Source: Haladaptatus sp. QDMS2 (GTDB lineage: Archaea; Halobacteriota; Halobacteria; Halobacteriales; Halococcaceae). Taken from it: DNA of 64,000 nt. Each line of letters starts with the position of its first letter. The stretch's first letter is position 1. A program made the position numbers and the translations under genes. Where the stretch lies: contig NZ_CP119791.1 of the NCBI RefSeq assembly GCF_029338295.1, forward strand, positions 496,001-560,000. Direction: 5' to 3'. Below, piece after piece: positions 1 to 64,000 of this stretch. The notes beneath the pieces are model-generated. The model was not told the DNA's origin. It made no database searches and saw nothing but the letters and a program-made list of their open reading frames with translations.

Positions 1-1030
1 GGTCTGCGTACTGACGGCGAATCGTTCGCGCTTCTGACTCTTTAAGCGTGCCCGGCCCGCGCAATTCCTGGGAAATCGGCTCGTAGGCCGACGGGTCGAA
101 GCCCATCGCTTCCAGGTAGTTGCACACCATCCCCGAATCGAGCCCCCACCGAATCGCCTGCTGGCTGACGGACTGCAACTGTTCGAACGTGGGGACGCCG
201 ATGCGGTCGAACTGGACGCCCGTCGTGCCAATTTCGAGTGGCTTCGTCTCCGTCTGGGTGACGACGTCGCGCACGTCCATGGCCAATTGAACCGCCTGGC
301 TCGGCAGCGTCGAGTCGGGTGCCCGCCACTCGACGGTCGGCTGTTCGTGACGCAGACGGACCGGGTTCAACACGGTGTTCTCTGCGCTGAAGTGTTCACA
401 GACGTCTTCCTCTGCCACACCGCGCTCTGCAGCGAGGGTTTTGAACGCCTCGTAGGCATCCTCGGTCTGCTCGTTCCAGGCCTCGACGTTGTCTGCGTAC
501 CCGCGCAGGTCGCAGTAGCGTTCGAAGTCCGATCCGCACTTCTTGCGGTAAGCAGCGGCCCGCGAAGAGTCCACCTCTCGCTCGCCGCAGTAGTACGGCG
601 AGGAACTCACGAGCGCGAGTGCGGGGTCGAGCGCCGTAAGCAGGTTGAGTTGCCGACAGACGTTCCCCTTCTCGAAGTGAACGTGCGTGCCGGCGCAGTT
701 TTTCGCGCTCTTGACGCCGTCTTCGTAGATGTCCTCGAAGAGATGCCCGCGCCCCTTCTTGGCCGGCACCGTTGCGTCGGTGAGCGGCGTCCCGAGTGGG
801 ACGAGTTGCTTTTCGAGCGTGTCCGCGTACTGAATCGTTTTCCGAAGCGTGTCCTGTAAATCTCGTCGGAGTGCAGTCGCTGTTTCGTGCGGGTCTGTCC
901 GCACCTCGATCAGTGGCCCGACGAACTCGGGTTCCACCTTGTCATGCGCGTCAGTGAGATCGTGGCCGTTACAAAGTCGTCCGTCGTCGTCGACGACCCA
1001 GAACTCGATCTCGATTCCTGTATTCATCAT
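1..1030 (-). CDS. Glutamate-cysteine ligase family protein (GCS2 type), C-terminus cut by window edge
   Basis: About 343 codons are visible. The start is one of two adjacent ATGs (1030 or 1027) and the frame runs open through the left edge. The N-terminus IEIEFWVVD and the metal/substrate segment CAGTHVHFEKG (about residue 112) are typical of GCS2 carboxylate-amine ligases, which join glutamate to cysteine or another amine using ATP. Haloarchaea use gamma-glutamylcysteine as a thiol, so a role in thiol synthesis is plausible, but GCS2 paralogues with other substrates exist and the exact substrate cannot be read here. Cytoplasmic. No partner gene is evident; the next gene (1173-2312) is on the same strand 142 nt upstream. 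Confidence 0.8.
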   Translation of the reverse strand, partial: MMNTGIEIEFWVVDDDGRLCNGHDLTDAHDKVEPEFVGPLIEVRTDPHETATALRRDLQDTLRKTIQYADTLEKQLVPLGTPLTDATVPAKKGRGHLFEDIYEDGVKSAKNCAGTHVHFEKGNVCRQLNLLTALDPALALVSSSPYYCGEREVDSSRAAAYRKKCGSDFERYCDLRGYADNVEAWNEQTEDAYEAFKTLAAERGVAEEDVCEHFSAENTVLNPVRLRHEQPTVEWRAPDSTLPSQAVQLAMDVRDVVTQTETKPLEIGTTGVQFDRIGVPTFEQLQSVSQQAIRWGLDSGMVCNYLEAMGFDPSAYEPISQELRGPGTLKESEARTIRRQYAD

Positions 1031-1172
1031 AGTGGACCGGCGTGACTGCATCCCACCCCGGTCTTTCCTCTTTTCTGCTCATCCCCTCTCACTCTCCTGC
1101 TTGCAGGTGCAGTCTGTTTGTATCGGGGTCGATAACCCGTCAAAATACCACAGTGAACCGACCCGTCGGTTC

Positions 1173-2312
1173 TCAGTCCCAGTGGCTCAGATACTCGAAA
1201 TCCGCGGTCCGGTCGTCGAACCGACCGAGTCTGAACTGTTCCATCGGGAACGGGGCATCCTCACCCGTCACGAGACTCCGTACTGCACGACCGGTCACCG
1301 GCGAGAGCATGACCCCTCTGCCGTGCAGGCCAGTGACGAACACGAGACCCTCCGGGACCTCGTCGGGCGCGTCGATGATTGGAAGTCCATCCGGCGAAGC
1401 ACAATCGGCAGTCGGACAGCAGTCTTCCCGTCGGATGTCGCCCGCTTCGACCCCCGCGAGCAGCGGCGCGACGCGCTCCATCACGAGGTCACGAAACGAT
1501 TCCTCGACGCCCATCGGCGTTTCCTCGGGGTCAGAGAGGAGGTGCTCGTTCCCGCCGATGAGCACGTCGCCGCGGGGTGTGGGCCGCCAGTAGACGCGCA
1601 TTGTGGGTTCGGACCCGAGCGGTGCGTCCGCCGGCAACGGCGTGTCTGGTTCGACGACGACGGCGTTCCAGCGAAGCGGTCTGACCGGGAGTTCGACGTA
1701 CTCAGCGAGCAGGTCGCGCGTCTTCCAGCCGGTTGCGTAGACGACGTGGGCTGCGTCCACGGGGCCGTACTCGGTTTCGACGCCGACGACGCGGCCGTCT
1801 TCGACCCGCAGGTCGGTCACCGCGTGGTCGCGGAACACGGCGGCACCGGCCTGCTCTGCGGCCCACTTGAGCGTCATCGTGTAGTCGAGGGCGTCGAGGT
1901 AGCCGGTTCCCTCGTAGGCGAGCGCCCCGCCGTAGGCGGAGAGGTCCCCGAAGGCGTCAGGGTAGCGTGCCAGGAGCTCGTCCTTGGGGAGGAATTTACC
2001 GCCCGTCGGGGCCTGTTCGGTGTATCGCGCCGCGTCTTCTTCGGGGACGAGGCGGACGGTTTTCTGTTCGGTGAACGAGAAGATGCCCTGACCGTCTAAC
2101 TCCCGAAACTGCGAGAGGGCGAACGATGCCCATTCCTCGGGGAACGGTTCGAGCGAGAGAGAAATCATCCCAGACGCCCGCGAGGACGTATCGGCTGCAA
2201 CGCCACCTTTGTCGAACACCAACACGTCGTGGTCCGGGGCCAGCTCCCGGGCGATTGCGAGGCCGGAAACGCCCGCCCCGACGACCACGACGCGAGATTC
2301 ATCGCTTGGCAT
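1173..2312 (-). CDS. FAD-dependent oxidoreductase, DAO (glycine/D-amino acid oxidase) family
   Basis: 379 aa. The N-terminal Rossmann motif VVVVGAGVSGLAIA (residues 8-21) followed by an acidic strand end (VFDKG) marks an FAD-binding DAO fold. The C-terminal half has the typical GLHGRGVMLSPVTG segment that closes over the flavin. The family oxidises amines or amino acids; the substrate is unknown here. The start ATG lies 26 nt after a TATA-like TTTTATTC box, so a leaderless transcript is likely. The gene stands alone, with PEP carboxykinase divergent to it. Confidence 0.88.
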   Translation of the reverse strand: MPSDESRVVVVGAGVSGLAIARELAPDHDVLVFDKGGVAADTSSRASGMISLSLEPFPEEWASFALSQFRELDGQGIFSFTEQKTVRLVPEEDAARYTEQAPTGGKFLPKDELLARYPDAFGDLSAYGGALAYEGTGYLDALDYTMTLKWAAEQAGAAVFRDHAVTDLRVEDGRVVGVETEYGPVDAAHVVYATGWKTRDLLAEYVELPVRPLRWNAVVVEPDTPLPADAPLGSEPTMRVYWRPTPRGDVLIGGNEHLLSDPEETPMGVEESFRDLVMERVAPLLAGVEAGDIRREDCCPTADCASPDGLPIIDAPDEVPEGLVFVTGLHGRGVMLSPVTGRAVRSLVTGEDAPFPMEQFRLGRFDDRTADFEYLSHWD

Positions 2313-2333
2313 GCGTGGACACAGGACAACCCA

Positions 2334-2341
2334 GAATAAAA
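2334..2341 (-). promoter_or_regulatory. TATA-like box of the FAD oxidoreductase gene
   Basis: On the minus strand TTTTATTC is centred about 26 nt before the ATG at 2312, the spacing expected for a leaderless haloarchaeal transcript. Confidence 0.5.
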
Positions 2342-2361
2342 CGCTACGGGATGTCGATTCC

Positions 2362-2483
2362 TCACTCGACGGCGATGGTTTCGTCGCTCACGACGACACG
2401 GTCGGCCGAGGATGAGGGGTTCCCACTGCCCCGGCGAGGACGGTCAGGACGGCGAGGAGGACGGGGACGATTCGGCGGGACAT
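2362..2483 (-). pseudogene. Possible small secreted peptide gene, frameshifted
   Basis: The ATG at 2483 opens MSRRIVPVLLAVLTVLAGAVG, a good signal-peptide or membrane-anchor sequence. The frame then reaches TGA after 31 codons. One extra G in the GGG run after codon 20 would continue as NPSSSADRVVVSDETIAVE and stop at 2362-2364, giving about 40 aa of plausible acidic haloarchaeal protein. Either the 31-aa frame is the real product, or this is a decayed or mis-sequenced small gene. The rest of the 470-nt gap between 2312 and 2783 shows only the pckA promoter. Function unknown. Confidence 0.3.
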
Positions 2484-2744
2484 ATAATGGGAGTTCGGAA
2501 ACCAACGAATTAGTTGCTTTACAAACATTAGTCCCGCACCATGGCGAAAATATAGACTCGAATCTGAGTGCAATTTGTCTTCGAATTATCTCCGTCGAAC
2601 CACAAACGAACGTCCAGCAACGGCAGCGGATTGTAGGCGTTTCGACGGTTGTTCACCCACCTTCTGTGTCGCGCGTGACAACACTCGAAAAACTCGCCAA
2701 CGGGTGTTACACACTCTCTACCGCGAGAAATCGGCCGTGAATGT

Positions 2745-2757
2745 TGTATAGTTATAC
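2745..2757 (+). promoter_or_regulatory. TATA box of pckA
   Basis: GTATAGTTATAC lies 28 nt (from the centre of TTATAC) before the ATG at 2783. There is no Shine-Dalgarno sequence, so a leaderless transcript is likely. This supports 2783 over the upstream in-frame start at 2741. Confidence 0.6.
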
Positions 2758-2782
2758 CCCCCACTCCCCGTTAGTGAACACA

Positions 2783-4297
2783 ATGACTGACCTGGCTACA
2801 ACAGTCCAGTCGCTCAAAACAGCGCTCCCGAATCCGCAAACAGCAGACAACGTCATCTACAATCCCTCTCTCGAGGAACTCCGCGAACTCGCTCGCGGAC
2901 ACGAGACGACGACTGAGTTCGGGTCGCCATCCTACGTGAGCGAAGAACGTTCGCGCAACGCGGACAAGACCAAGAACGCAGTCGATTCTGACTTCGACGA
3001 CAAGGATTACGCCTACCTCGAGTCCGCGTTCGAGTACGCCGCAGCAGAAGAGATGATTTGCGTCGACCGCCAGATGGGTCGCCACGAAGACCACTCCTAC
3101 CGCTGCCGACTGTTCGTCCAGAAGGAGTTCGCCCGCATCGGGCTCGCGTGGGCGAAACTGTTCGAACCCGTTACTGACGACGCAGAACCCGACTTCGTCA
3201 CCGTCCAGATTCCAGAGTGGGACGAAATCGCGGTCCGCATCCTTCCAGACGAGGGACTCACAGCAGTCCTCGGCAGCGATTACACCGGCGAGGCGAAGAA
3301 GTCCTTCCTCCGCCTGCACATGTACTACGCGAAGCAAGCAGGCGGCCTCGGCCTCCACGCCGGCAGCAAGCGCGTCACCCTCAAAGACGCAGACGGCGAC
3401 CTGAAGAACGTCGGGCAGGCGTTCCTCGGACTCTCTGCGACGGGCAAATCCACGCTCACCGCCCACGGCCTCTGGCTGGACGGTGACGAGGAAGCCTCAA
3501 TGCTCCAGGACGACGTGTGTGCCCTCCTTCCGGACGGCACCATCGCGGGCAGCGAAGGAAACGGCCTCTACGTGAAGACCATCGGCTTAGACCGCGAGGA
3601 ACAGCCGACGATGTACGACGCTGTGACTCACGAATCGGCCGTCCTCGAAAACGTGGACGTCGCCGAAGACGGCACCGTCGATTTCGACTCCGACCTCCAC
3701 ACGAGTAACGGCCGGGCCATCATCGTCCGCGACCAGCTCGCCTCCGCAGACGAAGACATCGACTTGGACGAGGTAGACCAGGTGTTCTTCATCACGCGCA
3801 ACCCCGTGATGCCGCCAGTCGCCAAACTCACGCCCGAAGAGGCCGCCGTCGCGTTCATGCTCGGCGAATCCATCCAGACGAGTGCGGGCGACCCATCCGC
3901 CGCCGGTGAATCCATCCGCGTCGTTGGCACCAACCCGTTCATCATGGGTTCGAAAGGCGAGGAGGGCAATCGCTTCCGCGACCTCGTCTCCGACCTCGGC
4001 GTCGAATGCTACGTCCTCAACACCGGCCACCTCGGCGCGAAGGCAAAGGACATCGGCGTCACCGAATCCGTCACCATTCTCCGCGAAATCGCTCGCGGAA
4101 CCGTCGATTGGCAGGAAGACGAGCAAACCGGCCTCACTATTCCGGCGAACGTCCCCGGCATCGACATCACCGAGTTCTACGTCCCGGACCACGTCGAGGA
4201 CTTCGACCAGCAGCAAATCGACCTCCGCGGCGAGCGCCTCGCCCACCTGACGCAGTTCGAGGACTTAGACAGCGAGATTCTCGACGCCGTCTACTGA
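2783..4297 (+). CDS. pckA: Phosphoenolpyruvate carboxykinase (ATP)
   Basis: 504 aa. Catalyses oxaloacetate + ATP to phosphoenolpyruvate + CO2 + ADP, the entry step of gluconeogenesis, in the cytoplasm. The kinase-1a P-loop GLSATGKST (about residue 216) is typical of ATP-type PEPCK, as is the DDVCALLPDG region that follows. The ATG at 2783 was chosen because a TATA box sits 28 nt upstream. An upstream in-frame start (2741) would place translation across that box. Single gene, divergent from the oxidoreductase. Confidence 0.93.
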   Translation: MTDLATTVQSLKTALPNPQTADNVIYNPSLEELRELARGHETTTEFGSPSYVSEERSRNADKTKNAVDSDFDDKDYAYLESAFEYAAAEEMICVDRQMGRHEDHSYRCRLFVQKEFARIGLAWAKLFEPVTDDAEPDFVTVQIPEWDEIAVRILPDEGLTAVLGSDYTGEAKKSFLRLHMYYAKQAGGLGLHAGSKRVTLKDADGDLKNVGQAFLGLSATGKSTLTAHGLWLDGDEEASMLQDDVCALLPDGTIAGSEGNGLYVKTIGLDREEQPTMYDAVTHESAVLENVDVAEDGTVDFDSDLHTSNGRAIIVRDQLASADEDIDLDEVDQVFFITRNPVMPPVAKLTPEEAAVAFMLGESIQTSAGDPSAAGESIRVVGTNPFIMGSKGEEGNRFRDLVSDLGVECYVLNTGHLGAKAKDIGVTESVTILREIARGTVDWQEDEQTGLTIPANVPGIDITEFYVPDHVEDFDQQQIDLRGERLAHLTQFEDLDSEILDAVY

Positions 4298-4448
4298 AGG
4301 CAGTTTTTCTCGTTTTCGTCGAATCGACCAGCCAGCGACGCGGATAGCGGCCAATTTCGAACGAATTTGGGTGAGACTGATGCGCCACTGCTGTCGCAGT
4401 TCGGCAAACGCTCTTGTGTCGATTTGCGCTCGAAACAGGTACCGCATC

Positions 4449-5765
4449 ATGAGCAACACTGATACGACACCTGGCCGTCGCGGGCTTCGCTCGCGTAGAA
4501 CCGTCCTCGGAATCATCGCGAGTATCGGCGGCGTGGCCCTCGCCGGCTGTACCGGCGGCACCTCCGGCGGCGACGGCATGACCACGACCGAAGACGGCAC
4601 CACGACGACCACCGAAGGTGGAATGCAAACTACCGAAGACGGGTCGATGGACGAGAACCCGGACGTGGCCATCCTGAACTACGCGCTTACGCTCGAACAC
4701 TTGGAGAACGCGTTCTACCGCGACGGATTGGCCGAGTTCTCTACCGACGAACTCATGCAGGCCGACGCGCTGAGCAAGTTCAGCGAAACCGTCCGCATGC
4801 AGGTTCCCGAGTACCTGAAAGCCGCCGGCGAGCACGAGGCGGCCCACGTCTCCGCGCTCGGTGACACCATCGAACAGCTCGGCGGGACGCCCGTCGAAGA
4901 AGCCGACTACGACTTCGGCTACGAGACGCCTTCCGAGTTCCTCGCGGTGGGGAAGGCACTCGAAAACACCGGCGTCGCCGCTTACGCCGGCGCGGCCCCG
5001 TCCATCGTCAACAACGACGTGCTGACCGCCGCGCTTGGCATCCACAGCGTCGAAGCGCGTCACGCGAGTTTCCTCAACCTCGTGAACTCCTCGTCCCCGT
5101 TCCCGAAGGCGGTAGACGAGGCCCAGACGATGGAGGAAGTGCTCGAAATCGCCAGCCAGTTCGTCACGGAGAACCCGAACGACAGCGCCGCACTGGAGCG
5201 CCACGACTCGATGGCGACGCCACAGCGCAAGGAAGACGACGGCACGAGCGACGTGGACATTCTGAACTACGCGCTCACCTTAGAACACCTGGAAGCCGTG
5301 TTCTACCGCGAGGGGCTGGAGACCTTCAGCGCCGACGAACTCCGCAACGCCGACGTTCTCTCCGACTACGACGAGCACCTCCGCATGACCGTCCCCGACC
5401 GTCTCGCAGCCATTGGCGACCACGAGGCGGCCCACGTGACGGCAATCGCTGACACCGTAGAACAACTCGGTGGGACACCAGTCGAGGAGGCGACCTACGA
5501 CTTCGGCTACGAGACGGCCTCCGAGTTCCTCGCGGTGGGGAAGGCACTCGAAAACACCGGCGTCGCAGCCTACGCTGGCGCGGCGACCTCCGTCTCGAAC
5601 GACGACGTGTTCGCGGCCGCCGCGGGCATTCACAGCGTCGAGGCCCGCCACGCGAGTTTCCTGAACGAACTCAACGTGTCGAACCCGTTCCCGATGGCCG
5701 TCGACGAACCGATGACTATGGACGAGGTGGTGGAGATAGCCGGACAGTTTATCGTAGAGGAGTAA
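4449..5765 (+). CDS. Tat-exported lipoprotein with two tandem ferritin-like domains
   Basis: 438 aa. The ATG at 4449 starts a twin-arginine signal (RSRRTVLG, residues 14-21) ending in lipobox LAGC (Cys34). A Thr/Glu-rich linker follows to about residue 70. Two ferritin-like four-helix domains come next, about 72-210 and 267-410, each opening with ILNYALTLEHLE and containing EHEAAHV/DHEAAHV and HSVEARHAS, the Glu/His pattern of a di-metal site. Likely a membrane-anchored extracytoplasmic metal-binding protein; the reaction is unknown. The domains are an internal duplication with DNA stretches still almost identical. A strong hairpin follows the stop. Confidence 0.85.
   Translation: MSNTDTTPGRRGLRSRRTVLGIIASIGGVALAGCTGGTSGGDGMTTTEDGTTTTTEGGMQTTEDGSMDENPDVAILNYALTLEHLENAFYRDGLAEFSTDELMQADALSKFSETVRMQVPEYLKAAGEHEAAHVSALGDTIEQLGGTPVEEADYDFGYETPSEFLAVGKALENTGVAAYAGAAPSIVNNDVLTAALGIHSVEARHASFLNLVNSSSPFPKAVDEAQTMEEVLEIASQFVTENPNDSAALERHDSMATPQRKEDDGTSDVDILNYALTLEHLEAVFYREGLETFSADELRNADVLSDYDEHLRMTVPDRLAAIGDHEAAHVTAIADTVEQLGGTPVEEATYDFGYETASEFLAVGKALENTGVAAYAGAATSVSNDDVFAAAAGIHSVEARHASFLNELNVSNPFPMAVDEPMTMDEVVEIAGQFIVEE
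4911..4978 (+). repeat. Internal duplication, copy 1 (ferritin-like domain 1)
   Basis: This 68-nt segment matches 5499-5566 at 66 of 68 positions, far above the identity of the rest of the two domains. It encodes DFGYETPSEFLAVGKALENT. Confidence 0.85.
5499..5566 (+). repeat. Internal duplication, copy 2 (ferritin-like domain 2)
   Basis: Second copy of the 68-nt segment at 4911-4978, with two mismatches. Gene conversion between the two halves of the gene would explain the near identity. Confidence 0.85.
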
Positions 5766-5799
5766 TCCTCTCGGTTGGCGATTCCTGTGTGCCATCCCC

Positions 5800-5829
5800 G
5801 GTGACGTGGCCTTTCTTCGCCACGTCACC
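5800..5829 (+). terminator. Hairpin plus T-run after the ferritin-like gene
   Basis: Perfect 11-bp inverted repeat GGTGACGTGGC / GCCACGTCACC with an 8-nt loop, 35 nt after the stop, followed by a CTTTTCTCTC pyrimidine run. Probably a transcription terminator or mRNA 3'-end hairpin. Confidence 0.6.
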
Positions 5830-5877
5830 ACCCTTTTCTCTCGGCTTTCGCCCTGGTGGTCTCCGTCAGGGATATGC

Positions 5878-5885
5878 TATTTATC
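5878..5885 (+). promoter_or_regulatory. TATA box of the K+ channel gene
   Basis: TATTTATC, centre about 26 nt before the ATG at 5908. Confidence 0.55.
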
Positions 5886-5907
5886 CGTCGAGTAAATACA
5901 GCGTACA

Positions 5908-6669
5908 ATGACCGGTCACGCCGGGATCGATGGACGCACCTCCAGAGAGGTGGTACGCTTCTACCTGCGCGACCACCGGACGCCCGTCGGGAAGACCATC
6001 GACATTGCGCTGCTCGCGCTCATCTTCGCCTTCATCGCATTGTTTATCGTCGAAACCTACGCCTGGGCGACTCCTTACCTGCCCATCCTCTTTCAGCTCG
6101 AAGTCGCTATCGCGCTCGTGTTCTTCGCCGAGTATCTGCTTCGTATCTACGGCGCTCGCGACCGGCTCGCGGAAGTCACCGACCCGTACACCGTGGTCGA
6201 CTTGCTCGCGATTCTGCCGACGCTCCTGTTGTTCGTCGTGCCCTCGGTCGAATCCACCGTCCTCAACATCGGCTACCTGCGGGCGCTGCGAGTGATTCGC
6301 GTGCTTCGCTTCTACCGTTTTACCAAAGACGAGGAGTTCTTCTTCGGAACCGTCTCCGACTCCGCCCTCCGAGCGATGAAACCCGGTCTCACCGTTCTGA
6401 CGCTCTTTTTCGTCGCCGCCGGACTGTTCTACAGTTTCGAACAGGCGACGAACCCGACGGTAAACAACTTCGGCGACGCGTTCTACTTCGTCGTCGTCAC
6501 GCTCACGACGGTTGGGTTCGGCGACATCACGCCCGTCACCCGCGCCGGGCGCTGGGTGACGGTTTCTGCCATCGTCGTCGGCATTATCCTCATCCCGTGG
6601 CAGGCGGGCCGCATCGTCAAAGAGTGGGCGCACAGAGACCAGGTGAACGTCGTCTGCCGGAACTGCTGA
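5908..6669 (+). CDS. Voltage-gated-type potassium channel protein, ended early by an in-frame TGA
   Basis: 253 aa as read. Six membrane segments are visible. An arginine-rich S4-like helix (RALRVIRVLRFYRF, about 125-138) is followed by the pore with selectivity filter TVGFGD (201-206). It should conduct K+ across the cytoplasmic membrane. The protein ends VVCRNC and then TGA, but the same frame continues for 26 codons to 6750 and supplies a second CxxC. The stop thus cuts a cytoplasmic zinc ribbon in half. A one-base change (GGA to TGA) would explain it. The next gene's stop lies only 1 nt after 6750, which supports 6750 as the ancestral end. Confidence 0.87.
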   Translation: MTGHAGIDGRTSREVVRFYLRDHRTPVGKTIDIALLALIFAFIALFIVETYAWATPYLPILFQLEVAIALVFFAEYLLRIYGARDRLAEVTDPYTVVDLLAILPTLLLFVVPSVESTVLNIGYLRALRVIRVLRFYRFTKDEEFFFGTVSDSALRAMKPGLTVLTLFFVAAGLFYSFEQATNPTVNNFGDAFYFVVVTLTTVGFGDITPVTRAGRWVTVSAIVVGIILIPWQAGRIVKEWAHRDQVNVVCRNC

Positions 6670-6750
6670 CTGGCCTACCACGACAGAGACGCCTCCCACT
6701 GCAAGGCGTGTGGGAACGTTATCTACCAGCAGTACGACTCTCGCGAGTGA
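6670..6750 (+). other. Orphaned C-terminal zinc-ribbon half of the K+ channel
   Basis: In frame with 5908-6669. After the TGA at 6667-6669 the frame reads LAYHDRDASHCKACGNVIYQ and six more residues to TGA at 6748-6750. CRNC before the stop plus CKAC after it form a CxxC...CxxC zinc ribbon. Readthrough would give a 280-aa channel. Otherwise this is untranslated remnant. Confidence 0.7.
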
Positions 6751-6751
6751 G

Positions 6752-7813
6752 TCACCGCGCCAGCACGAGCGACCGCTCTATCGATCCGAGCGAGAAGGGT
6801 AGGCTGTCCCACGAGTCGCCGTAATCGGCGGAGAACCACACCTTCCCGTCTGCCGCTCCAGCGACGACGAGTCCCGGTTCGCCGGGGAGCGTACAGAGGG
6901 CGTACGGCATCGCGGCGAACGGCCGGGGCAATCCGCCGCCAAGTCGCACCCACGGCCCGTCACCGCGCCAGCGATAGATGTAGGCTCTCGCCCGTCCTTC
7001 GCGGTGGGCGGCGAACGCTCCCGTAGAGGCCGACAGATACCACGTGTCCGGGTCTTCGGGGTCCGCTGCGACGGCCCAGCCGTACGACCGGTCGAGGCCG
7101 TGTGTGGGGGCAATCCACGTCGCCCCGCCGTCCTGACTCGTCGCGCCGCCACGTCCACGCAGGCCCGCCCCACCCTCGTAGAGCCTCGTTCCGTCGGTCG
7201 TGTGGAACGTAAGGGTGTGGCAGTCGCGTATCGCCCCCTCGCAGTGGCCCGACCACGTCTCACCGCCATCCGTACTCCGGACGACGGCACCGAATTCGAT
7301 ACCCGCCACGACGAGGTCCGGGTCGGTCGGCGAGAGCGCAATCGCCTGCACGTAGGGTGAAAGCGGCAATTCGGCGGGCGAGAACCAGAGGCGCTTCCCG
7401 GGAATCGAGTTGAACCCCGTCAACTCGGTCCACGTTAGGCCGCCATCGACCGACTTGAACATGCCCGCGGGTTTCACTCCTGCGTAGATTGTCGCGGAGT
7501 CGTGGGGACTCACGGCCAGCGATTTCACGACCCTGCCCGCGAGACCCAGGTCGTCCCAGGTCACCCCGCCATCGACCGATTGGAACACGCCCTCGCCCTG
7601 TGTTCCGGCGTAGCTGATGGCGGGCGTTGTCGGGTCCACGGCGAGACAGCGCACGTCCACGTGCGAGAGCGGGAGCGTGACTGTCCACTCGCCGTCGGCG
7701 AAACTGGCTCTCGCAATCCCCGCAGCCGTGGTAGCGAGAAACGTCGTTGCGAGGAGCGATTCAGGAACTGTGATGCCGCCAACGCGTGGCGGACTCCGGG
7801 TCTTGATTGCCAT
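6752..7813 (-). CDS. Asp-box (BNR/sialidase-like) beta-propeller protein
   Basis: 353 aa. Repeated Asp-box motifs SVDGGVTW, SVDGGLTW, STDGGETW, SQDGGATW and SADYGDSW are spread over the whole length, one per propeller blade, as in sialidase/sortilin/Ycf48-like propellers. No signal peptide or catalytic set is evident, so the protein may be a cytoplasmic or non-classically placed binding scaffold. No substrate can be assigned. It converges on the K+ channel (stop codons 1 nt apart when the channel frame is taken to 6750). Confidence 0.8.
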   Translation of the reverse strand: MAIKTRSPPRVGGITVPESLLATTFLATTAAGIARASFADGEWTVTLPLSHVDVRCLAVDPTTPAISYAGTQGEGVFQSVDGGVTWDDLGLAGRVVKSLAVSPHDSATIYAGVKPAGMFKSVDGGLTWTELTGFNSIPGKRLWFSPAELPLSPYVQAIALSPTDPDLVVAGIEFGAVVRSTDGGETWSGHCEGAIRDCHTLTFHTTDGTRLYEGGAGLRGRGGATSQDGGATWIAPTHGLDRSYGWAVAADPEDPDTWYLSASTGAFAAHREGRARAYIYRWRGDGPWVRLGGGLPRPFAAMPYALCTLPGEPGLVVAGAADGKVWFSADYGDSWDSLPFSLGSIERSLVLAR

Positions 7814-7886
7814 TCCCCATCCCTGCTAGACAGAGGATGTCGCGGGCGAAAAGTCTACGTCTCGAACAGGGACACCGAACTCTCCG

Positions 7887-8258
7887 TCAGGGGAGCAACT
7901 TGTTCACGGCTGATTTCAGACGATACCCGAGCGAGTTCGACTGGTAGCCACGCCATCCTCGCCAGCCGCCTTCGAGTGTCTTCGCCTCGTATCCCTCGGC
8001 TTCGAGGACCTTCGTCGCTCGTTTCGCGACGATACCAGCTTTGCACACGGTGACCACGTCTCTGTCCGCCGGAATCGCACCCAATCGGTCTTCGAGTGTG
8101 GCCGTGTTCCCCCTGCGCAGGTCGTCGTAGACGGGAATGTTTTGACTGCCGTCGATGTGTCCGGCGTGAAAGTTCGACTCGGGCCGAATGTCGAGGACGA
8201 ACAGCTGCTCACCGCGTTCCAGCCGCGCGGCCAATTCGGCGGGACGAACCTTGCTCAT
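7887..8258 (-). CDS. Rhodanese-like domain protein
   Basis: 123 aa, a single rhodanese domain. VLDIRPESNFHAGHIDGSQN (21-40) is the CH2A-type segment. The active-site loop is VCKAGIVAKRA with Cys72 positioned for a persulfide. It probably moves sulfur or binds anions in the cytoplasm. The ATG at 8258 was chosen because longer versions run into the next gene. It sits 62 nt downstream of the FAD oxidase on the same strand, so co-transcription is possible. Confidence 0.87.
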   Translation of the reverse strand: MSKVRPAELAARLERGEQLFVLDIRPESNFHAGHIDGSQNIPVYDDLRRGNTATLEDRLGAIPADRDVVTVCKAGIVAKRATKVLEAEGYEAKTLEGGWRGWRGYQSNSLGYRLKSAVNKLLP

Positions 8259-8320
8259 CACCCACAATTCCGCACCCAGCCGCAAAAACGGTGTTGTCCG
8301 AAGAATCCGCAGCCTGCCGG

Positions 8321-9718
8321 TCAGGCCGTCGGCTTCACGTTCTGGTTCACCCGGAACAGGTTGTGCGGGTCGTAGGCCTGCTTTAACTCGGAGAGTCGCT
8401 CGTAGTTCGCGCCGTAGGCGAGTCGCTCTTCGCCCGAATCCTCGCTGATGAAGTTCACGTAGACGCCCTCCTGGGCGTTCGGTGATTGGGCGTCGTAGTA
8501 CTCCCTCGCCCACGCCTTGCACGTGTCGTCGAGAGCCGGGTCGTCCCACCGGGTGTGGACGTTCATGATGTAGGTCGCATCCCGGTGTGGATAGGCCGTT
8601 GCCTCCGCTGGCACCCGTGCCATCTCACCGCCGACGTGGCCGAAGAAAATTTCCGACATCGGCGACGGCAGGTTGTCCGCGTACTGGATGGCGATGTCGA
8701 TGACTTCGTCGGTCATGTCGGCGAAGTTGTGCGACTTCCAGTAGTTGCGAAGCCCGGGCTCAAGCAGTGGGTCGACAAGCTGTTGGAAGGCTTCGTACGG
8801 CACCGGTCCGACGCCGTCGCCGAGTGGCGTGGCTATCTCTCGAAGCGGTGCAACGAGTTTCTCACCTTCCGCCGGGTCACCGGCGTAGAAGGGGATGACG
8901 ATGAGGACGTCTTTGCCGACGTCCTCCTCGGCGAGGAACGGCAGCGGCGGCGCTTTTCTGAGGACCACCCACGTCGAAAGCTCGTCGGGGGCGGTCTGGT
9001 TGAACTCGCGGACGAACTGGAGGACTGTCGTCCTGTCCGCCGTGTCGTATACGATTGGTCCGCCAAAGATCTCCGGACCGACTTCGTGGAGATCGTATTC
9101 GAAGGAGGTGACGATGCCGAAGTTGCCACTTCCCCCGCGAATCCCCCAGAACAGGTCGGGGTGTTCGGTTTCACTGACGTGCAGAAGCGTCCCGGCGGAG
9201 GTCACTATATCGACCGACTGCAGGTTATCGATCGTCATCCCGTACTTCCGGCTCAACCACCCGAACCCGCCGCCGAGCGTCAGCCCCGCGACGCCGGTCG
9301 TCGAGTTGATGCCGAGCGGTGTCGCGAGTCCGAACGCCTGCGCCTCGTGGTCGAAGTCGGCGAGTGTGGCTCCCGCCTCGACCCGGGCGGTCTTCGCCTC
9401 CGGGTCGACGCGAATTGCCTTCATCTGCGAGAGGTCGATGACCACTCCATCGTCACACAGAGCCGTGCCGGCGATGTTGTGCCCGCCGCCTCTGACCGAG
9501 ACCAGCAGGTTATGCTCGCGGGCGAAGTTGACCGCCGCGATGACGTCTGCGACTCCCGAACACTGAGCGATAAGCCCCGGTCGCTTGTCTATCGCCGCGT
9601 TCCAAATTGCACGCGCCTCGTCGTACCCCGGGTCCTCGGGCTCGAAGAGTTCTCCGCGGAACGCAAGCTCGAGTGCCGCTATCGCGCCCTCGTCTATGCG
9701 CATTTCACGAACTGCCAT
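8321..9718 (-). CDS. FAD-binding oxidoreductase, PCMH/berberine-bridge-enzyme family
   Basis: 465 aa. The N-terminal PCMH-type FAD domain contains VRGGGHNIAG (about 74-83), whose His is the usual covalent 8-alpha-histidyl flavin site. GLTLGGGFGWLSRKYG and GGSGNFGIVTSFEY follow. The C-terminus YDPHNLFRVNQNV is the BBE signature. Such enzymes oxidise sugars, alcohols or alkaloid-like compounds with O2; the substrate here is unknown. No signal peptide. Confidence 0.9.
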   Translation of the reverse strand: MAVREMRIDEGAIAALELAFRGELFEPEDPGYDEARAIWNAAIDKRPGLIAQCSGVADVIAAVNFAREHNLLVSVRGGGHNIAGTALCDDGVVIDLSQMKAIRVDPEAKTARVEAGATLADFDHEAQAFGLATPLGINSTTGVAGLTLGGGFGWLSRKYGMTIDNLQSVDIVTSAGTLLHVSETEHPDLFWGIRGGSGNFGIVTSFEYDLHEVGPEIFGGPIVYDTADRTTVLQFVREFNQTAPDELSTWVVLRKAPPLPFLAEEDVGKDVLIVIPFYAGDPAEGEKLVAPLREIATPLGDGVGPVPYEAFQQLVDPLLEPGLRNYWKSHNFADMTDEVIDIAIQYADNLPSPMSEIFFGHVGGEMARVPAEATAYPHRDATYIMNVHTRWDDPALDDTCKAWAREYYDAQSPNAQEGVYVNFISEDSGEERLAYGANYERLSELKQAYDPHNLFRVNQNVKPTA

Positions 9719-9879
9719 AGCACCTAGAATTTCGATAAGCCGGGAGAAATAGTGTGTTTACTGTTAGCACGATATTCACGACCGCTGTTCGATTCACGCG
9801 AGAAGTTGAGCGGGCACAGGACAGCGTTTCGTGAGAGGTGCCACCACGAAACATGCTCGATACGAATAATCCAAAGGCG

Positions 9880-9886
9880 TTTTATG
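9880..9886 (+). promoter_or_regulatory. TATA box of the NhaC gene
   Basis: TTTTATG centred 26 nt before the ATG at 9909. The 190-nt gap before the gene shows nothing else clear. Confidence 0.55.
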
Positions 9887-9908
9887 CACCAGTTGCATAC
9901 GACCGGTG

Positions 9909-11372
9909 ATGAGTTCACAGTCGTTCACGCCGCTCGGGTACGATGATATCGACCCCGACCGGCGACCGTCGCTCGCGATTGCGTTGTTGCCAGTGCTCGC
10001 CGTGCTGGTCTTCCTCGGCATCGGTTCTGCGGTGTTACAGCTTTCACCGCACGTCCCATTGCTCTGGAGCATCATCTTCGTCGGGGCGCTCGCGCGCTTC
10101 CACCTCGGTTTTCGCTGGGACACCCTCGCAGAGGGGCTGACTCGCGGCCTGCTCATGGGCAAACAGGCGCTGTTCATCATCTTCATCATCTACGCCGTCA
10201 TCGCGACGTGGGTGAGCGCGGGGACGATTCCTGCGCTGATGTACTTCGGTCTCGACCTGCTCACGCCGGTCATCTTCCTCCCGGTCACCGCCATCCTCGC
10301 CGGGGTCGTGGCCTTCTCCATCGGCTCGTCGTGGACGACGGTCGGAACGCTTGGCGTCGCGTTCGTCGGTATCGGGTCCGGCCTCGGCGTCCCCGCACCG
10401 ATGACCGTCGGCGCGATTCTATCCGGCGCCTACGCCGGTGACAAGCAATCACCGCTCTCTGACACGACGAACCTCGCCGCAGGCGTCACGAACACGAACC
10501 TCTACGACCACATCCGAGCGATGCGAAACAGCACGCTCGTCGCCTTCTCGCTCGCGCTCGTCGGCTACGCGGTTCTCGGACTTCGGGGAAGTGGTTCAAT
10601 TCCGGCCGGTCAGGTCGCAGAGATTCAGGGCGCGCTCGCCGGTACCTACTCGCTCAGCCCGCTCGTGGTCCTGCCTCTACTCGTCACCTTCGGCCTCGCT
10701 CTCAAGCGGTATCCGGCGATTCCGACGCTCATCGCCGGCGTCCTCGCTGGCGTGTTCACCACCATCGTCGTGCAGGGCGCGTCGTTCACGGGTGCGTGGA
10801 CGGTGTTCATGAACGGGACCGCGCCCGAGACGGGCAGCGAACTCGTAAACGGACTGCTCGCCACTGGCGGGCTAACTGGCTCTGCGTGGACGATTACTGT
10901 CGTCGTCGCCGCCCTCTCGCTCGGCGGCCTGCTCGAACGCATTGGCGTCCTCGCGGTGCTCGCCTACCATCTCTCGAAGGGCGTCGCGAGCGTCGGCGGC
11001 CTCGTCGCCGGGACGGGTGCGGCGGCCATCGTGACGAACTTGCTCACCTCCCAGCAGTATATGAGCATCGTGGTCCCGGGGCTTACCCTCCGCGACGTGT
11101 ACGACGAGTACGGCCTCGACAGCGACGACCTCTCGCGCGCCATCGAAGCCGCCGGCACGCCGACGGGGGCGCTCATCCCGTGGCACGCCGGTGCACTGTT
11201 CATGGCGGAGGCGACGGGCGTCCCGACACTCGCTGGAAGCTTCGGGCTCGCCGGCTACGCGCCGTACTACTTCTTCGGATTCCTCTCGCCGCTCGTCCTG
11301 TTCGCCATCGCGGCGACGGGATGGAGCCTGCACCCGGGGACGAAATCCACCACTGCACAGCCTGCTGATTAG
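9909..11372 (+). CDS. nhaC: Na+/H+ antiporter, NhaC family
   Basis: 487 aa with about 11-12 membrane helices. Typical NhaC features include SIGSSWTTVGTLGVAF (about 137), SGAYAGDKQSPLSDTTNLA (about 175) and GTPTGALIPWHAGALFM near the end. It should exchange Na+ for H+ at the cytoplasmic membrane, a core function for a halophile. A GTG directly precedes the ATG; the ATG was preferred from TATA spacing. The stop overlaps the converging hydrolase stop by 4 nt. Confidence 0.9.
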   Translation: MSSQSFTPLGYDDIDPDRRPSLAIALLPVLAVLVFLGIGSAVLQLSPHVPLLWSIIFVGALARFHLGFRWDTLAEGLTRGLLMGKQALFIIFIIYAVIATWVSAGTIPALMYFGLDLLTPVIFLPVTAILAGVVAFSIGSSWTTVGTLGVAFVGIGSGLGVPAPMTVGAILSGAYAGDKQSPLSDTTNLAAGVTNTNLYDHIRAMRNSTLVAFSLALVGYAVLGLRGSGSIPAGQVAEIQGALAGTYSLSPLVVLPLLVTFGLALKRYPAIPTLIAGVLAGVFTTIVVQGASFTGAWTVFMNGTAPETGSELVNGLLATGGLTGSAWTITVVVAALSLGGLLERIGVLAVLAYHLSKGVASVGGLVAGTGAAAIVTNLLTSQQYMSIVVPGLTLRDVYDEYGLDSDDLSRAIEAAGTPTGALIPWHAGALFMAEATGVPTLAGSFGLAGYAPYYFFGFLSPLVLFAIAATGWSLHPGTKSTTAQPAD

Positions 11373-12214
11373 TCCCGGAAGAACTGGCGAATCGGCCGAA
11401 TCTGTTCGGGCGTGTTCAGCGACGGGGCGTGCCCACACTCGATTTCGAGCGCCGCCGCCGCCGGTTTTCGTTCCTGCATCTCCTCGAACGTGTCTTTCGC
11501 GAGAATGTCAGAGGTCTCTCCGCGGAGGATGAACAGGTCGGCTTCGATGGCGTCCCACAAGTCCCACGGGTCGCCCTCCGGTGTCGCGGTCAACATCGGC
11601 TCGACGATACGCGGGTCGTAGGCAGGCGTGAACGCGCCGTTTTCGAGCCGTCTGCTCGACGTTTTGGTGAACCGCCGCCACTCTGCGTCGGTCATCGCGC
11701 TGTACGTCGCATACGTCTCTCGGTAGTAGGCTTCCAGTTCGGTAAAGCGCGCAAAAGAGGGCGGGTTGGTGAGGTACTCGATAATTCGGTCGAGGCCTTC
11801 GTCTGCGCCGTCGTCTTCGGCGGGGGCCGGACTCACGTCGTTCACCACCATGTGGGTGATGCGCTCTGCGAGCGGGCCGGCCGCGAGCGCGATGCCGAGG
11901 ATGCCGCCCATCGACGTGCCGACCCAGCGCATCGTGTCGATGTCGAGCGCCTCGCAGAAGGCGACCAGCATCTCGGTCATTGATTCCGGGCCGTAGGTCG
12001 TATCCTCTTCAGCCCACTCGCTCAGGCCGCGTCCGGGCATGTCGGGACAAAGTACCCAGTAGTCGTCTTCGAGGTGTCGTGCGAGTGGGTCGAAGTCCCG
12101 GCCGACCCGCGAGAGACCGTGGACGCAGACGACGGGCGGGTCGTCCGTGTCTCCCCACGCGGAGTAGTGTAGTTCGGTGTCGGCGACAGTGACGAACTCG
12201 TCAGTTCGGGGCAT
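11369..12214 (-). CDS. Alpha/beta hydrolase
   Basis: 281 aa. Oxyanion segment VCVHGLSRVGRDF (about 28), nucleophile elbow GTSMGG (about 95) and a C-terminal catalytic His in ECGHAPSLN complete the alpha/beta hydrolase triad pattern, with an Asp expected near RGETSDIL. Substrate unknown; lactone or ester hydrolysis is typical. The ATG at 12214 was chosen because the 9 codons upstream have no conserved look. Converges with nhaC. Confidence 0.88.
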   Translation of the reverse strand: MPRTDEFVTVADTELHYSAWGDTDDPPVVCVHGLSRVGRDFDPLARHLEDDYWVLCPDMPGRGLSEWAEEDTTYGPESMTEMLVAFCEALDIDTMRWVGTSMGGILGIALAAGPLAERITHMVVNDVSPAPAEDDGADEGLDRIIEYLTNPPSFARFTELEAYYRETYATYSAMTDAEWRRFTKTSSRRLENGAFTPAYDPRIVEPMLTATPEGDPWDLWDAIEADLFILRGETSDILAKDTFEEMQERKPAAAALEIECGHAPSLNTPEQIRPIRQFFRD

Positions 12215-12264
12215 GCGTGGGGGTTCGTCACACGGGGTCAAATGCCTGCGGGTGACCGTACTCG

Positions 12265-12864
12265 TCAGTTCTTCTCTGCTGCGTCGGACGCTTCGGGCGA
12301 CTCATCTGTCGCCTCCGTTGCCTTCTCGGCCTCTCGTATCGCCTTCTTCGCCGCCCGTTTCGCTTCCGAGGCATCGACTGCGGCCTCGTCCGCCTTCTGA
12401 TTGGCCGCGTTCGCAAGCTCTTCGAGCTCCGTCGCCCGCGCCGCTGCCTCGTCCGCTTTCGTAATCGCCTTCGCGGCTTCGAGCGTCGATTCCTGGGCGA
12501 CTTCGAGGGCGTCCGCCGCGGTCTCCTCCGCTCGTACCGCAGTGTCGAAGGCCTCTTCTGCAACTTGCTCGTCCCCCGTCACGCCAGTCGCGTCGCCCAC
12601 GCGCTCCGCGGCAGAGTTCGCGGCTTTAGCCACCCGCTCCCACCAGACGAAGAGGGCAATCGCGAGGAAGAACATCACCGTCCAGCCGACCAGCTGGCGG
12701 ACGTCGCTCGGCCCGAGGACGATGTTGATGACTTTCTCTACGATTTTCGCCGCCCCGGCACCCACCAGCACCGCCCCGAGCAACTGCCGGCTGAAGATTT
12801 CGTCCAGCCGTCGGCGGACGATTGGTTCGCCCACCCCCGGCAAGTAATCACGGAGTTGCGTCAC
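12265..12864 (-). CDS. Membrane-anchored Ala/Glu-rich coiled-coil protein, unknown function
   Basis: 199 aa with a GTG start. Two hydrophobic helices (about 28-50 and 58-75) are followed from about residue 78 by a long Ala/Glu/Lys-rich helical stretch, likely coiled coil, reaching the C-terminus. No family recognised. The repetitive helix could be a scaffold or simply low-complexity. It lies 50 nt upstream of the hydrolase on the same strand. Confidence 0.7.
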   Translation of the reverse strand: MTQLRDYLPGVGEPIVRRRLDEIFSRQLLGAVLVGAGAAKIVEKVINIVLGPSDVRQLVGWTVMFFLAIALFVWWERVAKAANSAAERVGDATGVTGDEQVAEEAFDTAVRAEETAADALEVAQESTLEAAKAITKADEAAARATELEELANAANQKADEAAVDASEAKRAAKKAIREAEKATEATDESPEASDAAEKN

Positions 12865-12993
12865 ATCTGAATTTGGTCCAACCCGTAGAAATACCTGTGG
12901 CTGGTGTGGACTGTTCGCGTTTCACGAGTGTCTGTCATTTGGCGAACGCCGTATTTCTCCTCGTTCGACGTACTTCCCTGTGGTGACACCAAC

Positions 12994-13278
12994 ATGGCAC
13001 ACATGCTCATTCACCACCGGGTGAAAGATTATCCGACGTGGAAGAAAGTGTTCGACGAACACGCAGAAACCCGAAAGCAGGCGGGAGAGCGGTCACACGA
13101 ACTGTTCTGTAGCGGCGAAGACCAGAACGACATCACGATTCTGATGGACTTCGAATCGGAAGACGGCGCCCGGTCGTTCGCTGAATCCGACGACCTCCGC
13201 CAAACGATGGAACGCGCTGGCGTGGTCGGGAAACCCGAAATCACCTACCTCGACCACATGGAACACTATGCGTCGTAA
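12994..13278 (+). CDS. Small ABM-like (dimeric alpha/beta barrel) protein
   Basis: 94 aa. MLIHHRVKDYPTWKKVFDEH and the later EDGARSFAESDDLRQTMERAG pattern match single-domain antibiotic-biosynthesis-monooxygenase-like ferredoxin folds, common in haloarchaea. No enzymatic role can be assigned. The ATG at 12994 is preferred: upstream codons (from 12904) are not protein-like. Stand-alone gene. Confidence 0.75.
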   Translation: MAHMLIHHRVKDYPTWKKVFDEHAETRKQAGERSHELFCSGEDQNDITILMDFESEDGARSFAESDDLRQTMERAGVVGKPEITYLDHMEHYAS

Positions 13279-13478
13279 ACACGCGCACACCCGGGTTTTA
13301 TGACAAAATTCAGAGGCGTAGTGGTCACGACTACACAGCACTCGAACTTTGGACTATTCCCTGATAATCCGGCGACACTGGGGGTCAATTTGGGTCTAAC
13401 TCGGGCTCATTTCGGGAGTAGTCTCGGAATATCTACATTAAGTCGATGGGCGTCTGGTGTCCCTAGAGGCAAACGACA

Positions 13479-13549
13479 ATGCAACGACTCGACAAACTGA
13501 CCGTGATTCTCGTCGCGGGCATGTTCCTCGTCGCAGGGGCGGGCCGAGA
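13479..13549 (+). other. Start of an overlapping frame with a signal-like N-terminus
   Basis: The ATG at 13479 has a GAGG 9 nt upstream and encodes a hydrophobic, signal-like stretch, MQRLDKLTVILVAGMFLVAG. After residue 22 the frame turns into Ser/Arg-rich shadow sequence, while the real membrane protein continues in another frame from 13550. It could be a short leader ORF or the true N-terminus separated by a frameshift. Confidence 0.3.
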
Positions 13550-13846
13550 TTGGAGACGGTCTTGCGCCTCAAACTCTTCCTCACGACGTTCAACGTCGTC
13601 CTGTTGTTCGTCCTCGCGAAGGGGTACGTCTCCATCTACCGCGCGCTTCCGAACTCCTTCACTCGGAGTCTCGTCCTGTTTAGGGTCGCACTCCTGTTCT
13701 ACGCCCTCGCGGCGAACCCGGCAGTGCACATCCTTCTCGGCTACCCGCAAGCGGGACTAGGAACGCTTCTCGGACCGTTCACCAATCTCTCTGACCTCTT
13801 TGCCGCCATCGCCATCGTCGCGTTGTTGTATCAGAGCTATAAGTAG
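13550..13846 (+). CDS. Small integral membrane protein, unknown function
   Basis: 98 aa from a TTG start (METVLRLKLF). Three hydrophobic helices alternate with conserved-looking loops, e.g. YRALPNSFTRS and the ANPAVHILLGYP segment, and the protein ends in VALLYQSYK. The pattern resembles small haloarchaeal membrane proteins of unknown function. The start is uncertain: the frame is open from 13457, but its first 31 codons are Arg-rich and not membrane-like. An alternative ATG (13479) lies in a different frame. Confidence 0.6.
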   Translation: METVLRLKLFLTTFNVVLLFVLAKGYVSIYRALPNSFTRSLVLFRVALLFYALAANPAVHILLGYPQAGLGTLLGPFTNLSDLFAAIAIVALLYQSYK

Positions 13847-13849
13847 GCA

Positions 13850-13856
13850 TTTTATC
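13850..13856 (+). promoter_or_regulatory. TATA box of the ICMT-like methyltransferase gene
   Basis: TTTTATC centred 26 nt before the ATG at 13879, starting 3 nt after the previous stop. Confidence 0.5.
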
Positions 13857-13878
13857 CCACCCTTGCCTAGTGGGTCGT

Positions 13879-14361
13879 ATGCATCCGTTGGCCCGGTCTG
13901 CACTGTTTACGCTCGTTGGGCCGGGGACGGTCGCCGTGCTCGTTCCGTACATCATCCTCACCGGATTCCCCCCACTCTTTCTGCTGGCGCTCGGCCCGTT
14001 CCGGTATCTCGGTATCTCTCTCCTGCTCGTCGGTATCGGCATCTACGCGACCACTGTCGGCCTCTTTGCCGTCGCTGGTGGCACGCCCGCGCCCATCGAC
14101 GAACCCGCCTCACTCGTCTCCGTCGGCCTCTACCAACTGGTCCGCAACCCGATGTACGTGGGTATCCTCTCCATCATCTTCGGCGAGGCGCTGTTCTTCG
14201 AATCCGGGTTACTGGCCGTCTATGGAATCGTCGTCTGGTTGCTGTTTCACGTCTTCATCGTGGCCTACGAGGAACCCCACTTGCGCAAGAAGTTCGGTAC
14301 CGACTACGAGCACTACGTCGAGTCGACGCCGCGCTGGTTCCCACGACTCCCCCGGCAGTGA
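13879..14361 (+). CDS. Isoprenylcysteine carboxyl methyltransferase-family membrane protein
   Basis: 160 aa with about 4-5 membrane helices. The signature VRNPMYVGILSIIFGEAL (about 93-110) and the C-terminal EEPHLRKKFGTDYEHYV are the SAM-binding region shared by ICMT/PEMT/NnrU-type methyltransferases. Likely methylates a lipid or prenylated substrate in the membrane; identity unknown. The ATG at 13879 is set by TATA spacing. Its stop nearly abuts the converging SnoaL-like gene. Confidence 0.82.
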   Translation: MHPLARSALFTLVGPGTVAVLVPYIILTGFPPLFLLALGPFRYLGISLLLVGIGIYATTVGLFAVAGGTPAPIDEPASLVSVGLYQLVRNPMYVGILSIIFGEALFFESGLLAVYGIVVWLLFHVFIVAYEEPHLRKKFGTDYEHYVESTPRWFPRLPRQ

Positions 14362-14362
14362 C

Positions 14363-14797
14363 TCACTCGACAGGCTCAGAGACGAGGCCGAGTTGCCGAT
14401 ACAGGTGGAGGTAATCGGCCTGCACCCACATCTCGGCGAGTTTGCCGTCGGCAAATCGCTCTACGGTAATGCCGGACATCTCGGTCTCGCCACCGGTCGG
14501 TGACGGTCCCCCGCGGACCATGTCGTTGGCAGTATACACTGTCCACCGAGTTACGACCGTATCGCCGGCCGCGAACCGCTCGTGAACGTCGTACCTGCTG
14601 GTTCCGAGCGCCGCGCCGAAATACGACCGAAGACCGTCCGCGCCCACGAGTTCCCCGTCGTGCCCACCGAAACCGTGGCCCCGAAAGTCCGGGGCGACGA
14701 GGTCGTCCAAGATGTCGATACCGCCCATCAGGTACTCGTCGAAAAACCGTTCGCTGAGGGCGAGGTGCCGTTGTTCCGGTGCTGTGCTGCGTGTCAT
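14363..14797 (-). CDS. SnoaL-like (ester cyclase-type) polyketide cyclase-fold protein
   Basis: 144 aa. The sequence follows the SnoaL NTF2-like pattern: FFDEYLMGGIDILDDLVAPDFRGH near the N-terminus, VVTRWTVY in the middle and a closing ERFADGKLAEMWVQAD. These are small alpha+beta barrels that bind hydrophobic molecules, and some are cyclases. Haloarchaeal substrates are unknown. The ATG at 14797 was preferred over a TTG at 14815. Confidence 0.8.
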   Translation of the reverse strand: MTRSTAPEQRHLALSERFFDEYLMGGIDILDDLVAPDFRGHGFGGHDGELVGADGLRSYFGAALGTSRYDVHERFAAGDTVVTRWTVYTANDMVRGGPSPTGGETEMSGITVERFADGKLAEMWVQADYLHLYRQLGLVSEPVE

Positions 14798-14883
14798 CGT
14801 CAACCTCCGAGTCAACCGACTCGATAACCGTGTGTAGGAATAGCATGGAGAAAATCGTCGTTCATCGGTTGCCGGACTATCCG

Positions 14884-15435
14884 TCAGTTTGGTCGTTCCA
14901 GATTTGCGAGGTCCCAGCCGACGAACTCGTCTTCGGGTTCGACTGAAAGTGCTGCGATGGTCCGGGAGAGGGCGAAGTACTCGCCGGCCAGCATCGCAAC
15001 GCCCACGACGGTTCGGTCGTCTACGTGCTCGCGCAACCGGTCGTGAACCGCGTCGTCCACTGACTCGTGGACGTACGCGGTCACGTAGTCGACCAGTGCG
15101 GCGTCAAGGGGTGCGAGCTCTGCCACCGCGCCCGAACTGATTGCGAGGATGGTCTCTTCGGCCAGCCCGGCGTCGAGTGCGACGGAAACGTGCTGGTGCC
15201 ACTCGTACTCGCAGTCCGTGGCTCGGGCGACGGTCAGTATGACGAGTTCGACCGCGCGTATGTCGATGCCCGCCTCGGCCCAGAGCGTTCCTGCGGATTT
15301 GGTCAGGGTTGCCAGCGCAGGCGGGTTGTTCGCGATGGCGCGAAACACGTTCAGCGGGCCGAGATTCGTCTCCTCGACAAGCGCGTCCACTGCTGGGTCG
15401 GGATCGGAAAAATCAACGTATGGGACACGTGGCAT
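14884..15435 (-). CDS. Carboxymuconolactone decarboxylase (AhpD-like) family protein
   Basis: 183 aa. The central helix ELVILTVARATDCEYEWHQH (about 63-82) has a single Cys followed by EWHQH, the reduced form of the AhpD CxxC...H active site, as in decarboxylase-type members. It may act as a lactone decarboxylase or peroxide-related protein. It lies 39 nt downstream of the carotenoid oxygenase on the same strand, so they may form an operon. Confidence 0.85.
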   Translation of the reverse strand: MPRVPYVDFSDPDPAVDALVEETNLGPLNVFRAIANNPPALATLTKSAGTLWAEAGIDIRAVELVILTVARATDCEYEWHQHVSVALDAGLAEETILAISSGAVAELAPLDAALVDYVTAYVHESVDDAVHDRLREHVDDRTVVGVAMLAGEYFALSRTIAALSVEPEDEFVGWDLANLERPN

Positions 15436-15474
15436 ATCCCTCTCTCGGGAGCGACGAAGATAACGGTTCGCGCG

Positions 15475-16893
15475 TCACCAGACGCGGTCGAAAAACTGAC
15501 CGTGGAAGTCAAAGGGGAGGACGTGCGGGAGTTCTGCTCTCGCAACCTCGGTGAACGTCTCGCCGTCGAGGACGAGCAGCGAAGACGCTTCGCGGTCTGC
15601 GTCGAGAATCACGGACAGGACGACGCCGTCGTCCTCTCGCGCTGGGGCCGGTGCGGGTACGAACACCGGTTCGCCACAGAACGTCGCCGACTCGCTCCAG
15701 CGCGTCCCGGTCCGTTCTTCGATGTCGGCCTTGACGAGGTAGTTAGAGAACGTGCCTCCCTCGACGAGACTCCCCTGCCCGTAGACGTACCGGTAGGGTT
15801 GCCTGCGGACGTGCGGGGAGATGGTCGGCAGTTCCATCGGCGTCTCGCATAGCGACTCGCTCTCGATACGCCCCGTGTCGCCCTCGGTGAGGGGAACTGT
15901 GTAGCGACGGAGTTCGCCGACGAGTCCCTCGTACTCGCCGCTCGCGAGGCGTTCGAGATAGAGGCCCTGGATGACACGCGGGTCCGGGTACGCTACTAGG
16001 TCGATGACGAGGTAATCGTCGCGCTGGAACGCGTTCACGTGGTGGAACACGAAGAAGGCGTCCGTCTCGGGCGTCGCGACCATCGCCTCGCGTTCGCGGT
16101 CTACGATGATGAACGTCGTCTTCTCCGCCGCGTCCCACGAGAAGTGGTCGATGAATCCGTCGTCGCCCGGTTTGAGGAAGCTGAGTGGGTTCACGGTGAA
16201 CGGCACCTCGGTGAGCACCGCGTACCGGTCGGTGAGCGCGAAACTGTGCGTGTACGCCGGTCTCGGGGCTTCGATGGTGGCGACGACTTCGCGGGTCGCA
16301 GTCCCGTCCGGGAGTCGGTAGATGGTGTAGGTGTTTCGCCGTCCGAACTTCGTGAGCAGGCCAACGGTCTCCGCGCGCGCTGCGTCGTGGTGGACGTGCG
16401 CCGTAGAGAGGTGCCCGGTGAGGTCGTCGTCGAACGTGAAGTGTCCGACCGTTTCGAGCGTTCCCGGTTCGAACTCGACGACGTTCGGAACCTCGGTGAG
16501 CGCGACGAACCGGGTGCCAAACTGCGCGACGGTGACGTTCGCGTTGTCGGTGGCTTCGGGGAAGACGAACGACTTGAGTTTTTTGAGCAGTCCCTGCGAC
16601 CCCGCGGTGCCGAACGTCCCCAGTCTGAGGTCGCCGTTCATGCGAGTTTGGTATGTCTCAGACCGCAGGAACCGATTGGAGTAGGACACGTCGCCACCGT
16701 GGATGGCGAACTTTCGCACCATTCCGAGCCCGTCGAACCAGTGGTTCACGCGCCCGTTGCCGACCTCGAAGTGGGCGGGGCCGTTTCGGAGCAGGGTCCC
16801 CGAAAGCCACTGCGGGAGGTCGCCCTCGACCGGGAGTGGGTGTGCTGTTATCTCTTCTGTGAGCGTCGAAAATCCCCGCCCGTGGCCGTCCAT
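15475..16893 (-). CDS. Carotenoid oxygenase (carotenoid cleavage dioxygenase) family protein
   Basis: 472 aa, the usual length of the RPE65/CCD family. The four iron-ligand histidines are visible in order: STAHVH (H166), AYTHSF (H216), FHHVNAF (H284) and DFHGQF (H464). The N-terminal LSGTLLRNGPAHFEVG is family-typical. It should cleave a carotenoid or apocarotenoid double bond with O2 and Fe2+. The substrate (for example lycopene or bacterioruberin derivatives) is not known. The bacterioruberin genes lie 12 kb away. Confidence 0.9.
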   Translation of the reverse strand: MDGHGRGFSTLTEEITAHPLPVEGDLPQWLSGTLLRNGPAHFEVGNGRVNHWFDGLGMVRKFAIHGGDVSYSNRFLRSETYQTRMNGDLRLGTFGTAGSQGLLKKLKSFVFPEATDNANVTVAQFGTRFVALTEVPNVVEFEPGTLETVGHFTFDDDLTGHLSTAHVHHDAARAETVGLLTKFGRRNTYTIYRLPDGTATREVVATIEAPRPAYTHSFALTDRYAVLTEVPFTVNPLSFLKPGDDGFIDHFSWDAAEKTTFIIVDREREAMVATPETDAFFVFHHVNAFQRDDYLVIDLVAYPDPRVIQGLYLERLASGEYEGLVGELRRYTVPLTEGDTGRIESESLCETPMELPTISPHVRRQPYRYVYGQGSLVEGGTFSNYLVKADIEERTGTRWSESATFCGEPVFVPAPAPAREDDGVVLSVILDADREASSLLVLDGETFTEVARAELPHVLPFDFHGQFFDRVW

Positions 16894-16936
16894 GCAACCC
16901 TTCGGCCCGGAGGCGAGATAAGGATGACTCGCCGGG

Positions 16937-18127
16937 TCAGTTCGTCGAGACGATTTCGATGACGTCGCGGTGTGAGAGGTCGCGGTCCGCGCCGACCTGC
17001 CGCTTCGACCGGCAGTCGATGGCGTGGAGGAAGCCGTCGCCGATGTCCGTGTGGAGGTGGTAGGCGAACCCCTCTGCGGTTGCGTACTCGGGCAGTAAGA
17101 AGCAATCGCGGAACTTGCCCTTCTCGTCCCACTTGCCGTTTGCCGTGCCCGGGAAGATGGCCTTCACGCCGAGTTCGTCGAACAGCGCCGCTTCGAGCGC
17201 CTGCTGGACGCCCGTCCCGCCGTGGGCCTGCATGAACTCCCGAATCTGCTCTAACCCCTGTTGTTGTTCTGCGGAGAGGTCTGCGAGAATTTCAAAGTCT
17301 TCGTCGCCGGGTCGATAGTCGACGACGCCCTGTTCGTCTGCCTTCTTGAGCGCCTTCTCTGCGTGGGCACTCGCCGGGATGATGGTCAGGTGTTCATAAT
17401 CGGGGTCGGCCGTGACTTCCTCGTAGTTCGCCTGCGCCTCTGGGGTGTCCATCTTGTTGGCCGCGATGATGATGGGCTTGGTCACCTTGCGAATCTCACG
17501 GGCGAGTCGTTCGCGGTCTGCCTCGTCCCACTCGTCGGGGTCGAGTTCGAGGTCACAGCGGAGGATGACCTGCTTCAGTTCGTCCTTGTTGGTCCGAAAC
17601 GCGGACATCTGTTCTGCGAGTTCGACCTCGATTTTCAGCTCCTCGGCCTGGTACTTTCCGTTGTAGCGCTCGATGCCCTTCTCTAGAATCTCCAGATACC
17701 ACATGTCGAGTTCGTTCTCCAAGAACTCGATGTCGTCGCGGGGGTCGTGACCCTCCGTCTGTTCGCCCTCGGCGTCGGTCTTGCCCGAGAAATCGACGAT
17801 GTGGATGAGCACGTCGGCTTCGTTCAGGTCGGTGAGGAACTGGTTGCCGAGGCCCTTGCCCTCGTGTGCGCCCGGAATCAGGCCCGCCACGTCCACGAGT
17901 TTCGTCGGGACGAAGCGCATCCCGTGGTCGCAGTAGCCGGTCGTCGGGGTACACTCCTCGTCGAATTCGGGGGCCGCACACTCAACGCGAGCGTAGGCTT
18001 CTCCCACGCTCGGGTCGATGGTCGTAAACGGATACGCCCCCTCCGGCACATCGTTCATCGTGGCCGCATTGAAGAAACTCGACTTGCCGACAGACGGCTT
18101 GCCGACAAGGCCGATTTTGTAACTCAT
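16937..18127 (-). CDS. ychF: OBG-type GTPase/ATPase, YchF/OLA1 family
   Basis: 396 aa. G1 is GLVGKPSVGKSS (6-17). G3 is DVAGLIPGAHEGKGLG. The G4 motif NKMD is present, and a TGS domain with FPGTANGKW and the ending LSHRDVIEIV closes the protein. YchF proteins bind ribosomes or translation factors and often prefer ATP. Archaeal members carry the same GTPase-helical-TGS layout. Its promoter region contains a perfect 8-bp inverted repeat next to a TATA-like CGCTTTACC. Divergent from the thioesterase. Confidence 0.92.
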   Translation of the reverse strand: MSYKIGLVGKPSVGKSSFFNAATMNDVPEGAYPFTTIDPSVGEAYARVECAAPEFDEECTPTTGYCDHGMRFVPTKLVDVAGLIPGAHEGKGLGNQFLTDLNEADVLIHIVDFSGKTDAEGEQTEGHDPRDDIEFLENELDMWYLEILEKGIERYNGKYQAEELKIEVELAEQMSAFRTNKDELKQVILRCDLELDPDEWDEADRERLAREIRKVTKPIIIAANKMDTPEAQANYEEVTADPDYEHLTIIPASAHAEKALKKADEQGVVDYRPGDEDFEILADLSAEQQQGLEQIREFMQAHGGTGVQQALEAALFDELGVKAIFPGTANGKWDEKGKFRDCFLLPEYATAEGFAYHLHTDIGDGFLHAIDCRSKRQVGADRDLSHRDVIEIVSTN

Positions 18128-18156
18128 TGGCGATTTTAGCCCGAACGACAGGTAAA

Positions 18157-18176
18157 GCGTTTTGTTCCCAAAACGC
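18157..18176. promoter_or_regulatory. Inverted repeat at the ychF promoter (candidate operator)
   Basis: Perfect 8-bp arms GCGTTTTG / CAAAACGC with a 4-nt spacer. They lie directly upstream of, and touch, the TATA-like sequence for ychF (about 27 nt from its ATG), in the divergent gap to the thioesterase. Confidence 0.4.
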
Positions 18177-18252
18177 CGTGTGGGGCGGTGACACGGCCAC
18201 GCTGCATGCCGAAACCCTGTGAGTTATGGTGGCACATCGCTCCATTCCTCCC

Positions 18253-18687
18253 ATGCCCAACACCGCCCACTTTCGCAAACTCGAGGAGATGTACGCAGAT
18301 GCACCCTGCAACGAGTACTACGAACCCGAAATCACCATCGAGGAGGGGCGTGCCACGCTCACGATGCCGGTAAAGGAAGACCAGTTCCACGCCGCCAACG
18401 CCGTCCACGGTTCGACCTACTTCAAGGCGCTCGACGACGCCGCGTTCTTCGCCGCGAACTCGCTCGTCGAAGACGTGTTCGTCCTCACCTCGCAGTTCAA
18501 TCTCTATCTCACCAAACCCATCACCGAGGGCTGGATGGAGGCCGAAGGCGAAGTCGTCCACCAGAGCGGGAGTCAACTCATCGCCGACGCGGTGGTCAGA
18601 GACAGCGACGGTGACGTCATCGCCCGCGGCACGGGGAACTTCATCAGGAGTCGTATCGAACTGGACGAGGACGTGGGCTATCGCTGA
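18253..18687 (+). CDS. PaaI-type hotdog-fold thioesterase
   Basis: 144 aa, a single hotdog domain. HAANAVHGSTYFKALDDAAF (about 45-64) holds the HG...D motif of PaaI/YbgC-like acyl-CoA thioesterases. Probably hydrolyses an acyl-CoA. The ATG at 18253 is 27 nt after a GTTATGG TATA-like box. An earlier GTG-type start (18226) would overlap that box. Stops adjacent to the converging signal peptidase gene. Confidence 0.87.
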   Translation: MPNTAHFRKLEEMYADAPCNEYYEPEITIEEGRATLTMPVKEDQFHAANAVHGSTYFKALDDAAFFAANSLVEDVFVLTSQFNLYLTKPITEGWMEAEGEVVHQSGSQLIADAVVRDSDGDVIARGTGNFIRSRIELDEDVGYR

Positions 18688-19137
18688 TTAGGACTCGACG
18701 TAGCGCCACGCGCCGAGAACAGTCGCGCCCGCCAGCAGCGGCAGGTCGGCCAGTTGCAACAGCGCGCCGAGTCGCGGGACGACCAACGGCGCCCCATCGA
18801 CGGTGAGGACTTCGCCGACGATGGCGTCTCGCTGAACCGGCGGCTCGCCCCGTTCCTGGTCGGTGGCGTGGTTCGCGTCGCCCTTGGTGACGAATCCGGC
18901 GGCCGTCTCGCTGACGACGCGGTGGGTGACCAGTTCGTCCTCGCGGGTCGCCTCGTAGACGACGATGTCGCCGCGTTCGACGGCTGTCGGCGGAACGACG
19001 ACGAAGCCGTCGCCCGTGGCAATTGCGGGTTCCATGCTTCCAGAATAGACGTAGGTGACTTGCACGGGCGCACTCGCAGGGGCGAGCACGCCGACTGTGA
19101 GGCAGGCGACACACAGCGCCACCAGGGCGAAACGCAT
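18688..19137 (-). CDS. S26-family signal peptidase I-like protein (short form)
   Basis: 149 aa. The N-terminal membrane segment is followed by VYSGSMEPAI with nucleophile Ser33. GDIVVYEA and LVTHRVV (catalytic His as in archaeal/ER-type enzymes) come next, then FVTKGDANHATD. A C-terminal hydrophobic segment is also present. It should remove signal peptides at the outer face of the membrane. The chain is shorter than usual haloarchaeal SPases, so it may be an accessory enzyme. Confidence 0.85.
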   Translation of the reverse strand: MRFALVALCVACLTVGVLAPASAPVQVTYVYSGSMEPAIATGDGFVVVPPTAVERGDIVVYEATREDELVTHRVVSETAAGFVTKGDANHATDQERGEPPVQRDAIVGEVLTVDGAPLVVPRLGALLQLADLPLLAGATVLGAWRYVES

Positions 19138-19242
19138 TGTCCAGAGTCTGCGAGCAGAGATTCATAATAACCGGACAGTGTTCTCTATCCCGGAAAAAGG
19201 CTAAGGGCAGAAGCACGGTACGTCGTCCTACGAGGCGAATTT

Positions 19243-19584
19243 GTGACCGTTGACACCGATAGCGAAAACGTACTCGACGTGTTTGGCGATGCCTATGCTC
19301 GGTCGATTCTCACTGCACTGTCCGGCACGCCGCGCTCTGCGAAGGAGCTGTGTGAGTGCTGTGACCTCTCCCCACCGACCGTCTACCGGCGGCTTCGCAC
19401 GCTCGAAGCACACGGACTCGTCCGCGCTCGAACGCGGGTCGCGGCCGACGGCAACCACTTTCAGGTGTTTGAGACGGCGTTTACCACCGCCCACATCACG
19501 CTGCGAGACGGCACCCTCTCTGCGCGACTCGTAGACGCAGCGGCCGATTCGACGCCACAGCCGATTCCGTCGCAGGAAGACTGA
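19243..19584 (+). CDS. Winged-helix (ArsR-like) transcriptional regulator
   Basis: 113 aa from a GTG start. FGDAYARSILTAL, then SAKELCECCDLSPPTVYRRL (helix-turn-helix, about 32-51) and a wing with the basic RARTRVAADGNHF form a haloarchaeal wHTH domain. The C-terminus FETAFTTAHITLRDG is common to such regulators. It contains Cys36, Cys39 and Cys40, which could sense metal or redox state. Target unknown. Converges with the USP gene, the two stops being adjacent. Confidence 0.82.
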   Translation: MTVDTDSENVLDVFGDAYARSILTALSGTPRSAKELCECCDLSPPTVYRRLRTLEAHGLVRARTRVAADGNHFQVFETAFTTAHITLRDGTLSARLVDAAADSTPQPIPSQED

Positions 19585-20019
19585 CTACTCCTCCGGTTTG
19601 CGCACCACGAGCACGGGCACGTCAGCCTCGCGGACGATGCGGTCGGTGACGCTCCCGAGCAGCAGTCTGGACAGTCCCGACCGGCCGTGGGTCCCCATCA
19701 CGACGAGGTCGATGTCGTTTTCCTCGATGTAGGTGAGGATGCCGTCGCGGGGGTCGTCCCGAACCATGGTCGTCACCGTGGTCACGCCGGCGTCCTCTGC
19801 GCGGACCTCGACGTCTTCTAAAAGCTTCGCGCCTCTGGCTTCGAGTTCTTCCAGAAATCGCTCTACGTTCAGTTCCTCTAAGAGGTCGAGTCCGGTAAAC
19901 TCGACGGCGTAGAGCACGTGCAGACTCGCTCCGTACGTCTTCGCCAGGTCGATTGCGTTCTCGACCGCGCGTTCTGTCCCCTCGCTGCCGTCAGTCGGCA
20001 GTAAAATGTGTTCGTACAT
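19585..20019 (-). CDS. Universal stress protein (UspA family)
   Basis: 144 aa. MYEHILLPTDGSEGTERAVE and the C-terminal GTHGRSGLSRLLLGSVT form the ATP-binding USP signature (GxxGx9GS). The usual length suggests a soluble homodimer that responds to stress. No operon partner. Confidence 0.92.
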   Translation of the reverse strand: MYEHILLPTDGSEGTERAVENAIDLAKTYGASLHVLYAVEFTGLDLLEELNVERFLEELEARGAKLLEDVEVRAEDAGVTTVTTMVRDDPRDGILTYIEENDIDLVVMGTHGRSGLSRLLLGSVTDRIVREADVPVLVVRKPEE

Positions 20020-20060
20020 GCGCCACCCTGCCTACCTGTTGGTTGGCGACGGTAATGAAT

Positions 20061-20777
20061 CTATGACGGAGACACGGTGTTCCGGAGCGTGCCGATGCCC
20101 TCGTACCAGATTTCGATTTCGTCGCCCGGTTCGAGCAGGCCGGGGTTCGCCGGACTGCCAAAGGAGATGATATCGCCGGGTTTGAACGTAAACCGCTCGG
20201 AGAGAAACGCGATGACCTCGATGGGGTCGAACAGCATGTTCTCGGTGTGGTCCTTCTGGCGCTGCTCGCCGTTTATCGTCGTCTCCATCGCCAGATTCGA
20301 GGGGTCTACGTCGGTGGCGATGACCGGCCCGAGCGGGGCAGAGCCGTCGAACGCCTTTCGCGCCGTCCGGCGGGGCTGGTCGAGTGCGTCCAGGTCGTTC
20401 ATGATGGTATAGCCGCGGACGACGTCGGGCACTTCCGCCGGCGTCAGGTCGTGGCACTGCTCGCCGATGACCGCGGCCAGCTCGCCGGCGTAGGTCAGTT
20501 CCTCGGTGAACGTGGGGTACTCGATGGGTTGGTCGGGATGGTGCAACGAGACGGCCGGTTTGATGAAGAAATCAGGTTCGTCCGGAATCTCGTAGGACAT
20601 CTGCTCTATCTTCTTCCCGAAGTTTCGGCCGACACAGTAGAACGTCGAGGGGTCGCTCGGCGCGAGGAGCGTGGCGTTCTCACCCACCTCGTAAGCCGTT
20701 TCGTTGTGGATGACGACACCGTCTTCGTACTCGCCGGTAATCACGCCGTCCGGCGTGCGAACGCGGGCCAGATGCAT
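20061..20777 (-). CDS. Fumarylacetoacetate hydrolase-family protein
   Basis: 238 aa. Central YCVGRNFGKKIEQM and ELTYAGELAAVIG (metal-binding Glu residues), RGYTIMNDLDALDQPRRT and GDIISFGSPANPG match the FAH fold. Members act on 2-oxo-hept-ene-dioates, oxaloacetate or acylpyruvates. The precise substrate cannot be read. Divergent from the gamma-carbonic anhydrase-like gene. Confidence 0.88.
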   Translation of the reverse strand: MHLARVRTPDGVITGEYEDGVVIHNETAYEVGENATLLAPSDPSTFYCVGRNFGKKIEQMSYEIPDEPDFFIKPAVSLHHPDQPIEYPTFTEELTYAGELAAVIGEQCHDLTPAEVPDVVRGYTIMNDLDALDQPRRTARKAFDGSAPLGPVIATDVDPSNLAMETTINGEQRQKDHTENMLFDPIEVIAFLSERFTFKPGDIISFGSPANPGLLEPGDEIEIWYEGIGTLRNTVSPS

Positions 20778-20876
20778 GGACGAGGTGTCTCAGCACATTC
20801 GCATACGTGTTGTGCTTGCGGTGGTACTGACCGACGTGTGCGTATTGTTATCATGTTGGCGAACGTACACCCGGCC

Positions 20877-21395
20877 ATGAGTGACCGTCGTCACTACGAA
20901 TTCGAGGGGATGCGCCCGAACATTCACGAACAGGCACACGTGAGTCGCGAATCGACGCTCATCGGGGACGTGACGGTCGAGGCAGACGCGAGCGTCTGGC
21001 CGGGGGTCGTGTTGCGCGGGGACATCGGTCCCGTCCGCGTCGGAAAGCAATCGCACGTCGGAGACAACGCGATGATTCACGCCTCGAACGTCGGCAACCG
21101 CGTGATGGTCGGCCACGGGGCGGTCATCAACGAGGCGAGCGTCGAGGACGGGGCGCTCGTCGGCTTCAACGCCGTGTTGAACGCAGGTGTCGTCGTCGGG
21201 AAAAAGAGCATCGTCGCCTCGGGGTCCGTGGTTCCGGAGGACTACCACATCCCCGCCGAATCGTTCGTCCGCGGGGTACCGGCCATCGTGACGCCACTCT
21301 CTGAGACCACCATCGACCCAGAAACCATCTTCACCGACTACTCGTCCGGTGAGTACACGAATCTCGCAGAACGCTACACCGACCTGTTCGACTGA
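20877..21395 (+). CDS. Gamma-carbonic anhydrase-family hexapeptide-repeat protein
   Basis: 172 aa, a left-handed beta-helix with regular hexapeptide turns (about 24-130), RGD at 48-50 and a C-terminal helix, like gamma-carbonic anhydrases and their YrdA-like relatives. The metal ligands expected are three His. His68 (MIHA) and His80 (VGHGA) are visible, but the third position (five after His80) is Asn85. Zinc binding or activity is therefore in doubt. The start at 20877 is 27 nt after a TTATC TATA-like box. Confidence 0.85.
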   Translation: MSDRRHYEFEGMRPNIHEQAHVSRESTLIGDVTVEADASVWPGVVLRGDIGPVRVGKQSHVGDNAMIHASNVGNRVMVGHGAVINEASVEDGALVGFNAVLNAGVVVGKKSIVASGSVVPEDYHIPAESFVRGVPAIVTPLSETTIDPETIFTDYSSGEYTNLAERYTDLFD

Positions 21396-21435
21396 CCAGC
21401 AACCGGTCCGACTGACCACCGACCAGTCGTCCCGA

Positions 21436-21882
21436 CTAGCCGGTTCGTCGGCCAGTCAGTTCTCTAATTTCGAGTTCGAACAGTGCCGGTTCCAGTTCCT
21501 CGGTGGCTTCCCCGAAGATTCGAATCGGGATGAACGCCTCATTGACCGTCGCGTCGTCGTACGTCGCTCGCTCCGCACCCGTGAGTTCGCGTAGCGACCC
21601 GCGGGCGATGATGCTCCAGGAGTCATCGGGTGGGTCGTAGTCGTAGCAGGTGAGACACGCCTGCGTCGTCGTCTCGATGAAGGCCATCTTCTCGCTTCCC
21701 TGGTGTCGCCCGAGACGAATGATAATTCGCTCGCCGTCGTAGTGGAACGCGACCGGAATCGCGTAGGCTTCACCGCCTCGCGAGAGCGCGAGGACGCCCG
21801 TCTCGGTCGATTTCAGCATCCGGTCTACGTCCCGTTCGCTCATCCCCTCCGTGAACGTGTATTCGATGTGGTCAATCGTCAT
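21436..21882 (-). CDS. Pyridoxamine 5'-phosphate oxidase-family (flavin-binding split barrel) protein
   Basis: 148 aa. MLKSTETGVLALSRGGEAYAIPVAF and IIIRLGRHQGSEKMAFIET, CLTCYDY and SWSIIARG follow the split-barrel pattern. Likely binds FMN, F420 or haem; the reaction is unknown. Its ATG overlaps the TGA of the SRAP gene (ATGA), so the two are translationally coupled. Confidence 0.87.
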   Translation of the reverse strand: MTIDHIEYTFTEGMSERDVDRMLKSTETGVLALSRGGEAYAIPVAFHYDGERIIIRLGRHQGSEKMAFIETTTQACLTCYDYDPPDDSWSIIARGSLRELTGAERATYDDATVNEAFIPIRIFGEATEELEPALFELEIRELTGRRTG

Positions 21883-22595
21883 GCGGCGAGGTCGACCTCC
21901 TCTACAATCTCCGGGCGGTCGTTGCTCGGATTGTTGACGACCGTCGAGACGGGGTACGCCCGCAGGTCGCTGTCGTCGGGATACGGACGGAGCAGGTCGT
22001 AGACCTCCTCGGGGTCGCCGGTAAGCCACGCGTCTTCGGCCTCGGGTTCGAGGATGACGGCCATCCGGTTGTGCAGCGGTTCGATGAGGTCGTTTGGCTC
22101 CGTCGTGATGATGGTGAAACTCTCGATCGGCTCGACCCGGGCATCGGGTTTGTCACCGCCACCGAAGTCGCCGAGACCGGTCTGTTTCTGCGGCGGTGTC
22201 CACCGTTCCCAGAGGCCCGCCATCGCGAACGGGCGGTCGTCTTCGAACGAGACGCGGTAGGGCTGTTTTCCCGAGTCGGTCTTCGCCCACTCGTAGAACC
22301 CGTCGGCGAGAACGAGACAGCGGCGCTGTTCGTACGCTTCGGCAAAACTGCGTTTCTCGCGGACGGTCTCGGCCCGCGCATTGATGCGCTTGTTCCCCAC
22401 CTTCGCGTCGTCTGCCCACGAGGGAATCAACCCCCAGCGGAGGGTGCGGATAGTGTCTCGGGAGGTGTTCTGAATCACGGGCAGGTTCTGGGAGGGGGCC
22501 GCGTTGTATCGCGGCCGAAACGAGCGTTCGAACCGCGCGTCGAACCGCTCCTCGACCTCTTCAGGCGGCGTAAACAGGCTGTAGCGCCCACACAT
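21879..22595 (-). CDS. SOS response-associated peptidase (SRAP; YedK/HMCES family)
   Basis: 238 aa starting MCGRYSLF, with catalytic Cys2 exposed after Met removal. It contains RYNAAPSQ, LRWGLIPSWA, NARAET (Asn and Glu of the active site), CLVLADGFYEW and LHNRMAVIL (His), all diagnostic. The enzyme crosslinks Cys2 to abasic sites in single-stranded DNA and shields them. The start is fixed by Cys2. First gene of a two-gene operon with the PPOX-family gene. Confidence 0.94.
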   Translation of the reverse strand: MCGRYSLFTPPEEVEERFDARFERSFRPRYNAAPSQNLPVIQNTSRDTIRTLRWGLIPSWADDAKVGNKRINARAETVREKRSFAEAYEQRRCLVLADGFYEWAKTDSGKQPYRVSFEDDRPFAMAGLWERWTPPQKQTGLGDFGGGDKPDARVEPIESFTIITTEPNDLIEPLHNRMAVILEPEAEDAWLTGDPEEVYDLLRPYPDDSDLRAYPVSTVVNNPSNDRPEIVEEVDLAA

Positions 22596-22701
22596 ACCGA
22601 ACAAAACGCGTCGCAGTCGGTTAAACGCTCCCCGCGAATTTTGGTGTGAGTTTGGTGCAATTCCGAAAAACGATGATACGTCCACGGGTCGAACGAGAGC
22701 T

Positions 22702-23403
22702 ATGCATCGACGGAGATTTCTCGCCGGAACGGCCCTCACGGGCGTTTCCGCGTTCGCTGGGTGCGTGGGTGGTGTCGGAGACGCCGGAATGGAGGGTACT
22801 GGCCCGACCACTGGGAAAGATGGCGGCTCGACTTCGGCGTCCGAGGAGCCCCAGTACCGGGCACTCGACGCCCTCGACGCCCAGCCCGTGCTCGGGTCGC
22901 TCGACCGCGACCGCCTCATCGTCGCCTACGAGGACCCGTCGTGTCCCACGTGCAGGCGCTTCGAGCAGAACACGCTTCCGGAACTCACGTCGAAACACAT
23001 CGACACTGGCGTGGTCGCCTTCGTCTACCGCGGATTTCCGGTCATCTACCCGTGGGGGAAACCGGCGACGCAGGCCATGGAGGCCACGTTCGCCCGCGAC
23101 GAAGACGCGTTCTGGGCGCTGACCGACCACTACTACGCAGAACAGCCGTCGTTCACCACTGACAACGTCTTAGCGAAGACCGAGGCGTTTCTCAGTGCGG
23201 AGACGGACCTCGATGCGGCGGCCATCGTTCAGGACGCCCGCGACAAGGCCTACGACGACGCGGTGCAGACGGACCTCGATACCGGGAAGGCCGCGGGCGC
23301 GTCGGCCACGCCGACGTTCTTCCTGTTCGTCGACGGCGAGTTCCAGACGACGGTTCGCGGCGCACAGGACCTCCGGGTGTTCGAAAGCGCCCTCCAGCTA
23401 TGA
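22702..23403 (+). CDS. DsbA/thioredoxin-fold Tat lipoprotein
   Basis: 233 aa. Tat signal RRRFLAGTALTG, lipobox AFAGC (Cys21). The mature domain has AYEDPSCPTCRRFE, a CxxC redox site at Cys81/Cys84. ATPTFFLFVDG (about 202) carries the cis-Pro loop. Two-part DsbA/BdbD-like domain, extracytoplasmic. It may oxidise or reduce exported thiols. The stop overlaps the start of the next gene by 4 nt, so the two are coupled. Confidence 0.9.
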   Translation: MHRRRFLAGTALTGVSAFAGCVGGVGDAGMEGTGPTTGKDGGSTSASEEPQYRALDALDAQPVLGSLDRDRLIVAYEDPSCPTCRRFEQNTLPELTSKHIDTGVVAFVYRGFPVIYPWGKPATQAMEATFARDEDAFWALTDHYYAEQPSFTTDNVLAKTEAFLSAETDLDAAAIVQDARDKAYDDAVQTDLDTGKAAGASATPTFFLFVDGEFQTTVRGAQDLRVFESALQL

Positions 23404-23990
23404 GCCGAATCCGCCTGCCGACGCGTGGACGTGACTGGCGTCTCATGGCCCGTACTGCCCGACTGGTCGTCACCATTCCCACGTACACCATCGTCGCGCT
23501 GGTGGGAGCGTTTCTCGGCCTCACGCTGTTCGTCTTCTCGCTGAACCCGGACCTCGTGGGCTTCGCGCTGTTCTCGGGTAGCCTCACGCTCTCCGCCCAA
23601 CTGTCGTTGCTCTCGGGACTCTACCCCTTCGTGAGTGAGTCGTTCGACCTGCTCACCGGTTCCCTCCTCGTCGGTATCGCGCTGTTGTTCGGCGTGGACA
23701 TCGCGATGGTCACCTACCACCTGCGCGAACACGACCTGTCGGTTCGCACCGGGAGCACCGGCGTCGCCGGCCTCATCCTCGGCACGCTCGGGGCTGGCTG
23801 TGCCGCCTGCGGGTCCGTCCTCATCGTCGGCATCCTCTCGCTGTTTGGCATCTCCGTTTCGCTCACGTTCCTGCCGCTCGACGGCCTCGAATTCGCGCTG
23901 CTCGCGTTCGTGACGCTCTTGCTCTCGATTTACTGGATTGCAGAAGGCATGCGCGGCGGCGAGATAAATGGCTGTCCGGTCGATTTCTGA
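23400..23990 (+). CDS. Polytopic membrane protein with intramembrane CxxC, partner of the DsbA-like lipoprotein
   Basis: 196 aa with about five membrane helices (starts near 24, 52, 86, 122 and 162). GAGCAACGS (Cys134, Cys137) sits in a Gly-rich membrane segment, and a third Cys (192) lies near the C-terminus. The coupled ATGA start after the DsbA-like gene suggests it passes electrons to or from that protein, analogous to DsbB or CcdA, but no similarity to either is evident by eye. Function inferred from context only. Confidence 0.75.
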   Translation: MSRIRLPTRGRDWRLMARTARLVVTIPTYTIVALVGAFLGLTLFVFSLNPDLVGFALFSGSLTLSAQLSLLSGLYPFVSESFDLLTGSLLVGIALLFGVDIAMVTYHLREHDLSVRTGSTGVAGLILGTLGAGCAACGSVLIVGILSLFGISVSLTFLPLDGLEFALLAFVTLLLSIYWIAEGMRGGEINGCPVDF

Positions 23991-24040
23991 GCCAATACTA
24001 TATAGGTGATTGCGAACGAATTGCACGGGTAAGAGGGGAC

Positions 24041-24424
24041 ATGAGTACGGACATTCCGGATTTCGAGATTCCACAGCGCCCGCGCCGGGAGTACCCCCGC
24101 GACGGCGGGGTCGTCTTCGCCGGACAGACCATCTTCACGCTGTCGCCCACGCCAGAACAGTCAGACACGGCGCTCGAATCGCTGGTCGTGGGTGTATTAG
24201 AGGACGACCCGTACACATTCGGCGACTGGTTCGACTTGCCGATGCCGCTGTTTCTGGTGTACGACCGCGAGACGGGCGACGTGTTCCGCGTCGCGGTGCG
24301 CGGCGGTGCCATCGAATTTCACGTTTTGCCCGCCACGGAACCGGAGGGACTACGGGCACTCTACCAGCGCCTCGACGCGGTGAGCGACTGTGCGTGGGCG
24401 GTTGCCTGTCGATTGGCTGACTGA
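24041..24424 (+). CDS. Conserved-looking haloarchaeal hypothetical protein
   Basis: 127 aa, acidic, no signal peptide. DGGVVFAGQTIFTLSPTPEQ and PLFLVYDRETGDVFRVAVRGGAIE suggest a compact alpha/beta domain; Cys117 and Cys122 lie near the C-terminus. No family recognised. A TATA-like ACTATATAGG lies at 23996-24005, about 40 nt before the ATG. Confidence 0.65.
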   Translation: MSTDIPDFEIPQRPRREYPRDGGVVFAGQTIFTLSPTPEQSDTALESLVVGVLEDDPYTFGDWFDLPMPLFLVYDRETGDVFRVAVRGGAIEFHVLPATEPEGLRALYQRLDAVSDCAWAVACRLAD

Positions 24425-24471
24425 GAGCTAATCCCACAACCGTCTTATCACCCCGTCTCTCACATCTTTCC

Positions 24472-25692
24472 ATGAGCGTCTCGAGTGAAGTCGAACTCGA
24501 AGGCCACATCATCGACTCCGGGATGATGCAGGCCTGTTTCGGCATCATCATGGACTTCGACGGCTGGTTCAACGTAGAGGAGTTCAACATCGGCCGACAG
24601 AAGACAGACGAATCGTACGCCCGACTCACCGTTTCGGCCGAAACCGACGAGGAACTCCACCGCATCCTCCACGAACTTCACCAGATGGGGGCGAACCCCT
24701 CCGACGTGCGTGACGTGGAACTCGAACCCGCACCCCGCGACCAGGTCGTCCCCATCGGGTTCTATTCGACGACCAACCACCCGACGTGGATTCGCTACGA
24801 GGGTGAATGGCTCGAAGTCGAAGACATCGAAATGGACTGCGCCGTGGTCGTAGACGAGGACGAACCACGCGCCTACACGAAGGTGTTGAACGGCATCGAC
24901 GAGGGCGACCTCGTGGTGACCGGCGAATCCGGTATCAAAGTAAAACCTCCAGAACGGCCCCGTGAGTCTGGTGGCGCGTTCGGCTTCATGCAGGGTGGCA
25001 TCTCCTCTGAGCGCCCCTCGAAGACCACTATCTCGAACGTCGCAGACGCGATGCAGAAGACGAAAGACGAGGGTGGGAAGATTCTCGCCGTCTGTGGCCC
25101 CGCACTGCTCCATTCCGGGGCCGGGCCGGCACTCGCCCGTCTCGTCCGCGAGGGGTACATCGACGGTATCTCAGCCGGCAACGGCTTCGCCGTCCACGAC
25201 CTGGAGCGCGACCTCTACGGCACCTCGCTCGGGATGGACGTCGAAACGCTCGAACACCCGCGCAAGGGTCACAAACACCACATCTACACCATCTCCGAAA
25301 TCATCCGCGTCGGCGGCATCAAGGAGGCCGTCGCGGAGGGCCTCATCGACTCCGGTGTGATGTACGAGTGTGTCGCGAACGACGTGCCCTACGTCCTCGC
25401 CGGGTCGATTCGCGACGACGGGCCGCTTCCCGACACCATCACCGACTCCATCGAGGCCCAGAACGCCATCCGTGAGCAGGCTCGGGACGCCGACATGGTG
25501 CTCATGCTCTCGACGCTGCTGCATTCGGTCGCCGTCGGGAACTGCCTCCCCTCCACGACGAAGGTGGTCTGCGTGGACATCAGTCCGGCGACGGTCACGC
25601 AACTGCTCGACCGTGGCAGCGCACAGGCGATCGGGATGGTGACCGACATCGGGACGTTCGTCCCGATTCTCGCAGAAGAGTTACTCGACTAA
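24472..25692 (+). CDS. Archaeal ornithine cyclodeaminase-type protein (TIGR00300, LOR/SDH bifunctional-like)
   Basis: 406 aa. The N-terminal domain GHIIDSGMMQACFGIIMDFDG and ELHQMGANP matches the LOR/SDH-related region. From about 190 a Rossmann-like domain follows, with GGKILAVCGPALLHSGAGPALARL, SAGNGFAVHDLE and a long metal/NAD-type C-terminus. Archaeal members (for example in Methanococcus) convert ornithine to proline and ammonia. The catalytic detail here is inferred from family. Soluble. Confidence 0.88.
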   Translation: MSVSSEVELEGHIIDSGMMQACFGIIMDFDGWFNVEEFNIGRQKTDESYARLTVSAETDEELHRILHELHQMGANPSDVRDVELEPAPRDQVVPIGFYSTTNHPTWIRYEGEWLEVEDIEMDCAVVVDEDEPRAYTKVLNGIDEGDLVVTGESGIKVKPPERPRESGGAFGFMQGGISSERPSKTTISNVADAMQKTKDEGGKILAVCGPALLHSGAGPALARLVREGYIDGISAGNGFAVHDLERDLYGTSLGMDVETLEHPRKGHKHHIYTISEIIRVGGIKEAVAEGLIDSGVMYECVANDVPYVLAGSIRDDGPLPDTITDSIEAQNAIREQARDADMVLMLSTLLHSVAVGNCLPSTTKVVCVDISPATVTQLLDRGSAQAIGMVTDIGTFVPILAEELLD

Positions 25693-25961
25693 ATTCCGCT
25701 GACCGTCGACCGATAGGCCTTGATTTCTTCGTGGGCCTGCTCGATGGCGGCTTTCTGTTCTGCATCGACGCTGGCTTTTATCTCGTGCAGGGCATTTTCG
25801 ATACGCGCCAGCCGCCCGTGGTCCGGGCCGCGGGTCTGTGTGGCGAACTTCCCGACCTGTTCTGCGAGGCCGGCCAGTCGCTCGCTCACTGCCTCGTCGT
25901 CTACGTCCTCGGCGATTCCTGCCAGTTGTTCGCTCGCCGTTTTGAGATGCTCTCGGCTCAT
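25689..25961 (-). CDS. Small acidic helical protein, unknown function
   Basis: 90 aa, nearly all helical: MSREHLKTASEQLAGIAEDV and EQKAAIEQAHEEIKAY. Typical of short haloarchaeal helical proteins of unknown role. The ATG at 25961 was chosen over a longer frame beginning at 25988. Its stop overlaps the stop of the converging upstream gene by 3 nt. Confidence 0.7.
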   Translation of the reverse strand: MSREHLKTASEQLAGIAEDVDDEAVSERLAGLAEQVGKFATQTRGPDHGRLARIENALHEIKASVDAEQKAAIEQAHEEIKAYRSTVSGI

Positions 25962-25999
25962 AATCGATAGTTTGGAAGAGGGGAACAAAAAAGCGTGCC

Positions 26000-26398
26000 T
26001 TACTCGGAGAGGGGCACCGCGACGACGGGGCGTTCCGAACTCAGGAGGATGTCCTGTGCGTTCGACCCGAAGACGACCTTTCCGGTCGGACTGCGCTTGC
26101 GGATGCCGATGACGATTTCGTTTACGTCCTTGTCCGCAGCGAATTTCTGGATGTCTTCTGCGGCCGTGTTGCCCCGGACGAGCTGGTGGGTCTCGACCGT
26201 CACGCTGTCGCTGAGGGTGTCCTCTACGTACTCGATGGCGTCGCGTCCGGCGAACACGTCTTTGTCGTCGGTGTCGTCACCACCGACTAGCGAGTTGACG
26301 ACGTACACCACGTCGCCGTCTGTTGCCCGGGTTTCGAGATACTCGACGAGCGATTCGCTCGTTTTGACGTCGTTGGTGGCGACGAGAAATCGAACCAT
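26000..26398 (-). CDS. Universal stress protein (short, UspA-like)
   Basis: 132 aa. MVRFLVATNDVKTSESLVEY opens the fold and GIRKRSPTGKVVFGSNAQDILL replaces the usual GxxGx9GS/T loop: SPTGKVVFGSNAQ retains the glycine and the small-residue phosphate contacts. Nucleotide binding is plausible. A TTTATAA TATA box sits 26 nt before the ATG. Confidence 0.85.
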   Translation of the reverse strand: MVRFLVATNDVKTSESLVEYLETRATDGDVVYVVNSLVGGDDTDDKDVFAGRDAIEYVEDTLSDSVTVETHQLVRGNTAAEDIQKFAADKDVNEIVIGIRKRSPTGKVVFGSNAQDILLSSERPVVAVPLSE

Positions 26399-26420
26399 GA
26401 CAGGAAATTGGGGGTAGAGA

Positions 26421-26427
26421 TTATAAA
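26421..26427 (-). promoter_or_regulatory. TATA box of the 26000-26398 USP gene
   Basis: Minus-strand TTTATAA centred 26 nt from the ATG at 26398. Confidence 0.55.
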
Positions 26428-26527
26428 GGTGTCCGACCGGGTATCTCCCCGTCTCAGCCACACATGCCCGTCGGTACCACCCTTCGACGCCGACTCCCTC
26501 CGTCGAACCCGCGCTCTGAGGGAATTA

Positions 26528-26533
26528 TTTATC
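26528..26533 (+). promoter_or_regulatory. TATA box of the ATP-grasp gene
   Basis: TTTATC centred about 26 nt before the ATG at 26556. Confidence 0.5.
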
Positions 26534-26555
26534 GCTGGCCCGAGTCGGGTGGCGT

Positions 26556-27866
26556 ATGGACTCGAAGAAGTTCCTCTTTTGTTCGCTCGATGCGGCCCTC
26601 ATCGGAGACACCGCCTGGCAGGTCGCCCAGGAGGGCCACGACGTAAAGTACTACATCGAAACCGAGGAAGACCGCGAAATTGCAGACGGCTTCGTCGAGA
26701 AGACCGACGACTGGCGGGCAGAAATCGACTGGGCCGACGTCATCATCTTCGACGACATCTGGGTCGGTTCAGACGTGGGAACCGGAGAACTCGCCCAGGA
26801 ACTGCGCGAGCAGGGCAAGGCCGTCGTCGGCGGGACGCCGAACACAGACCGCCTCGAAGCCGACCGGGGCTACGCGATGGAGATTCTCAAAGAACACGAC
26901 GTGAACACTATCCAGCATCGTGAATTTTCGGATTTCGACGCCGGAATCGAGTACATCCACGAGAATCCCGGCCCGTACGTCATCAAACCGCTCGGCGAGG
27001 TGCAGAACGTCAAACGACTGCTCTACGTGGGCCGCGAAGACGACGGCAGCGACGTCGTGGACGTGCTTCGCGCCTACAAGAAGGCGTGGGGCCACCGCAT
27101 GAAGGGCTTTCAGCTACAACGACGGGTCTCGGGCGTCGAAATCGCCGTCTGTGGCTTCTTTAACGGGAACAAATTCATCGAACCGATCAACTTCAACTTC
27201 GAGCACAAGAAACTCTTTCCAGGCAACATCGGCCCCTCGACCGGCGAGATGGGGACGTCGATGTTCTGGACCGCTCGCAACAAACTGTTCCGCGAGACGC
27301 TCGGCCGCCTCGAAGAGTGGCTCGCTGAGGAGGGCTACGTCGGGAGCATCGACATCAACTGCATCGTCAACAGTTCAGGCATCTACCCGCTCGAGTTCAC
27401 GCCGCGCTTTGGCTACCCGACCATCGTCCTGCAAGAGGAATCGTTCAAGACGCCGACCGGTGAGTTCTTCTACAAACTCGCACACGGCGAGGACCCCGAA
27501 CTGAAGGTCCACAACGGCTACCAGATTGCCGTTCGCATCTGCGTGCCGCCGTTCCCGTTCGACGACGACAAGACGTTCGACGAGAACTCGCGCAACGCGG
27601 CCATCGTCTTCGAGACCGACGACCGCGACGGCATCCACATCGAGGACACGAAGAAGGTAAACGGCCAGTGGCGCGTCGCGGGCACCTCGGGTATCGCCAT
27701 CATCGCCACCGGCAAGGGACCGACGATGCAGAAGGCCCAGGAGAAAGCCTACGACCGCATCGAGAACATCATTATTCCGAATCTATACTACCGTGACGAC
27801 ATCGGCGAACGCTGGATCGAGGGCGACAACGACCGCCTGCTCGCGTGGGGCTACCTCGGACCCTGA
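26556..27866 (+). CDS. PurD-like ATP-grasp protein
   Basis: 436 aa. The layout follows phosphoribosylamine-glycine ligase-type ATP-grasp enzymes: an N-terminal preATP-grasp domain, then YVIKPLGEVQNVKRLLYVG (ATP-binding Lys), QLQRRVSGVEIAVCGFFNG, the metal/ATP segment GSIDINCIVNSSGIYPLEFTPRFGYP (about 268-293) and a C-terminal domain. It lacks the usual PurD substrate start (VLVVGSGGREH-type) and instead begins SKKFLFCSLDAALIGD, so it probably joins a different carboxylate and amine. Substrate unknown. Confidence 0.8.
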   Translation: MDSKKFLFCSLDAALIGDTAWQVAQEGHDVKYYIETEEDREIADGFVEKTDDWRAEIDWADVIIFDDIWVGSDVGTGELAQELREQGKAVVGGTPNTDRLEADRGYAMEILKEHDVNTIQHREFSDFDAGIEYIHENPGPYVIKPLGEVQNVKRLLYVGREDDGSDVVDVLRAYKKAWGHRMKGFQLQRRVSGVEIAVCGFFNGNKFIEPINFNFEHKKLFPGNIGPSTGEMGTSMFWTARNKLFRETLGRLEEWLAEEGYVGSIDINCIVNSSGIYPLEFTPRFGYPTIVLQEESFKTPTGEFFYKLAHGEDPELKVHNGYQIAVRICVPPFPFDDDKTFDENSRNAAIVFETDDRDGIHIEDTKKVNGQWRVAGTSGIAIIATGKGPTMQKAQEKAYDRIENIIIPNLYYRDDIGERWIEGDNDRLLAWGYLGP

Positions 27867-28228
27867 ACGGCCCTCCACTACGTCGCGCCGGTAGCGAAGA
27901 ATTGCACGAGGGCCTGGCCACCTTCGATGAGTCCGACGGGGGAAGCCGCTGACGACCAGTTTCGCAGTGTCGCCGCCGATACTACGCCAGCGGTCGTCGG
28001 GATACGGTTCGAGAGAAACCACACTCAATAGTTCCAGGAAACATTCCATTAATGTGAGGGGGTCGTTCGTTTTGTCCCCACGGGTCACTCGAAAATCCCA
28101 GCAGTAAGCGTTCCGCGCTCTGTCGAGACTGCCGCTGGTTCACTGACGTGCCCAACTGGTTGGGGTATTTTCGCAGACCGCGCAAACCCCTATTACTGCA
28201 CCAATCGTCAATTCAGTTATCGTTCCGC
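27867..28228. other. Intergenic region with no supported gene
   Basis: 362 nt. A 34-codon frame (27927-28031, MSPTGEAADDQFRSVAADTT...) is the only candidate and has no recognisable box or homology cue. GGCCCTC (27870-27876) and GAGGGCC (27909-27915) could pair as a weak hairpin after the ATP-grasp gene. Nothing else is seen. Confidence 0.4.
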
Positions 28229-29179
28229 ATGGTACACCGTGAGTCCCTCGCCAAAAGTAAGGCCATCCACCGCCGGACTGGCAAGACGTTCTACTACGCG
28301 ACGAAGCTACTGCCAAAGCGCATTCGTCACGCCACCTACGTCCTGTACGCCTTCTTCCGCATTGCGGACGAAGTCGTGGACAGTGCGAACGACCTGAGTC
28401 CCGCCGCCCAGCGCGAGCGCCTCGAAACCCTCCGCGATGAGGCACTCGGTCGCAAGCCGACCGAAGAACCTGTGTTGCTCGCCTTCCGGGACCTCTGTGA
28501 CGAGTACGACATCCCGGACGAGGAAGTCGTGGCGTTCGTCGACGCCATGCTCGCAGACATCGAGAAAGACCGGTACGAAACGTACGAGGAACTCGAAGGT
28601 TACATGCGCGGGTCGGCCGCGGCGGTCGGCCGGATGATGACCTGCGTGATGCAACCGGACGAACCAGAGCGGGCACTACCACACGCGACCAAACTCGGTG
28701 AGGCGTTCCAACTCACCAATTTCCTGCGCGACGTGGGCGAGGACGTCGTCGACCGCGACCGCATTTACCTCCCGCTCTCTACCCTCGAATCGTTCGGCGT
28801 GACCGAACAGCAAATCGAGGAACTCGAGTTCACTGATGGACTTGAGAAGGCTATGTCCTTCGAACTGAATCGTGCGGAGGAACTCTACCGCGAGGGCGTG
28901 GCGGGGATTCGCTACCTGCCCGAGGACAGCCAGTTCGCCATCCTCCTCTCGGCGATTCTCTACGCGGACCACCACCGCCTCATTCGCGCACAGGGGATGG
29001 ACACGCTCTCGAAGACACCGTCTATCAGCGCCGCCCGCAAACTCCGCCTCATCGCCGAGACGCGCTGGGCGTGGCTCTGGAACTCTGACCCCGAGGCAGT
29101 CTTCGAGAAGGTGAGCGTCGCGGGAACCACGACCAGCAGACCGCCGGAACCGACCGGGACGCCGACGCAGGCCCGGTAA
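28229..29179 (+). CDS. crtB: Phytoene/squalene synthase family protein (phytoene synthase)
   Basis: 316 aa. Condenses two geranylgeranyl diphosphates to phytoene, the first step to lycopene and bacterioruberin. First Asp-rich motif RIADEVVDSAND (about 47-58), second LRDVGEDVVDRDRIYLP (about 169-185) and YMRGSAAAVG are diagnostic of trans-isoprenyl head-to-head synthases. The ATG at 28229 removes 27 weakly protein-like upstream codons. It converges on cruF of the crtD-lyeJ-cruF operon, the stops touching. Confidence 0.92.
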   Translation: MVHRESLAKSKAIHRRTGKTFYYATKLLPKRIRHATYVLYAFFRIADEVVDSANDLSPAAQRERLETLRDEALGRKPTEEPVLLAFRDLCDEYDIPDEEVVAFVDAMLADIEKDRYETYEELEGYMRGSAAAVGRMMTCVMQPDEPERALPHATKLGEAFQLTNFLRDVGEDVVDRDRIYLPLSTLESFGVTEQQIEELEFTDGLEKAMSFELNRAEELYREGVAGIRYLPEDSQFAILLSAILYADHHRLIRAQGMDTLSKTPSISAARKLRLIAETRWAWLWNSDPEAVFEKVSVAGTTTSRPPEPTGTPTQAR

Positions 29180-30034
29180 TCAGCTACTTTTCGTCCACCG
29201 ATTGAACGCAGGTGGCCCGACCACGAAGTCGAAGCGGTCGAGTCGCATCAAGACCACTGCGAACCCGACCGCGAGCGCCGCGGGAATCCAGTTACCGAAG
29301 TAGCCGTTTATGACGCCCCAGAGAATGGCGAAGCTCACGAGATCGTCGAGCATGAACGAACATCTGTCGAGGCGTGCGCGGACGCCAGCGGCGTCGAAGC
29401 CCAGGTCGACGAGCGTCATTGCCACCGTTGCGGAGAACACCCAGCCGAGGTAGTTAGAGACGGGCACGTCGTAGTACGCACCGCCGTCTGCATATGCCCA
29501 GAAGCCGAGGTCCACTGCGGCGGGGTCCAACACGAGGTCCATCACGAGCACGAGGGCAATGCCGGTGAGCACGCGGCGAAGCCGCGAGGTGGCACGCGGG
29601 CCGAGCAGGAGCAACCCGAGCAGATAGCCGTTGAGCAGCAAGGGGAAGTAGAAGATGGGCAGGGCGAGGGGGACCTCTCCGAACAGCATCGGACCGAGGG
29701 CGAGTTGGTAGGAGAACTCGCCGTAGGGAAGGCCGGTTCGCACGCCGACCAGTTCGATTGCGTAGGTGAACGTCGCGAGCGCGAGCAGTGCGGTGGCCGC
29801 CCGGCGCGTTACGAGCGGCATGAGACCGGCGATGAGCGGCAGGCGCATGACGAACGTCGCCGCGACGAGCAAGAACGGGTTCAGGGCGAGTTCCGACGGG
29901 ACGTATCCCTCGCTGCCGAGAATCAGGAGCACGGTTCCAACGAGGGGAAAGACGACGGCGATGGTGAAACGGTTGTGGTGGACCAGCGAATCGAGGCGGT
30001 CGGAGACGGTCCGGCGGGGCTGCTCAGAAGCCAT
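29180..30034 (-). CDS. cruF: Bisanhydrobacterioruberin hydratase CruF-like membrane protein
   Basis: 284 aa with about eight membrane helices. It has the conserved LVGVRTGLPYGEFSY and VMDLVLDPAAVDLGFW segments of CruF/carotenoid biosynthesis membrane proteins. By family it adds water at the C1/C2 end of carotenoids; in Haloarcula japonica CruF hydrates the C50 precursor to bacterioruberin. It overlaps lyeJ by 11 nt and closes the operon. Confidence 0.88.
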   Translation of the reverse strand: MASEQPRRTVSDRLDSLVHHNRFTIAVVFPLVGTVLLILGSEGYVPSELALNPFLLVAATFVMRLPLIAGLMPLVTRRAATALLALATFTYAIELVGVRTGLPYGEFSYQLALGPMLFGEVPLALPIFYFPLLLNGYLLGLLLLGPRATSRLRRVLTGIALVLVMDLVLDPAAVDLGFWAYADGGAYYDVPVSNYLGWVFSATVAMTLVDLGFDAAGVRARLDRCSFMLDDLVSFAILWGVINGYFGNWIPAALAVGFAVVLMRLDRFDFVVGPPAFNRWTKSS

Positions 30035-30920
30035 TTACGAACCTCCAGAGGCCGCCGAAGGTCAAGACCATGCCGACGACGGTGTTGACCGCCGGATACC
30101 ACCAGTACGCCTCCTCAACGCCCACGTCCGACGCGACGATGCCGAAGACGAGCAGCGGGTAGACGACGAGCAGTGCGCCGAGCAGGGGGTGGACGAGGGC
30201 GAAGGCGACGGCTGCCGCGAACCAGCAGGCCGCACAGTAGACGTAGGTCCGCCGAGCGCCGAGTGCGGTCGCAGTCGTGCGAATTCCGGCGGACCGGTCC
30301 GGTTCGATGTCTGGAATCGCAGAGAACGTGTGCATTCCCATCGTCCAGAGCCACCCGCCGACGATGGCGAGCGTCGGTGGCAGTTCACCCGCGAGAGTGA
30401 CGTACGCGATGACCGCCGGCAGGATGTAGAGGCCGTTCGAGACGGAGTCGAGCAGCGGCGTCGTCTTGAACCGGAACGGTGGCGCACTGTACTCTATCGC
30501 GAGGAAGTAGTAGACGGCAAACACCCCGAGAGCGACCGCCGGCAGGAATGGCACGAATGCGAGGCCGAGCAACCCGGAGACGAGGATGACCGCGAGCGCG
30601 GTTCGGTTCCCCGAATAGCGAACCTCTTTGTCCGCTTTCTTCGGGTTCTCCGTGTCCACGTCGCGGTCGAAGATGTCGTTTACGCCGTACAGAAAGACGT
30701 TCGCCGGGACGAGGAAGTACAGAAAGAGGGCGATTGCGACCGGTGAGAGCAACGCGCCGAGTGAGTCCGCGCCGTAGGCCGCCCCCACGATGACCGGGCC
30801 GGCGAGGTAGAACCAGAAGCGTGGCCGCGACAGGCGAAGCAGGTAGCCACTCAGCGTGCTTTCTGTTGGAAGGAGGCCAGCGAGTACGGTTGTCGCTCCC
30901 GAGAACGTGGGTGTCCTCAT
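30024..30920 (-). CDS. lyeJ: UbiA-family prenyltransferase, lycopene elongase/1,2-hydratase LyeJ-like
   Basis: 298 aa with about nine membrane helices. First Asp-rich motif NDIFDRDVDTENPKK (about 83) and second DIEPDRSAGIRTTA (about 204) are those of UbiA-type prenyltransferases. Position between crtD and cruF matches the Haloarcula japonica operon, where LyeJ adds C5 units to both ends of lycopene and hydrates them. Its start ATG overlaps the crtD stop (ATGA); its 3' end overlaps cruF by 11 nt. Confidence 0.9.
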   Translation of the reverse strand: MRTPTFSGATTVLAGLLPTESTLSGYLLRLSRPRFWFYLAGPVIVGAAYGADSLGALLSPVAIALFLYFLVPANVFLYGVNDIFDRDVDTENPKKADKEVRYSGNRTALAVILVSGLLGLAFVPFLPAVALGVFAVYYFLAIEYSAPPFRFKTTPLLDSVSNGLYILPAVIAYVTLAGELPPTLAIVGGWLWTMGMHTFSAIPDIEPDRSAGIRTTATALGARRTYVYCAACWFAAAVAFALVHPLLGALLVVYPLLVFGIVASDVGVEEAYWWYPAVNTVVGMVLTFGGLWRFVNGF

Positions 30921-32404
30921 AACGTCGAATCGTGGATGACGGCGTTCGCGGCGTGCTCGCCGCTGATGAGGCACATCGGAACGCCGATGCCGGGGGTGGT
31001 GAACGACCCGGTGAAGTAGAGGCCGTCTACCTTCTTCGAACGGTGTGGCGGTCGCAGCAGGGCCGTCTGTCGGAGGGTGTGAGCGAGGCCGAGGGCCGAC
31101 CCCTGCGTGCTGTTGTAACGCGTCGCGAAGTCGCGCACGCAGAACGATTTCTCGAAGACGATGCGTTCGTGGAGGTCCACGCCGGTGTTCTTCGCGATGT
31201 CGTCGAGAATCTTCGCCCGGTACTGGCGGCGAAGTTTCGGCGTGTCGGTGAGGCCCGCCGCGATGGGCACGAGCGCGAAGAGGTTGCTGTGGCCCTCCGG
31301 GGCGACGGTGTCGTCGGTTTTCGAGGGGACACAGAGGTAGTACGCCGGATTGTCGGGCCACGCGGGTCGGTCGAAAATTTGCTCGAAGTGCGGGTCCCAG
31401 TCTTCGGGGAGGACGAGCGTGTGGTGGGCCAATTCGTCTACGTCGCCTTCGACGCCGAGGTAGAGCAAGAACGCGGAGGGGGCGTACGTGCGCTCGTTCC
31501 AGTACTCCTTCGAGTACTGGCGTTCGTGTTTCGGCAGGAGGTCCTGTTCGGTGTGGGCGTAGTCCGCGTCAGAGACCACGAGGTCGGGGTGGTACTCGCC
31601 CTGTGTCGTCTCGACGAGGAATCCCTCGCGGCGTCGGGTGACCTCGGTCACTTCGCAGTCGGTGACGAATTTGACGCCGAGTTCTTCTGCGAGTTCGACC
31701 ATGCCGTCTATCACGGCCCCGATGCCGCTCTCTGGGTAGTACACGCCGAGGTTGAAATCGACGTGGCTCATCATGTTGTAGAGCGCGGGCGTGTTCTTCG
31801 GCGACCCCCCGAGGAACACGAGCGTGTACTGCATAATCTGCTGGAGTTTCGGGTTCTCGAAGTAGTCCTCGACGTGGCCCTGCATCGACCCGATGAGGTT
31901 GAGGCCGATTGGCGCGGCTTTCAGCACCGAGGGGTCCACCCAGTCGCGCAGGCGTGGGCGGTCCTTGTAGACGAACTCGTTCATCGCCACCTCGTAGTTG
32001 CGTTCGCTCTCTTCGAGGTACGCTTCGAGTTTCGCGCCCGCGCCTTCCTCGTAGGACTCGAACACCTCTTTTACCTGCTCGTGGTCGGGCGTGATGTCTA
32101 TCTTGTCGCCGTCTTTGAAGAAAATCCGGTAGTGGGGGTCGAGGCGCTCCAGTTCGTAGTACTCGGAGGGAAGTTTGCCAAAGTGCCGGAAGAACCGCTC
32201 GAAGACGTCGGGCATGAGATACCACGAGGGTCCCATATCGAAGCGAAAACCGTCTGCTTCGAGGCGGCTTGCACGCCCGCCGAGTTGCTCGTTTTTCTCC
32301 AGAACGGTGACCGAAAAGTCGGCGTCAGCGAGATAGCACGCAGTCGAGAGGCCGCCGACACCCCCACCGATGACGACGACAGATTGTCGCGAGGAAGGAC
32401 TCAT
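30917..32404 (-). CDS. crtD: Carotenoid 3,4-desaturase (CrtI/CrtD family)
   Basis: 495 aa. N-terminal dinucleotide motif VVVIGGGVGGLSTACYLA (8-25), then EKNEQLGGRASRLEADGFRFDMGPSWY, a CrtI-family FAD signature. The C-terminal TGSFTTPGIGVPMCLISGEHAA is also typical. The neighbouring lyeJ-cruF suggests the 3,4-desaturase of bacterioruberin synthesis rather than the phytoene desaturase, but the sequence alone does not separate them. The minus-strand TATA-like CTTATGG lies 27 nt before the ATG. Confidence 0.87.
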   Translation of the reverse strand: MSPSSRQSVVVIGGGVGGLSTACYLADADFSVTVLEKNEQLGGRASRLEADGFRFDMGPSWYLMPDVFERFFRHFGKLPSEYYELERLDPHYRIFFKDGDKIDITPDHEQVKEVFESYEEGAGAKLEAYLEESERNYEVAMNEFVYKDRPRLRDWVDPSVLKAAPIGLNLIGSMQGHVEDYFENPKLQQIMQYTLVFLGGSPKNTPALYNMMSHVDFNLGVYYPESGIGAVIDGMVELAEELGVKFVTDCEVTEVTRRREGFLVETTQGEYHPDLVVSDADYAHTEQDLLPKHERQYSKEYWNERTYAPSAFLLYLGVEGDVDELAHHTLVLPEDWDPHFEQIFDRPAWPDNPAYYLCVPSKTDDTVAPEGHSNLFALVPIAAGLTDTPKLRRQYRAKILDDIAKNTGVDLHERIVFEKSFCVRDFATRYNSTQGSALGLAHTLRQTALLRPPHRSKKVDGLYFTGSFTTPGIGVPMCLISGEHAANAVIHDSTL

Positions 32405-32427
32405 GGGATAATCTACATGTCCTACCA

Positions 32428-32434
32428 CCATAAG
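32428..32434 (-). promoter_or_regulatory. TATA box of the crtD-lyeJ-cruF operon
   Basis: Minus-strand CTTATGG, centre 27 nt before the ATG at 32404. Shares an 87-nt divergent gap with the SDR promoter. Confidence 0.45.
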
Positions 32435-32464
32435 GAAGGCCCCCAACGAGACAGGGAAATCGCC

Positions 32465-32470
32465 TTTATC
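32465..32470 (+). promoter_or_regulatory. TATA box of the SDR gene
   Basis: TTTATC, 24-25 nt before the ATG at 32492. Confidence 0.5.
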
Positions 32471-32491
32471 TTCGGGTTCACAAGAATCGGT

Positions 32492-33181
32492 ATGAAGGAG
32501 TACACCGTGGTCGTCACCGGGGCAACCCGTGGCATCGGGCGTGCTGTCGCCCGGACATTTGCAGCCGAGGGAGCACACGTCGTCTGCTGTGGCCGGGATG
32601 CAGACGCGCTCGCCGAACTCGCCACCGACCTCGACGGCCTCGAAGGCGACGTCACCACCCACCGGGCCGACGTGCGCGACGAGTTCGACGTGGAATTCCT
32701 GATGGAGACTGCGGCGCGCATAACCGGCGACATCGACCTCGTGGTGGCGAACGCCGGCGTCTACCACGGCGACCCCGGTCACACGCCACTGGCCGAGGAG
32801 TCCTACGCCGCCTTCGACGACCATCTCCGGACGAACGCTCGCGGCGTGTTCACCACCGTCGTCGAAGCCCTCCCGTATCTCGCTCCCGAGGCTCGAATCC
32901 TCGTTCCCTCCGGTTCTGTCGCCCGGGAGTTCAAACCCGGCTACGGAACCTACGCCATCTCGAAGTCGACGGCCGAGGCCCTCGTCCACGGCTTCGCCGC
33001 CGAACTCGACCACCCCATCGGCATCGTCGACCCCGGCGTGGTCGAAACGGATCTGACGGGTACGGGCCGCGACCCCGCTGACGTGGCTCCGATGTTCCGC
33101 TGGGTGGCCCTCGAATGCCCACCCGAAGACCTGAACGGGCAGGTCGTCGACCTCACGGTCTGGAAACAGGCCACTCGGTGA
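32492..33181 (+). CDS. Short-chain dehydrogenase/reductase (SDR)
   Basis: 229 aa. Cofactor motif TGATRGIGRA (about 9-18), then NAG (about 89-91), active-site Ser in VPSGSVA and YGTYAISKS (Tyr/Lys) make a classical SDR. Substrate unknown. The frame is open far upstream (to 30932), but only antisense to crtD. The ATG at 32492 has a TATA box 24-25 nt upstream. Confidence 0.9.
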   Translation: MKEYTVVVTGATRGIGRAVARTFAAEGAHVVCCGRDADALAELATDLDGLEGDVTTHRADVRDEFDVEFLMETAARITGDIDLVVANAGVYHGDPGHTPLAEESYAAFDDHLRTNARGVFTTVVEALPYLAPEARILVPSGSVAREFKPGYGTYAISKSTAEALVHGFAAELDHPIGIVDPGVVETDLTGTGRDPADVAPMFRWVALECPPEDLNGQVVDLTVWKQATR

Positions 33182-33190
33182 ACCGACGCA

Positions 33191-33198
33191 TTTATTAA
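33191..33198 (+). promoter_or_regulatory. TATA box of the ZIP transporter gene
   Basis: TTTATTAA, centre 26 nt before the ATG at 33221. Confidence 0.6.
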
Positions 33199-33220
33199 TT
33201 CGACTCTCTGCGTTAACAAC

Positions 33221-34054
33221 ATGTCTCAGTCAGCCACGCGTCCCCTCGTCGGGTACGCAGGCGTTCTCGCGTTCGTCGTTCTCTCCGGGCTTGCGGTCAC
33301 CGCGGGGCTCTGGAAGGTCCTCACCATCGGCTGGGTGGCCTTCGTCGCCATGGCCGGCGCGTCGATTCCGGGCAAGCGCGCCGCCGCCTCGAAACACGCC
33401 GGTCGCCTCGTGTGGGGCTACGGCCTCGCCGCGGGGGCGATGGTCACGAGTGCTGCCGTCTTCTTGCTTCCGCAGGCGTTTGGTTTCGACCCAAAAATCG
33501 GCGGATTCGGCGTCGCTGCGGGCATCCTCCTCGGCTTCGCCTCCCACACCGTCGGCCACCGCCTCGCCCACTACGACCTGCCGTTCGACGCGACGACGGC
33601 CCACCTGACGGCCCACTCGCTCACCGCAGGACTCATCATCGGCGTCGTCTACGCCGCACTTCCGGAACTGGGACTCCTGCTCGGCCTCGCTATCGTCTCG
33701 CACAAGGGGCCTGCTGGCTACGCCGCCGCCCGCCGCCTCGCTACGAACGGCAAGTCCACCTCCGTCATCCTGCTCCCTGCCGCGGGCGTCGGCATCACGG
33801 CCATCCTCTCTGGCCTCTTTGCCCTGCCCGAATCTGCGACCCTCAATGCCGCAGTCTTCGGCTTTGCCGCCGGTATCTTCCTCCACATCGCGATGGACTT
33901 CCTGCCCCGGTGTGAGGTCGGCGGGGAAGTCGGCGAAGTCGCGAAACTCACCGACGACGCCCACGCGCTGCTCGACCGGTTGCGGATTCACGCCGTCGTA
34001 AGCACCTCCATCGGGGCATTCGCGGTGTTCGGCGCGTGGCTCGTCGTTGCATAA
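33221..34054 (+). CDS. ZIP-family metal transporter
   Basis: 277 aa with eight membrane helices. The metal-binding helices IV-V are visible as LTAHSLTAGLIIG (His-x-x-x-x-Gly, about 130-142) and VSHKGPAGYAAARRLA (about 160-175). A His-rich stretch HTVGHRLAHYD precedes them. It should import a divalent cation (Zn2+, Fe2+ or Mn2+) across the membrane; specificity is not readable. Confidence 0.87.
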   Translation: MSQSATRPLVGYAGVLAFVVLSGLAVTAGLWKVLTIGWVAFVAMAGASIPGKRAAASKHAGRLVWGYGLAAGAMVTSAAVFLLPQAFGFDPKIGGFGVAAGILLGFASHTVGHRLAHYDLPFDATTAHLTAHSLTAGLIIGVVYAALPELGLLLGLAIVSHKGPAGYAAARRLATNGKSTSVILLPAAGVGITAILSGLFALPESATLNAAVFGFAAGIFLHIAMDFLPRCEVGGEVGEVAKLTDDAHALLDRLRIHAVVSTSIGAFAVFGAWLVVA

Positions 34055-34118
34055 CGCTCCCGACTCCATTCTTTCTCGAGGCGGATTTCATCACGGATAA
34101 TCAGACATACGTGCAACG

Positions 34119-34125
34119 TTAAATA
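34119..34125 (+). promoter_or_regulatory. TATA box of the CPBP-like gene
   Basis: TTAAATA, 25 nt before the ATG at 34147. Confidence 0.5.
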
Positions 34126-34146
34126 CTTAGAATACTAACATGTTGT

Positions 34147-35058
34147 ATGTCCTTCCAGTCGCTGTCACCCCGCGCACTCCAGCGAGTCCTCGTTGAACTC
34201 GGTCTCGTTGGCGCGATGTTGGGCGTGGTCTACCTCTGGCGTCAGGGATTGCGGGCGATAGCACAATCACACACTTCGGTGCTTGGCTCCGTACCAGTGG
34301 TCGGTGGCTTTGCCTCTGGGTTCATCTTCCTCGCGGGACTCATCGTGTTCATCGCGGCGTATGCGTCGATTCGAGACGTTCCGGTAGCGTTCAGACTCCC
34401 CGACCGAACCAACCGCTCTGCGTTCGTGGTCGCTGGATTTGTCCCACTTGCGCTCGTCGCCCTCACCAAACTCGTAGGCGTGCAAACCGGCGTTCCGTAC
34501 GGAACACTCACCAAGACCTCGTACGCCACGGATGCGGCGCTTGCACCGATACTGCTGATACTCGGGTTAGCGGTGGTAATTGGCGTCCCAACGCTCGTCT
34601 TGATTTGTCAGGTGCTCGTGCAGGGAACGCTCCGGCAGGTGTTCGACGGAACGGCGACCTTCATCCTCACCGCCGTGTTCACCGGAGTTGCGATGATGAG
34701 TACGACCGGCGGTTTTGCGCTGGCTCCCGACCTCGGCAAACTCGTCGGGACGTTGCTGTTCGTGCTCGCATTCGGCGTTGCGCTGTACGCCACAGCGCGC
34801 ACGCAGCGCGCCTCGATTCGCTACCTGGCGTATCTGCCGCTCGTGTTTCTCGCCGTAGTCGTCCTCGTTCCGGGCATCAACGCGACCGACTCTGTCGCGG
34901 AAGGGTTGTTCACGCTCACGCACCTCGCGGTGTTCGCTATCGCCGCCTACACCTACGAATGGAGCGACTCACTCCTCCCCCCGGCGGTCGCATACCTGAG
35001 CCTCACGCTCGCTAATTACGCGGTCGTCCTTGGGTTCGAAACCAGACTCCTGTTCTAA
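34147..35058 (+). CDS. Polytopic membrane protein, CPBP (Abi)-like but without catalytic residues
   Basis: 303 aa, about 8 membrane helices. VGVQTGVPYGTLTKTSY, then VVIGVPTLVLICQVLVQGTL (about 138-157) aligns with the EExxxR region of CPBP intramembrane proteases, yet both Glu are replaced by Cys-Gln and the Arg by Gln. The later ILTAVFTGVAMM stands where the family has FGxxH, with Met for His. If homologous, it is an inactive relative. Function unknown; a protein-protein role is possible. Confidence 0.65.
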   Translation: MSFQSLSPRALQRVLVELGLVGAMLGVVYLWRQGLRAIAQSHTSVLGSVPVVGGFASGFIFLAGLIVFIAAYASIRDVPVAFRLPDRTNRSAFVVAGFVPLALVALTKLVGVQTGVPYGTLTKTSYATDAALAPILLILGLAVVIGVPTLVLICQVLVQGTLRQVFDGTATFILTAVFTGVAMMSTTGGFALAPDLGKLVGTLLFVLAFGVALYATARTQRASIRYLAYLPLVFLAVVVLVPGINATDSVAEGLFTLTHLAVFAIAAYTYEWSDSLLPPAVAYLSLTLANYAVVLGFETRLLF

Positions 35059-35059
35059 C

Positions 35060-35569
35060 TCAAAGTTCTTTCAGCGTGTCCGGATCGTCAAGCTCCCAGA
35101 GCACCTGCGGGAGGAAGGCGTCTAAATTGTCGATGACCTTCCGCTCGCTCACGTCAAGACCCTCGCAGTGTTCGTGGGCCGACTCCCTGACGGAGACGTG
35201 AATGTCGCCGTCCTCGACGGTCACCTGGAGCGGAAACACAGAACACCGCGCAGGTTTCCAATCGTGTTCTAAATGCAGCGAACAGAGGCCGTCGTCGCGC
35301 AGGAAAAAGCAGGCCTGTCCCTCCTCGTTTACGTGTTCGTCGCGGTCTTTCTGCTCGCGCTTGACGAAGTTCTCCCCGCGGAACGTCGTCGTCGTTTCGT
35401 TCAGGTCGGCGTGTTTCGCGAGTTCGAAGAAGTCGGGTTCGTAGAGCAGGACGCCGTGGGTGCAACACCACGTACACTCCTCTACGCACTCGAAGGTGAT
35501 GTCCGGGTCGAAGTCCACGACGGCCTCACAGCCCGGATGTACCTCTACTCGTCGCTCGGCTGTGCTCAC
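35060..35569 (-). CDS. YkgJ-family cysteine-cluster protein
   Basis: 169 aa from a GTG at 35569, MSTAERRVEVHPGCEAVV. FECVEECTWCCTHGVLLYEPD (about 28-48) followed by ACFFLRDDGLCSLHLEHDWKPARCSVFP form the CxxC...CC...C...C...C arrangement that in YkgJ proteins binds a metal or Fe-S centre. An upstream ATG at 35641 would add 24 unconserved residues. Function unknown. Converges with the CPBP-like gene, 1 nt between the stops. Confidence 0.87.
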   Translation of the reverse strand: MSTAERRVEVHPGCEAVVDFDPDITFECVEECTWCCTHGVLLYEPDFFELAKHADLNETTTTFRGENFVKREQKDRDEHVNEEGQACFFLRDDGLCSLHLEHDWKPARCSVFPLQVTVEDGDIHVSVRESAHEHCEGLDVSERKVIDNLDAFLPQVLWELDDPDTLKEL

Positions 35570-35650
35570 GTTCGGGGTTCGGACACTCGCGGGGAAATCC
35601 CTTTCGCACTCGGCGATACCTCGTCGGGAATCGGCGCGCACACGGCGACG

Positions 35651-36025
35651 TTACGAGAGGTAGGCGGTGACGTCCGTCGAAGAGACCATCCCGATGTAGT
35701 CGTCCTCGACGACCGGGAGGTGCTTGATGCCGTACGTCGTCATCATCGCCGCGACTTCCTCCATGTAGAGGTCCGGGGTTGCGGTCTCTACGTTCTTCGT
35801 CATCACGTCGGTCACGCGCAGCGAGTTGATATCGCGACCCTCAGCGACCGCGTCGAGAATGTCTGTGCTGCTGATAATTCCGCGCTGAGTGGTCTGGACG
35901 ACCAGCGCGCTGATGTCTCGCTTGCGCATCAGTTGGGCGGCCTCCATCACCGTCGCGTCCTTCGAAATCGTCTCTAATGGCGTCGACATTACATCTCGGA
36001 CGGTCGCTCGCTGTTTCGAACTCAT
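35651..36025 (-). CDS. Tandem CBS-domain protein
   Basis: 124 aa, two CBS motifs: VRDVMSTPLETISKDATVME (9-28) and VTDVMTKNVETATPDLYMEE (71-90), each followed by a hydrophobic strand (SALVVQTTQRGIISS, KHLPVVEDDYIGMVSS). CBS pairs bind adenine nucleotides and regulate partners. No effector domain is attached. A 16-nt palindrome covers the start codon. Confidence 0.92.
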   Translation of the reverse strand: MSSKQRATVRDVMSTPLETISKDATVMEAAQLMRKRDISALVVQTTQRGIISSTDILDAVAEGRDINSLRVTDVMTKNVETATPDLYMEEVAAMMTTYGIKHLPVVEDDYIGMVSSTDVTAYLS

Positions 36026-36040
36026 GCCTCTACAGAGGCA
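36025..36040. promoter_or_regulatory. Palindrome at the CBS gene start codon
   Basis: TGCCTCT-AC-AGAGGCA, 7-bp arms with a 2-nt centre. It starts at the first base of the ATG (36025) and reaches upstream, so it could be an operator or an mRNA hairpin that hides the start. Confidence 0.4.
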
Positions 36041-36078
36041 GAGCGACGGTATGGTGTTTTTGTCTGAAAACGATGACG

Positions 36079-36399
36079 TTAACTGTACCCTCGCCACCGA
36101 TGACCACACTCCATGCACTTGAAAAAGCGCGTCGGCGGTTCGTCCGCAGACCCGGTCTGCTTGATGGTGTACCACGCCCGGTCGTGCCCGCACTTCTCGC
36201 AGGTCTCCTTGGCCGTTGGCTTCCCCTCGTCCGCCGCCTCCTCGCTCGTCTCGATGACGTCGTCGAAGGTCTGCTTCTCGGTGCTGACGAAGTTCTTCGC
36301 GGCCTCCTCGTCCTTTGGGACGCGAGCGCCACAACCCTTGCACACCATCTCGCTGCCGTCTGCGTGCATCATCGAGCCACACTCGTCGCAGAATTGCAT
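36079..36399 (-). CDS. tfs: Transcription factor S (TFS)
   Basis: 106 aa. The N-terminal zinc ribbon uses Cys4, 7, 20 and 23. The C-terminal TFIIS-like ribbon uses Cys67, 70, 95 and 98, with the acidic hairpin tip QTGSADEPPT (Asp86-Glu87) that reaches the RNA polymerase active site. It rescues backtracked RNA polymerase by transcript cleavage. The start at 36399 gives the canonical MQFCDECGSMM. Confidence 0.96.
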   Translation of the reverse strand: MQFCDECGSMMHADGSEMVCKGCGARVPKDEEAAKNFVSTEKQTFDDVIETSEEAADEGKPTAKETCEKCGHDRAWYTIKQTGSADEPPTRFFKCMECGHRWRGYS

Positions 36400-36431
36400 G
36401 GACGGGCGTTGTCGCTCGCCGTAAAAAAGCG

Positions 36432-36806
36432 TTAGCGGTCGGCTTCGAGCTCGCGACGTTCCTCGACGATGGGGCAGTCGCGCACCCGAAAGTGACGCAT
36501 ATCGACTTGCTCTAGGATGGTCGTCCCTTCGTGGGTACAGCCGACTCCCGGCGGCGCGGTAAAGTGCTCACACCGCTCGCAGAAGCTCTGTTTCGGGACG
36601 ACGGCCTCCTGGGGCTCACCCGGTTCATTTGTAATCGTGAACTCCGGGCCGGTGTCGAGTTCGTCCCACAGGTCTGCCTCCTCGGTCTGAGCGACCTCGA
36701 CGTTGGTGAACATCTCCCCGTCGAGTTCCGCAAACGGGTCCTGTTCTTCGTGGGACGTTTCTGCGGCGAGTTGGTCGAACACGTCCTCGTCGGCGTCGTC
36801 GCTCAT
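36432..36806 (-). CDS. Haloarchaeal zinc-site protein, unknown function
   Basis: 124 aa. The first 70 residues are very acidic and probably disordered; the C-terminal domain has Cys76, 79, 90 and 111 (FCERCEHF, GCTHEG, DCPIVE), likely one zinc or Fe-S site. Its start overlaps the upstream gene's stop by 4 nt (ATGA), so it is coupled to the RHH/coiled-coil/zinc-ribbon protein. TFS follows 32 nt downstream. Confidence 0.75.
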   Translation of the reverse strand: MSDDADEDVFDQLAAETSHEEQDPFAELDGEMFTNVEVAQTEEADLWDELDTGPEFTITNEPGEPQEAVVPKQSFCERCEHFTAPPGVGCTHEGTTILEQVDMRHFRVRDCPIVEERRELEADR

Positions 36807-37651
36807 CGTTCGTCACCGCCGTCAGTGGTCGCCTCGCCGACGACCGCAGAGAGCACGTCGAGTTCGCTCTCCTCCTCTAGAGGCGCTTCGAGTTCCGGAT
36901 GGGTGTTGACCAATCGCGGCGACCGGATGAGCCAGGAACCGGGTTCGACGTCAGTAAAGAGATAGCCACAGCCGGGACATGTGGGGTCGCTGAGGAGCGC
37001 GATATCGACGGGTGCGCCACACCCGGCGCACTTCGCCTTCCGCACGTCGTGTTCGAGGGCACGCTCTCGCAGGGCTGCGAGCATTTTGGTGCGCTCTGCG
37101 GAGACGGCCTCGCTCCGCAGTTGTCTGCGCACGTCGAGCGTGACCCGGGCGACGGTTTCGAGTTTGGATTCGAGGTCGTCGAGGCGTTCCTCCACCGCGG
37201 CGCTCACTTCTGCCCGGTCGCGCCGTACCTCGTCGACCGTCGCTTCGACCTGCGCGAGTTCGTCGTGCAGGTCACCGATGGCTCGTTCGAGTGACGCGAA
37301 CTCCTCGTGGGTGTGGTCGCGGGCCGCTTTCGTGTCGACCTCTTTTTTCACCTGAATGACCCGCCCGCGAAGGTCCTCGATGTACGAATCTACTTTGTCC
37401 GAAAGTGCGCCGAGGTCGCGAGAGAAGTCGGCAGAAAGCGACGACTCCACGGCTTCGAGTCGCTGCTCGTCTACCGCATCTGCGGTCTCTCTCACTGCCA
37501 GTCCAGTCTCGTCAGTAACTCGATACGCTGCCACCAGCTGGACCAACAGCTCTTCACGCGTCACACCAAGCGCACTCGATTTCTCAGAGAGCCACTCGTC
37601 GAGCGCAACTGGTACGCTCACAGACAGGTCTCTCGACTCCTCACCCTCCAT
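36803..37651 (-). CDS. RHH-like, coiled-coil and zinc-ribbon protein, unknown function
   Basis: 282 aa in three parts. Residues 8-48 (LSVSVPVALDEWLSEKSSAL... ) look like a ribbon-helix-helix DNA-binding or dimerisation domain. Residues about 60-200 are a long coiled coil. Residues 208-228 hold CAGCG...CPGCG (Cys208, 211, 225, 228), a zinc ribbon. It may link DNA to a partner, but no family is recognised. First gene of a coupled pair with 36432-36806. Confidence 0.72.
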   Translation of the reverse strand: MEGEESRDLSVSVPVALDEWLSEKSSALGVTREELLVQLVAAYRVTDETGLAVRETADAVDEQRLEAVESSLSADFSRDLGALSDKVDSYIEDLRGRVIQVKKEVDTKAARDHTHEEFASLERAIGDLHDELAQVEATVDEVRRDRAEVSAAVEERLDDLESKLETVARVTLDVRRQLRSEAVSAERTKMLAALRERALEHDVRKAKCAGCGAPVDIALLSDPTCPGCGYLFTDVEPGSWLIRSPRLVNTHPELEAPLEEESELDVLSAVVGEATTDGGDER

Positions 37652-37695
37652 TCGTTACACCTTTTCGAACAATCACCTTAAACGTTCCTTCCACT

Positions 37696-38532
37696 TTACC
37701 GGATTTTCCGCACGTCGCTAATGTCGAATCCAGCATCGCCGATGTCCGTCTCGAAGCGAACGATGTCTTCGGCCTCGATGCGCGGCAGCACCCCACGGAA
37801 CTGCTTTACGAACATCGTCCGCGCCCGACTGGACCCGCCGGTTTCCCAGGTGAATTCCATCGTCCCGTCGGTCGCTTCGACCAGTTGCTCGTGCGACTGG
37901 GAGTCGATGGTCTGGGGATTGATAGAGAGGAGAATCAGCCCCTGCCAGCGGTAGGCTGCCTTCTGAAGGCCTTTCAAGATGAGCGTGACGTCGGCCCAGG
38001 GGCGCTCCTCGGTGACGACGTTTACGAGGTCGGTAAGCGAGTCGATGACGACCAGATTGCCGGTGGCCACCTGGTCGAGACAGTTAGACAGCGCCGTAAG
38101 CACGCCTTCCGTGTCGTGTGACGCCCCGAGGTCGTCGATGGTCAGCGCCTGTTCTGCGTACCACTCGCGGGGGACTTGACTCTCGTTGAAGTACTCGTCC
38201 GAGAGGTCGTGGAATGTGATTGCGTCGACGCTCCCGTTTACGATTTCTTCGTCTATCGTCAGCCCGATTTCGCGGGTGAGCTGGGCTTCGTCCGCGGTGA
38301 ACGAGAGATAGTGTACTTCTGCCGGGGACGCCGCCTCGGCTTGCAAGTCGCCGTAGTAGAGTTCGAACTGGTCGGGGTCGCCGTGTGCGAGTGCGTTCAT
38401 GACCGCGCTCGTGTACATGAACTCACGCGCCCCCGCCCCCGCTTCGCCCGACAGCAGGACGACGCTCCCGGCCGGTGCGCCACCGTTGATGATGGTGTCC
38501 AGTCGCGGGATGCCAAAGGGGATTCGCTTCAT
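37696..38532 (-). CDS. KaiC/RecA-superfamily ATPase-like protein with degenerate P-loop
   Basis: 278 aa. MKRIPFGIPRLDTIINGGAPAG is the KaiC-type entry (as in gas-vesicle regulator GvpD-like proteins). The Walker A position reads GEAGAGAREFM (29-39): Lys is missing and replaced by Ala-Arg. Walker B is NLVVIDSLTDLV. A core strand LILLSINPQT and the C-terminal MEFTWETGGSSRARTMFVKQFRG follow. ATP hydrolysis is doubtful; haloarchaeal members may signal or regulate. The ATG at 38532 is preferred over the upstream TTG. Confidence 0.83.
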   Translation of the reverse strand: MKRIPFGIPRLDTIINGGAPAGSVVLLSGEAGAGAREFMYTSAVMNALAHGDPDQFELYYGDLQAEAASPAEVHYLSFTADEAQLTREIGLTIDEEIVNGSVDAITFHDLSDEYFNESQVPREWYAEQALTIDDLGASHDTEGVLTALSNCLDQVATGNLVVIDSLTDLVNVVTEERPWADVTLILKGLQKAAYRWQGLILLSINPQTIDSQSHEQLVEATDGTMEFTWETGGSSRARTMFVKQFRGVLPRIEAEDIVRFETDIGDAGFDISDVRKIR

Positions 38533-38563
38533 ACCGGGCAAATGCAGGCCTTCCGCTTACGTG

Positions 38564-39532
38564 TTACTCTGTCTCAACGGTCGCTCCCGCGTTCCGCCCC
38601 GCACTCACGACCACGGACCCACCCACGCCGACGCTGTCTAATATCTCTCGGGCCGCCGCTCGGGCTGCCGGGGCGTGTGCGCGGTCGGTCACGCCGAACA
38701 CGGCCGGCCCCCACGACGATTGGCCCGCGCCTGAGACTGCCCCGCTCACCGTCAATCGGTTCACGATTTCACCGAGCGGCGGACGGAACACGCCGCCCTG
38801 CTCATCTGCGTACCACGCGCCGTTGAGCCGGCTGATGGTCGCCACGGCCGCCCCGAAGGTGCGCCAGTCGCCTTCTGCCATCGCGGGGAGCACGCGTCGG
38901 GCGACGACTGCCGCGATGTCGTCTGCGATGCCCGGGTCCGCGTCCTCGACGACGGTTCGGATGCTGTCGTCCTCGTTCGCCCCGCTGCGCCCCGAGGGCA
39001 GGTCGGGTATCACGACGACGAATCGCCAGTCTGCCGGAATTTCGTGGTGGGCGGCCACCGCGGGCACGTCCCACTCGCCGTCCGCCGGGCGGTCTGTGGT
39101 GAACCGTTCGGTCGGATGGCCCGCATCGAGGACGAACCCGCCCGATTCGAAGCCGGCGACGCCGATGCCGCTTCGCCCACCTCTGCCGAGGCGAGGGGCG
39201 ACGTCTCTAACTGAAACAGCTTGCCCGTTTGCCGCGGCGACGGCCTGCAGCGTGGCGAGCGCCAGTTGCGTTCCGCTTCCGAGGCCGACGTGGCGAGGCA
39301 GTTCCTCGTGGACGATCACGCGTGCGCCTAGCACGCCGAGAACCGCCGCCGCCTCCCTCGCGTAGCGAGTCGCAACCGGGTGGTCACAGACCACGTCGTC
39401 TGCGGCGTGGGCTTCGACGACCACGCGTGGCTCTGAAAGCGTGACGCCGACGCCGCCGTAGAGGCGGGCGTGGGCGAGCGAGAGATTCTGAAAGCCAAAG
39501 TGGAGACGCCCCCCAGTCGTGACTCGCACCAT
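38564..39532 (-). CDS. GHMP-kinase family, beta-ribofuranosylaminobenzene 5'-phosphate synthase-like
   Basis: 322 aa. N-terminal VTTGGRLHFGFQNL and the GHMP loop LPRHVGLGSGTQLALATL (about 76-93), GGVFVLDAG-type and GFVLDAGHP segments, and a C-terminal VSGAGQSSWGPAVFGVT match the beta-RFAP synthase family. This enzyme makes a methanopterin precursor from PRPP and 4-aminobenzoate. Haloarchaea use folates and have MptA/B-like genes, so the real role here is uncertain. The gene is 51 nt from the glycosyltransferase on the same strand. Confidence 0.85.
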   Translation of the reverse strand: MVRVTTGGRLHFGFQNLSLAHARLYGGVGVTLSEPRVVVEAHAADDVVCDHPVATRYAREAAAVLGVLGARVIVHEELPRHVGLGSGTQLALATLQAVAAANGQAVSVRDVAPRLGRGGRSGIGVAGFESGGFVLDAGHPTERFTTDRPADGEWDVPAVAAHHEIPADWRFVVVIPDLPSGRSGANEDDSIRTVVEDADPGIADDIAAVVARRVLPAMAEGDWRTFGAAVATISRLNGAWYADEQGGVFRPPLGEIVNRLTVSGAVSGAGQSSWGPAVFGVTDRAHAPAARAAAREILDSVGVGGSVVVSAGRNAGATVETE

Positions 39533-39583
39533 ACCCGTCACGTGGAGACGGTATCGTATCGGGGTTTCGGCAGTGGCAACTCC

Positions 39584-40294
39584 CTACTTGAAATAGCCGT
39601 CGTCGGGGCGACGCCCGAGGACGAAGTAATCGAGGTAGCCCCGAGCGTAGATGAGAAATAGGCCAAGGTATCCCTGGTCCGATTGCCGGCGTGTCGAGGT
39701 GTACACCGGACACTCCTTGTCGTAGACGACGCGGCCGTATTGCTTCATTCGCAGGGAGAGTTCCGTGTCCTCCATGAACGGAATCTCCTCGTCGAACCCG
39801 TCGGCGTCGAGAAACGCGCTCCGGCGGTACGAACAGTTGTTGCCCGATTGCTGGACGAAACCCACGGGCCACGCCGCCCGATACCAGTAATCGGTGAGTA
39901 GTTTGAACAGCACGCGATGTTTCGTGCTGTCCTCCGTCGGGCGCAGGGGGCCGCCGACGCCAACCACGTCGTCGTCCGTGTAGTGACGGCGGTGTTTCGC
40001 CACCCAGTGGTTCGGGACCACGGTGTCGGCGTCGGTGAAACAGACGACCGGCGCGTCCGCCGCGCGTGCGCCCTGATTGCGGGCCGCGCTCGGCCCGTCT
40101 TCTTCCTCGTCGGGAAGGACGCGGTCTACAGCAGGATGCTCGGTGGCGATGTCGTCGGTTCCATCGTCGCCGCCGACCACGACGATGACCTCGGCGTCTT
40201 GCCCGTCGAGGGAATCGAGCGTGCGACCGATTGAATCGGCTTCCTCGTAGGCGGCGATGACGACGGCTGCGGCCGGCCAGTCGGCGACTTTCAT
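39584..40294 (-). CDS. Glycosyltransferase family 2 protein
   Basis: 236 aa. AAAVVIAAYEEADSIGRTLDSL, then VICFTDADTVVPNHW-like DAD motif (VVCFTDADTVV, about 81-91), and the acceptor region SAFLDADGFDEEIPFMEDTELSLRMK (about 161) match GT-A, family GT2. It should transfer a sugar to a lipid or glycan. The C-terminus DYFVLGRRPDDGYF is not a clear membrane anchor. ATG 40294 follows a GTG at 40297; either could start. Confidence 0.88.
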   Translation of the reverse strand: MKVADWPAAAVVIAAYEEADSIGRTLDSLDGQDAEVIVVVGGDDGTDDIATEHPAVDRVLPDEEEDGPSAARNQGARAADAPVVCFTDADTVVPNHWVAKHRRHYTDDDVVGVGGPLRPTEDSTKHRVLFKLLTDYWYRAAWPVGFVQQSGNNCSYRRSAFLDADGFDEEIPFMEDTELSLRMKQYGRVVYDKECPVYTSTRRQSDQGYLGLFLIYARGYLDYFVLGRRPDDGYFK

Positions 40295-40337
40295 CACCCC
40301 TCACTCCCGCGTGCGCCGGCAAAGGTTTTCTGTTGTT

Positions 40338-40355
40338 TTCCGATATGACAGCAAC
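40338..40355. repeat. 18-bp tandem direct repeat, copy 1
   Basis: TTCCGATATGACAGCAAC, directly abutting copy 2 (40356-40373) in the divergent gap between the GT2 gene and ilvD. The copies differ at two positions. Confidence 0.75.
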
Positions 40356-40373
40356 TTCCGATAATACAGCAAC
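40356..40373. repeat. 18-bp tandem direct repeat, copy 2
   Basis: TTCCGATAATACAGCAAC, immediately after copy 1. It ends about 18 nt before the TATA box of ilvD, a usual place for an archaeal regulator site. Confidence 0.75.
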
Positions 40374-40391
40374 ATCTGTTCACGTGCGGCC

Positions 40392-40398
40392 TTTTAAG
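40392..40398 (+). promoter_or_regulatory. TATA box of ilvD
   Basis: TTTTAAG, centre about 27 nt before the ATG at 40422. Confidence 0.6.
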
Positions 40399-40421
40399 CA
40401 TCCGCGTGGCTACCTCCGGGT

Positions 40422-42148
40422 ATGAGCCAACAGCACACCGAAAAGCGGGAGAAGGCGGCGGGCCTTCCCTCTCGCGACGTGACAGAAGGGCCAGAACGCG
40501 CCCCGCACCGAGCGATGTTCCGGGCGATGGGGTTCGACGACGAGGACCTCGCCTCGCCGATGATCGGCGTCGCGAACCCCGCGGCCGACATCACCCCGTG
40601 TAACGTGCACTTAGATGATGTCGCCGCCTCAGCTATCGAAGGCGTCGACGAAGCGGGCGGGATGCCAATCGAATTCGGCACCATCACCATTTCAGACGCC
40701 ATCTCGATGGGCACCGAGGGGATGAAGGCGTCGCTCATCTCGCGGGAGGTCATCGCCGACAGCGTCGAACTCGTCGCCTTCGGCGAGCGTCTGGACGGCC
40801 TCGTGACCGTCGCTGGCTGTGATAAGAACCTGCCGGGAATGATGATGGCGGCAATCCGCACGGACCTGCCGAGCGTCTTCCTCTACGGCGGTTCGATTAT
40901 GCCCGGCCAGCACAACGGCCGCGACGTGACCATCGTGCAGGTGTTCGAGGGCGTCGGCGCGTACGCAAGCGGCGACATGAGCGCGGAAGAACTGGACGAC
41001 TTAGAACGCCACGCCTGCCCCGGCGCGGGGTCCTGCGGCGGGATGTTCACGGCGAACACGATGGCCTCCATCAGCGAAGCCATCGGCCTCGCTCCCCTCG
41101 GAAGCGCGAGCGCTCCAGCAGAACACGACGAACGCTACGACGTGGCCCGCCGCGCCGGCGAACTCGCCGTCGAAGTCATCCGCGAGGAACGTCGCCCCTC
41201 CGACATTCTCACCCGGGAATCCTTCGAGAACGCCATCGCCGTCCAGACGGCGATTGGCGGTTCGACGAATGGGGTGCTCCACCTGCTGGCGATGGCCGCA
41301 GAAGCGGGCATCGACCTCTCCATCGACGACTTCGACGAAATTTCCCGACGCACGCCGAAAATCGCCGACCTCCAACCCGGCGGCACGAGCGTCATGAACG
41401 ACCTCCACGAGATTGGGGGCGTCCCGGTGGTCATCCGTCGCCTGTTGGAAGCGGGTCTCATCCATGGTGACGCCATGACCGTCACCGGCCGCACCATCGC
41501 CGAGGAATTGGAACAGCTCGACCTGCCCGCAGACGAGGACATCGAGGCCGATTTCCTCTACACCGTCGAAGAACCAAAGCAGGCAGAGGGAGCCATCAAG
41601 ATTCTCAAGGGCAATCTCGCTCCCGACGGAGCCGTCCTCAAAGTGACTGGCGACGACAAGTTCCACCACGAGGGCCCTGCGCGTATCTTCGAAAACGAAG
41701 AAGACGCGATGGCCTACGTCCAGGAGGGCCACATCGAGTCGGGCGACGTCATCGTCATCAGAAACGAGGGCCGCGCGGCGGCCCTGGCATGCGTGAGATG
41801 CTCGGCGTCACCGCCGCCGTCGTCGGCGCGGGCCACGAAGACGACGTCGCCCTCCTCACTGACGGTCGGTTCTCGGGCGGGACGCGCGGCCCCATGATTG
41901 GCCACGTCGCCCCCGAGGCGTTCGTCGGCGGGCCAATCGCGGCACTCGAAGACGGCGACATCGTCACGGTGGACATCCCCGAACGAACCCTCGAAGTGGA
42001 CCTTACGGACGCGGAACTCGCCGCCCGCCTCGACGACTGGGAGGCCCCCGCGCCCGCCTACGATTCTGGCGTCCTCGCGAAGTACGGCCAACTGTTCGAC
42101 TCGGCGGCCAACGGTGCGGTCACCAATCCCGGCGCGAAGCGCGACTAA
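40422..42148 (+). pseudogene. ilvD: Dihydroxy-acid dehydratase, frameshifted as sequenced
   Basis: Catalyses the dehydration of 2,3-dihydroxy acids to 2-keto acids in isoleucine and valine synthesis. Fe-S cluster Cys are seen in VAGCDKNLPGMMMA and HACPGAGSCGGMFTANTMAS. The frame breaks near 41771: the sequence reads GAGGGCCGCGCGG where GAGGGCCCGCGCGG would give [15 protein letters not shown], the conserved end region. One C is missing, after which the frame continues correctly (from 41789) to 42148. The total would be about 575 aa, a normal IlvD length. Either an assembly error or a real broken gene. Confidence 0.9.
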
Positions 42149-42183
42149 GCGTCCTTTTTCTTCCCGGTTGACGTAGGTCTCCT

Positions 42184-43155
42184 ATGCGCGTGCTCATCGC
42201 TGGCGCGACAGGTGTTCTCGGTCGCCGTCTCGTCGCAGACTGCGTGGAGCGCGGCCACGAGGTCATAGGCCTCGCCCGCGACCGGGACGGGGCGTGGAGT
42301 GTCAGACGTGCCGGTGGAACGGCGCGATACGGCGACGTGCTCGACCGGGAGTCGCTGTCCGCCGCCGCGACGGGTGCGGATGTCGTCATCAACGCCGCGA
42401 CGGCCATTCCAACCTCTGCGCGACCACGACGCACCGAGTGGCGGCTCAACGACCGCGTCCGACGCGAGGGAACCCGAAATCTCACTGAGGTCGCCGTCGA
42501 AGCTGGCGTTTCCCAGTTCATCCAGCAGAGCATCGTCTGGGTCGCCCGCCAACCGGACGGGAGCGACTTCGACGAGGACTCGACGCCACACCCCGACCGC
42601 ACGACGGCGTCCGCCCTCGACGCAGAACACATCGTGACCGCGGCGGGGACGACCCACGGGTTCGACACCACGCTGTTGCGCTGTGGCTGGTTCTATTCTG
42701 CGGACAGTGCCCAGACACAGGCCATCGCCCGTGGCTTGCTCGCCCGACGGATGCCGATTATCGGCCGCGGCGACGCCCGAATGAGCCACATTCACGTCGC
42801 AGACGCGAGTACCGCGTTCGTCACCGCGATGGAAACCGGCGTCGCGGGACGCTATCACATCGTAGACGACGCGCCCGTCAGCATGGCCCACTACCTCGGG
42901 ACGTTCGCCCTCGCCCTCGGCGCACCTGAACCACGACACATCCCGCCGCTGCTCGGCCGACTGGTCGCCGGCGGCGACGTCGTGCGCTTTCTCACCCAAC
43001 CGATGCCAACCAGCGCGACCCGATTCCACGACGCAACTGGGTGGACGCCTCGATATCCCACGATAACCGAGGGCCTGCCCGCCGTCTGCGAGGAGTGGCG
43101 CGGCGCTGGCGTCGTGGTCGAAACCGACACCGGCACCGCCTGGGCCGCCGCCTGA
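42184..43155 (+). CDS. NAD(P)-dependent epimerase/dehydratase (extended SDR family)
   Basis: 323 aa. N-terminal Rossmann motif VLIAGATGVLGRRLVAD (3-19) with the GxxGxxG signature. ATGADVVINAATAIP (about 61) and QFIQQSIVWVARQPDG carry the family features; the usual YxxxK is not obvious, so it may be an atypical, NmrA/epimerase-like member. A short gap (35 nt) after ilvD contains a T-run that may end ilvD transcription. Confidence 0.85.
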   Translation: MRVLIAGATGVLGRRLVADCVERGHEVIGLARDRDGAWSVRRAGGTARYGDVLDRESLSAAATGADVVINAATAIPTSARPRRTEWRLNDRVRREGTRNLTEVAVEAGVSQFIQQSIVWVARQPDGSDFDEDSTPHPDRTTASALDAEHIVTAAGTTHGFDTTLLRCGWFYSADSAQTQAIARGLLARRMPIIGRGDARMSHIHVADASTAFVTAMETGVAGRYHIVDDAPVSMAHYLGTFALALGAPEPRHIPPLLGRLVAGGDVVRFLTQPMPTSATRFHDATGWTPRYPTITEGLPAVCEEWRGAGVVVETDTGTAWAAA

Positions 43156-43206
43156 CCCGACGACCAGACCGGAACCATTTGGACGCCCCGGTGCCATGAC
43201 TCCAGT

Positions 43207-43647
43207 ATGTCACTCATCGATACGACAATGGCCGTCTTTCACATGCTCTTCGCCGGCCTCTGGGTCGGCGGGACGCTCTTCTTCGTCGGCATCGTCCTCC
43301 CCGCCGCTCGCGCCGGACAGATGAGCACCGACGGCCTGAAGTGGATCGCCGGCCGCTTCACCACGATTACCACCGCGTCGATTCTCCTCTTGCTCATCAC
43401 CGGCGGCCACCTCGCCGGCACCTTCTACACCTTCGAGGGTCTTGCCACGACAGGACGGGGCCACCTCGTCGTCTCGATGGTCGTCCTCTGGCTGATTCTC
43501 GCCGGCCTCCTCCAGGTCGGCCTCCGCCGCCTCCGCCGGGAACTCGGCAGCGTGACCGCCAAGGTGGCCGTCGAACAGAACCTCCCGCTGTTCTTCACCG
43601 CCGGTATCGTCGCGTTCGCACTGCTCGTCGTCGCTGGATTACTCTAA
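43207..43647 (+). CDS. CopD-like small membrane protein
   Basis: 146 aa, four membrane helices. MAVFHMLFAGLWVGGTLFFVGIV (helix 1, with His and a WVGG pair), ITGGHLAGTFYTFEGL and LRRELGSVTAKVAVEQNLPLFF follow the pattern of small CopD/DUF-type membrane proteins with conserved His. Possible copper or haem binding; unproven. It follows the epimerase by 51 nt on the same strand. Confidence 0.75.
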   Translation: MSLIDTTMAVFHMLFAGLWVGGTLFFVGIVLPAARAGQMSTDGLKWIAGRFTTITTASILLLLITGGHLAGTFYTFEGLATTGRGHLVVSMVVLWLILAGLLQVGLRRLRRELGSVTAKVAVEQNLPLFFTAGIVAFALLVVAGLL

Positions 43648-43697
43648 ACTGCTGAAAAACGAACCGCGTCGTCGAAACCGCGTGGCCGCTTCCCAGA

Positions 43698-43880
43698 TTA
43701 GCTCTGGAACGGCTCGCCGTCGCGGTGGTTGTCCGGATTCTCCGCTTTCTCGGCTTCCTGCTCGCGCTGTTGGTCCTCGCGTTCGAGCTTCTCCTGCTTT
43801 CGCTCTTTTTCGTGCTCTTTGCGGGCTTCACGCTGCTTCTCTTCTGCTTCTGCCTTCGTTTCGGATTTGTCGTCGGACAT
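43698..43880 (-). CDS. Small highly charged protein, unknown function
   Basis: 60 aa, nearly all Glu/Lys/Arg/Gln: SDDKSETKAEAEEKQREARK, one long helix. Such small charged proteins are common in haloarchaea; no function can be given. It lies 12 nt from the next minus-strand gene. Confidence 0.6.
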   Translation of the reverse strand: MSDDKSETKAEAEEKQREARKEHEKERKQEKLEREDQQREQEAEKAENPDNHRDGEPFQS

Positions 43881-43892
43881 AGTTTTCTGGTA

Positions 43893-44111
43893 TCAGACCA
43901 CAGGTCGTTTGCGACGGTACAGTCGCACCAGTGCTTCACCGGCTAGCCCCACCGCACTCCACCGCATGGAGAGCGTGGCCGCACCGATGAGCATAGCGGC
44001 GACTTTCGGTTCCCCCCGCTTAAACGCCATGGCCGCCTCGACCAGCATCGAAACCGTGCTGAGTCGCTTGGCGCTGTTCGAGTTAAGGAATTTCATCAAC
44101 CCCATACCCAT
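43893..44111 (-). CDS. Small membrane-associated protein, unknown function
   Basis: 72 aa from the ATG at 44111: MGMGLMKFLNSNSAKRLSTV. It has a hydrophobic stretch AAMLIGAATLSMRWSAVGLAG and a basic tail RLYRRKRPVV. Longer in-frame versions to 44225 are not convincing. A minus-strand AT-rich GAAAATAAG lies about 21 nt before the ATG. No family recognised. Confidence 0.6.
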   Translation of the reverse strand: MGMGLMKFLNSNSAKRLSTVSMLVEAAMAFKRGEPKVAAMLIGAATLSMRWSAVGLAGEALVRLYRRKRPVV

Positions 44112-44298
44112 GCTTACGTCAGTCTCACTTATTTTCTCTTGGGCCGTGAAAGTGGTAATTCCGGGCCGGAGAAGCGTTCTTGCTTGCGAGTGCAAGTTCC
44201 GAGACAGTCTCGCTTGCTGGTGCAAGGTGGGTGAAACTGCGTCTTCATTTTTGCTCGCGTGGAATCCAGTCGCTCCCTATCCTGCGCTCGCTACCGCT

Positions 44299-44348
44299 CG
44301 CGTGAAACGCTGAGATGAATCTCAGCTCCATCCACCAATCAGTCGCTC
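44299..44348. repeat. 50-bp direct repeat, copy A
   Basis: Matches 44602-44652 at 48 of 51 aligned positions (one indel, two substitutions). Contains CGTGAAACGCTGAGATGAAT and ends in AATCAGTCGCTC. Confidence 0.8.
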
Positions 44349-44601
44349 CTTCGTTTGCTTCGCTCCGCTCAGCAAACCACCGTCACTCCCGAAGGTCGTG
44401 ACGAAATCCGCACTCACTCTGTTCGTGCGGACCGCTGTTGCTCACTGCGTTCGCAACATGCCTTGCGCTCGCTACCGCTCGCGCAAGACGCCAAGGCTCG
44501 TTCCACAAATCAGTTGGCGCTCGAAAGTGAGCGCCAGCAGAATTAATGTGGGACCGCCGTTGCTCCCTCCGGTCGCAACGTGCTTCACGCTCACTGACGC
44601 T

Positions 44602-44652
44602 CGCGTGAAACGCTGAGATGAATCTCAAGCTTCATCCACTAATCAGTCGCTC
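44602..44652. repeat. 50-bp direct repeat, copy B
   Basis: Second copy of the repeat at 44299-44348, 303 bp further on. Both share CGCTGAGAT with the T-arm end of tRNA-Pro. Confidence 0.8.
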
Positions 44653-44712
44653 ACGCCGTGACTCGCACACGCTACGCGGTGCTCGTCGGAGTTGTTCGCG
44701 ACAGAAGTTAGG

Positions 44713-44785
44713 TGGGACCGCTGAGATTCGAACTCAGGTCCTACGGACCCCATCCGCAGAGGATACCAGGCTACCCCACGGTCCC
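44713..44785 (-). tRNA. tRNA-Pro (anticodon GGG)
   Basis: 73 nt on the minus strand. Acceptor stem GGGACCG pairs with CGGTCCC and the discriminator is A. D-arm GGGTAGCCTGGTATCC; anticodon stem TGCGG with CCGTA around the loop ATGGGGT (GGG, proline). T-arm is CTGAG TTCGAAT CTCAG. CCA is not encoded (ACC follows). No intron. It lies 55 nt after the cbf5 stop, same strand. Confidence 0.93.
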
Positions 44786-44840
44786 GCATATCGGCAGATG
44801 AGAGAGTGGGCATTAAGCCCTTCGCTTCGGTCGAATTCTC

Positions 44841-45725
44841 TCAGACGAGCACACGCTCTAAGGAGACCACACAGCCGCGCTCACGAGACGGCGCACCGAC
44901 CAGTCTGCCGAGGCAGACCACCGCACCATCGGGCGTGTAGCAGGCCACGAGTGGTCGGTCCGCCTCGTCGCCGTCTGCGACGCCCTCGACGGAGATGACG
45001 CCGGGGGCGTACACCTGTGCGCCGTTTGCGACCTGTTCGGCCGCACTCGGGGCGATGGTGATTTTCGGAAGGTGCGTGAGGGCGCGTTCTGCGGGCAGGA
45101 CGATGTCACCGAGCCAACTTTCGTCGCCTTGTTTGGCGAATTCGAGGGCGTCGGCGAAGTCGTGGAGGGTGACCATCGTCGAATCGTCGAACGGCGTCGT
45201 GGCCGTCCGTCGGAGGTGGCCCATGTGCCCGCCCGTCCCGAGCGCGAGGCCGATGTCGTGACACAGCTTCCGGATGTACGTCCCACTCTCGCAACTGATG
45301 CGGAGCAGGGCTTGGCGGTCGGTCACTTCGAGCACGTCGATGTCGTAGATTTCCCGGACGCGGAGTTTGCGCCGGACGGCACTCTTTCGCGGCGGTTTCT
45401 GGAAAATCGGGCCGACGAACTCTTCAACGGTGGTTTCGAGGTCCGCGGGAGCGCGGCCGTGAAGTTCCAGGACGGCGACGTACTCCTTTTCGCCCTCCAG
45501 AAACACCTGCGCCATCCGGGTGGCGTCGCCGAGCAGAATCGGGAGACAGCCCGTAACCTTCGGGTCGAGCGTCCCGGAGTGGGCGGCCTGTTCGACTCCG
45601 GCCAGGTCGCGGACCCAACCGGTCACCTGGTGGGCGGAGGGGCCGGGCTGTTTGTCGAGGTTGATGACCCCGAACTGGAGTCGGTCGAGCGGGCGTCTGT
45701 CCTCGGGTGGGCCGCGTTCGTCCAT
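44841..45725 (-). CDS. cbf5: RNA-guided pseudouridylation complex subunit Cbf5 / tRNA pseudouridine synthase B family
   Basis: 294 aa. Catalytic motif HSGTLDPKVTGCLPI with Asp54. A C-terminal PUA domain spans about 215-290 (ALTHLPKITI..., GAQVYAPGVISVE). Cbf5 isomerises uridine to pseudouridine in rRNA with H/ACA RNAs and in tRNA position 55. It overlaps cmk by one base and belongs to the secY-adk-DUF106-cmk-cbf5 cluster. Confidence 0.95.
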   Translation of the reverse strand: MDERGPPEDRRPLDRLQFGVINLDKQPGPSAHQVTGWVRDLAGVEQAAHSGTLDPKVTGCLPILLGDATRMAQVFLEGEKEYVAVLELHGRAPADLETTVEEFVGPIFQKPPRKSAVRRKLRVREIYDIDVLEVTDRQALLRISCESGTYIRKLCHDIGLALGTGGHMGHLRRTATTPFDDSTMVTLHDFADALEFAKQGDESWLGDIVLPAERALTHLPKITIAPSAAEQVANGAQVYAPGVISVEGVADGDEADRPLVACYTPDGAVVCLGRLVGAPSRERGCVVSLERVLV

Positions 45726-46300
45726 TAGAACGTGTAGTCGATGGTTATCTCGACCGTCCCCTCGTCCTCCTCTGCCGTGTACTCCTCTGCGGCAGTTCGG
45801 ACGATGGCGAGCGCGCTCTCGGGACTCCAGCGCGCCGTGTTGACGTTCAGGTCGTAGATTGAGAGGTTGTTGATGTCGATGCCGTAGTACTCCTGGTAGC
45901 GCTGGGCCTCGCTGCTCGACCGGGCACGCGTCTCCTTTCGCGCCTGCTCTACGGTCTTGCCTTCGCGGTCTGCGATCCGCGCGGCTCTGACGTGAAGGGG
46001 TGCGTCGAGCCAGAGTCTGAGGTCCGCGTACTCGCCAGCGAGCCAGCCTGCGAGGCGGGATTCGAGGACGACGTTGTCGCTATCTCGCGCGATGTCGCGG
46101 AGTTTGCGGTCTAAGTCGCGGTCGATTTGCTCGTCTTCTTCTGCGAGTTTGTTCAGTTCGAGCGGTGTCAGGCCGCGTTCGTCGGCGAGGGAGCGAAAGA
46201 GGTCGCCACCGCTGATGTGCTCGTAGCCGAGGGCCTCGGCGAGCGCCTTCGCGGTGGTACTCTTGCCGCTTCCGGCGGGTCCGGAGACGGTGATTAGCAT
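45725..46300 (-). CDS. cmk: Cytidylate kinase
   Basis: 191 aa. P-loop [20 protein letters not shown] (about 7-26) then [16 protein letters not shown], and [16 protein letters not shown] with a LID-type Arg cluster. Phosphorylates CMP/dCMP in pyrimidine salvage. The ATG at 46300 was preferred over a GTG at 46306. Overlaps cbf5 by 1 nt. Confidence 0.93.
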
Positions 46301-46336
46301 ATACACCCTCCGTCCGAGAGCGTAAAAAGAAGTTCG

Positions 46337-47251
46337 TTACGTCGGCGTCGTCTGGATGTTGAGCGACTTGCGGATAATCTGGGTGAAGCTCACAGAGCAG
46401 ACGAAGTACCAGAGAATCCACGCCTGCAGTGGGCCGAGGACCCCCTCTTGCCAGCCGACGGTCCCGATGAGCGGGAGCGTAATCTCGGCGGGCGTAATTG
46501 AGCCAGGAGCCGTGAGCAGCTTCCAGTACATCCAGAGGAACACCGGGATGGTCAGGAGCATAATCCAGACCATCGGGCGGAACTGCTCTTTAAACATGCC
46601 GAGGTTGTCGCCCATGGCGTCCATCTGCTCTTGCTGGATGCGTTCGAGCTCGGCGTCGTCGCCGCGCTCCTGGGCGGCCTTGCGCCGTTCCTGAATCTCC
46701 TTCATCGCGGCCTGGTATTCGCCCATCTTGTCCATGTCCATCAGGTTCGCTTGCAGGAGCGTCGAGTAGAGACCGGTAAACAGGGCGAGCACCATCACGA
46801 CGACGTAGAAGGGCAGCATCGATTCGAGTGGGCCGAGCAGGGCGTTCATCGTCTCGCCGATGATGTCCCGGACCGGGCCGTAGGAGTAGCCCGCGAACAG
46901 GCCCACGGTGAGCAGTGCCGCCGCCTTGTCGTACTGCGACCAGCTCGAATCGGTGTCGCTGTCCGTCTTCGACGACTTCTTCGACCGACTTCGCGTCCCG
47001 CCGGTCGAATCGTCGAGCGCCTTCCGAACCTCGTCAGGGTTGTTGACGACGAAGCCTTCGCCGTCACCCTCCACGAGGATGCCCTTCTCGATGAGCCGAC
47101 CCCACTCGCCGCTCGTAATCTCGCCTTTGACGTCGCCCCAGGTGACGGAGCCATCGCCGTTCTCGGCGGTTTCGAGGACGACTTCGAGTGCGTCGGCCAT
47201 CGACCCGTCTTGTTTGACGAGTGTGGTGACTTTTTCCGCTGTCCGTGCCAT
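46337..47251 (-). CDS. DUF106-family (Oxa1/EMC3-like) membrane protein
   Basis: 304 aa. An N-terminal winged-helix-like soluble region (1-75) and a low-complexity Ser/Arg/Lys linker (about 84-105) precede three membrane helices (about 135-160, 225-245, 275-290). Between the first and second is the coiled Glu/Arg-rich cytoplasmic hairpin EIQERRKAAQERGDDAELER. DUF106 proteins are archaeal relatives of YidC/Oxa1/EMC3 insertases, so it likely helps insert membrane proteins with SecY. Confidence 0.88.
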   Translation of the reverse strand: MARTAEKVTTLVKQDGSMADALEVVLETAENGDGSVTWGDVKGEITSGEWGRLIEKGILVEGDGEGFVVNNPDEVRKALDDSTGGTRSRSKKSSKTDSDTDSSWSQYDKAAALLTVGLFAGYSYGPVRDIIGETMNALLGPLESMLPFYVVVMVLALFTGLYSTLLQANLMDMDKMGEYQAAMKEIQERRKAAQERGDDAELERIQQEQMDAMGDNLGMFKEQFRPMVWIMLLTIPVFLWMYWKLLTAPGSITPAEITLPLIGTVGWQEGVLGPLQAWILWYFVCSVSFTQIIRKSLNIQTTPT

Positions 47252-47334
47252 TGACCTCTCTTGGCACTAGCCGTTAATCAACCTTTTACTCTCCGTGCGA
47301 GGGCGTAGGGACCAAAAACCAGCAGAAAAGTCGC

Positions 47335-47967
47335 TTACTGAGCGTTCTCGATGGCCGCGTTCAGGTCCGCCCAGACCTCGTCGGGCGTCCCTTCGCCGTC
47401 GATTTCGACGAGCTGGCCGCGCTTGCGGTAGAATTCGATGACCGGTTCCGTGTTCTCACGGAAGACGCGTAGCCGCTCGCGGACGGTCTCTTCGGTGTCG
47501 TCGTCGCGCTGGATGAGGTCTCCACCGCACTCGTCACAGACCCCCTCGACTTCTGGCTGGTTGAACTTCACGTGGAAGTTCGTCCCACACTCGCTGCAGA
47601 CGCGGCGGCCGGTGAGGCGTTCGACGAGTTCCTCTTCGTCTACCTTGAGGTAGGCGACGAGGTCCAAGTCGGTCATGTCGTCGAGTTCTTCGGCCTGGTC
47701 TACGTTGCGTGGGTAGCCGTCGAGGACGTAGCCGTCTGCGCTCGTGAGCGCCTCTTCGACGATGGCGTTGACAACGGGGTCGGGGACGAGTTCGCCGGCT
47801 TCCATGAACGAGCGGGGCGTCCCGTACTCAGTCTCCATGTCCTTGTTGGCGCGCAGGGCGTCACCAGTCGTGACGTGCTCGACGTCGTACGCCTCGACGA
47901 TGCGACTGCTCTGTGTGCCTTTACCAGCGCCGGGTGCGCCGAGCAGCAGGATGTGCGGCTGACTCAT
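47335..47967 (-). CDS. adk: Adenylate kinase
   Basis: 210 aa. P-loop [14 protein letters not shown] (8-21), [31 protein letters not shown], then a zinc-type [18 protein letters not shown]...CDECGG (about 122-150), and [13 protein letters not shown]. Interconverts ATP + AMP with 2 ADP. Minus-strand CTTTTAGG lies 26 nt before the ATG. Confidence 0.95.
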
Positions 47968-48008
47968 AGCCGACGATTTGGGGCCAGCCCTAAAAGGCGT
48001 ATGGAAAC

Positions 48009-48024
48009 GGGCGAAGGTTCGCCC
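48009..48024. promoter_or_regulatory. Palindrome between the adk and 48067 promoters
   Basis: GGGCGAA-GG-TTCGCCC, 7-bp arms. It sits between the adk TATA (47989-47996, minus) and a TTTTTAC box (48037-48043) for the 48067 gene, so one factor could affect both. Confidence 0.45.
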
Positions 48025-48066
48025 GTGGCCGTCCCGTTTTTACCACTCCGAGACGAATTCGTCCGC

Positions 48067-48450
48067 ATGACGCGATTCGCCGCCGACACGGCTAGCGGGC
48101 GACGGGACCTCTTCGTCGATGCAATCGCTGCCCACCAGACACGCGACAGCGCCTTTTTGACCATCGAAGCCGCGATAACGGGCGACGAACTCACGCCTTG
48201 GTTGCAGTACGCAGACGGCACGCTCAACCTCGACTGTACCGAGGACGAACTCGACCGACTGAAATCCCTCCTCGAATCGTACGACGCGTTTACTATCGAC
48301 GACCTCACCCGCCCGGAGGACGCAGAAGGGGCAAACGTCCGTATCGCGGCTCGTACCGACCCCGAGCGCGTTGCGGAGTTCGTAGACGACGCCTTCTGTA
48401 CCGTCTACGAACAGCCGGACGACTACACGGCCTGGGTCACGCAAATCTAG
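48067..48450 (+). CDS. Haloarchaeal hypothetical protein
   Basis: 127 aa, acidic, soluble: ASGRRDLFVDAIAAHQTRDS then LQYADGTLNLDCTEDELDRL, ending ADFVDDAFCTVYEQPDDYTAWVTQI-like (EFVDDAFCTVYEQPDDYTAW). No known family recognised. The ATG at 48067 has a TATA-like TTTTTAC 27 nt upstream. A longer in-frame start reaches into the adk region and was not chosen. Confidence 0.65.
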   Translation: MTRFAADTASGRRDLFVDAIAAHQTRDSAFLTIEAAITGDELTPWLQYADGTLNLDCTEDELDRLKSLLESYDAFTIDDLTRPEDAEGANVRIAARTDPERVAEFVDDAFCTVYEQPDDYTAWVTQI

Positions 48451-48492
48451 GAACGTCACACTTTCAATAGCCAACGGAGAACTCCAGTTCAC

Positions 48493-49173
48493 ATGTACAT
48501 CGTCATCGTCGGTGCCGGTTCTATCGGCCTTCCACTCATCGAGATTGCGACGGCTGGCGGAAACGAGGTGGTCGTCGTCGAACGCGACGAGGCGAAGGCG
48601 GAACTCGTGGCCGCGGAGTACGACTGTCTCGTCATCCACGACGACGCCACGGTCAAGGACACGCTCGAAGATGCGGGCGCGGCTCGCGCAGACGCCTTCA
48701 TCTGCACGACCGACCAGGACGCAGTCAACATCATGGTGAGCCTTCTCGCGAAGGAACTCGAGGTTCCTGCAATCGTCTCTGTCGTCCACAACCCAGAGCA
48801 CATGAACATCTTCAAGCAGATCGGCGTGAACACGATGGAGAATCCACAGCGACTCATCGCCGAGTACCTCTATCGGGCGGTCAAACGCCCGGCTATCGTG
48901 GATTACATGCACGTCGGCGAGCAGGCGGAGGTGTTCGAAATCTCTGTGACCGAAGACGCTCGAATCGCCGGAAAAACCCTTCAAGAAGCGGCCGGCGAGG
49001 GGCTCATCTCCGACGATATCCTCATCGTTGCAGTAGAGCGAAACGGCGACGGGGAACCGATTACACCTCGCGGCAAGACGCGAATCGAAGCGGGCGACCT
49101 GCTCATCGTCTACTCCGGCGCTGGCGCGACGCCCGACGTGACGGACATCTTCGGCCACTTTGAGGACCACTAA
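48493..49173 (+). CDS. trkA: TrkA-family K+ channel/transport regulator (single RCK pair)
   Basis: 226 aa. RCK_N with NAD-binding MYIVIVGAGSIGLPLIEIATAG (1-22), HDDATVKDTLEDAGAARADA and TTDQDAVNIM. RCK_C from about 145 (VFEISVTEDARIAGKTLQEA). It binds nucleotide/NAD and gates the TrkH protein whose gene begins 4 nt after its stop. Cytoplasmic face of the membrane. Confidence 0.93.
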   Translation: MYIVIVGAGSIGLPLIEIATAGGNEVVVVERDEAKAELVAAEYDCLVIHDDATVKDTLEDAGAARADAFICTTDQDAVNIMVSLLAKELEVPAIVSVVHNPEHMNIFKQIGVNTMENPQRLIAEYLYRAVKRPAIVDYMHVGEQAEVFEISVTEDARIAGKTLQEAAGEGLISDDILIVAVERNGDGEPITPRGKTRIEAGDLLIVYSGAGATPDVTDIFGHFEDH

Positions 49174-49176
49174 GCG

Positions 49177-50763
49177 ATGGCGACACGGACGCGCGAGGGA
49201 GTTTTCCCGACCGACCTCGCCATCATCTTCCGCGACGTCGGCGCGCTCCTGTTGATGGAAGCCGCGCTACTCGCCCTCTCTGCGGGCGTCGCCCTCGCGT
49301 TCACCGAGTTCTACGTCGCCGGCGCGTTCGTTCTCGCTGCCGGGCTCACGGCGGGCGTCGGCGGCCTCGCCCGCAAATCGTTCGACGATGCGCCAGCCCC
49401 GCGCATGAAACACGGCATGGTCATCGCCGCCGCTGGCTGGTTCTCGACGGCACTCTTTGGGGCGCTGCCGTTCCTGTTTGCCGCCTATCTGGTTCCGCCG
49501 GCCGTCGCCGCGGCGTACGTCCCGGCGGGGGTCGACTACGGGTCCAGTCTGTTCTACTTCCGGTCGCCGCTGCACGCCTTCTTCGAATCGATGAGCGGGT
49601 GGACGGGCAGCGGTCTCACGATGGCGGTTCACGAACCGACCATGCCGCGGGCGTTGCTCTGGTGGCGCTCGCTCATGCAGTGGGTCGGTGGCGTAGGCGT
49701 CATCGTCCTCACCGTCTCCATCCTCGCCCGGCCCGGCAGCGGCAGTTATGCGCTTTACCAGAGCGAGACACGCGAGGAGAAGATTCACCCGAGCGTCGTC
49801 TCCACGGTGCGCACCGTCTGGAAAATGTTCCTCGGCTACACGCTACTCTCGATTGCGGCGCTTTTCGCGGCCATCCGCGCGTCTGCCTACGGCGCGACAC
49901 TTCCGACGAGCGAAGTACTCTGGCAGGCAATCAACCACGCCATGACGGCACTCTCGACGGGCGGGTTCTCCGTCACGGACAACTCGATTGCCACCTACAA
50001 CTCGCCGCTCATCGAAGTCGTCCTCCTCCCGGTGATGACGATTGGAGCCATCGCATTTCCTATCCACTACATCGTACTTCGAGACCGCGACCCACGCCAT
50101 TTCTTCGACGACCTCCAGACTCGCTGGTTGTTCATCCTCTTTGGTCTCGGCGTCGTCGCGCTCACGCTCCAGAATCTGGCGACGCTCGCGCCTGCGCTCT
50201 CGTTTCGCGATTCGACGTTCCAGTTCATCAGCGCCCTCACCTGTACTGGGTTCCAGTCTGCCCCCATCGGGACGTGGACCGCTGGCGGGAAGGTCATTCT
50301 CTCGGGGGCGATGACGATGGGCGGCGCGGCGGGCAGCACCGTCGGCGGCATCAAAATCATCCGTGGATACACCATCGGCCGGGGCATCCGCTGGCAGTTC
50401 AAGCGCGTGTTCCTGCCGGAAAACGCCGTCATCACGCTCAAGATGGACGGTCGCACGCTCAATCGAACCGAGATGGAACGCGAGTTCGCGGAGGCCGCCA
50501 TCGTCACCATCCTGTGGCTCATCCTCCTCATCGTCGGGAGCGTCCTGCTCGCTAACCTCGCCGGCCCCGACTTCAGCTACGCCGACGCGCTGTTCGAGGT
50601 GGCGAGCGCACAGGGTAACGTCGGGCTTTCGACGGGCATCACGACGCCTTCGATGCCTTCGCTGGCAGAGGGAATGCTCATCCTCAACATGTGGGTGGGT
50701 CGCCTCGAAATCATCCCGATTCTCGTGTTCGCACGGGCGGCCATCTATGGTCTCAATCCCTGA
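49177..50763 (+). CDS. trkH: TrkH-family K+ uptake protein
   Basis: 528 aa. The four pore segments appear as ESMSGWTGSGLTM, MTALSTGGFSVTDN, ALTCTGFQSAP and ASAQGNVGLSTGIT, each with a selectivity-filter Gly. MPRALLWWRSLMQWVGGVGVIVL and the later GGAAGSTVGGIKIIRG are also typical. It pairs with the TrkA gene 3 nt upstream. Imports K+ to balance high external salt. Converges with the second trkH. Confidence 0.93.
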   Translation: MATRTREGVFPTDLAIIFRDVGALLLMEAALLALSAGVALAFTEFYVAGAFVLAAGLTAGVGGLARKSFDDAPAPRMKHGMVIAAAGWFSTALFGALPFLFAAYLVPPAVAAAYVPAGVDYGSSLFYFRSPLHAFFESMSGWTGSGLTMAVHEPTMPRALLWWRSLMQWVGGVGVIVLTVSILARPGSGSYALYQSETREEKIHPSVVSTVRTVWKMFLGYTLLSIAALFAAIRASAYGATLPTSEVLWQAINHAMTALSTGGFSVTDNSIATYNSPLIEVVLLPVMTIGAIAFPIHYIVLRDRDPRHFFDDLQTRWLFILFGLGVVALTLQNLATLAPALSFRDSTFQFISALTCTGFQSAPIGTWTAGGKVILSGAMTMGGAAGSTVGGIKIIRGYTIGRGIRWQFKRVFLPENAVITLKMDGRTLNRTEMEREFAEAAIVTILWLILLIVGSVLLANLAGPDFSYADALFEVASAQGNVGLSTGITTPSMPSLAEGMLILNMWVGRLEIIPILVFARAAIYGLNP

Positions 50764-50808
50764 CGTGTGGCCAAAGAGGTTTTTGCCACGACCTTCATAG
50801 CGCCCACC

Positions 50809-50856
50809 GCGCCTCACCGCGAGGCGCCTCATGGAGTCCAACTGGGGGGTTGGACT
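50809..50856. terminator. Two hairpins between converging trkH genes
   Basis: Stem 1: GCGCCTC (50809-50815) with GAGGCGC (50821-50827). Stem 2: AGTCCAAC (50835-50842) with GTTGGACT (50849-50856). The plus strand continues into a T-rich CTTTTTCGTTTTC. They probably end transcripts from one or both sides. Confidence 0.6.
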
Positions 50857-50880
50857 GGGTTGGTCCCCACTTTTTCGTTT

Positions 50881-52416
50881 TCACCGCCGCCAGTACGCCG
50901 ACGTGAGCAACACCAGCACGGGGAAGATTTCCAGTCTGCCCACCCACATCAGGAACACCATTAGCAGTTTGCTCTCCTGGGTGAACACGAGGTAATTGTT
51001 CATCGGCCCGACTGCACCGAATCCCGGCCCGACGTTCCCGAGCGTCGCGGCGACGGCGCTCATCACTTCGAGCACGGAGAGCGAGGACTGGACGCGCGTC
51101 ATGTCCACGAGGACGAACAACACACCCAGGAAGAAGATGAGCACGTAGAGCAGCGTGAAGGCGTAGATGCCGCGGATGGCCCGTTCGTCCACCGCCAGAC
51201 CGCCGAGTCTGACCGGCGAGATTGCCTCCGGGTGAACGGTCGTGAACAGCTCGCGGCGCAGCGATTTGAGGATGACGAGCCAGCGGACGATTTTCACGGC
51301 CCCACCGGTGGACCCTGCACTGCCGCCGATGAACATGGCGAACAGCAGGAGGTACTGTGCCGGGGCGCTCCACGAGTTGAAGTCCATGGAGGCATACCCG
51401 GTGGTGGTCACAATAGACACGACCTGAAACGTCGCGTGTCGCAGCGAGTCTTCGGCCTCAGTGATGATTGGCGGCACCTGTCCGGTGATGGTTTCGATGC
51501 CAGCACCCGTGAACAGCAGCCCCGCAACCATCGCCGAGAGGACGCCCATGACGCCGAGGTAGGCGCGAAACTCGCTGTCGGTGACGAGACGCTTTGGTTG
51601 CCCTGTAAGGACGTGCCAGAACAGCGCGAAGTTGGTCCCCGCGACGACCATGAACGGGATGATGACCCACTGGACGGCCGCAGAGAAGGCCTCGATGCTG
51701 CGCGCCTCAGGTGAGAACCCACCCGTTGGCAACGTGGTGAGCGCGTGGGCGACGGCGTTGTAGATGTGCATATTCGGCGCTAACCCGCCCAGGTGGAGGC
51801 CGTAGAGCAACAGTATTTCGAGGATGGTGAAGCCGAGATAGGCCCCCCAGAGTGCCCGCGCCGTCTCCGCAATGCGCGGCGTCAGCTTTTCGAGTCCCGG
51901 TCCGGGGGCCTCCGCATCCATGAGCTGTGCGCCACCGACCGAGAGTTCGGGGAGAATCGCCACGGCGAGGACGACGATACCCATCCCACCGAGCCACTGG
52001 GTGAGCTGTCGCCAGATGAGCACGGCTCGCGAGTGGATGGTGAAATCACCCATCACCGTCGCGCCCGTCGTCGTGAAGCCGCTCATCGACTCGAACAGCG
52101 CGTTGACCGGGTTCGCGAGCATGGACGCCGTGCCGTACCCCGAAATGATGTACGGAATCGTCCCAATGACGGCCACGCCGAACCACGTCAGCGCGACCAT
52201 CAGGAATCCCTCGCGGAAGCCGAGTTCGTCGTCGCGTTCGACCCGTTCCAGTGCGGTTCCGACGACGAGGGTGATGGCGATGGTGATGACGAACGTCTCG
52301 ATGTCTACGCCATCTACGAGTGCGACGAACAGCGGCAACAGCAGCGCAACCGAGAGGTACTTGATGACCGTCCCGGTGAGACTGACGCTCGTCCGCCAGT
52401 GCACTCGCACGTTCAT
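50881..52416 (-). CDS. trkH: TrkH-family K+ uptake protein (second)
   Basis: 511 aa. Pore segments ESMSGFTTTGATV, LTTLPTGGFSPEA, IVTTTGYASMDF and AATLGNVGPGFGAVG hold the four filter glycines. IGGSAGSTGGAVKIVRW is shared with the first TrkH but the two sequences are clearly separate families of TrkH. Downstream of its own trkA (4-nt overlap), minus strand. Its different pore segments suggest a different cation preference or regulation. Confidence 0.93.
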   Translation of the reverse strand: MNVRVHWRTSVSLTGTVIKYLSVALLLPLFVALVDGVDIETFVITIAITLVVGTALERVERDDELGFREGFLMVALTWFGVAVIGTIPYIISGYGTASMLANPVNALFESMSGFTTTGATVMGDFTIHSRAVLIWRQLTQWLGGMGIVVLAVAILPELSVGGAQLMDAEAPGPGLEKLTPRIAETARALWGAYLGFTILEILLLYGLHLGGLAPNMHIYNAVAHALTTLPTGGFSPEARSIEAFSAAVQWVIIPFMVVAGTNFALFWHVLTGQPKRLVTDSEFRAYLGVMGVLSAMVAGLLFTGAGIETITGQVPPIITEAEDSLRHATFQVVSIVTTTGYASMDFNSWSAPAQYLLLFAMFIGGSAGSTGGAVKIVRWLVILKSLRRELFTTVHPEAISPVRLGGLAVDERAIRGIYAFTLLYVLIFFLGVLFVLVDMTRVQSSLSVLEVMSAVAATLGNVGPGFGAVGPMNNYLVFTQESKLLMVFLMWVGRLEIFPVLVLLTSAYWRR

Positions 52417-53747
52417 ACGTTGGCGGTCACGGCATCGATTGCGTCGTGGTCGACGAACATCACGACGTGGTCGTTCACTTCGATGACGGTGTCACCGCGT
52501 GGAGTGATCATCTGGTTGCCCCGGGTGACCGCGCCAATAACGACACCCTCTGGAAGTTCCTTGACTGACTCCTGAATCGGCCGGTTCGCGAGGATGCTGT
52601 CTGCGTTGATTTCGAATTCGAGAACCTCCGCACGGTCGGATTCGATGAGTGCGACGTTCTCTGCCTGCTCGTCGCGAGTAAAGCGCGTAATCTCCTCTGC
52701 GGTCGCCTCCCGGGGGTTCACGGCCACGTCCACGCCGACGGCCTCGAACAGGTCTACGTACTCGCCCGCATCGACGATGGCGACGGTGCGCTTCGCCCCG
52801 AGGCGCTTTGCGAGCAACGAGGCGAGCAAATTCCGCTCGTCTGAGTCGAGTCCGGCGATGACGATGTCTGCCTGCCCCACCATCTCACGCGTGAGGAATT
52901 CGATATCTGTCGGGTCAGACTCCATCACGGTGGTGTTCGGGAGTTTCTCTGCGAGGTCACGAGCGCGTGCTTCTCGGTCCTCGATGAGCCGTGGGTGGAA
53001 TCCGCGGGCTTCGAGCAGGCGGGCGGTCTGGAAGGCGATTTCACTGCCGCCGATGATGACCACGTCCTGTCCGTTGCCCCCCTGTCCGGGGGCGAGTTCC
53101 ATCGCGAACCCGCGGACGCTATCGGGGCTGCCGATGACGATAACCTGGTCACCGTTTTCGATGACCGTTTCCCCGCGGGGGATGACCACGTCGTCACCGC
53201 GGAGGATTGCGGCGAAGGTGAGCGAATCGAAGCGGTCCGCGTCCCGAATCGTCTGTCCCGCGACGGGACTCTGTTCGTTCACCCCGAACTGCGCCATGAG
53301 GACGTTCCCGCCGGCGAAGGCGTCTACGTCCTGGGTCGCGGGAAGGCCCACGACGCGGACGATGCTCTCCGCGGTCAGGAGGTCTGTACAGACGAGGAAA
53401 TCGACGCCGAACGCGCCCTGCTTGTTCTGCCAGGTCGTGAGATACTTCGTGTTCTTGACCCGGGCGATGGTGAACGCGTCGCTGATCGTCTTTACCGTCC
53501 CACACGTCACGATGTTCGTTTCGTCGTCGTCCGTGCTGGCGATGACCATGTCGGTCTGTTCGATATTCGCCTCTCGCAGGGTCGAGAGGTCGGCTCCGTC
53601 ACCCTCGATGGCGAGCACGTCGAGTGAGTACGTGAGCGCCTCCACGCGGTCGCGGTCGATATCGATGACGACGACTTCGTGGCTGTCTGCGAGGCTCGCA
53701 GCGATGCTCGAACCGACCTCTCCGGCCCCGACGACGATTACTCGCAT
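52413..53747 (-). CDS. trkA: TrkA-family regulator (double RCK)
   Basis: 444 aa. Two RCK_N/RCK_C units: MRVIVVGAGEVGSSIAASLA (1-20) and the second near 230 (DVVIIGGSEIAFQTARLL). The C-terminus holds LPEGVVIGAVTRGNQMITPRGDT. It should gate the adjacent TrkH, whose ATG overlaps its stop. The ATG at 53747 was chosen over the GTG at 53753. Confidence 0.93.
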   Translation of the reverse strand: MRVIVVGAGEVGSSIAASLADSHEVVVIDIDRDRVEALTYSLDVLAIEGDGADLSTLREANIEQTDMVIASTDDDETNIVTCGTVKTISDAFTIARVKNTKYLTTWQNKQGAFGVDFLVCTDLLTAESIVRVVGLPATQDVDAFAGGNVLMAQFGVNEQSPVAGQTIRDADRFDSLTFAAILRGDDVVIPRGETVIENGDQVIVIGSPDSVRGFAMELAPGQGGNGQDVVIIGGSEIAFQTARLLEARGFHPRLIEDREARARDLAEKLPNTTVMESDPTDIEFLTREMVGQADIVIAGLDSDERNLLASLLAKRLGAKRTVAIVDAGEYVDLFEAVGVDVAVNPREATAEEITRFTRDEQAENVALIESDRAEVLEFEINADSILANRPIQESVKELPEGVVIGAVTRGNQMITPRGDTVIEVNDHVVMFVDHDAIDAVTANV

Positions 53748-53870
53748 CGACACCCCTCACGAGCGAGACTCTTCATGCTTGTCGTATTTCGTTGGCGCAG
53801 GTAAGTTCATTTCTATTCCTCAGGGTCGCTCACCGTGCAATTTGCTCACGAAGTGACCGCCGACACCGAC

Positions 53871-53880
53871 CAGTTAAGTT
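53871..53880 (+). promoter_or_regulatory. TATA region of the leader-ORF/USP/APC operon
   Basis: CAGTTAAGTT, centre 28 nt before the ATG at 53904, not before the USP ATG at 53980. Confidence 0.5.
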
Positions 53881-53903
53881 CGAGTAGTCTGTCTGCTCCT
53901 ATC

Positions 53904-53987
53904 ATGAACCAATCGCTCGCCAGCAACGGGTCACTCGACAATCAGGTAATCGAACGAACACAGACAGGGGGGTTCGTCGATGGGTAA
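53904..53987 (+). CDS. 27-codon leader ORF ahead of the USP gene
   Basis: MNQSLASNGSLDNQVIERTQ plus seven residues, stop TAA at 53985-53987. A TATA-like box stands 28 nt before its ATG, the usual leaderless spacing. Its end overlaps the USP start (ATGGGTAA) by 8 nt, so USP translation is probably coupled to it. The peptide itself has no known function. Confidence 0.45.
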   Translation: MNQSLASNGSLDNQVIERTQTGGFVDG

Positions 53988-54408
53988 GTCCATCTTCGAG
54001 TGCGTCGTCGTCCCGGTCGCTGACGAGGACGATGCGCGGACGACCTGTTTGGCACTCGCTCCGTATTTGGACGCCGAGAGTCGCGTCGTCGCACTCCACG
54101 TCATCGAAAAAGCCGGTGGCGCACCCGACAAGGCCTCGGTCGAACAGCGCCAGGAAGGCGCGACGAAGATTTTCGACGTCGTCCAGGACACCCTCGCGGA
54201 TGCCACCGTCGAAACCGATCTGCGCTACGGCACGGACATTGCGGACACGATTTTCGCTGCCGCCGCCGACGTCGACGCCAGTTCAATCGCGTTCTCGCCA
54301 CGGGGTGGCAGCCGGTGGGTTCGACTCCTCACCGGTGACGTCGCACTGTCGCTCGTGACCGAAACCGACCGGCCGGTGGTCGTCTTGCCGGACGCGCCTG
54401 ACGAATGA
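53980..54408 (+). CDS. Universal stress protein
   Basis: 142 aa. MGKSIFECVVVPVADEDDAR with a central ALHVIEKAGG, and a C-terminal SPRGGSRWVRLLTGDVALSL where the phosphate loop GGSRWVRLLTGDVA is altered (no GS/T pair as in ATP-binding members). Its stop overlaps the APC permease start by 4 nt (ATGA), so it is made with the permease, which carries its own USP domains. Confidence 0.87.
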   Translation: MGKSIFECVVVPVADEDDARTTCLALAPYLDAESRVVALHVIEKAGGAPDKASVEQRQEGATKIFDVVQDTLADATVETDLRYGTDIADTIFAAAADVDASSIAFSPRGGSRWVRLLTGDVALSLVTETDRPVVVLPDAPDE

Positions 54409-56642
54409 GCGACGAAGAACTCGCGAAAGACCTCGGCCCGCTCGCCGCGCTGACCATCGGCGTGGGGACGATGATTGGGGCCGGCATCTTCGTGCTGCCC
54501 GGCGTGGCCGTCGAGTCTGCCGGGCCACTCGCAGCAGGCGCGTTCGTCCTCGGCGGCGGTATCGCCCTGCTCACGGCGCTCTCGGCTAGCGAACTCGGCA
54601 CCGCCATGCCGAAAGCCGGCGGGGCGTACTACTACGTCAACCACGCCCTCGGCCCCCTCTTTGGCAGCGTCGCTGGCTGGGCGAACTGGATGGGACTGGC
54701 CTTCGCCTCCGCGTTCTACATGTTCGGCTTCGGCCAGTACGTCGCCGTGTTCGTAGACGTTCCCTCGTTTACCATCGGGCCACTGGCGCTCACGTCGGCG
54801 AAGATTATCGCCCTCGTCGGGGCGGCGCTGTTCACGCTCATCAACTACGTCGGCGCGAAGGAGACGGGTCGTCTCCAGAACATCATCGTCATCACGCTCG
54901 TCGCCATCCTCACCGTGTTCACACTCTTTGGCGCACTTCAGGCAGACCTCTCTTCGCTTCGACCGTTCGCCCCCGACGGCTACGGGGCGCTCCTGCCGGT
55001 GACGGGCATCATCTTCGTCTCCTACCTCGGATTCGTCCAGATTACGTCGGTCGCAGAGGAAATCAAAGACCCCGGACGCAACCTCCCTCGCGCAGTCATC
55101 GGGAGCGTCCTCCTCGTGACCGCCATCTACGCGCTCGTCCTGCTCGTCGTGCTTGCCGCCGTGCCGAACAGCGTGGTCGCGGGCAACGACACGGCGGTCG
55201 TGGACGTGGCGCGAATCCTCCTCGGCCCAATCGGCGCAATCGCCCTCCTCTTTGGCGGGTTGCTCGCCACCGCGTCGAGCGCGAACGCCTCGATTCTCGC
55301 GTCCTCGCGCATCAACTTCGCCATGGGGCGAGACAAGATCGTCTCCGAGGAACTGAACACGATTCACCCGCGCTTTGGGACGCCCTATCGGGCCATCGGC
55401 CTCACGGGCGCGTTCATCTTGCTGTTCATCCTCTTTGGCGACCTAGAGACGCTCTCGACGGCCGGGAGTACGCTCCACCTCATCATCTACGGCCTGCTCA
55501 ATATCGCGCTCATCGTGATGCGCGAGGCGAATCCAGCGGACTACCAGCCGGATTACCGGGTTCCGTTCTACCCGATTGTCCCGATTCTCGGGGCGGTCAT
55601 CTCGTTCGCACTCGTGGCGTTCATCGAACCGTTCGTCGTCGTTCTCAGCCTCGGGTTCGTCGCCTTCGCCGCCCTCTGGTACATCTTCTACGCCCGGTCG
55701 CGGACGGAAAAACAGGGCATCTTGAGCCAGTACATCCTGAACCGGTCCGACGTGATGCCGGAACCCGCCGTCTCCGCCGCCGGCGCAGTCCAGCCCGACG
55801 GCGGCTCCTACCGCGTCATGGTTCCCCTCGCGAACCCGAAAAGCGAGAAGGACCTCATCACCCTCGGGAGCGCGATTGCGAAACAGAACGGTGGCACCGT
55901 AGACGCCATCCACATCATCACGGTTCCCGACCAGACAGCGCTCGCAGGCGCAGCGGCCTACAAGGACCAGTTGGACGCAGAATCCTCCACGCTGCTCGAA
56001 CGCGCTCGGGAAGACGCGACCACGTTTGGCGTAGACGTAGACACCCACACCATCCTCTCGCATCGCTCGTTCGAGGAAATCTTCGACGCCGCGAAAACGC
56101 ACGAGGCCGACCTCGTCGTCATGGGCTGGGGCGAGGACGCCCACGGCTCTCCCGGCCGCGCGGAGGGTGCTCTCGACGAACTGACCGAGGACATCCCGTG
56201 TGACTTCCTCGTGCTCAAAGACCGCGGCCTCGACCCCTCGAAGCTCCTCGTGCCGACCGCCGGCGGGCCCGACTCGGACCTGTCTGCGGCCGTCGCGAAA
56301 CTGCTCCGCGTAGAGTACGGCTCGGAAATCACGCTCTTGCACGCCGTCAATAGCCCCGAAGAGGAATCGGAGGGACGGGCCTTCCTCGAAGGCTGGGCGG
56401 CAGACCACGACCTCACGGACGCCTCGCTGCGCATCGACACCTCCGGCAACGTAGAGCGGGCAATCGAGACGGCGGCCGAAGACTCGACGCTCGTCATAAT
56501 CGGCGCGACCGAACGCGGCCTCCTCACGCGCCTGCTCCGTGGGTCGCTCGTCCTCGACGTGGTGGACGACATCTCGTGTTCGGTGTTGCTCGCAGAGAAG
56601 GCTCGCAGCCGAACGCTGAAAGAGCGCCTGTTCGGTCGCTGA
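54405..56642 (+). CDS. APC-family amino acid permease fused to two USP domains
   Basis: 745 aa. The first 430 residues are an APC transporter with about 12 helices; the signature GVGTMIGAGIFVLPGVAV (19-36) and QITSVAEEIKDPGRNLPRA (about 207) are diagnostic. Two USP domains follow (about 465-610 and 612-735). The first has VVMGWGEDAHGSPGRAEGALDEL and the second GATERGLLTRLLRGSLVLDV. It transports an amino acid or amine; the USP modules likely sense nucleotides. Coupled to the preceding USP gene. Confidence 0.93.
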   Translation: MSDEELAKDLGPLAALTIGVGTMIGAGIFVLPGVAVESAGPLAAGAFVLGGGIALLTALSASELGTAMPKAGGAYYYVNHALGPLFGSVAGWANWMGLAFASAFYMFGFGQYVAVFVDVPSFTIGPLALTSAKIIALVGAALFTLINYVGAKETGRLQNIIVITLVAILTVFTLFGALQADLSSLRPFAPDGYGALLPVTGIIFVSYLGFVQITSVAEEIKDPGRNLPRAVIGSVLLVTAIYALVLLVVLAAVPNSVVAGNDTAVVDVARILLGPIGAIALLFGGLLATASSANASILASSRINFAMGRDKIVSEELNTIHPRFGTPYRAIGLTGAFILLFILFGDLETLSTAGSTLHLIIYGLLNIALIVMREANPADYQPDYRVPFYPIVPILGAVISFALVAFIEPFVVVLSLGFVAFAALWYIFYARSRTEKQGILSQYILNRSDVMPEPAVSAAGAVQPDGGSYRVMVPLANPKSEKDLITLGSAIAKQNGGTVDAIHIITVPDQTALAGAAAYKDQLDAESSTLLERAREDATTFGVDVDTHTILSHRSFEEIFDAAKTHEADLVVMGWGEDAHGSPGRAEGALDELTEDIPCDFLVLKDRGLDPSKLLVPTAGGPDSDLSAAVAKLLRVEYGSEITLLHAVNSPEEESEGRAFLEGWAADHDLTDASLRIDTSGNVERAIETAAEDSTLVIIGATERGLLTRLLRGSLVLDVVDDISCSVLLAEKARSRTLKERLFGR

Positions 56643-56676
56643 CCCGTTCACCCCTTTTAGTCTGCGGATAATAACG

Positions 56677-56696
56677 GTTGCTCGCCCCAGAGCAAC
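56677..56696. promoter_or_regulatory. Inverted repeat before the Thr/Asp-rich protein gene
   Basis: GTTGCTC-gcccca-GAGCAAC, perfect 7-bp arms between an AT-rich GATAATAA stretch (56667-56674) and the ATG at 56705. It may be an operator or an mRNA hairpin. Confidence 0.4.
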
Positions 56697-56704
56697 TACC
56701 AACG

Positions 56705-57187
56705 ATGGGCATTACCCAGAAGTCCCTCTACCTCGTCGGCGCGCTGCTGTTCGTCTCCGGCATCGCCGTCGCGACGGGCATCGCACCGTTCTCGCCTGAC
56801 GTCGGTCCCTCGATGAACCAACTCCCCGACGGTAATCAGTCGGACGCCCCGAACACGGCAACCCAGACGCAGTCCCCGTCGGCCACCACCGAACCGACCG
56901 AGACTGACTCGACACCAGAGGCTACAGCGACGACCGAGACGACGACGCCGGAACCGACGACCGAAACCGACGCTGGCGATGAAACCACGACCGAGGATGA
57001 GGCCGATTCGGACGACGAACAGGAGACTGACGACGAAGAGAGCGACGACTCTGACGACGGAATCATCGTCATCAGCGACGACGATGACACAGAGACGACG
57101 GACGGCCCCGGCAACTCAGAGAACAGCAACGGGCAGAAAAACGGGAAAGACAAAAACAACGACCTTCTTTCGGGCGTCTTCGGCTAA
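56705..57187 (+). CDS. Secreted or membrane-anchored Thr/Asp/Glu-rich protein, unknown function
   Basis: 160 aa. MGITQKSLYLVGALLFVSG is an N-terminal hydrophobic anchor or signal. From about 38 to 140 it is low-complexity Thr/Glu/Asp with SDDEQETDDEESDDSDD, and the tail NSNGQKNGKDKNNDLLSGVF is polar. A stalk or cell-surface polyanion seems likely. Converges with the PrsW gene. The ATG at 56705 was chosen over an upstream in-frame start at 56678 because the hydrophobic N-terminus begins there. Confidence 0.75.
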   Translation: MGITQKSLYLVGALLFVSGIAVATGIAPFSPDVGPSMNQLPDGNQSDAPNTATQTQSPSATTEPTETDSTPEATATTETTTPEPTTETDAGDETTTEDEADSDDEQETDDEESDDSDDGIIVISDDDDTETTDGPGNSENSNGQKNGKDKNNDLLSGVFG

Positions 57188-57195
57188 CGCCCGCG

Positions 57196-58167
57196 TCAGT
57201 CGTCCGTCGCTACTGCCTGTTTCTGCGTGGTCGCCTCCCGGTGGCGGTGTTTGTACCGCGCCAGCTTCCGGTACAGCAAGTAGCCAAAGACCCCATCGTA
57301 GAGGATGACGAAACCGATAAACGCGACGCCGCCCCCGAACGGAAGCACGGTCACGAGGGTGTTGTACGTCGCGTGAATCACGGTGGCGATGAGCAGGCCC
57401 TTCACGACGATGGGGCCGCGATTCTCGGGGTTGAATTTGGCGAGGCCGAGGTAGTAGCCCGCGAACGCAGAGTAGATGACGTGGCCTGGCCCGGCGAACG
57501 CCCGCGAGGTGGCCGTTTGTAGTGCGACCTGTAACTGGGACGCTGCACCGGAATTCTGGGCTGCGGTGAGCACCTCACGGGTAATGTACAGCGAGTTTTC
57601 GATGGTAGCGAAGCCGAGGCCCGCGACTGCGCCGTACACCGCACCATCGACCACCGCGTCGAACTCGCTCGTGTTGAAGGCGTGGACGCGAACGGCGAGT
57701 ATCTTCACCGTCTCCTCGATTGGGCCGACGACGAGGAAGAAAAACAAGATGGTTCCGACGAGCGGAATCAGCCCGAAGGCCAGCTTGAGCGCGGAGTTCA
57801 CCACGGCGGCGAAACTCGCAAACAGGACGCCGAGCAGGAACGTAATGGCGAGCGTTTCCCACGGTTCGCGCATCGTCACGTCCTCGTACCAGATGAACGC
57901 CGCGAGCGCGAACGCCGGCACCACCGAGATGAGCGTGAGCACGCCGAGCGTCGGACTGGTCGCGATGGCGTATCCAGTCAATCCGAGTTGCCCGAGGAAC
58001 ACGAGCAGGGCGAGCGCGACGAGAAAGCGCCCCTTGTTGTTGGTAATCGCCCCGTGGATGGCAGTTGCGAGTCTGTCCACCGGCGACCTGACCTCCCAGC
58101 GAGTGACGTCATAGAGGTCGTCATCGCCGTCGTAACCGTCTTCTACCGGGTCGGTCGGCTGGCTCAT
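57196..58167 (-). CDS. PrsW-family intramembrane metalloprotease
   Basis: 323 aa with about nine membrane helices. Active motifs: VVGPIEETVKILAVR (EE), FATIENSLYITREV, FAGPGHVIYSAFAGYYLG and LIATVIHATYNTLV (His) are the PrsW zinc set. PrsW enzymes cleave membrane-bound substrates such as anti-sigma factors in bacteria. The archaeal substrate is unknown; the adjacent converging protein with a membrane anchor and acidic ectodomain is only a candidate. Confidence 0.9.
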   Translation of the reverse strand: MSQPTDPVEDGYDGDDDLYDVTRWEVRSPVDRLATAIHGAITNNKGRFLVALALLVFLGQLGLTGYAIATSPTLGVLTLISVVPAFALAAFIWYEDVTMREPWETLAITFLLGVLFASFAAVVNSALKLAFGLIPLVGTILFFFLVVGPIEETVKILAVRVHAFNTSEFDAVVDGAVYGAVAGLGFATIENSLYITREVLTAAQNSGAASQLQVALQTATSRAFAGPGHVIYSAFAGYYLGLAKFNPENRGPIVVKGLLIATVIHATYNTLVTVLPFGGGVAFIGFVILYDGVFGYLLYRKLARYKHRHREATTQKQAVATDD

Positions 58168-58235
58168 GCAACACGCGGGGGCAAGGACTCGTCTTACAAA
58201 GGAATTACTGCCGAGTTTGTGCGCCAGCAGGGTTC

Positions 58236-58307
58236 GCGAAAACGAAGCTTTCGCTCACTTCCGATGCGGCTTTGCCGCATCGGCGTTCGCAACGGCTACG
58301 CCGTTGC
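58236..58307. repeat. Three adjacent hairpins after the 57-aa membrane protein gene
   Basis: GCGAAA/TTTCGC (58236-58254), CCGATGCGGC/GCCGCATCGG (58261-58283, perfect 10 bp) and GCAACGGC/GCCGTTGC (58289-58307, perfect 8 bp, next to the stop). Likely 3'-end hairpins of the minus-strand gene; the style is like the array at 44175-44712. Confidence 0.65.
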
Positions 58308-58481
58308 TCACTCCCACTCCTCGTCGACGACCGGATTGAAAAATTCGTAGAAGAAATCGTACGCCTTGCCCATGAGCAAGGCGAGCACTATCACGCCAGC
58401 CCAGATGACGGCCGCCGCAACGAGGTCTCCCAACCCCGTCTCGACACCGGTCCCCCCGAGACCGGTTTGGAAAATCCACAT
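58308..58481 (-). CDS. Small single-helix membrane protein
   Basis: 57 aa: MWIFQTGLGGTGVETGLGDL, then the helix VAAAVIWAGVIVLALLMGKA and the tail YDFFYEFFNPVVDEEWE. Glycine-rich start, one membrane helix, acidic end. The clean frame from ATG 58481 to TGA 58308 together with hairpins right after the stop support a real gene. Function unknown. Confidence 0.65.
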   Translation of the reverse strand: MWIFQTGLGGTGVETGLGDLVAAAVIWAGVIVLALLMGKAYDFFYEFFNPVVDEEWE

Positions 58482-58615
58482 GTGTGAACAATTGGCGTAC
58501 GACGTACTTCAACCTCTCGCCGAGTCATGAGGACGCGATAGTCTGAATTTGTTGAAAAATTTTCACTATCTCTGCTATCGAATGTCATGTGGGTACTACG
58601 GTACCCAGTAAGAGT

Positions 58616-58795
58616 ATGGGAGACAGAACGATATTACACGTTTGCAGACACTGCGGTGCCGTCTTCGCGACGTCGTCTACGACGTCGCCACGAACGTGCG
58701 CCGTCTGTGGAGACGCGGCCAACTTCTCGCTATTCGCGCCAGAACCATTCGGCCCGATGCCAGTAGCACGTCCACGCGCACCTCGAGTGCGTTGA
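58616..58795 (+). CDS. Small zinc-ribbon protein
   Basis: 59 aa. Cys10, 13, 28 and 31 (HVCRHCGAVF, TCAVCGDAANF) make one zinc ribbon. The C-terminus (FAPEPFGPMPVARPRAPRV) is Pro-rich. Resembles the small rubredoxin-like or zinc-ribbon proteins of haloarchaea. The ATG at 58616 was chosen; a GTG at 58589 would add nine residues. Confidence 0.7.
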   Translation: MGDRTILHVCRHCGAVFATSSTTSPRTCAVCGDAANFSLFAPEPFGPMPVARPRAPRVR

Positions 58796-58832
58796 GAGCA
58801 CAGTTTACACGCACTGCTGACCTACTTCATTT

Positions 58833-59324
58833 ATGCACCTACGAACCACCGGGCGCGAGCGAGTTATCCACGCGACGGTGACCGTTCCGGCGAGCCGTGA
58901 CGCAGTCTGGGACGCCTGGACGACCGAGGCTGGACTTCGGAGTTTCTTCGCGCCCGACTGCACCGTCGAACTCGAACCGATGGGAGCCTACGAGCTGTTC
59001 TTTGACCTTGACGCAGACGAGGGCCTTCGCGGTGGCGAGGGCAACGTCGTTCTCGCAATCGAACCGAAGCGCATGCTGAGTTTCACCTGGAACGCACCGC
59101 CGAGGCTCCCGTCGGTTCGTGACCAGCGCACGAGCGTCGTCGTCCGATTCCGTGACCTCCCGAACGACCGCACGCAGGTCACCCTGACGCACAGTGGCTG
59201 GGGCGAGGGACCAAACTGGACGAAAGCCTACGACTACTTCGTCGAAGCGTGGTCTGAGACGGTGTTGCCACGGCTCAAAAAGCGATTCGTAAGCGGGCCA
59301 GTGGATTGGAACGCGCGTCGGTAA
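58833..59324 (+). CDS. SRPBCC (AHSA1/START-like) domain protein
   Basis: 163 aa. TVTVPASRDAVWDAWTTEAG (about 14-33), then FFDLDADEGLRGGEGNVV, MLSFTWNAP, TSVVVRFRDL and QVTLTHSGWGEGPNW follow the helix-grip fold that binds hydrophobic ligands. Ligand unknown. Confidence 0.87.
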   Translation: MHLRTTGRERVIHATVTVPASRDAVWDAWTTEAGLRSFFAPDCTVELEPMGAYELFFDLDADEGLRGGEGNVVLAIEPKRMLSFTWNAPPRLPSVRDQRTSVVVRFRDLPNDRTQVTLTHSGWGEGPNWTKAYDYFVEAWSETVLPRLKKRFVSGPVDWNARR

Positions 59325-59343
59325 AAACAGGACGGGGTTTGAG

Positions 59344-59685
59344 TTACTCCTCGGGCGCAGACACAGCCTCGTTCGGGAAGCACTCTGCGAGGTCGTTGAG
59401 CATGTTGATGGTCTCCTTGCGCGTTCCCGGGTCGATGTCGTCTAAGGTCTCTACGTCTTCGAGCGCCTGTTCGAGCAGTGGAAGGCTCAGTCGCTGGTCT
59501 AAGTGGGCCACCGGGAGGTACAGGTCGTCGAACGACTCCGGTGGAATTCCCGACGTCGAAAGCAGGAAGTAGTCGTCTAAGTCAGCGAGGTCGTCGGTCT
59601 CGAAGTCGTCGGCACTCAACGCACGATTCGGTGCCGCCTTGGTTACCCCTCGAATCGACGGGACGTGCAGCGTATAGTCCGTCAT
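59344..59685 (-). CDS. Acidic hypothetical protein, unknown function
   Basis: 113 aa from the ATG at 59685: MTDYTLHVPSIRGVTKAAPN; no domain recognised. Acidic and soluble with a central LYLPVAHLDQRLSLPLLEQA. Minus-strand TTTTACG lies 25 nt before the ATG. It sits between the SRPBCC gene and secY, and its role is unknown. Confidence 0.6.
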   Translation of the reverse strand: MTDYTLHVPSIRGVTKAAPNRALSADDFETDDLADLDDYFLLSTSGIPPESFDDLYLPVAHLDQRLSLPLLEQALEDVETLDDIDPGTRKETINMLNDLAECFPNEAVSAPEE

Positions 59686-59815
59686 GGCAAACCCACCCGG
59701 CGGAAGCGTAAAAGCGATTTTGGCAGGCAAAGTGGTATGCCCCACCGTTCGCCAGTTCAAGAGCAGGCGCTGTCGCTCGCTGCGCGAAAGACGAGAGAAA
59801 TGTAGAGAGGGTGCG

Positions 59816-61288
59816 TTAGTCGCCGCCGCCGAACATCTGGCGCATCATCGGGTGCATCTCCATGAGCTGTTCCTCAGCGATTTCCTCGTACAGTTTGTAC
59901 GTGATGGAGACCGTGAGCAGCAGCCCCGTTCCGGAGACGGCACCGATGGTGCCGAGCATGTTCGCCATGACGGCGAGCAGGCCCACGAGGGCACCACCGA
60001 TGATGGTGACCTGCGGGATGTAGCGTTCTAAGACCTTCTCCATGACGCCAGGACTCTGACGGAAGCCGGGAATCTGCATTCCCGAGCGCTGAATCTGTCG
60101 CGCCGTCGCTTCCGGCCCCATGTCGGTGGTCTCCACCCAGAAGATGGCGAAGATTGCGCCACCGATGACCATGAAGGTCAGGTCGATGAGCACGCGGATG
60201 ATGATCATCCACGGCTCCGCGGTCGTCTGCCCGAGCCACCACATCCACTGTCCAGGAGACTGGATGGGGGCCAGGTAGTAGAACAACCCGCTTACGGGTT
60301 GTCCCTGGGCGTACGTCCCGACCCAGCCGGGCATTCCGGCCCACTGGGCTTCGAGGATGCGCCCGAGGAACTGGATGTTCGCCTGCAGCGCGCGGACGAG
60401 AATCATGGGCAGGACGCTCGCGTAGATGAGCTTCACGGGGAAGCGACCCCGTGCACCCTTCACCCGGGAGTGGGAGAGGGGAATCTCCACGCGGACGCTC
60501 TCTGCGTACACGACCACGATGAAGATGAGCAGGGTCGTGATGAGCGCGAGAATCTGCCCTTCACCCATGAACAGGACCTGAAGGCCCTGTGGCGTCAGGA
60601 GGCTCGGAACGTCCACACTGCCGGTCAGCATGCCGAACCAGGTGGCGAAGAGGCCAGCCTCGTTCGACCCGATTCCGGGGACGGCGAAGAAGCCACCCAC
60701 GAGACTCTGGCTGACACCGGCGATGATGAACAGGCCAATCCCTGACCCGACGCCCCACTTCGAGACGACCTCGTCCATGAACAGGATGAGGATACCGCCG
60801 ACGAAGATTTGGGCGAAGATGAGCCACTTTACGCCACTCAGTCCAATTCCGAGATTCTGGGCGACCTGTGGGTCTGCGGGGAGGAAGTCTCCGGCGAAGA
60901 CCATCGGGAGGCCGGTCAGACAGATCATCACCACCACCAGGAACTTCTGGAGGCCCTGATAGAGGATCTGGTCTCTCGGGTTGTTCGTATCGAGGCCCAA
61001 GAGGTCTGCGCCGCCGAGTAGCTGCAGCACAATGCTTGCGGTGACGATTGGACCGATACCGAGCTGCAGGATTGTCCCCTGACCACCCGCGAGGATGGAG
61101 CGGAACTGCCCGAACACGTCTGACTGCCCGGAGCCGAGTCCGTACAGGAACACGTTCGTCAGGAAGAAATACAACACCAGAATGCCGGCTGTCCAGCCGA
61201 GCTTGCGCCGGAATGGGACGTGTCCCTCCGGCCGACGGACTGACGGCATTCGGGTGAGCACCGGTTCAGCAGCCTCCTTCCAGCCCAT
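59816..61288 (-). CDS. secY: Protein translocase subunit SecY
   Basis: 490 aa with 10 membrane helices, the archaeal SecY/Sec61alpha channel that exports unfolded proteins. MGWKEAAEPVLTRMPSVRRP, the plug/hinge region, EVVSKWGVGSGIGLFIIAGV and a closing QVTIIGGALVGLLAVMANML are typical. The ATG at 61288 is preferred over upstream starts that would run into uL15. Downstream of uL15 in the spc operon. Confidence 0.95.
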   Translation of the reverse strand: MGWKEAAEPVLTRMPSVRRPEGHVPFRRKLGWTAGILVLYFFLTNVFLYGLGSGQSDVFGQFRSILAGGQGTILQLGIGPIVTASIVLQLLGGADLLGLDTNNPRDQILYQGLQKFLVVVMICLTGLPMVFAGDFLPADPQVAQNLGIGLSGVKWLIFAQIFVGGILILFMDEVVSKWGVGSGIGLFIIAGVSQSLVGGFFAVPGIGSNEAGLFATWFGMLTGSVDVPSLLTPQGLQVLFMGEGQILALITTLLIFIVVVYAESVRVEIPLSHSRVKGARGRFPVKLIYASVLPMILVRALQANIQFLGRILEAQWAGMPGWVGTYAQGQPVSGLFYYLAPIQSPGQWMWWLGQTTAEPWMIIIRVLIDLTFMVIGGAIFAIFWVETTDMGPEATARQIQRSGMQIPGFRQSPGVMEKVLERYIPQVTIIGGALVGLLAVMANMLGTIGAVSGTGLLLTVSITYKLYEEIAEEQLMEMHPMMRQMFGGGD

Positions 61289-61292
61289 TTGT

Positions 61293-61793
61293 CTACTCCG
61301 CGTCCTCGTCTTCGTCTTCGTCGTCTGCTTCGAGTTCAGCCTGGCGCTCTTCGCCGCGCTCACTGAGGATGGCGTCGCCGCCTTCGCCCTCGATGAGCTC
61401 GCGTGCGCTCTCGCTGAAGTCGTCAGCCGTTACGACGAGCTGGTTACGAATCTGGCTGCCACCGAGGACTTTGACGACGTCTACATCGTAGCCGTCCTCG
61501 ACGATGTCGCGGACGTCCAGTTTGAAGCCGTTGTCTGTCTCTTCGGCGAGGCCGTCTGCGGCGTAAACGGCCGCGTTCTCGTCTAACGTCTGCACGTCGA
61601 TGGTGCTGACGTCCTCACGGACGGCTGGTGGACGGGTGAACCCGTGCTTGCCAAGCGGTTCGTAGTTGTGGAACTCGTGTTTTGCGCGCCCCGCGCGACC
61701 ACGGCCACCACGGTTACCGGCACCGCGCCGGTTCTTGTGGGTACCGCCGCCGTGAGTGCGAGAGCCACGCTGGCGTCGTTTCTTACTGGTCAT
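61293..61793 (-). CDS. rpl15: 50S ribosomal protein uL15
   Basis: 166 aa. The N-terminal RGSRTHGGGTHKNRRGAGNR and GRAKHEFHNYEPLGKHGFTR, then the acidic end DDEDEDEDAE, match archaeal L15. Located 2 nt from uL30 and 4 nt upstream of secY, as in the spc operon. Confidence 0.95.
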   Translation of the reverse strand: MTSKKRRQRGSRTHGGGTHKNRRGAGNRGGRGRAGRAKHEFHNYEPLGKHGFTRPPAVREDVSTIDVQTLDENAAVYAADGLAEETDNGFKLDVRDIVEDGYDVDVVKVLGGSQIRNQLVVTADDFSESARELIEGEGGDAILSERGEERQAELEADDEDEDEDAE

Positions 61794-61795
61794 GA

Positions 61796-62260
61796 TTATC
61801 GCATCGCCTCGAGGAGCTGGTCGATCTCCTCTGTCGTGTGCTTACCGAGTTCGCCACCCTCTTTAGTGACGTGCTTGATGCCCTTGTGACCCTTGCGCGG
61901 TGGGTGCAGGCGAAGCACTGGAGAGAGGCCCTGCTCGCGGAGCGTCGTCTCGTCTGCGTAGATGGCGTCCGCGAGGGCTTCGATACTGTCGTAGTCGGTG
62001 TTCTCGGACACCCAGTCGTCGTCGACCGTCGCCTTGCCTTCGAGTGGCTCTGCGCGGGTGCGAATGAGCGTCTCGACGACCTCCTGGCTTGGGATGCCGT
62101 GGGCAACGTAGTCGTTGACCTTGGTGACCATGCCGCGGTAGGTCTCCGTCTCGGGGACGAAGGTTGCGTGGTTGACTTTGTGGATGTTGAGCATGGAGAG
62201 CGTGTCGCGGACGCTCTGTTCCATGTTCACTTCACCGCGAATCTGGACGAGTGCTCGCAT
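61796..62260 (-). CDS. rpl30: 50S ribosomal protein uL30
   Basis: 154 aa. [20 protein letters not shown] and HKVNHATFVPETETYRGMVTKV, with archaeal L7/L30 C-terminal LRLHPPRKGHKGIKHVTKEG. Its first base overlaps the last base of uS5. Part of the large subunit. Confidence 0.95.
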   Translation of the reverse strand: MRALVQIRGEVNMEQSVRDTLSMLNIHKVNHATFVPETETYRGMVTKVNDYVAHGIPSQEVVETLIRTRAEPLEGKATVDDDWVSENTDYDSIEALADAIYADETTLREQGLSPVLRLHPPRKGHKGIKHVTKEGGELGKHTTEEIDQLLEAMR

Positions 62261-62898
62261 TATTCGATCACCTCACGCTGTTCGCGGGCGTGCTGGGGCA
62301 CGCGTGCCTCAGCCGTGTTGCGAAGCGCGTTGAAGGTTGCTTTCGCGAAGTTGACCGTCGTGCGGGTGTTCCCCGACGAGCGGGTCCAGATGTCTTCGAT
62401 ACCGGCGAGTTCGAGCACCGAACGGACGGTTTCCCCGCCCGCGAGTCCGAGCCCGCGTGGTGCGGGCTGGAGCTCGACCTCGACGCTGCCTGCCTTGCCG
62501 GACGTGCGGAGTGCGACGGTGTGGGGTCGCCCACAGCCACATTCCCACGACCCGCAGCCACGCGAGACGTCGATGATGTTCAGTTTTGCGCGCTCGATTG
62601 CCTTCTGGATGGAGCCACCGACCTGGTCGTCTCGTCCCTGGGCGTAGCCAACGTAACCGTCGCGGTTACCGATGGCGACGACCGAGCGGAACTTGACACG
62701 TCGGCCGGAGTCGGTCATGCGCTGGACCATGTTGATGTCCAGGACGTCGTCTTCGAGCCCCGGGAGGAGCTGGTCGACGATCTGGGGTTCCTTGAGCGGA
62801 AGCCCCGAGCTGAGGGCGTCTTCCATCGTGGTGATGTCGCCCTCTGCGACCTTCCGGCCGAGTCGGGTTCGTGGCTCCCAGCCGTTGTTGTTGCTCAT
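62260..62898 (-). CDS. rps5: 30S ribosomal protein uS5
   Basis: 212 aa. [20 protein letters not shown] (RNA-binding core) and [20 protein letters not shown] are the S5 signatures. S5 shapes the small-subunit mRNA entry. Overlaps uL30 by one base and uL18 by four. Confidence 0.95.
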
Positions 62899-63449
62899 AA
62901 TTCGTTCTCCATTCGTTCACGCACTTCGTCGAAGTGCTCGGGGAGTTCGGTCGCGTCGAACTCGCCGCTGTAGAGTGGTTCGTCGAGCGATGCTGCGTAC
63001 TCGGCAATGTGCTCGCCGCGGGTGCGAGACCAGTCTGCGAGGACGCTCTCGTTGTGCGGGATGTCGAGTCCCGCGTCGATTGCGCCTTCCTGAACTGCGA
63101 ACACTTTGTTGCCGGGGGTTGCCGTGTTAAGGCCGATGTCGAGCACTGCCTCTTCGAGGCCTGCCTCGAGCGCGCGCTTGCCGGCGAGGAAGCCGGTCAG
63201 GTACGCGGCGGGCAGGTTACCAGTCGGAGCTTTCCAGCCGAAATCGGCGAGGTCGGCGGACGTCGCACTCGCGAGTGTTACGTCGCCTTCGTCTCCAGCC
63301 GTGATCAGCTGCGCCCTGATGTGCTGGTTGCTCTTGCGAGCGACCAGACGAGGCTTGCCGGATTTCAACAGGCGCAACCTCTGATGGTAGTCCGTTCGGA
63401 CCTCGCGGCGGCGCCGCATCGGAACCTTGTATCGTGGTCCGTTAGCCAT
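62895..63449 (-). CDS. rpl18: 50S ribosomal protein uL18
   Basis: 184 aa. [24 protein letters not shown]-type start ([16 protein letters not shown]), then [20 protein letters not shown] and the archaeal L18 central domain. Binds 5S rRNA. Its ends overlap eL19 by one base and uS5 by four. Confidence 0.95.
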
Positions 63450-63898
63450 TATTCGTCACCGTACTGTTGTTCGATGTAGTTGAGCAGGTACTGGACACTG
63501 CGGAACTCGCCACCGCTTGCCTTGTTGTAGAGCGAGCGGTACTGCGTGCGGTCGAGTTCGCCCTCGTCGCGGAGTTCCTTGAGCTTCTTTCGCTGTGCGC
63601 GAATGCGGCTCGTCCAGTCCTTTTTCTTGTTCTGTCGTGCGCCAGCCTTCCCTTTGCGGGAACCGGGGCCTTTGCGGTGGCCGTAGGCGCGCTTCTCGTT
63701 GCGCTTTCGGGCACGGCCACGCGAGTTGCCTCGCTTGTCCTTCGCCTTGATAGACCCGTCCGCGACGAGTTCGCGGATGTCCTCGCGCGTGATTGCCTCT
63801 GCAATCTCGGCGGACGCTTCTGGGTCCATCCAGACTTTGTTCTTCCCGACGTCCAGGACGTCGGCAGCGAGTCGTCGCTGTGCTTTCAGGTCGCTCAT
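63449..63898 (-). CDS. rpl19e: 50S ribosomal protein eL19
   Basis: 149 aa. [20 protein letters not shown] and [20 protein letters not shown] identify eL19, an archaeal/eukaryotic protein. It is very basic. Overlaps eL32 by 4 nt (ATGA). Confidence 0.95.
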
Positions 63899-64000
63899 TC
63901 GTCTGTCACCTCAACTTCGACGTAGGTTGGGTTGAGCACGCGAATGCCGCGGTCCTCCGCTTCCTCCTCGATGCGCTCGCGCTTGCGAGCACCGACCGTG
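63895..64000 (-). CDS. rpl32e: 50S ribosomal protein eL32, C-terminal end (cut by window edge)
   Basis: Only the last 34 codons are visible: [20 protein letters not shown] then [14 protein letters not shown] and stop. This is the typical end of eL32. The upstream part lies beyond position 64000. Confidence 0.9.

Follow-up and report, generated by a model that had tools for sequence, protein, structure and literature searches.

A likely nonsense change splits the zinc ribbon of a potassium channel gene in Haladaptatus sp. QDMS2

The window that we analyzed is a 64,000-nucleotide stretch of the genome of Haladaptatus sp. QDMS2. Near its start lies a potassium channel gene whose frame ends with the residues VVCRNC and then TGA (6667–6669). 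The features at this locus, with their support, are:

5908–6669, + strand: truncated Kv-type K+ channel of 253 amino acids, ending in the first half of a zinc ribbon (domain and profile matches)
6655–6666, + strand: first zinc knuckle, CRNC (read in frame and aligned to orthologues)
6667–6669, + strand: in-frame TGA, at a codon that is Gly (GGN) in the orthologues
6670–6747, + strand: second half of the ribbon, stranded beyond the stop; its 26 codons include the CKAC knuckle (alignment to orthologues)
6748–6750, + strand: ancestral stop codon (TGA) of the full-length frame (the frames of orthologues terminate at the corresponding position)
6752–7813, − strand: convergent neighbor gene, with its stop at 6752–6754, separated from the ancestral stop of the channel by 1 base

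Judging by its sequence, the product of 5908–6669 is a six-helix Kv-type K+ channel: it passes curated domain cut-offs and has the selectivity filter and the S4 arginines. Pfam's Ion_trans (PF00520) matches with E = 1e-22 (81 bits, against a cut-off of 25) and Ion_trans_2 (PF07885) with E = 1.2e-18 (67 bits, against a cut-off of 22.5), and the frame matches the profile of Kv4.2 (6e-24). The filter TVGFGD and the arginine-rich S4, RALRVIRVLRFYR, can be read directly in the translation. When aligned with 17 orthologues, R128, R131, R134, G203, G205, and D206 are invariant. Foldseek comparisons to solved structures found generic Kv channels only, and the tail gave no information.

Compared to known voltage-gated K+ channels (KvAP, Kv4.2, and the hyperpolarization-activated family NF040645), the protein shares the six-helix layout, the TVGFGD filter, arginines at every third residue of S4, and a profile match to solved Kv channels. 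However, it scores far below the cut-off of NF040645 (104 versus 300 bits), and the matched regions of these channels do not include a C-terminal zinc ribbon, which the family of the window's channel has.

After the TGA, the same frame continues through 6670–6747, where it encodes LAYHDRDASHCKACGNVIYQQYDSRE. The initial annotation described the channel frame, its CRNC-TGA end, the 26 further codons with CKAC, and the end at 6750, and each of these details is correct. It also placed the next gene's stop one base past 6750, and a single base (6751) does lie between the ancestral channel stop and the convergent gene. The tail and this neighbor do not overlap, so we rejected the idea that the conservation of the tail is borrowed from the neighbor. 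The upstream gene is the same in another genome of the genus (G001), so the orthologue there is syntenic. Within the QDMS2 genome, the only paralogues of the channel that we found are distant, and the tail motif was not found a second time. A search of the plasmids of sister strains for a copy of the channel found none, and a viral origin was rejected, as no viral relatives were found.

To see how relatives treat this tail, we rely on three sets of sequences. A first survey of 146 relatives found 17 orthologues. All 17 have an open tail frame, Gly at the codon that is TGA here, and the second CxxC, and all 17 tails line up in register with the 26 codons after the stop. The pattern CxxCG...HDxDASHCKxCG occurs in a single frame in each of the 17; in the window, the TGA at 6667–6669 splits it. 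This supports the view in the initial annotation that one zinc ribbon has been split by a stop, as both halves match the orthologues' tails. Second, among 80 named loci, Gly is encoded by GGN in all 79 that are readable (GGG 30, GGA 21, GGC 19, and GGT 9), but part of this sample was picked by means of the tail motif, which favors intact tails, and so it cannot measure tail loss. Third, when the whole protein was searched against the class and three families, the total came to about 105 orthologues, with the one in the window counted; this is a manual count of rows with E below 1e-50 and identity of 57% or more, with fragments set aside. We found no in-frame stop inside the matches of the ~104 other haloarchaeal orthologues. 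Relatives do not end at CRNC: 101 of the ~105 orthologues align through the end of the ribbon and keep the whole tail.

The initial annotation had also asked whether the family has Gly (GGN) at this codon, and had proposed a single-base change from GGA to the stop. Every orthologue that we examined with an intact frame has this Gly, and GGA, which is among the codons found, is the likeliest ancestor. So the ancestral sense codon is one change away from a stop, and the TGA is confined to one genome, as for an ordinary nonsense allele.

Conservation of the tail extends well beyond the haloarchaea. An alignment of 39 sequences, which reaches bacteria and Woesearchaeota, has 35 invariant columns, including all four cysteines and Gly254; the window's TGA was entered as Gly in this alignment, so invariance at that column refers to the other 38 sequences. 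Given these invariant columns and the shared register with all 17 of the first orthologues, the 26-codon tail is more than a chance open frame. Deltaproteobacteria and Woesearchaeota retain the signature CxxCGLxxHDxDASHCKxCG, and so the ribbon is very probably important for function. Potassium channels with this zinc ribbon (L078–L112) are widespread, being found in Deltaproteobacteria, Woesearchaeota, and other lineages, with near-identical HDxDASHC tails and weak matches to Pfam. The nearest described domains are Zn_ribbon_15 (PF17032) and Zn_ribbon_3 (PF13248), which resemble the CxxCG...HDxDASHCKxCG tails; each matches 24 of the 39 members, with E values of up to 0.01. The window's own match, where the ribbon is cut in half, is under the gathering score. 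The HDxDASHC signature is particular to the channel family.

The tail still looks constrained. Relative to the nearest orthologue (L004), it has 8 synonymous differences and 1 non-synonymous difference, while a core stretch of 123 codons has 31.5 synonymous and 30.5 non-synonymous differences. H270N is the sole amino-acid change in the tail on the window's side, and it is also present in distant intact relatives. If the tail had been neutral over more than ~20% of the branch, then one amino-acid change or fewer would have P < 0.05. Because the tail still looks constrained, the stop seems to be young: we estimate that it arose in roughly the most recent fifth of the lineage's branch since the nearest relatives that we compared. 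This estimate is rough, as dS comes from few codons and the tail is assumed to be free of selection since the stop. The pattern agrees with the initial annotation's proposal that the tail was lost recently. On the other hand, little decay of the tail would also be expected if it were still translated, which counts against loss, as does the fact that just one genome carries the TGA.

The core of the channel is not evolving faster than in the sister genomes (a relative-rate test was not significant), so the gene does not plainly look like a pseudogene. Even so, both L159P and H270N change positions that do not vary among the 17 orthologues in the alignment. At 159 these all carry Leu, whereas the window's channel has Pro-Gly at residues 159–160, close to where S5 begins, and this pair may alter gating.

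The initial annotation suggested, as an alternative to loss, that the stop is read through, which would give two forms of the channel, with and without the ribbon. The intact and apparently constrained frame after the stop fits with leaky or programmed readthrough of UGA. Also, in eukaryotes a C directly after UGA makes the stop leaky, and the release factors of archaea are of the eukaryotic kind, which would favor this idea. But the stop is absent from all of the relatives, so a readthrough signal would have no evolutionary conservation. Nor did we find dedicated machinery. None of the tRNAs that ARAGORN typed, among 44 tRNA matches, has a UCA anticodon, and matches to the tRNA-Sec model stay below the family's cut-off. 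By manual reading of its sequence, one locus (L146) is an intron-bearing tRNA with a TCT anticodon. tRNA-Trp is absent from the 44 matches; haloarchaeal tRNA-Trp carries a long intron, which probably hid it from tRNA matching. The RNA downstream of the TGA folds no better than shuffled sequences (z = -0.29), and because this folding is weak and ordinary, we rejected a stimulatory hairpin.

Even if ribosomes did pass the stop, near-cognate decoding of UGA usually inserts Trp, Cys, or Arg, and not the invariant Gly of the knuckle. It is doubtful that a readthrough product with one of these residues would form a working ribbon. Nor do we see a genome-wide habit of readthrough: across the 344 kb of chromosome that we surveyed (see below), the sole other clear nonsense change within the body of a gene is in a gene that is also frameshifted.

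Other forms of recoding do not fit either. In this region, more conserved ORFs end in TGA than in either of the other stops (150 of 305), and no UCA tRNA was found, so we rejected genome-wide reassignment of UGA. We also rejected selenocysteine at this codon. The case resembles archaeal selenocysteine recoding in having an in-frame UGA inside a conserved gene, but it differs in that there is no tRNA-Sec match above the cut-off and no downstream structure, and the relatives have Gly instead of Cys or Sec. A review of archaeal recoding documents readthrough for selenocysteine and pyrrolysine only (PMC8211752). With a stop that is not conserved across ~104 orthologues, no stimulatory structure, and no dedicated tRNA, this gene does not look like a case of programmed readthrough. 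As neither the relatives, the tRNAs, nor the RNA structure give a positive sign of it, we consider leaky or programmed readthrough to be very unlikely. That readthrough occurs at a useful rate, so that both the ribbonless and the ribboned channel are made, seems slightly less probable still; if true, it would be the first readthrough of a stop in an archaeal cellular gene besides those that insert selenocysteine or pyrrolysine.

Another concern is that the TGA is an error of sequencing or assembly and that the strain really has a Gly codon and an intact channel. A single-base difference, in one genome, within an otherwise intact tail is what such an error would look like. Furthermore, a gene 35 kb away has a break that is typical of assembly errors:

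40422–42148, + strand: dihydroxyacid dehydratase (ilvD-like) gene, broken near 41770 by a one-base deletion in a run of C

As a result of this deletion, the frame is shifted for the last ~125 codons. On contig C2, another member of the ILV_EDD_C family is intact. The ilvD-like gene could be either a pseudogene or the site of an assembly error.

Against an error, the change in the channel is a substitution and not an indel, and the second replicon appears to be accurate. Over 20 kb, this replicon shares 99% identity with the plasmids NZ_CP119783.1 (Haladaptatus sp. YSMS36) and NZ_CP120472.1 (DYSN1). Compared to YSMS36 over ~44 kb and 45 genes, it has no frame-breaking indels and no nonsense changes, and the differences include 150 synonymous and 56 non-synonymous changes, where random errors would give a ratio of 25:72. 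The assembly of the second replicon is thus clean over the ~44 kb compared, which covers a plasmid and not the chromosome.

For the chromosome, we surveyed 344 kb (~278 genes) against G001, and our background rates come from these 344 kb. The survey was filtered, as GC-rich sequence yields many false open frames and start-site artifacts. The clear breaks within the body of a gene were in the channel, the ilvD-like gene (near 41770), and a gene outside the window (L167, G000:C1:468889-470223). In the latter, a TGG codon has become TGA and a frameshift follows further on; the gene is intact in G001. Breaks of this kind are thus uncommon but do occur, whether through decay or residual error, and the combination of nonsense change and frameshift in the gene outside the window implies that gene loss by point mutation does occur in this region. 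Overall, we consider it unlikely that the TGA is an error; the nonsense mutation in the channel is probably real.

If so, is the loss of the ribbon tolerated, or even selected, and has it arisen several times? This would refine the explanation by nonsense mutation rather than exclude it. Two others of the ~105 orthologues have a broken tail and an intact core. The orthologue in G298 (L212, G298:C13:1095000-1097500) lacks one base at the same Gly codon, so that it reads CPDCG and is then out of frame. The orthologue in G452 (L215, G452:C1:1933500-1935200) has unrelated sequence in place of the tail, beginning just after the last membrane helix. (The orthologue in G482 has a frameshift inside the core and an intact tail.) Two of four events fall in the same codon; with an even spread of events, the probability of this is about 2%. 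However, there are only four events, and the count was made post hoc. Toward the 3' end of the gene, truncations leave the core untouched and would be expected to persist longer, the deletion in G298 may be an assembly error, and loss is rare, given how many orthologues keep the whole tail. We note the break in G298 at the same Gly codon as a coincidence, and as a lead only. Recurrent or adaptive loss of the ribbon strikes us as improbable, to about the same degree as a sequencing error.

Ordinary decay or loss of the tail is the best reading of the TGA. It is likely that a young nonsense change between the two zinc knuckles, from GGN (GGA is likeliest) to TGA, truncated the channel in this genome. 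After this one base change, translation by the ribosome would end at the TGA and yield a channel with a complete membrane part. The ribbon could not form, because a single CxxC remains. The truncated channel would then either work without the ribbon's control or begin to decay. As in ordinary nonsense alleles and early pseudogenes, the stop arises from a single-base change, the downstream frame is intact, and the stop is not conserved; the difference is that the membrane channel is complete in the product here, which may therefore still function.

Taken alone, this is a natural nonsense allele in a K+ channel gene. The truncation also points to a strongly conserved zinc-ribbon tail on a family of K+ channels from haloarchaea and several bacterial and archaeal lineages; in the literature that we searched, we did not find a description of this tail. 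Natural truncations with an intact membrane core offer a way to ask what the ribbon does.
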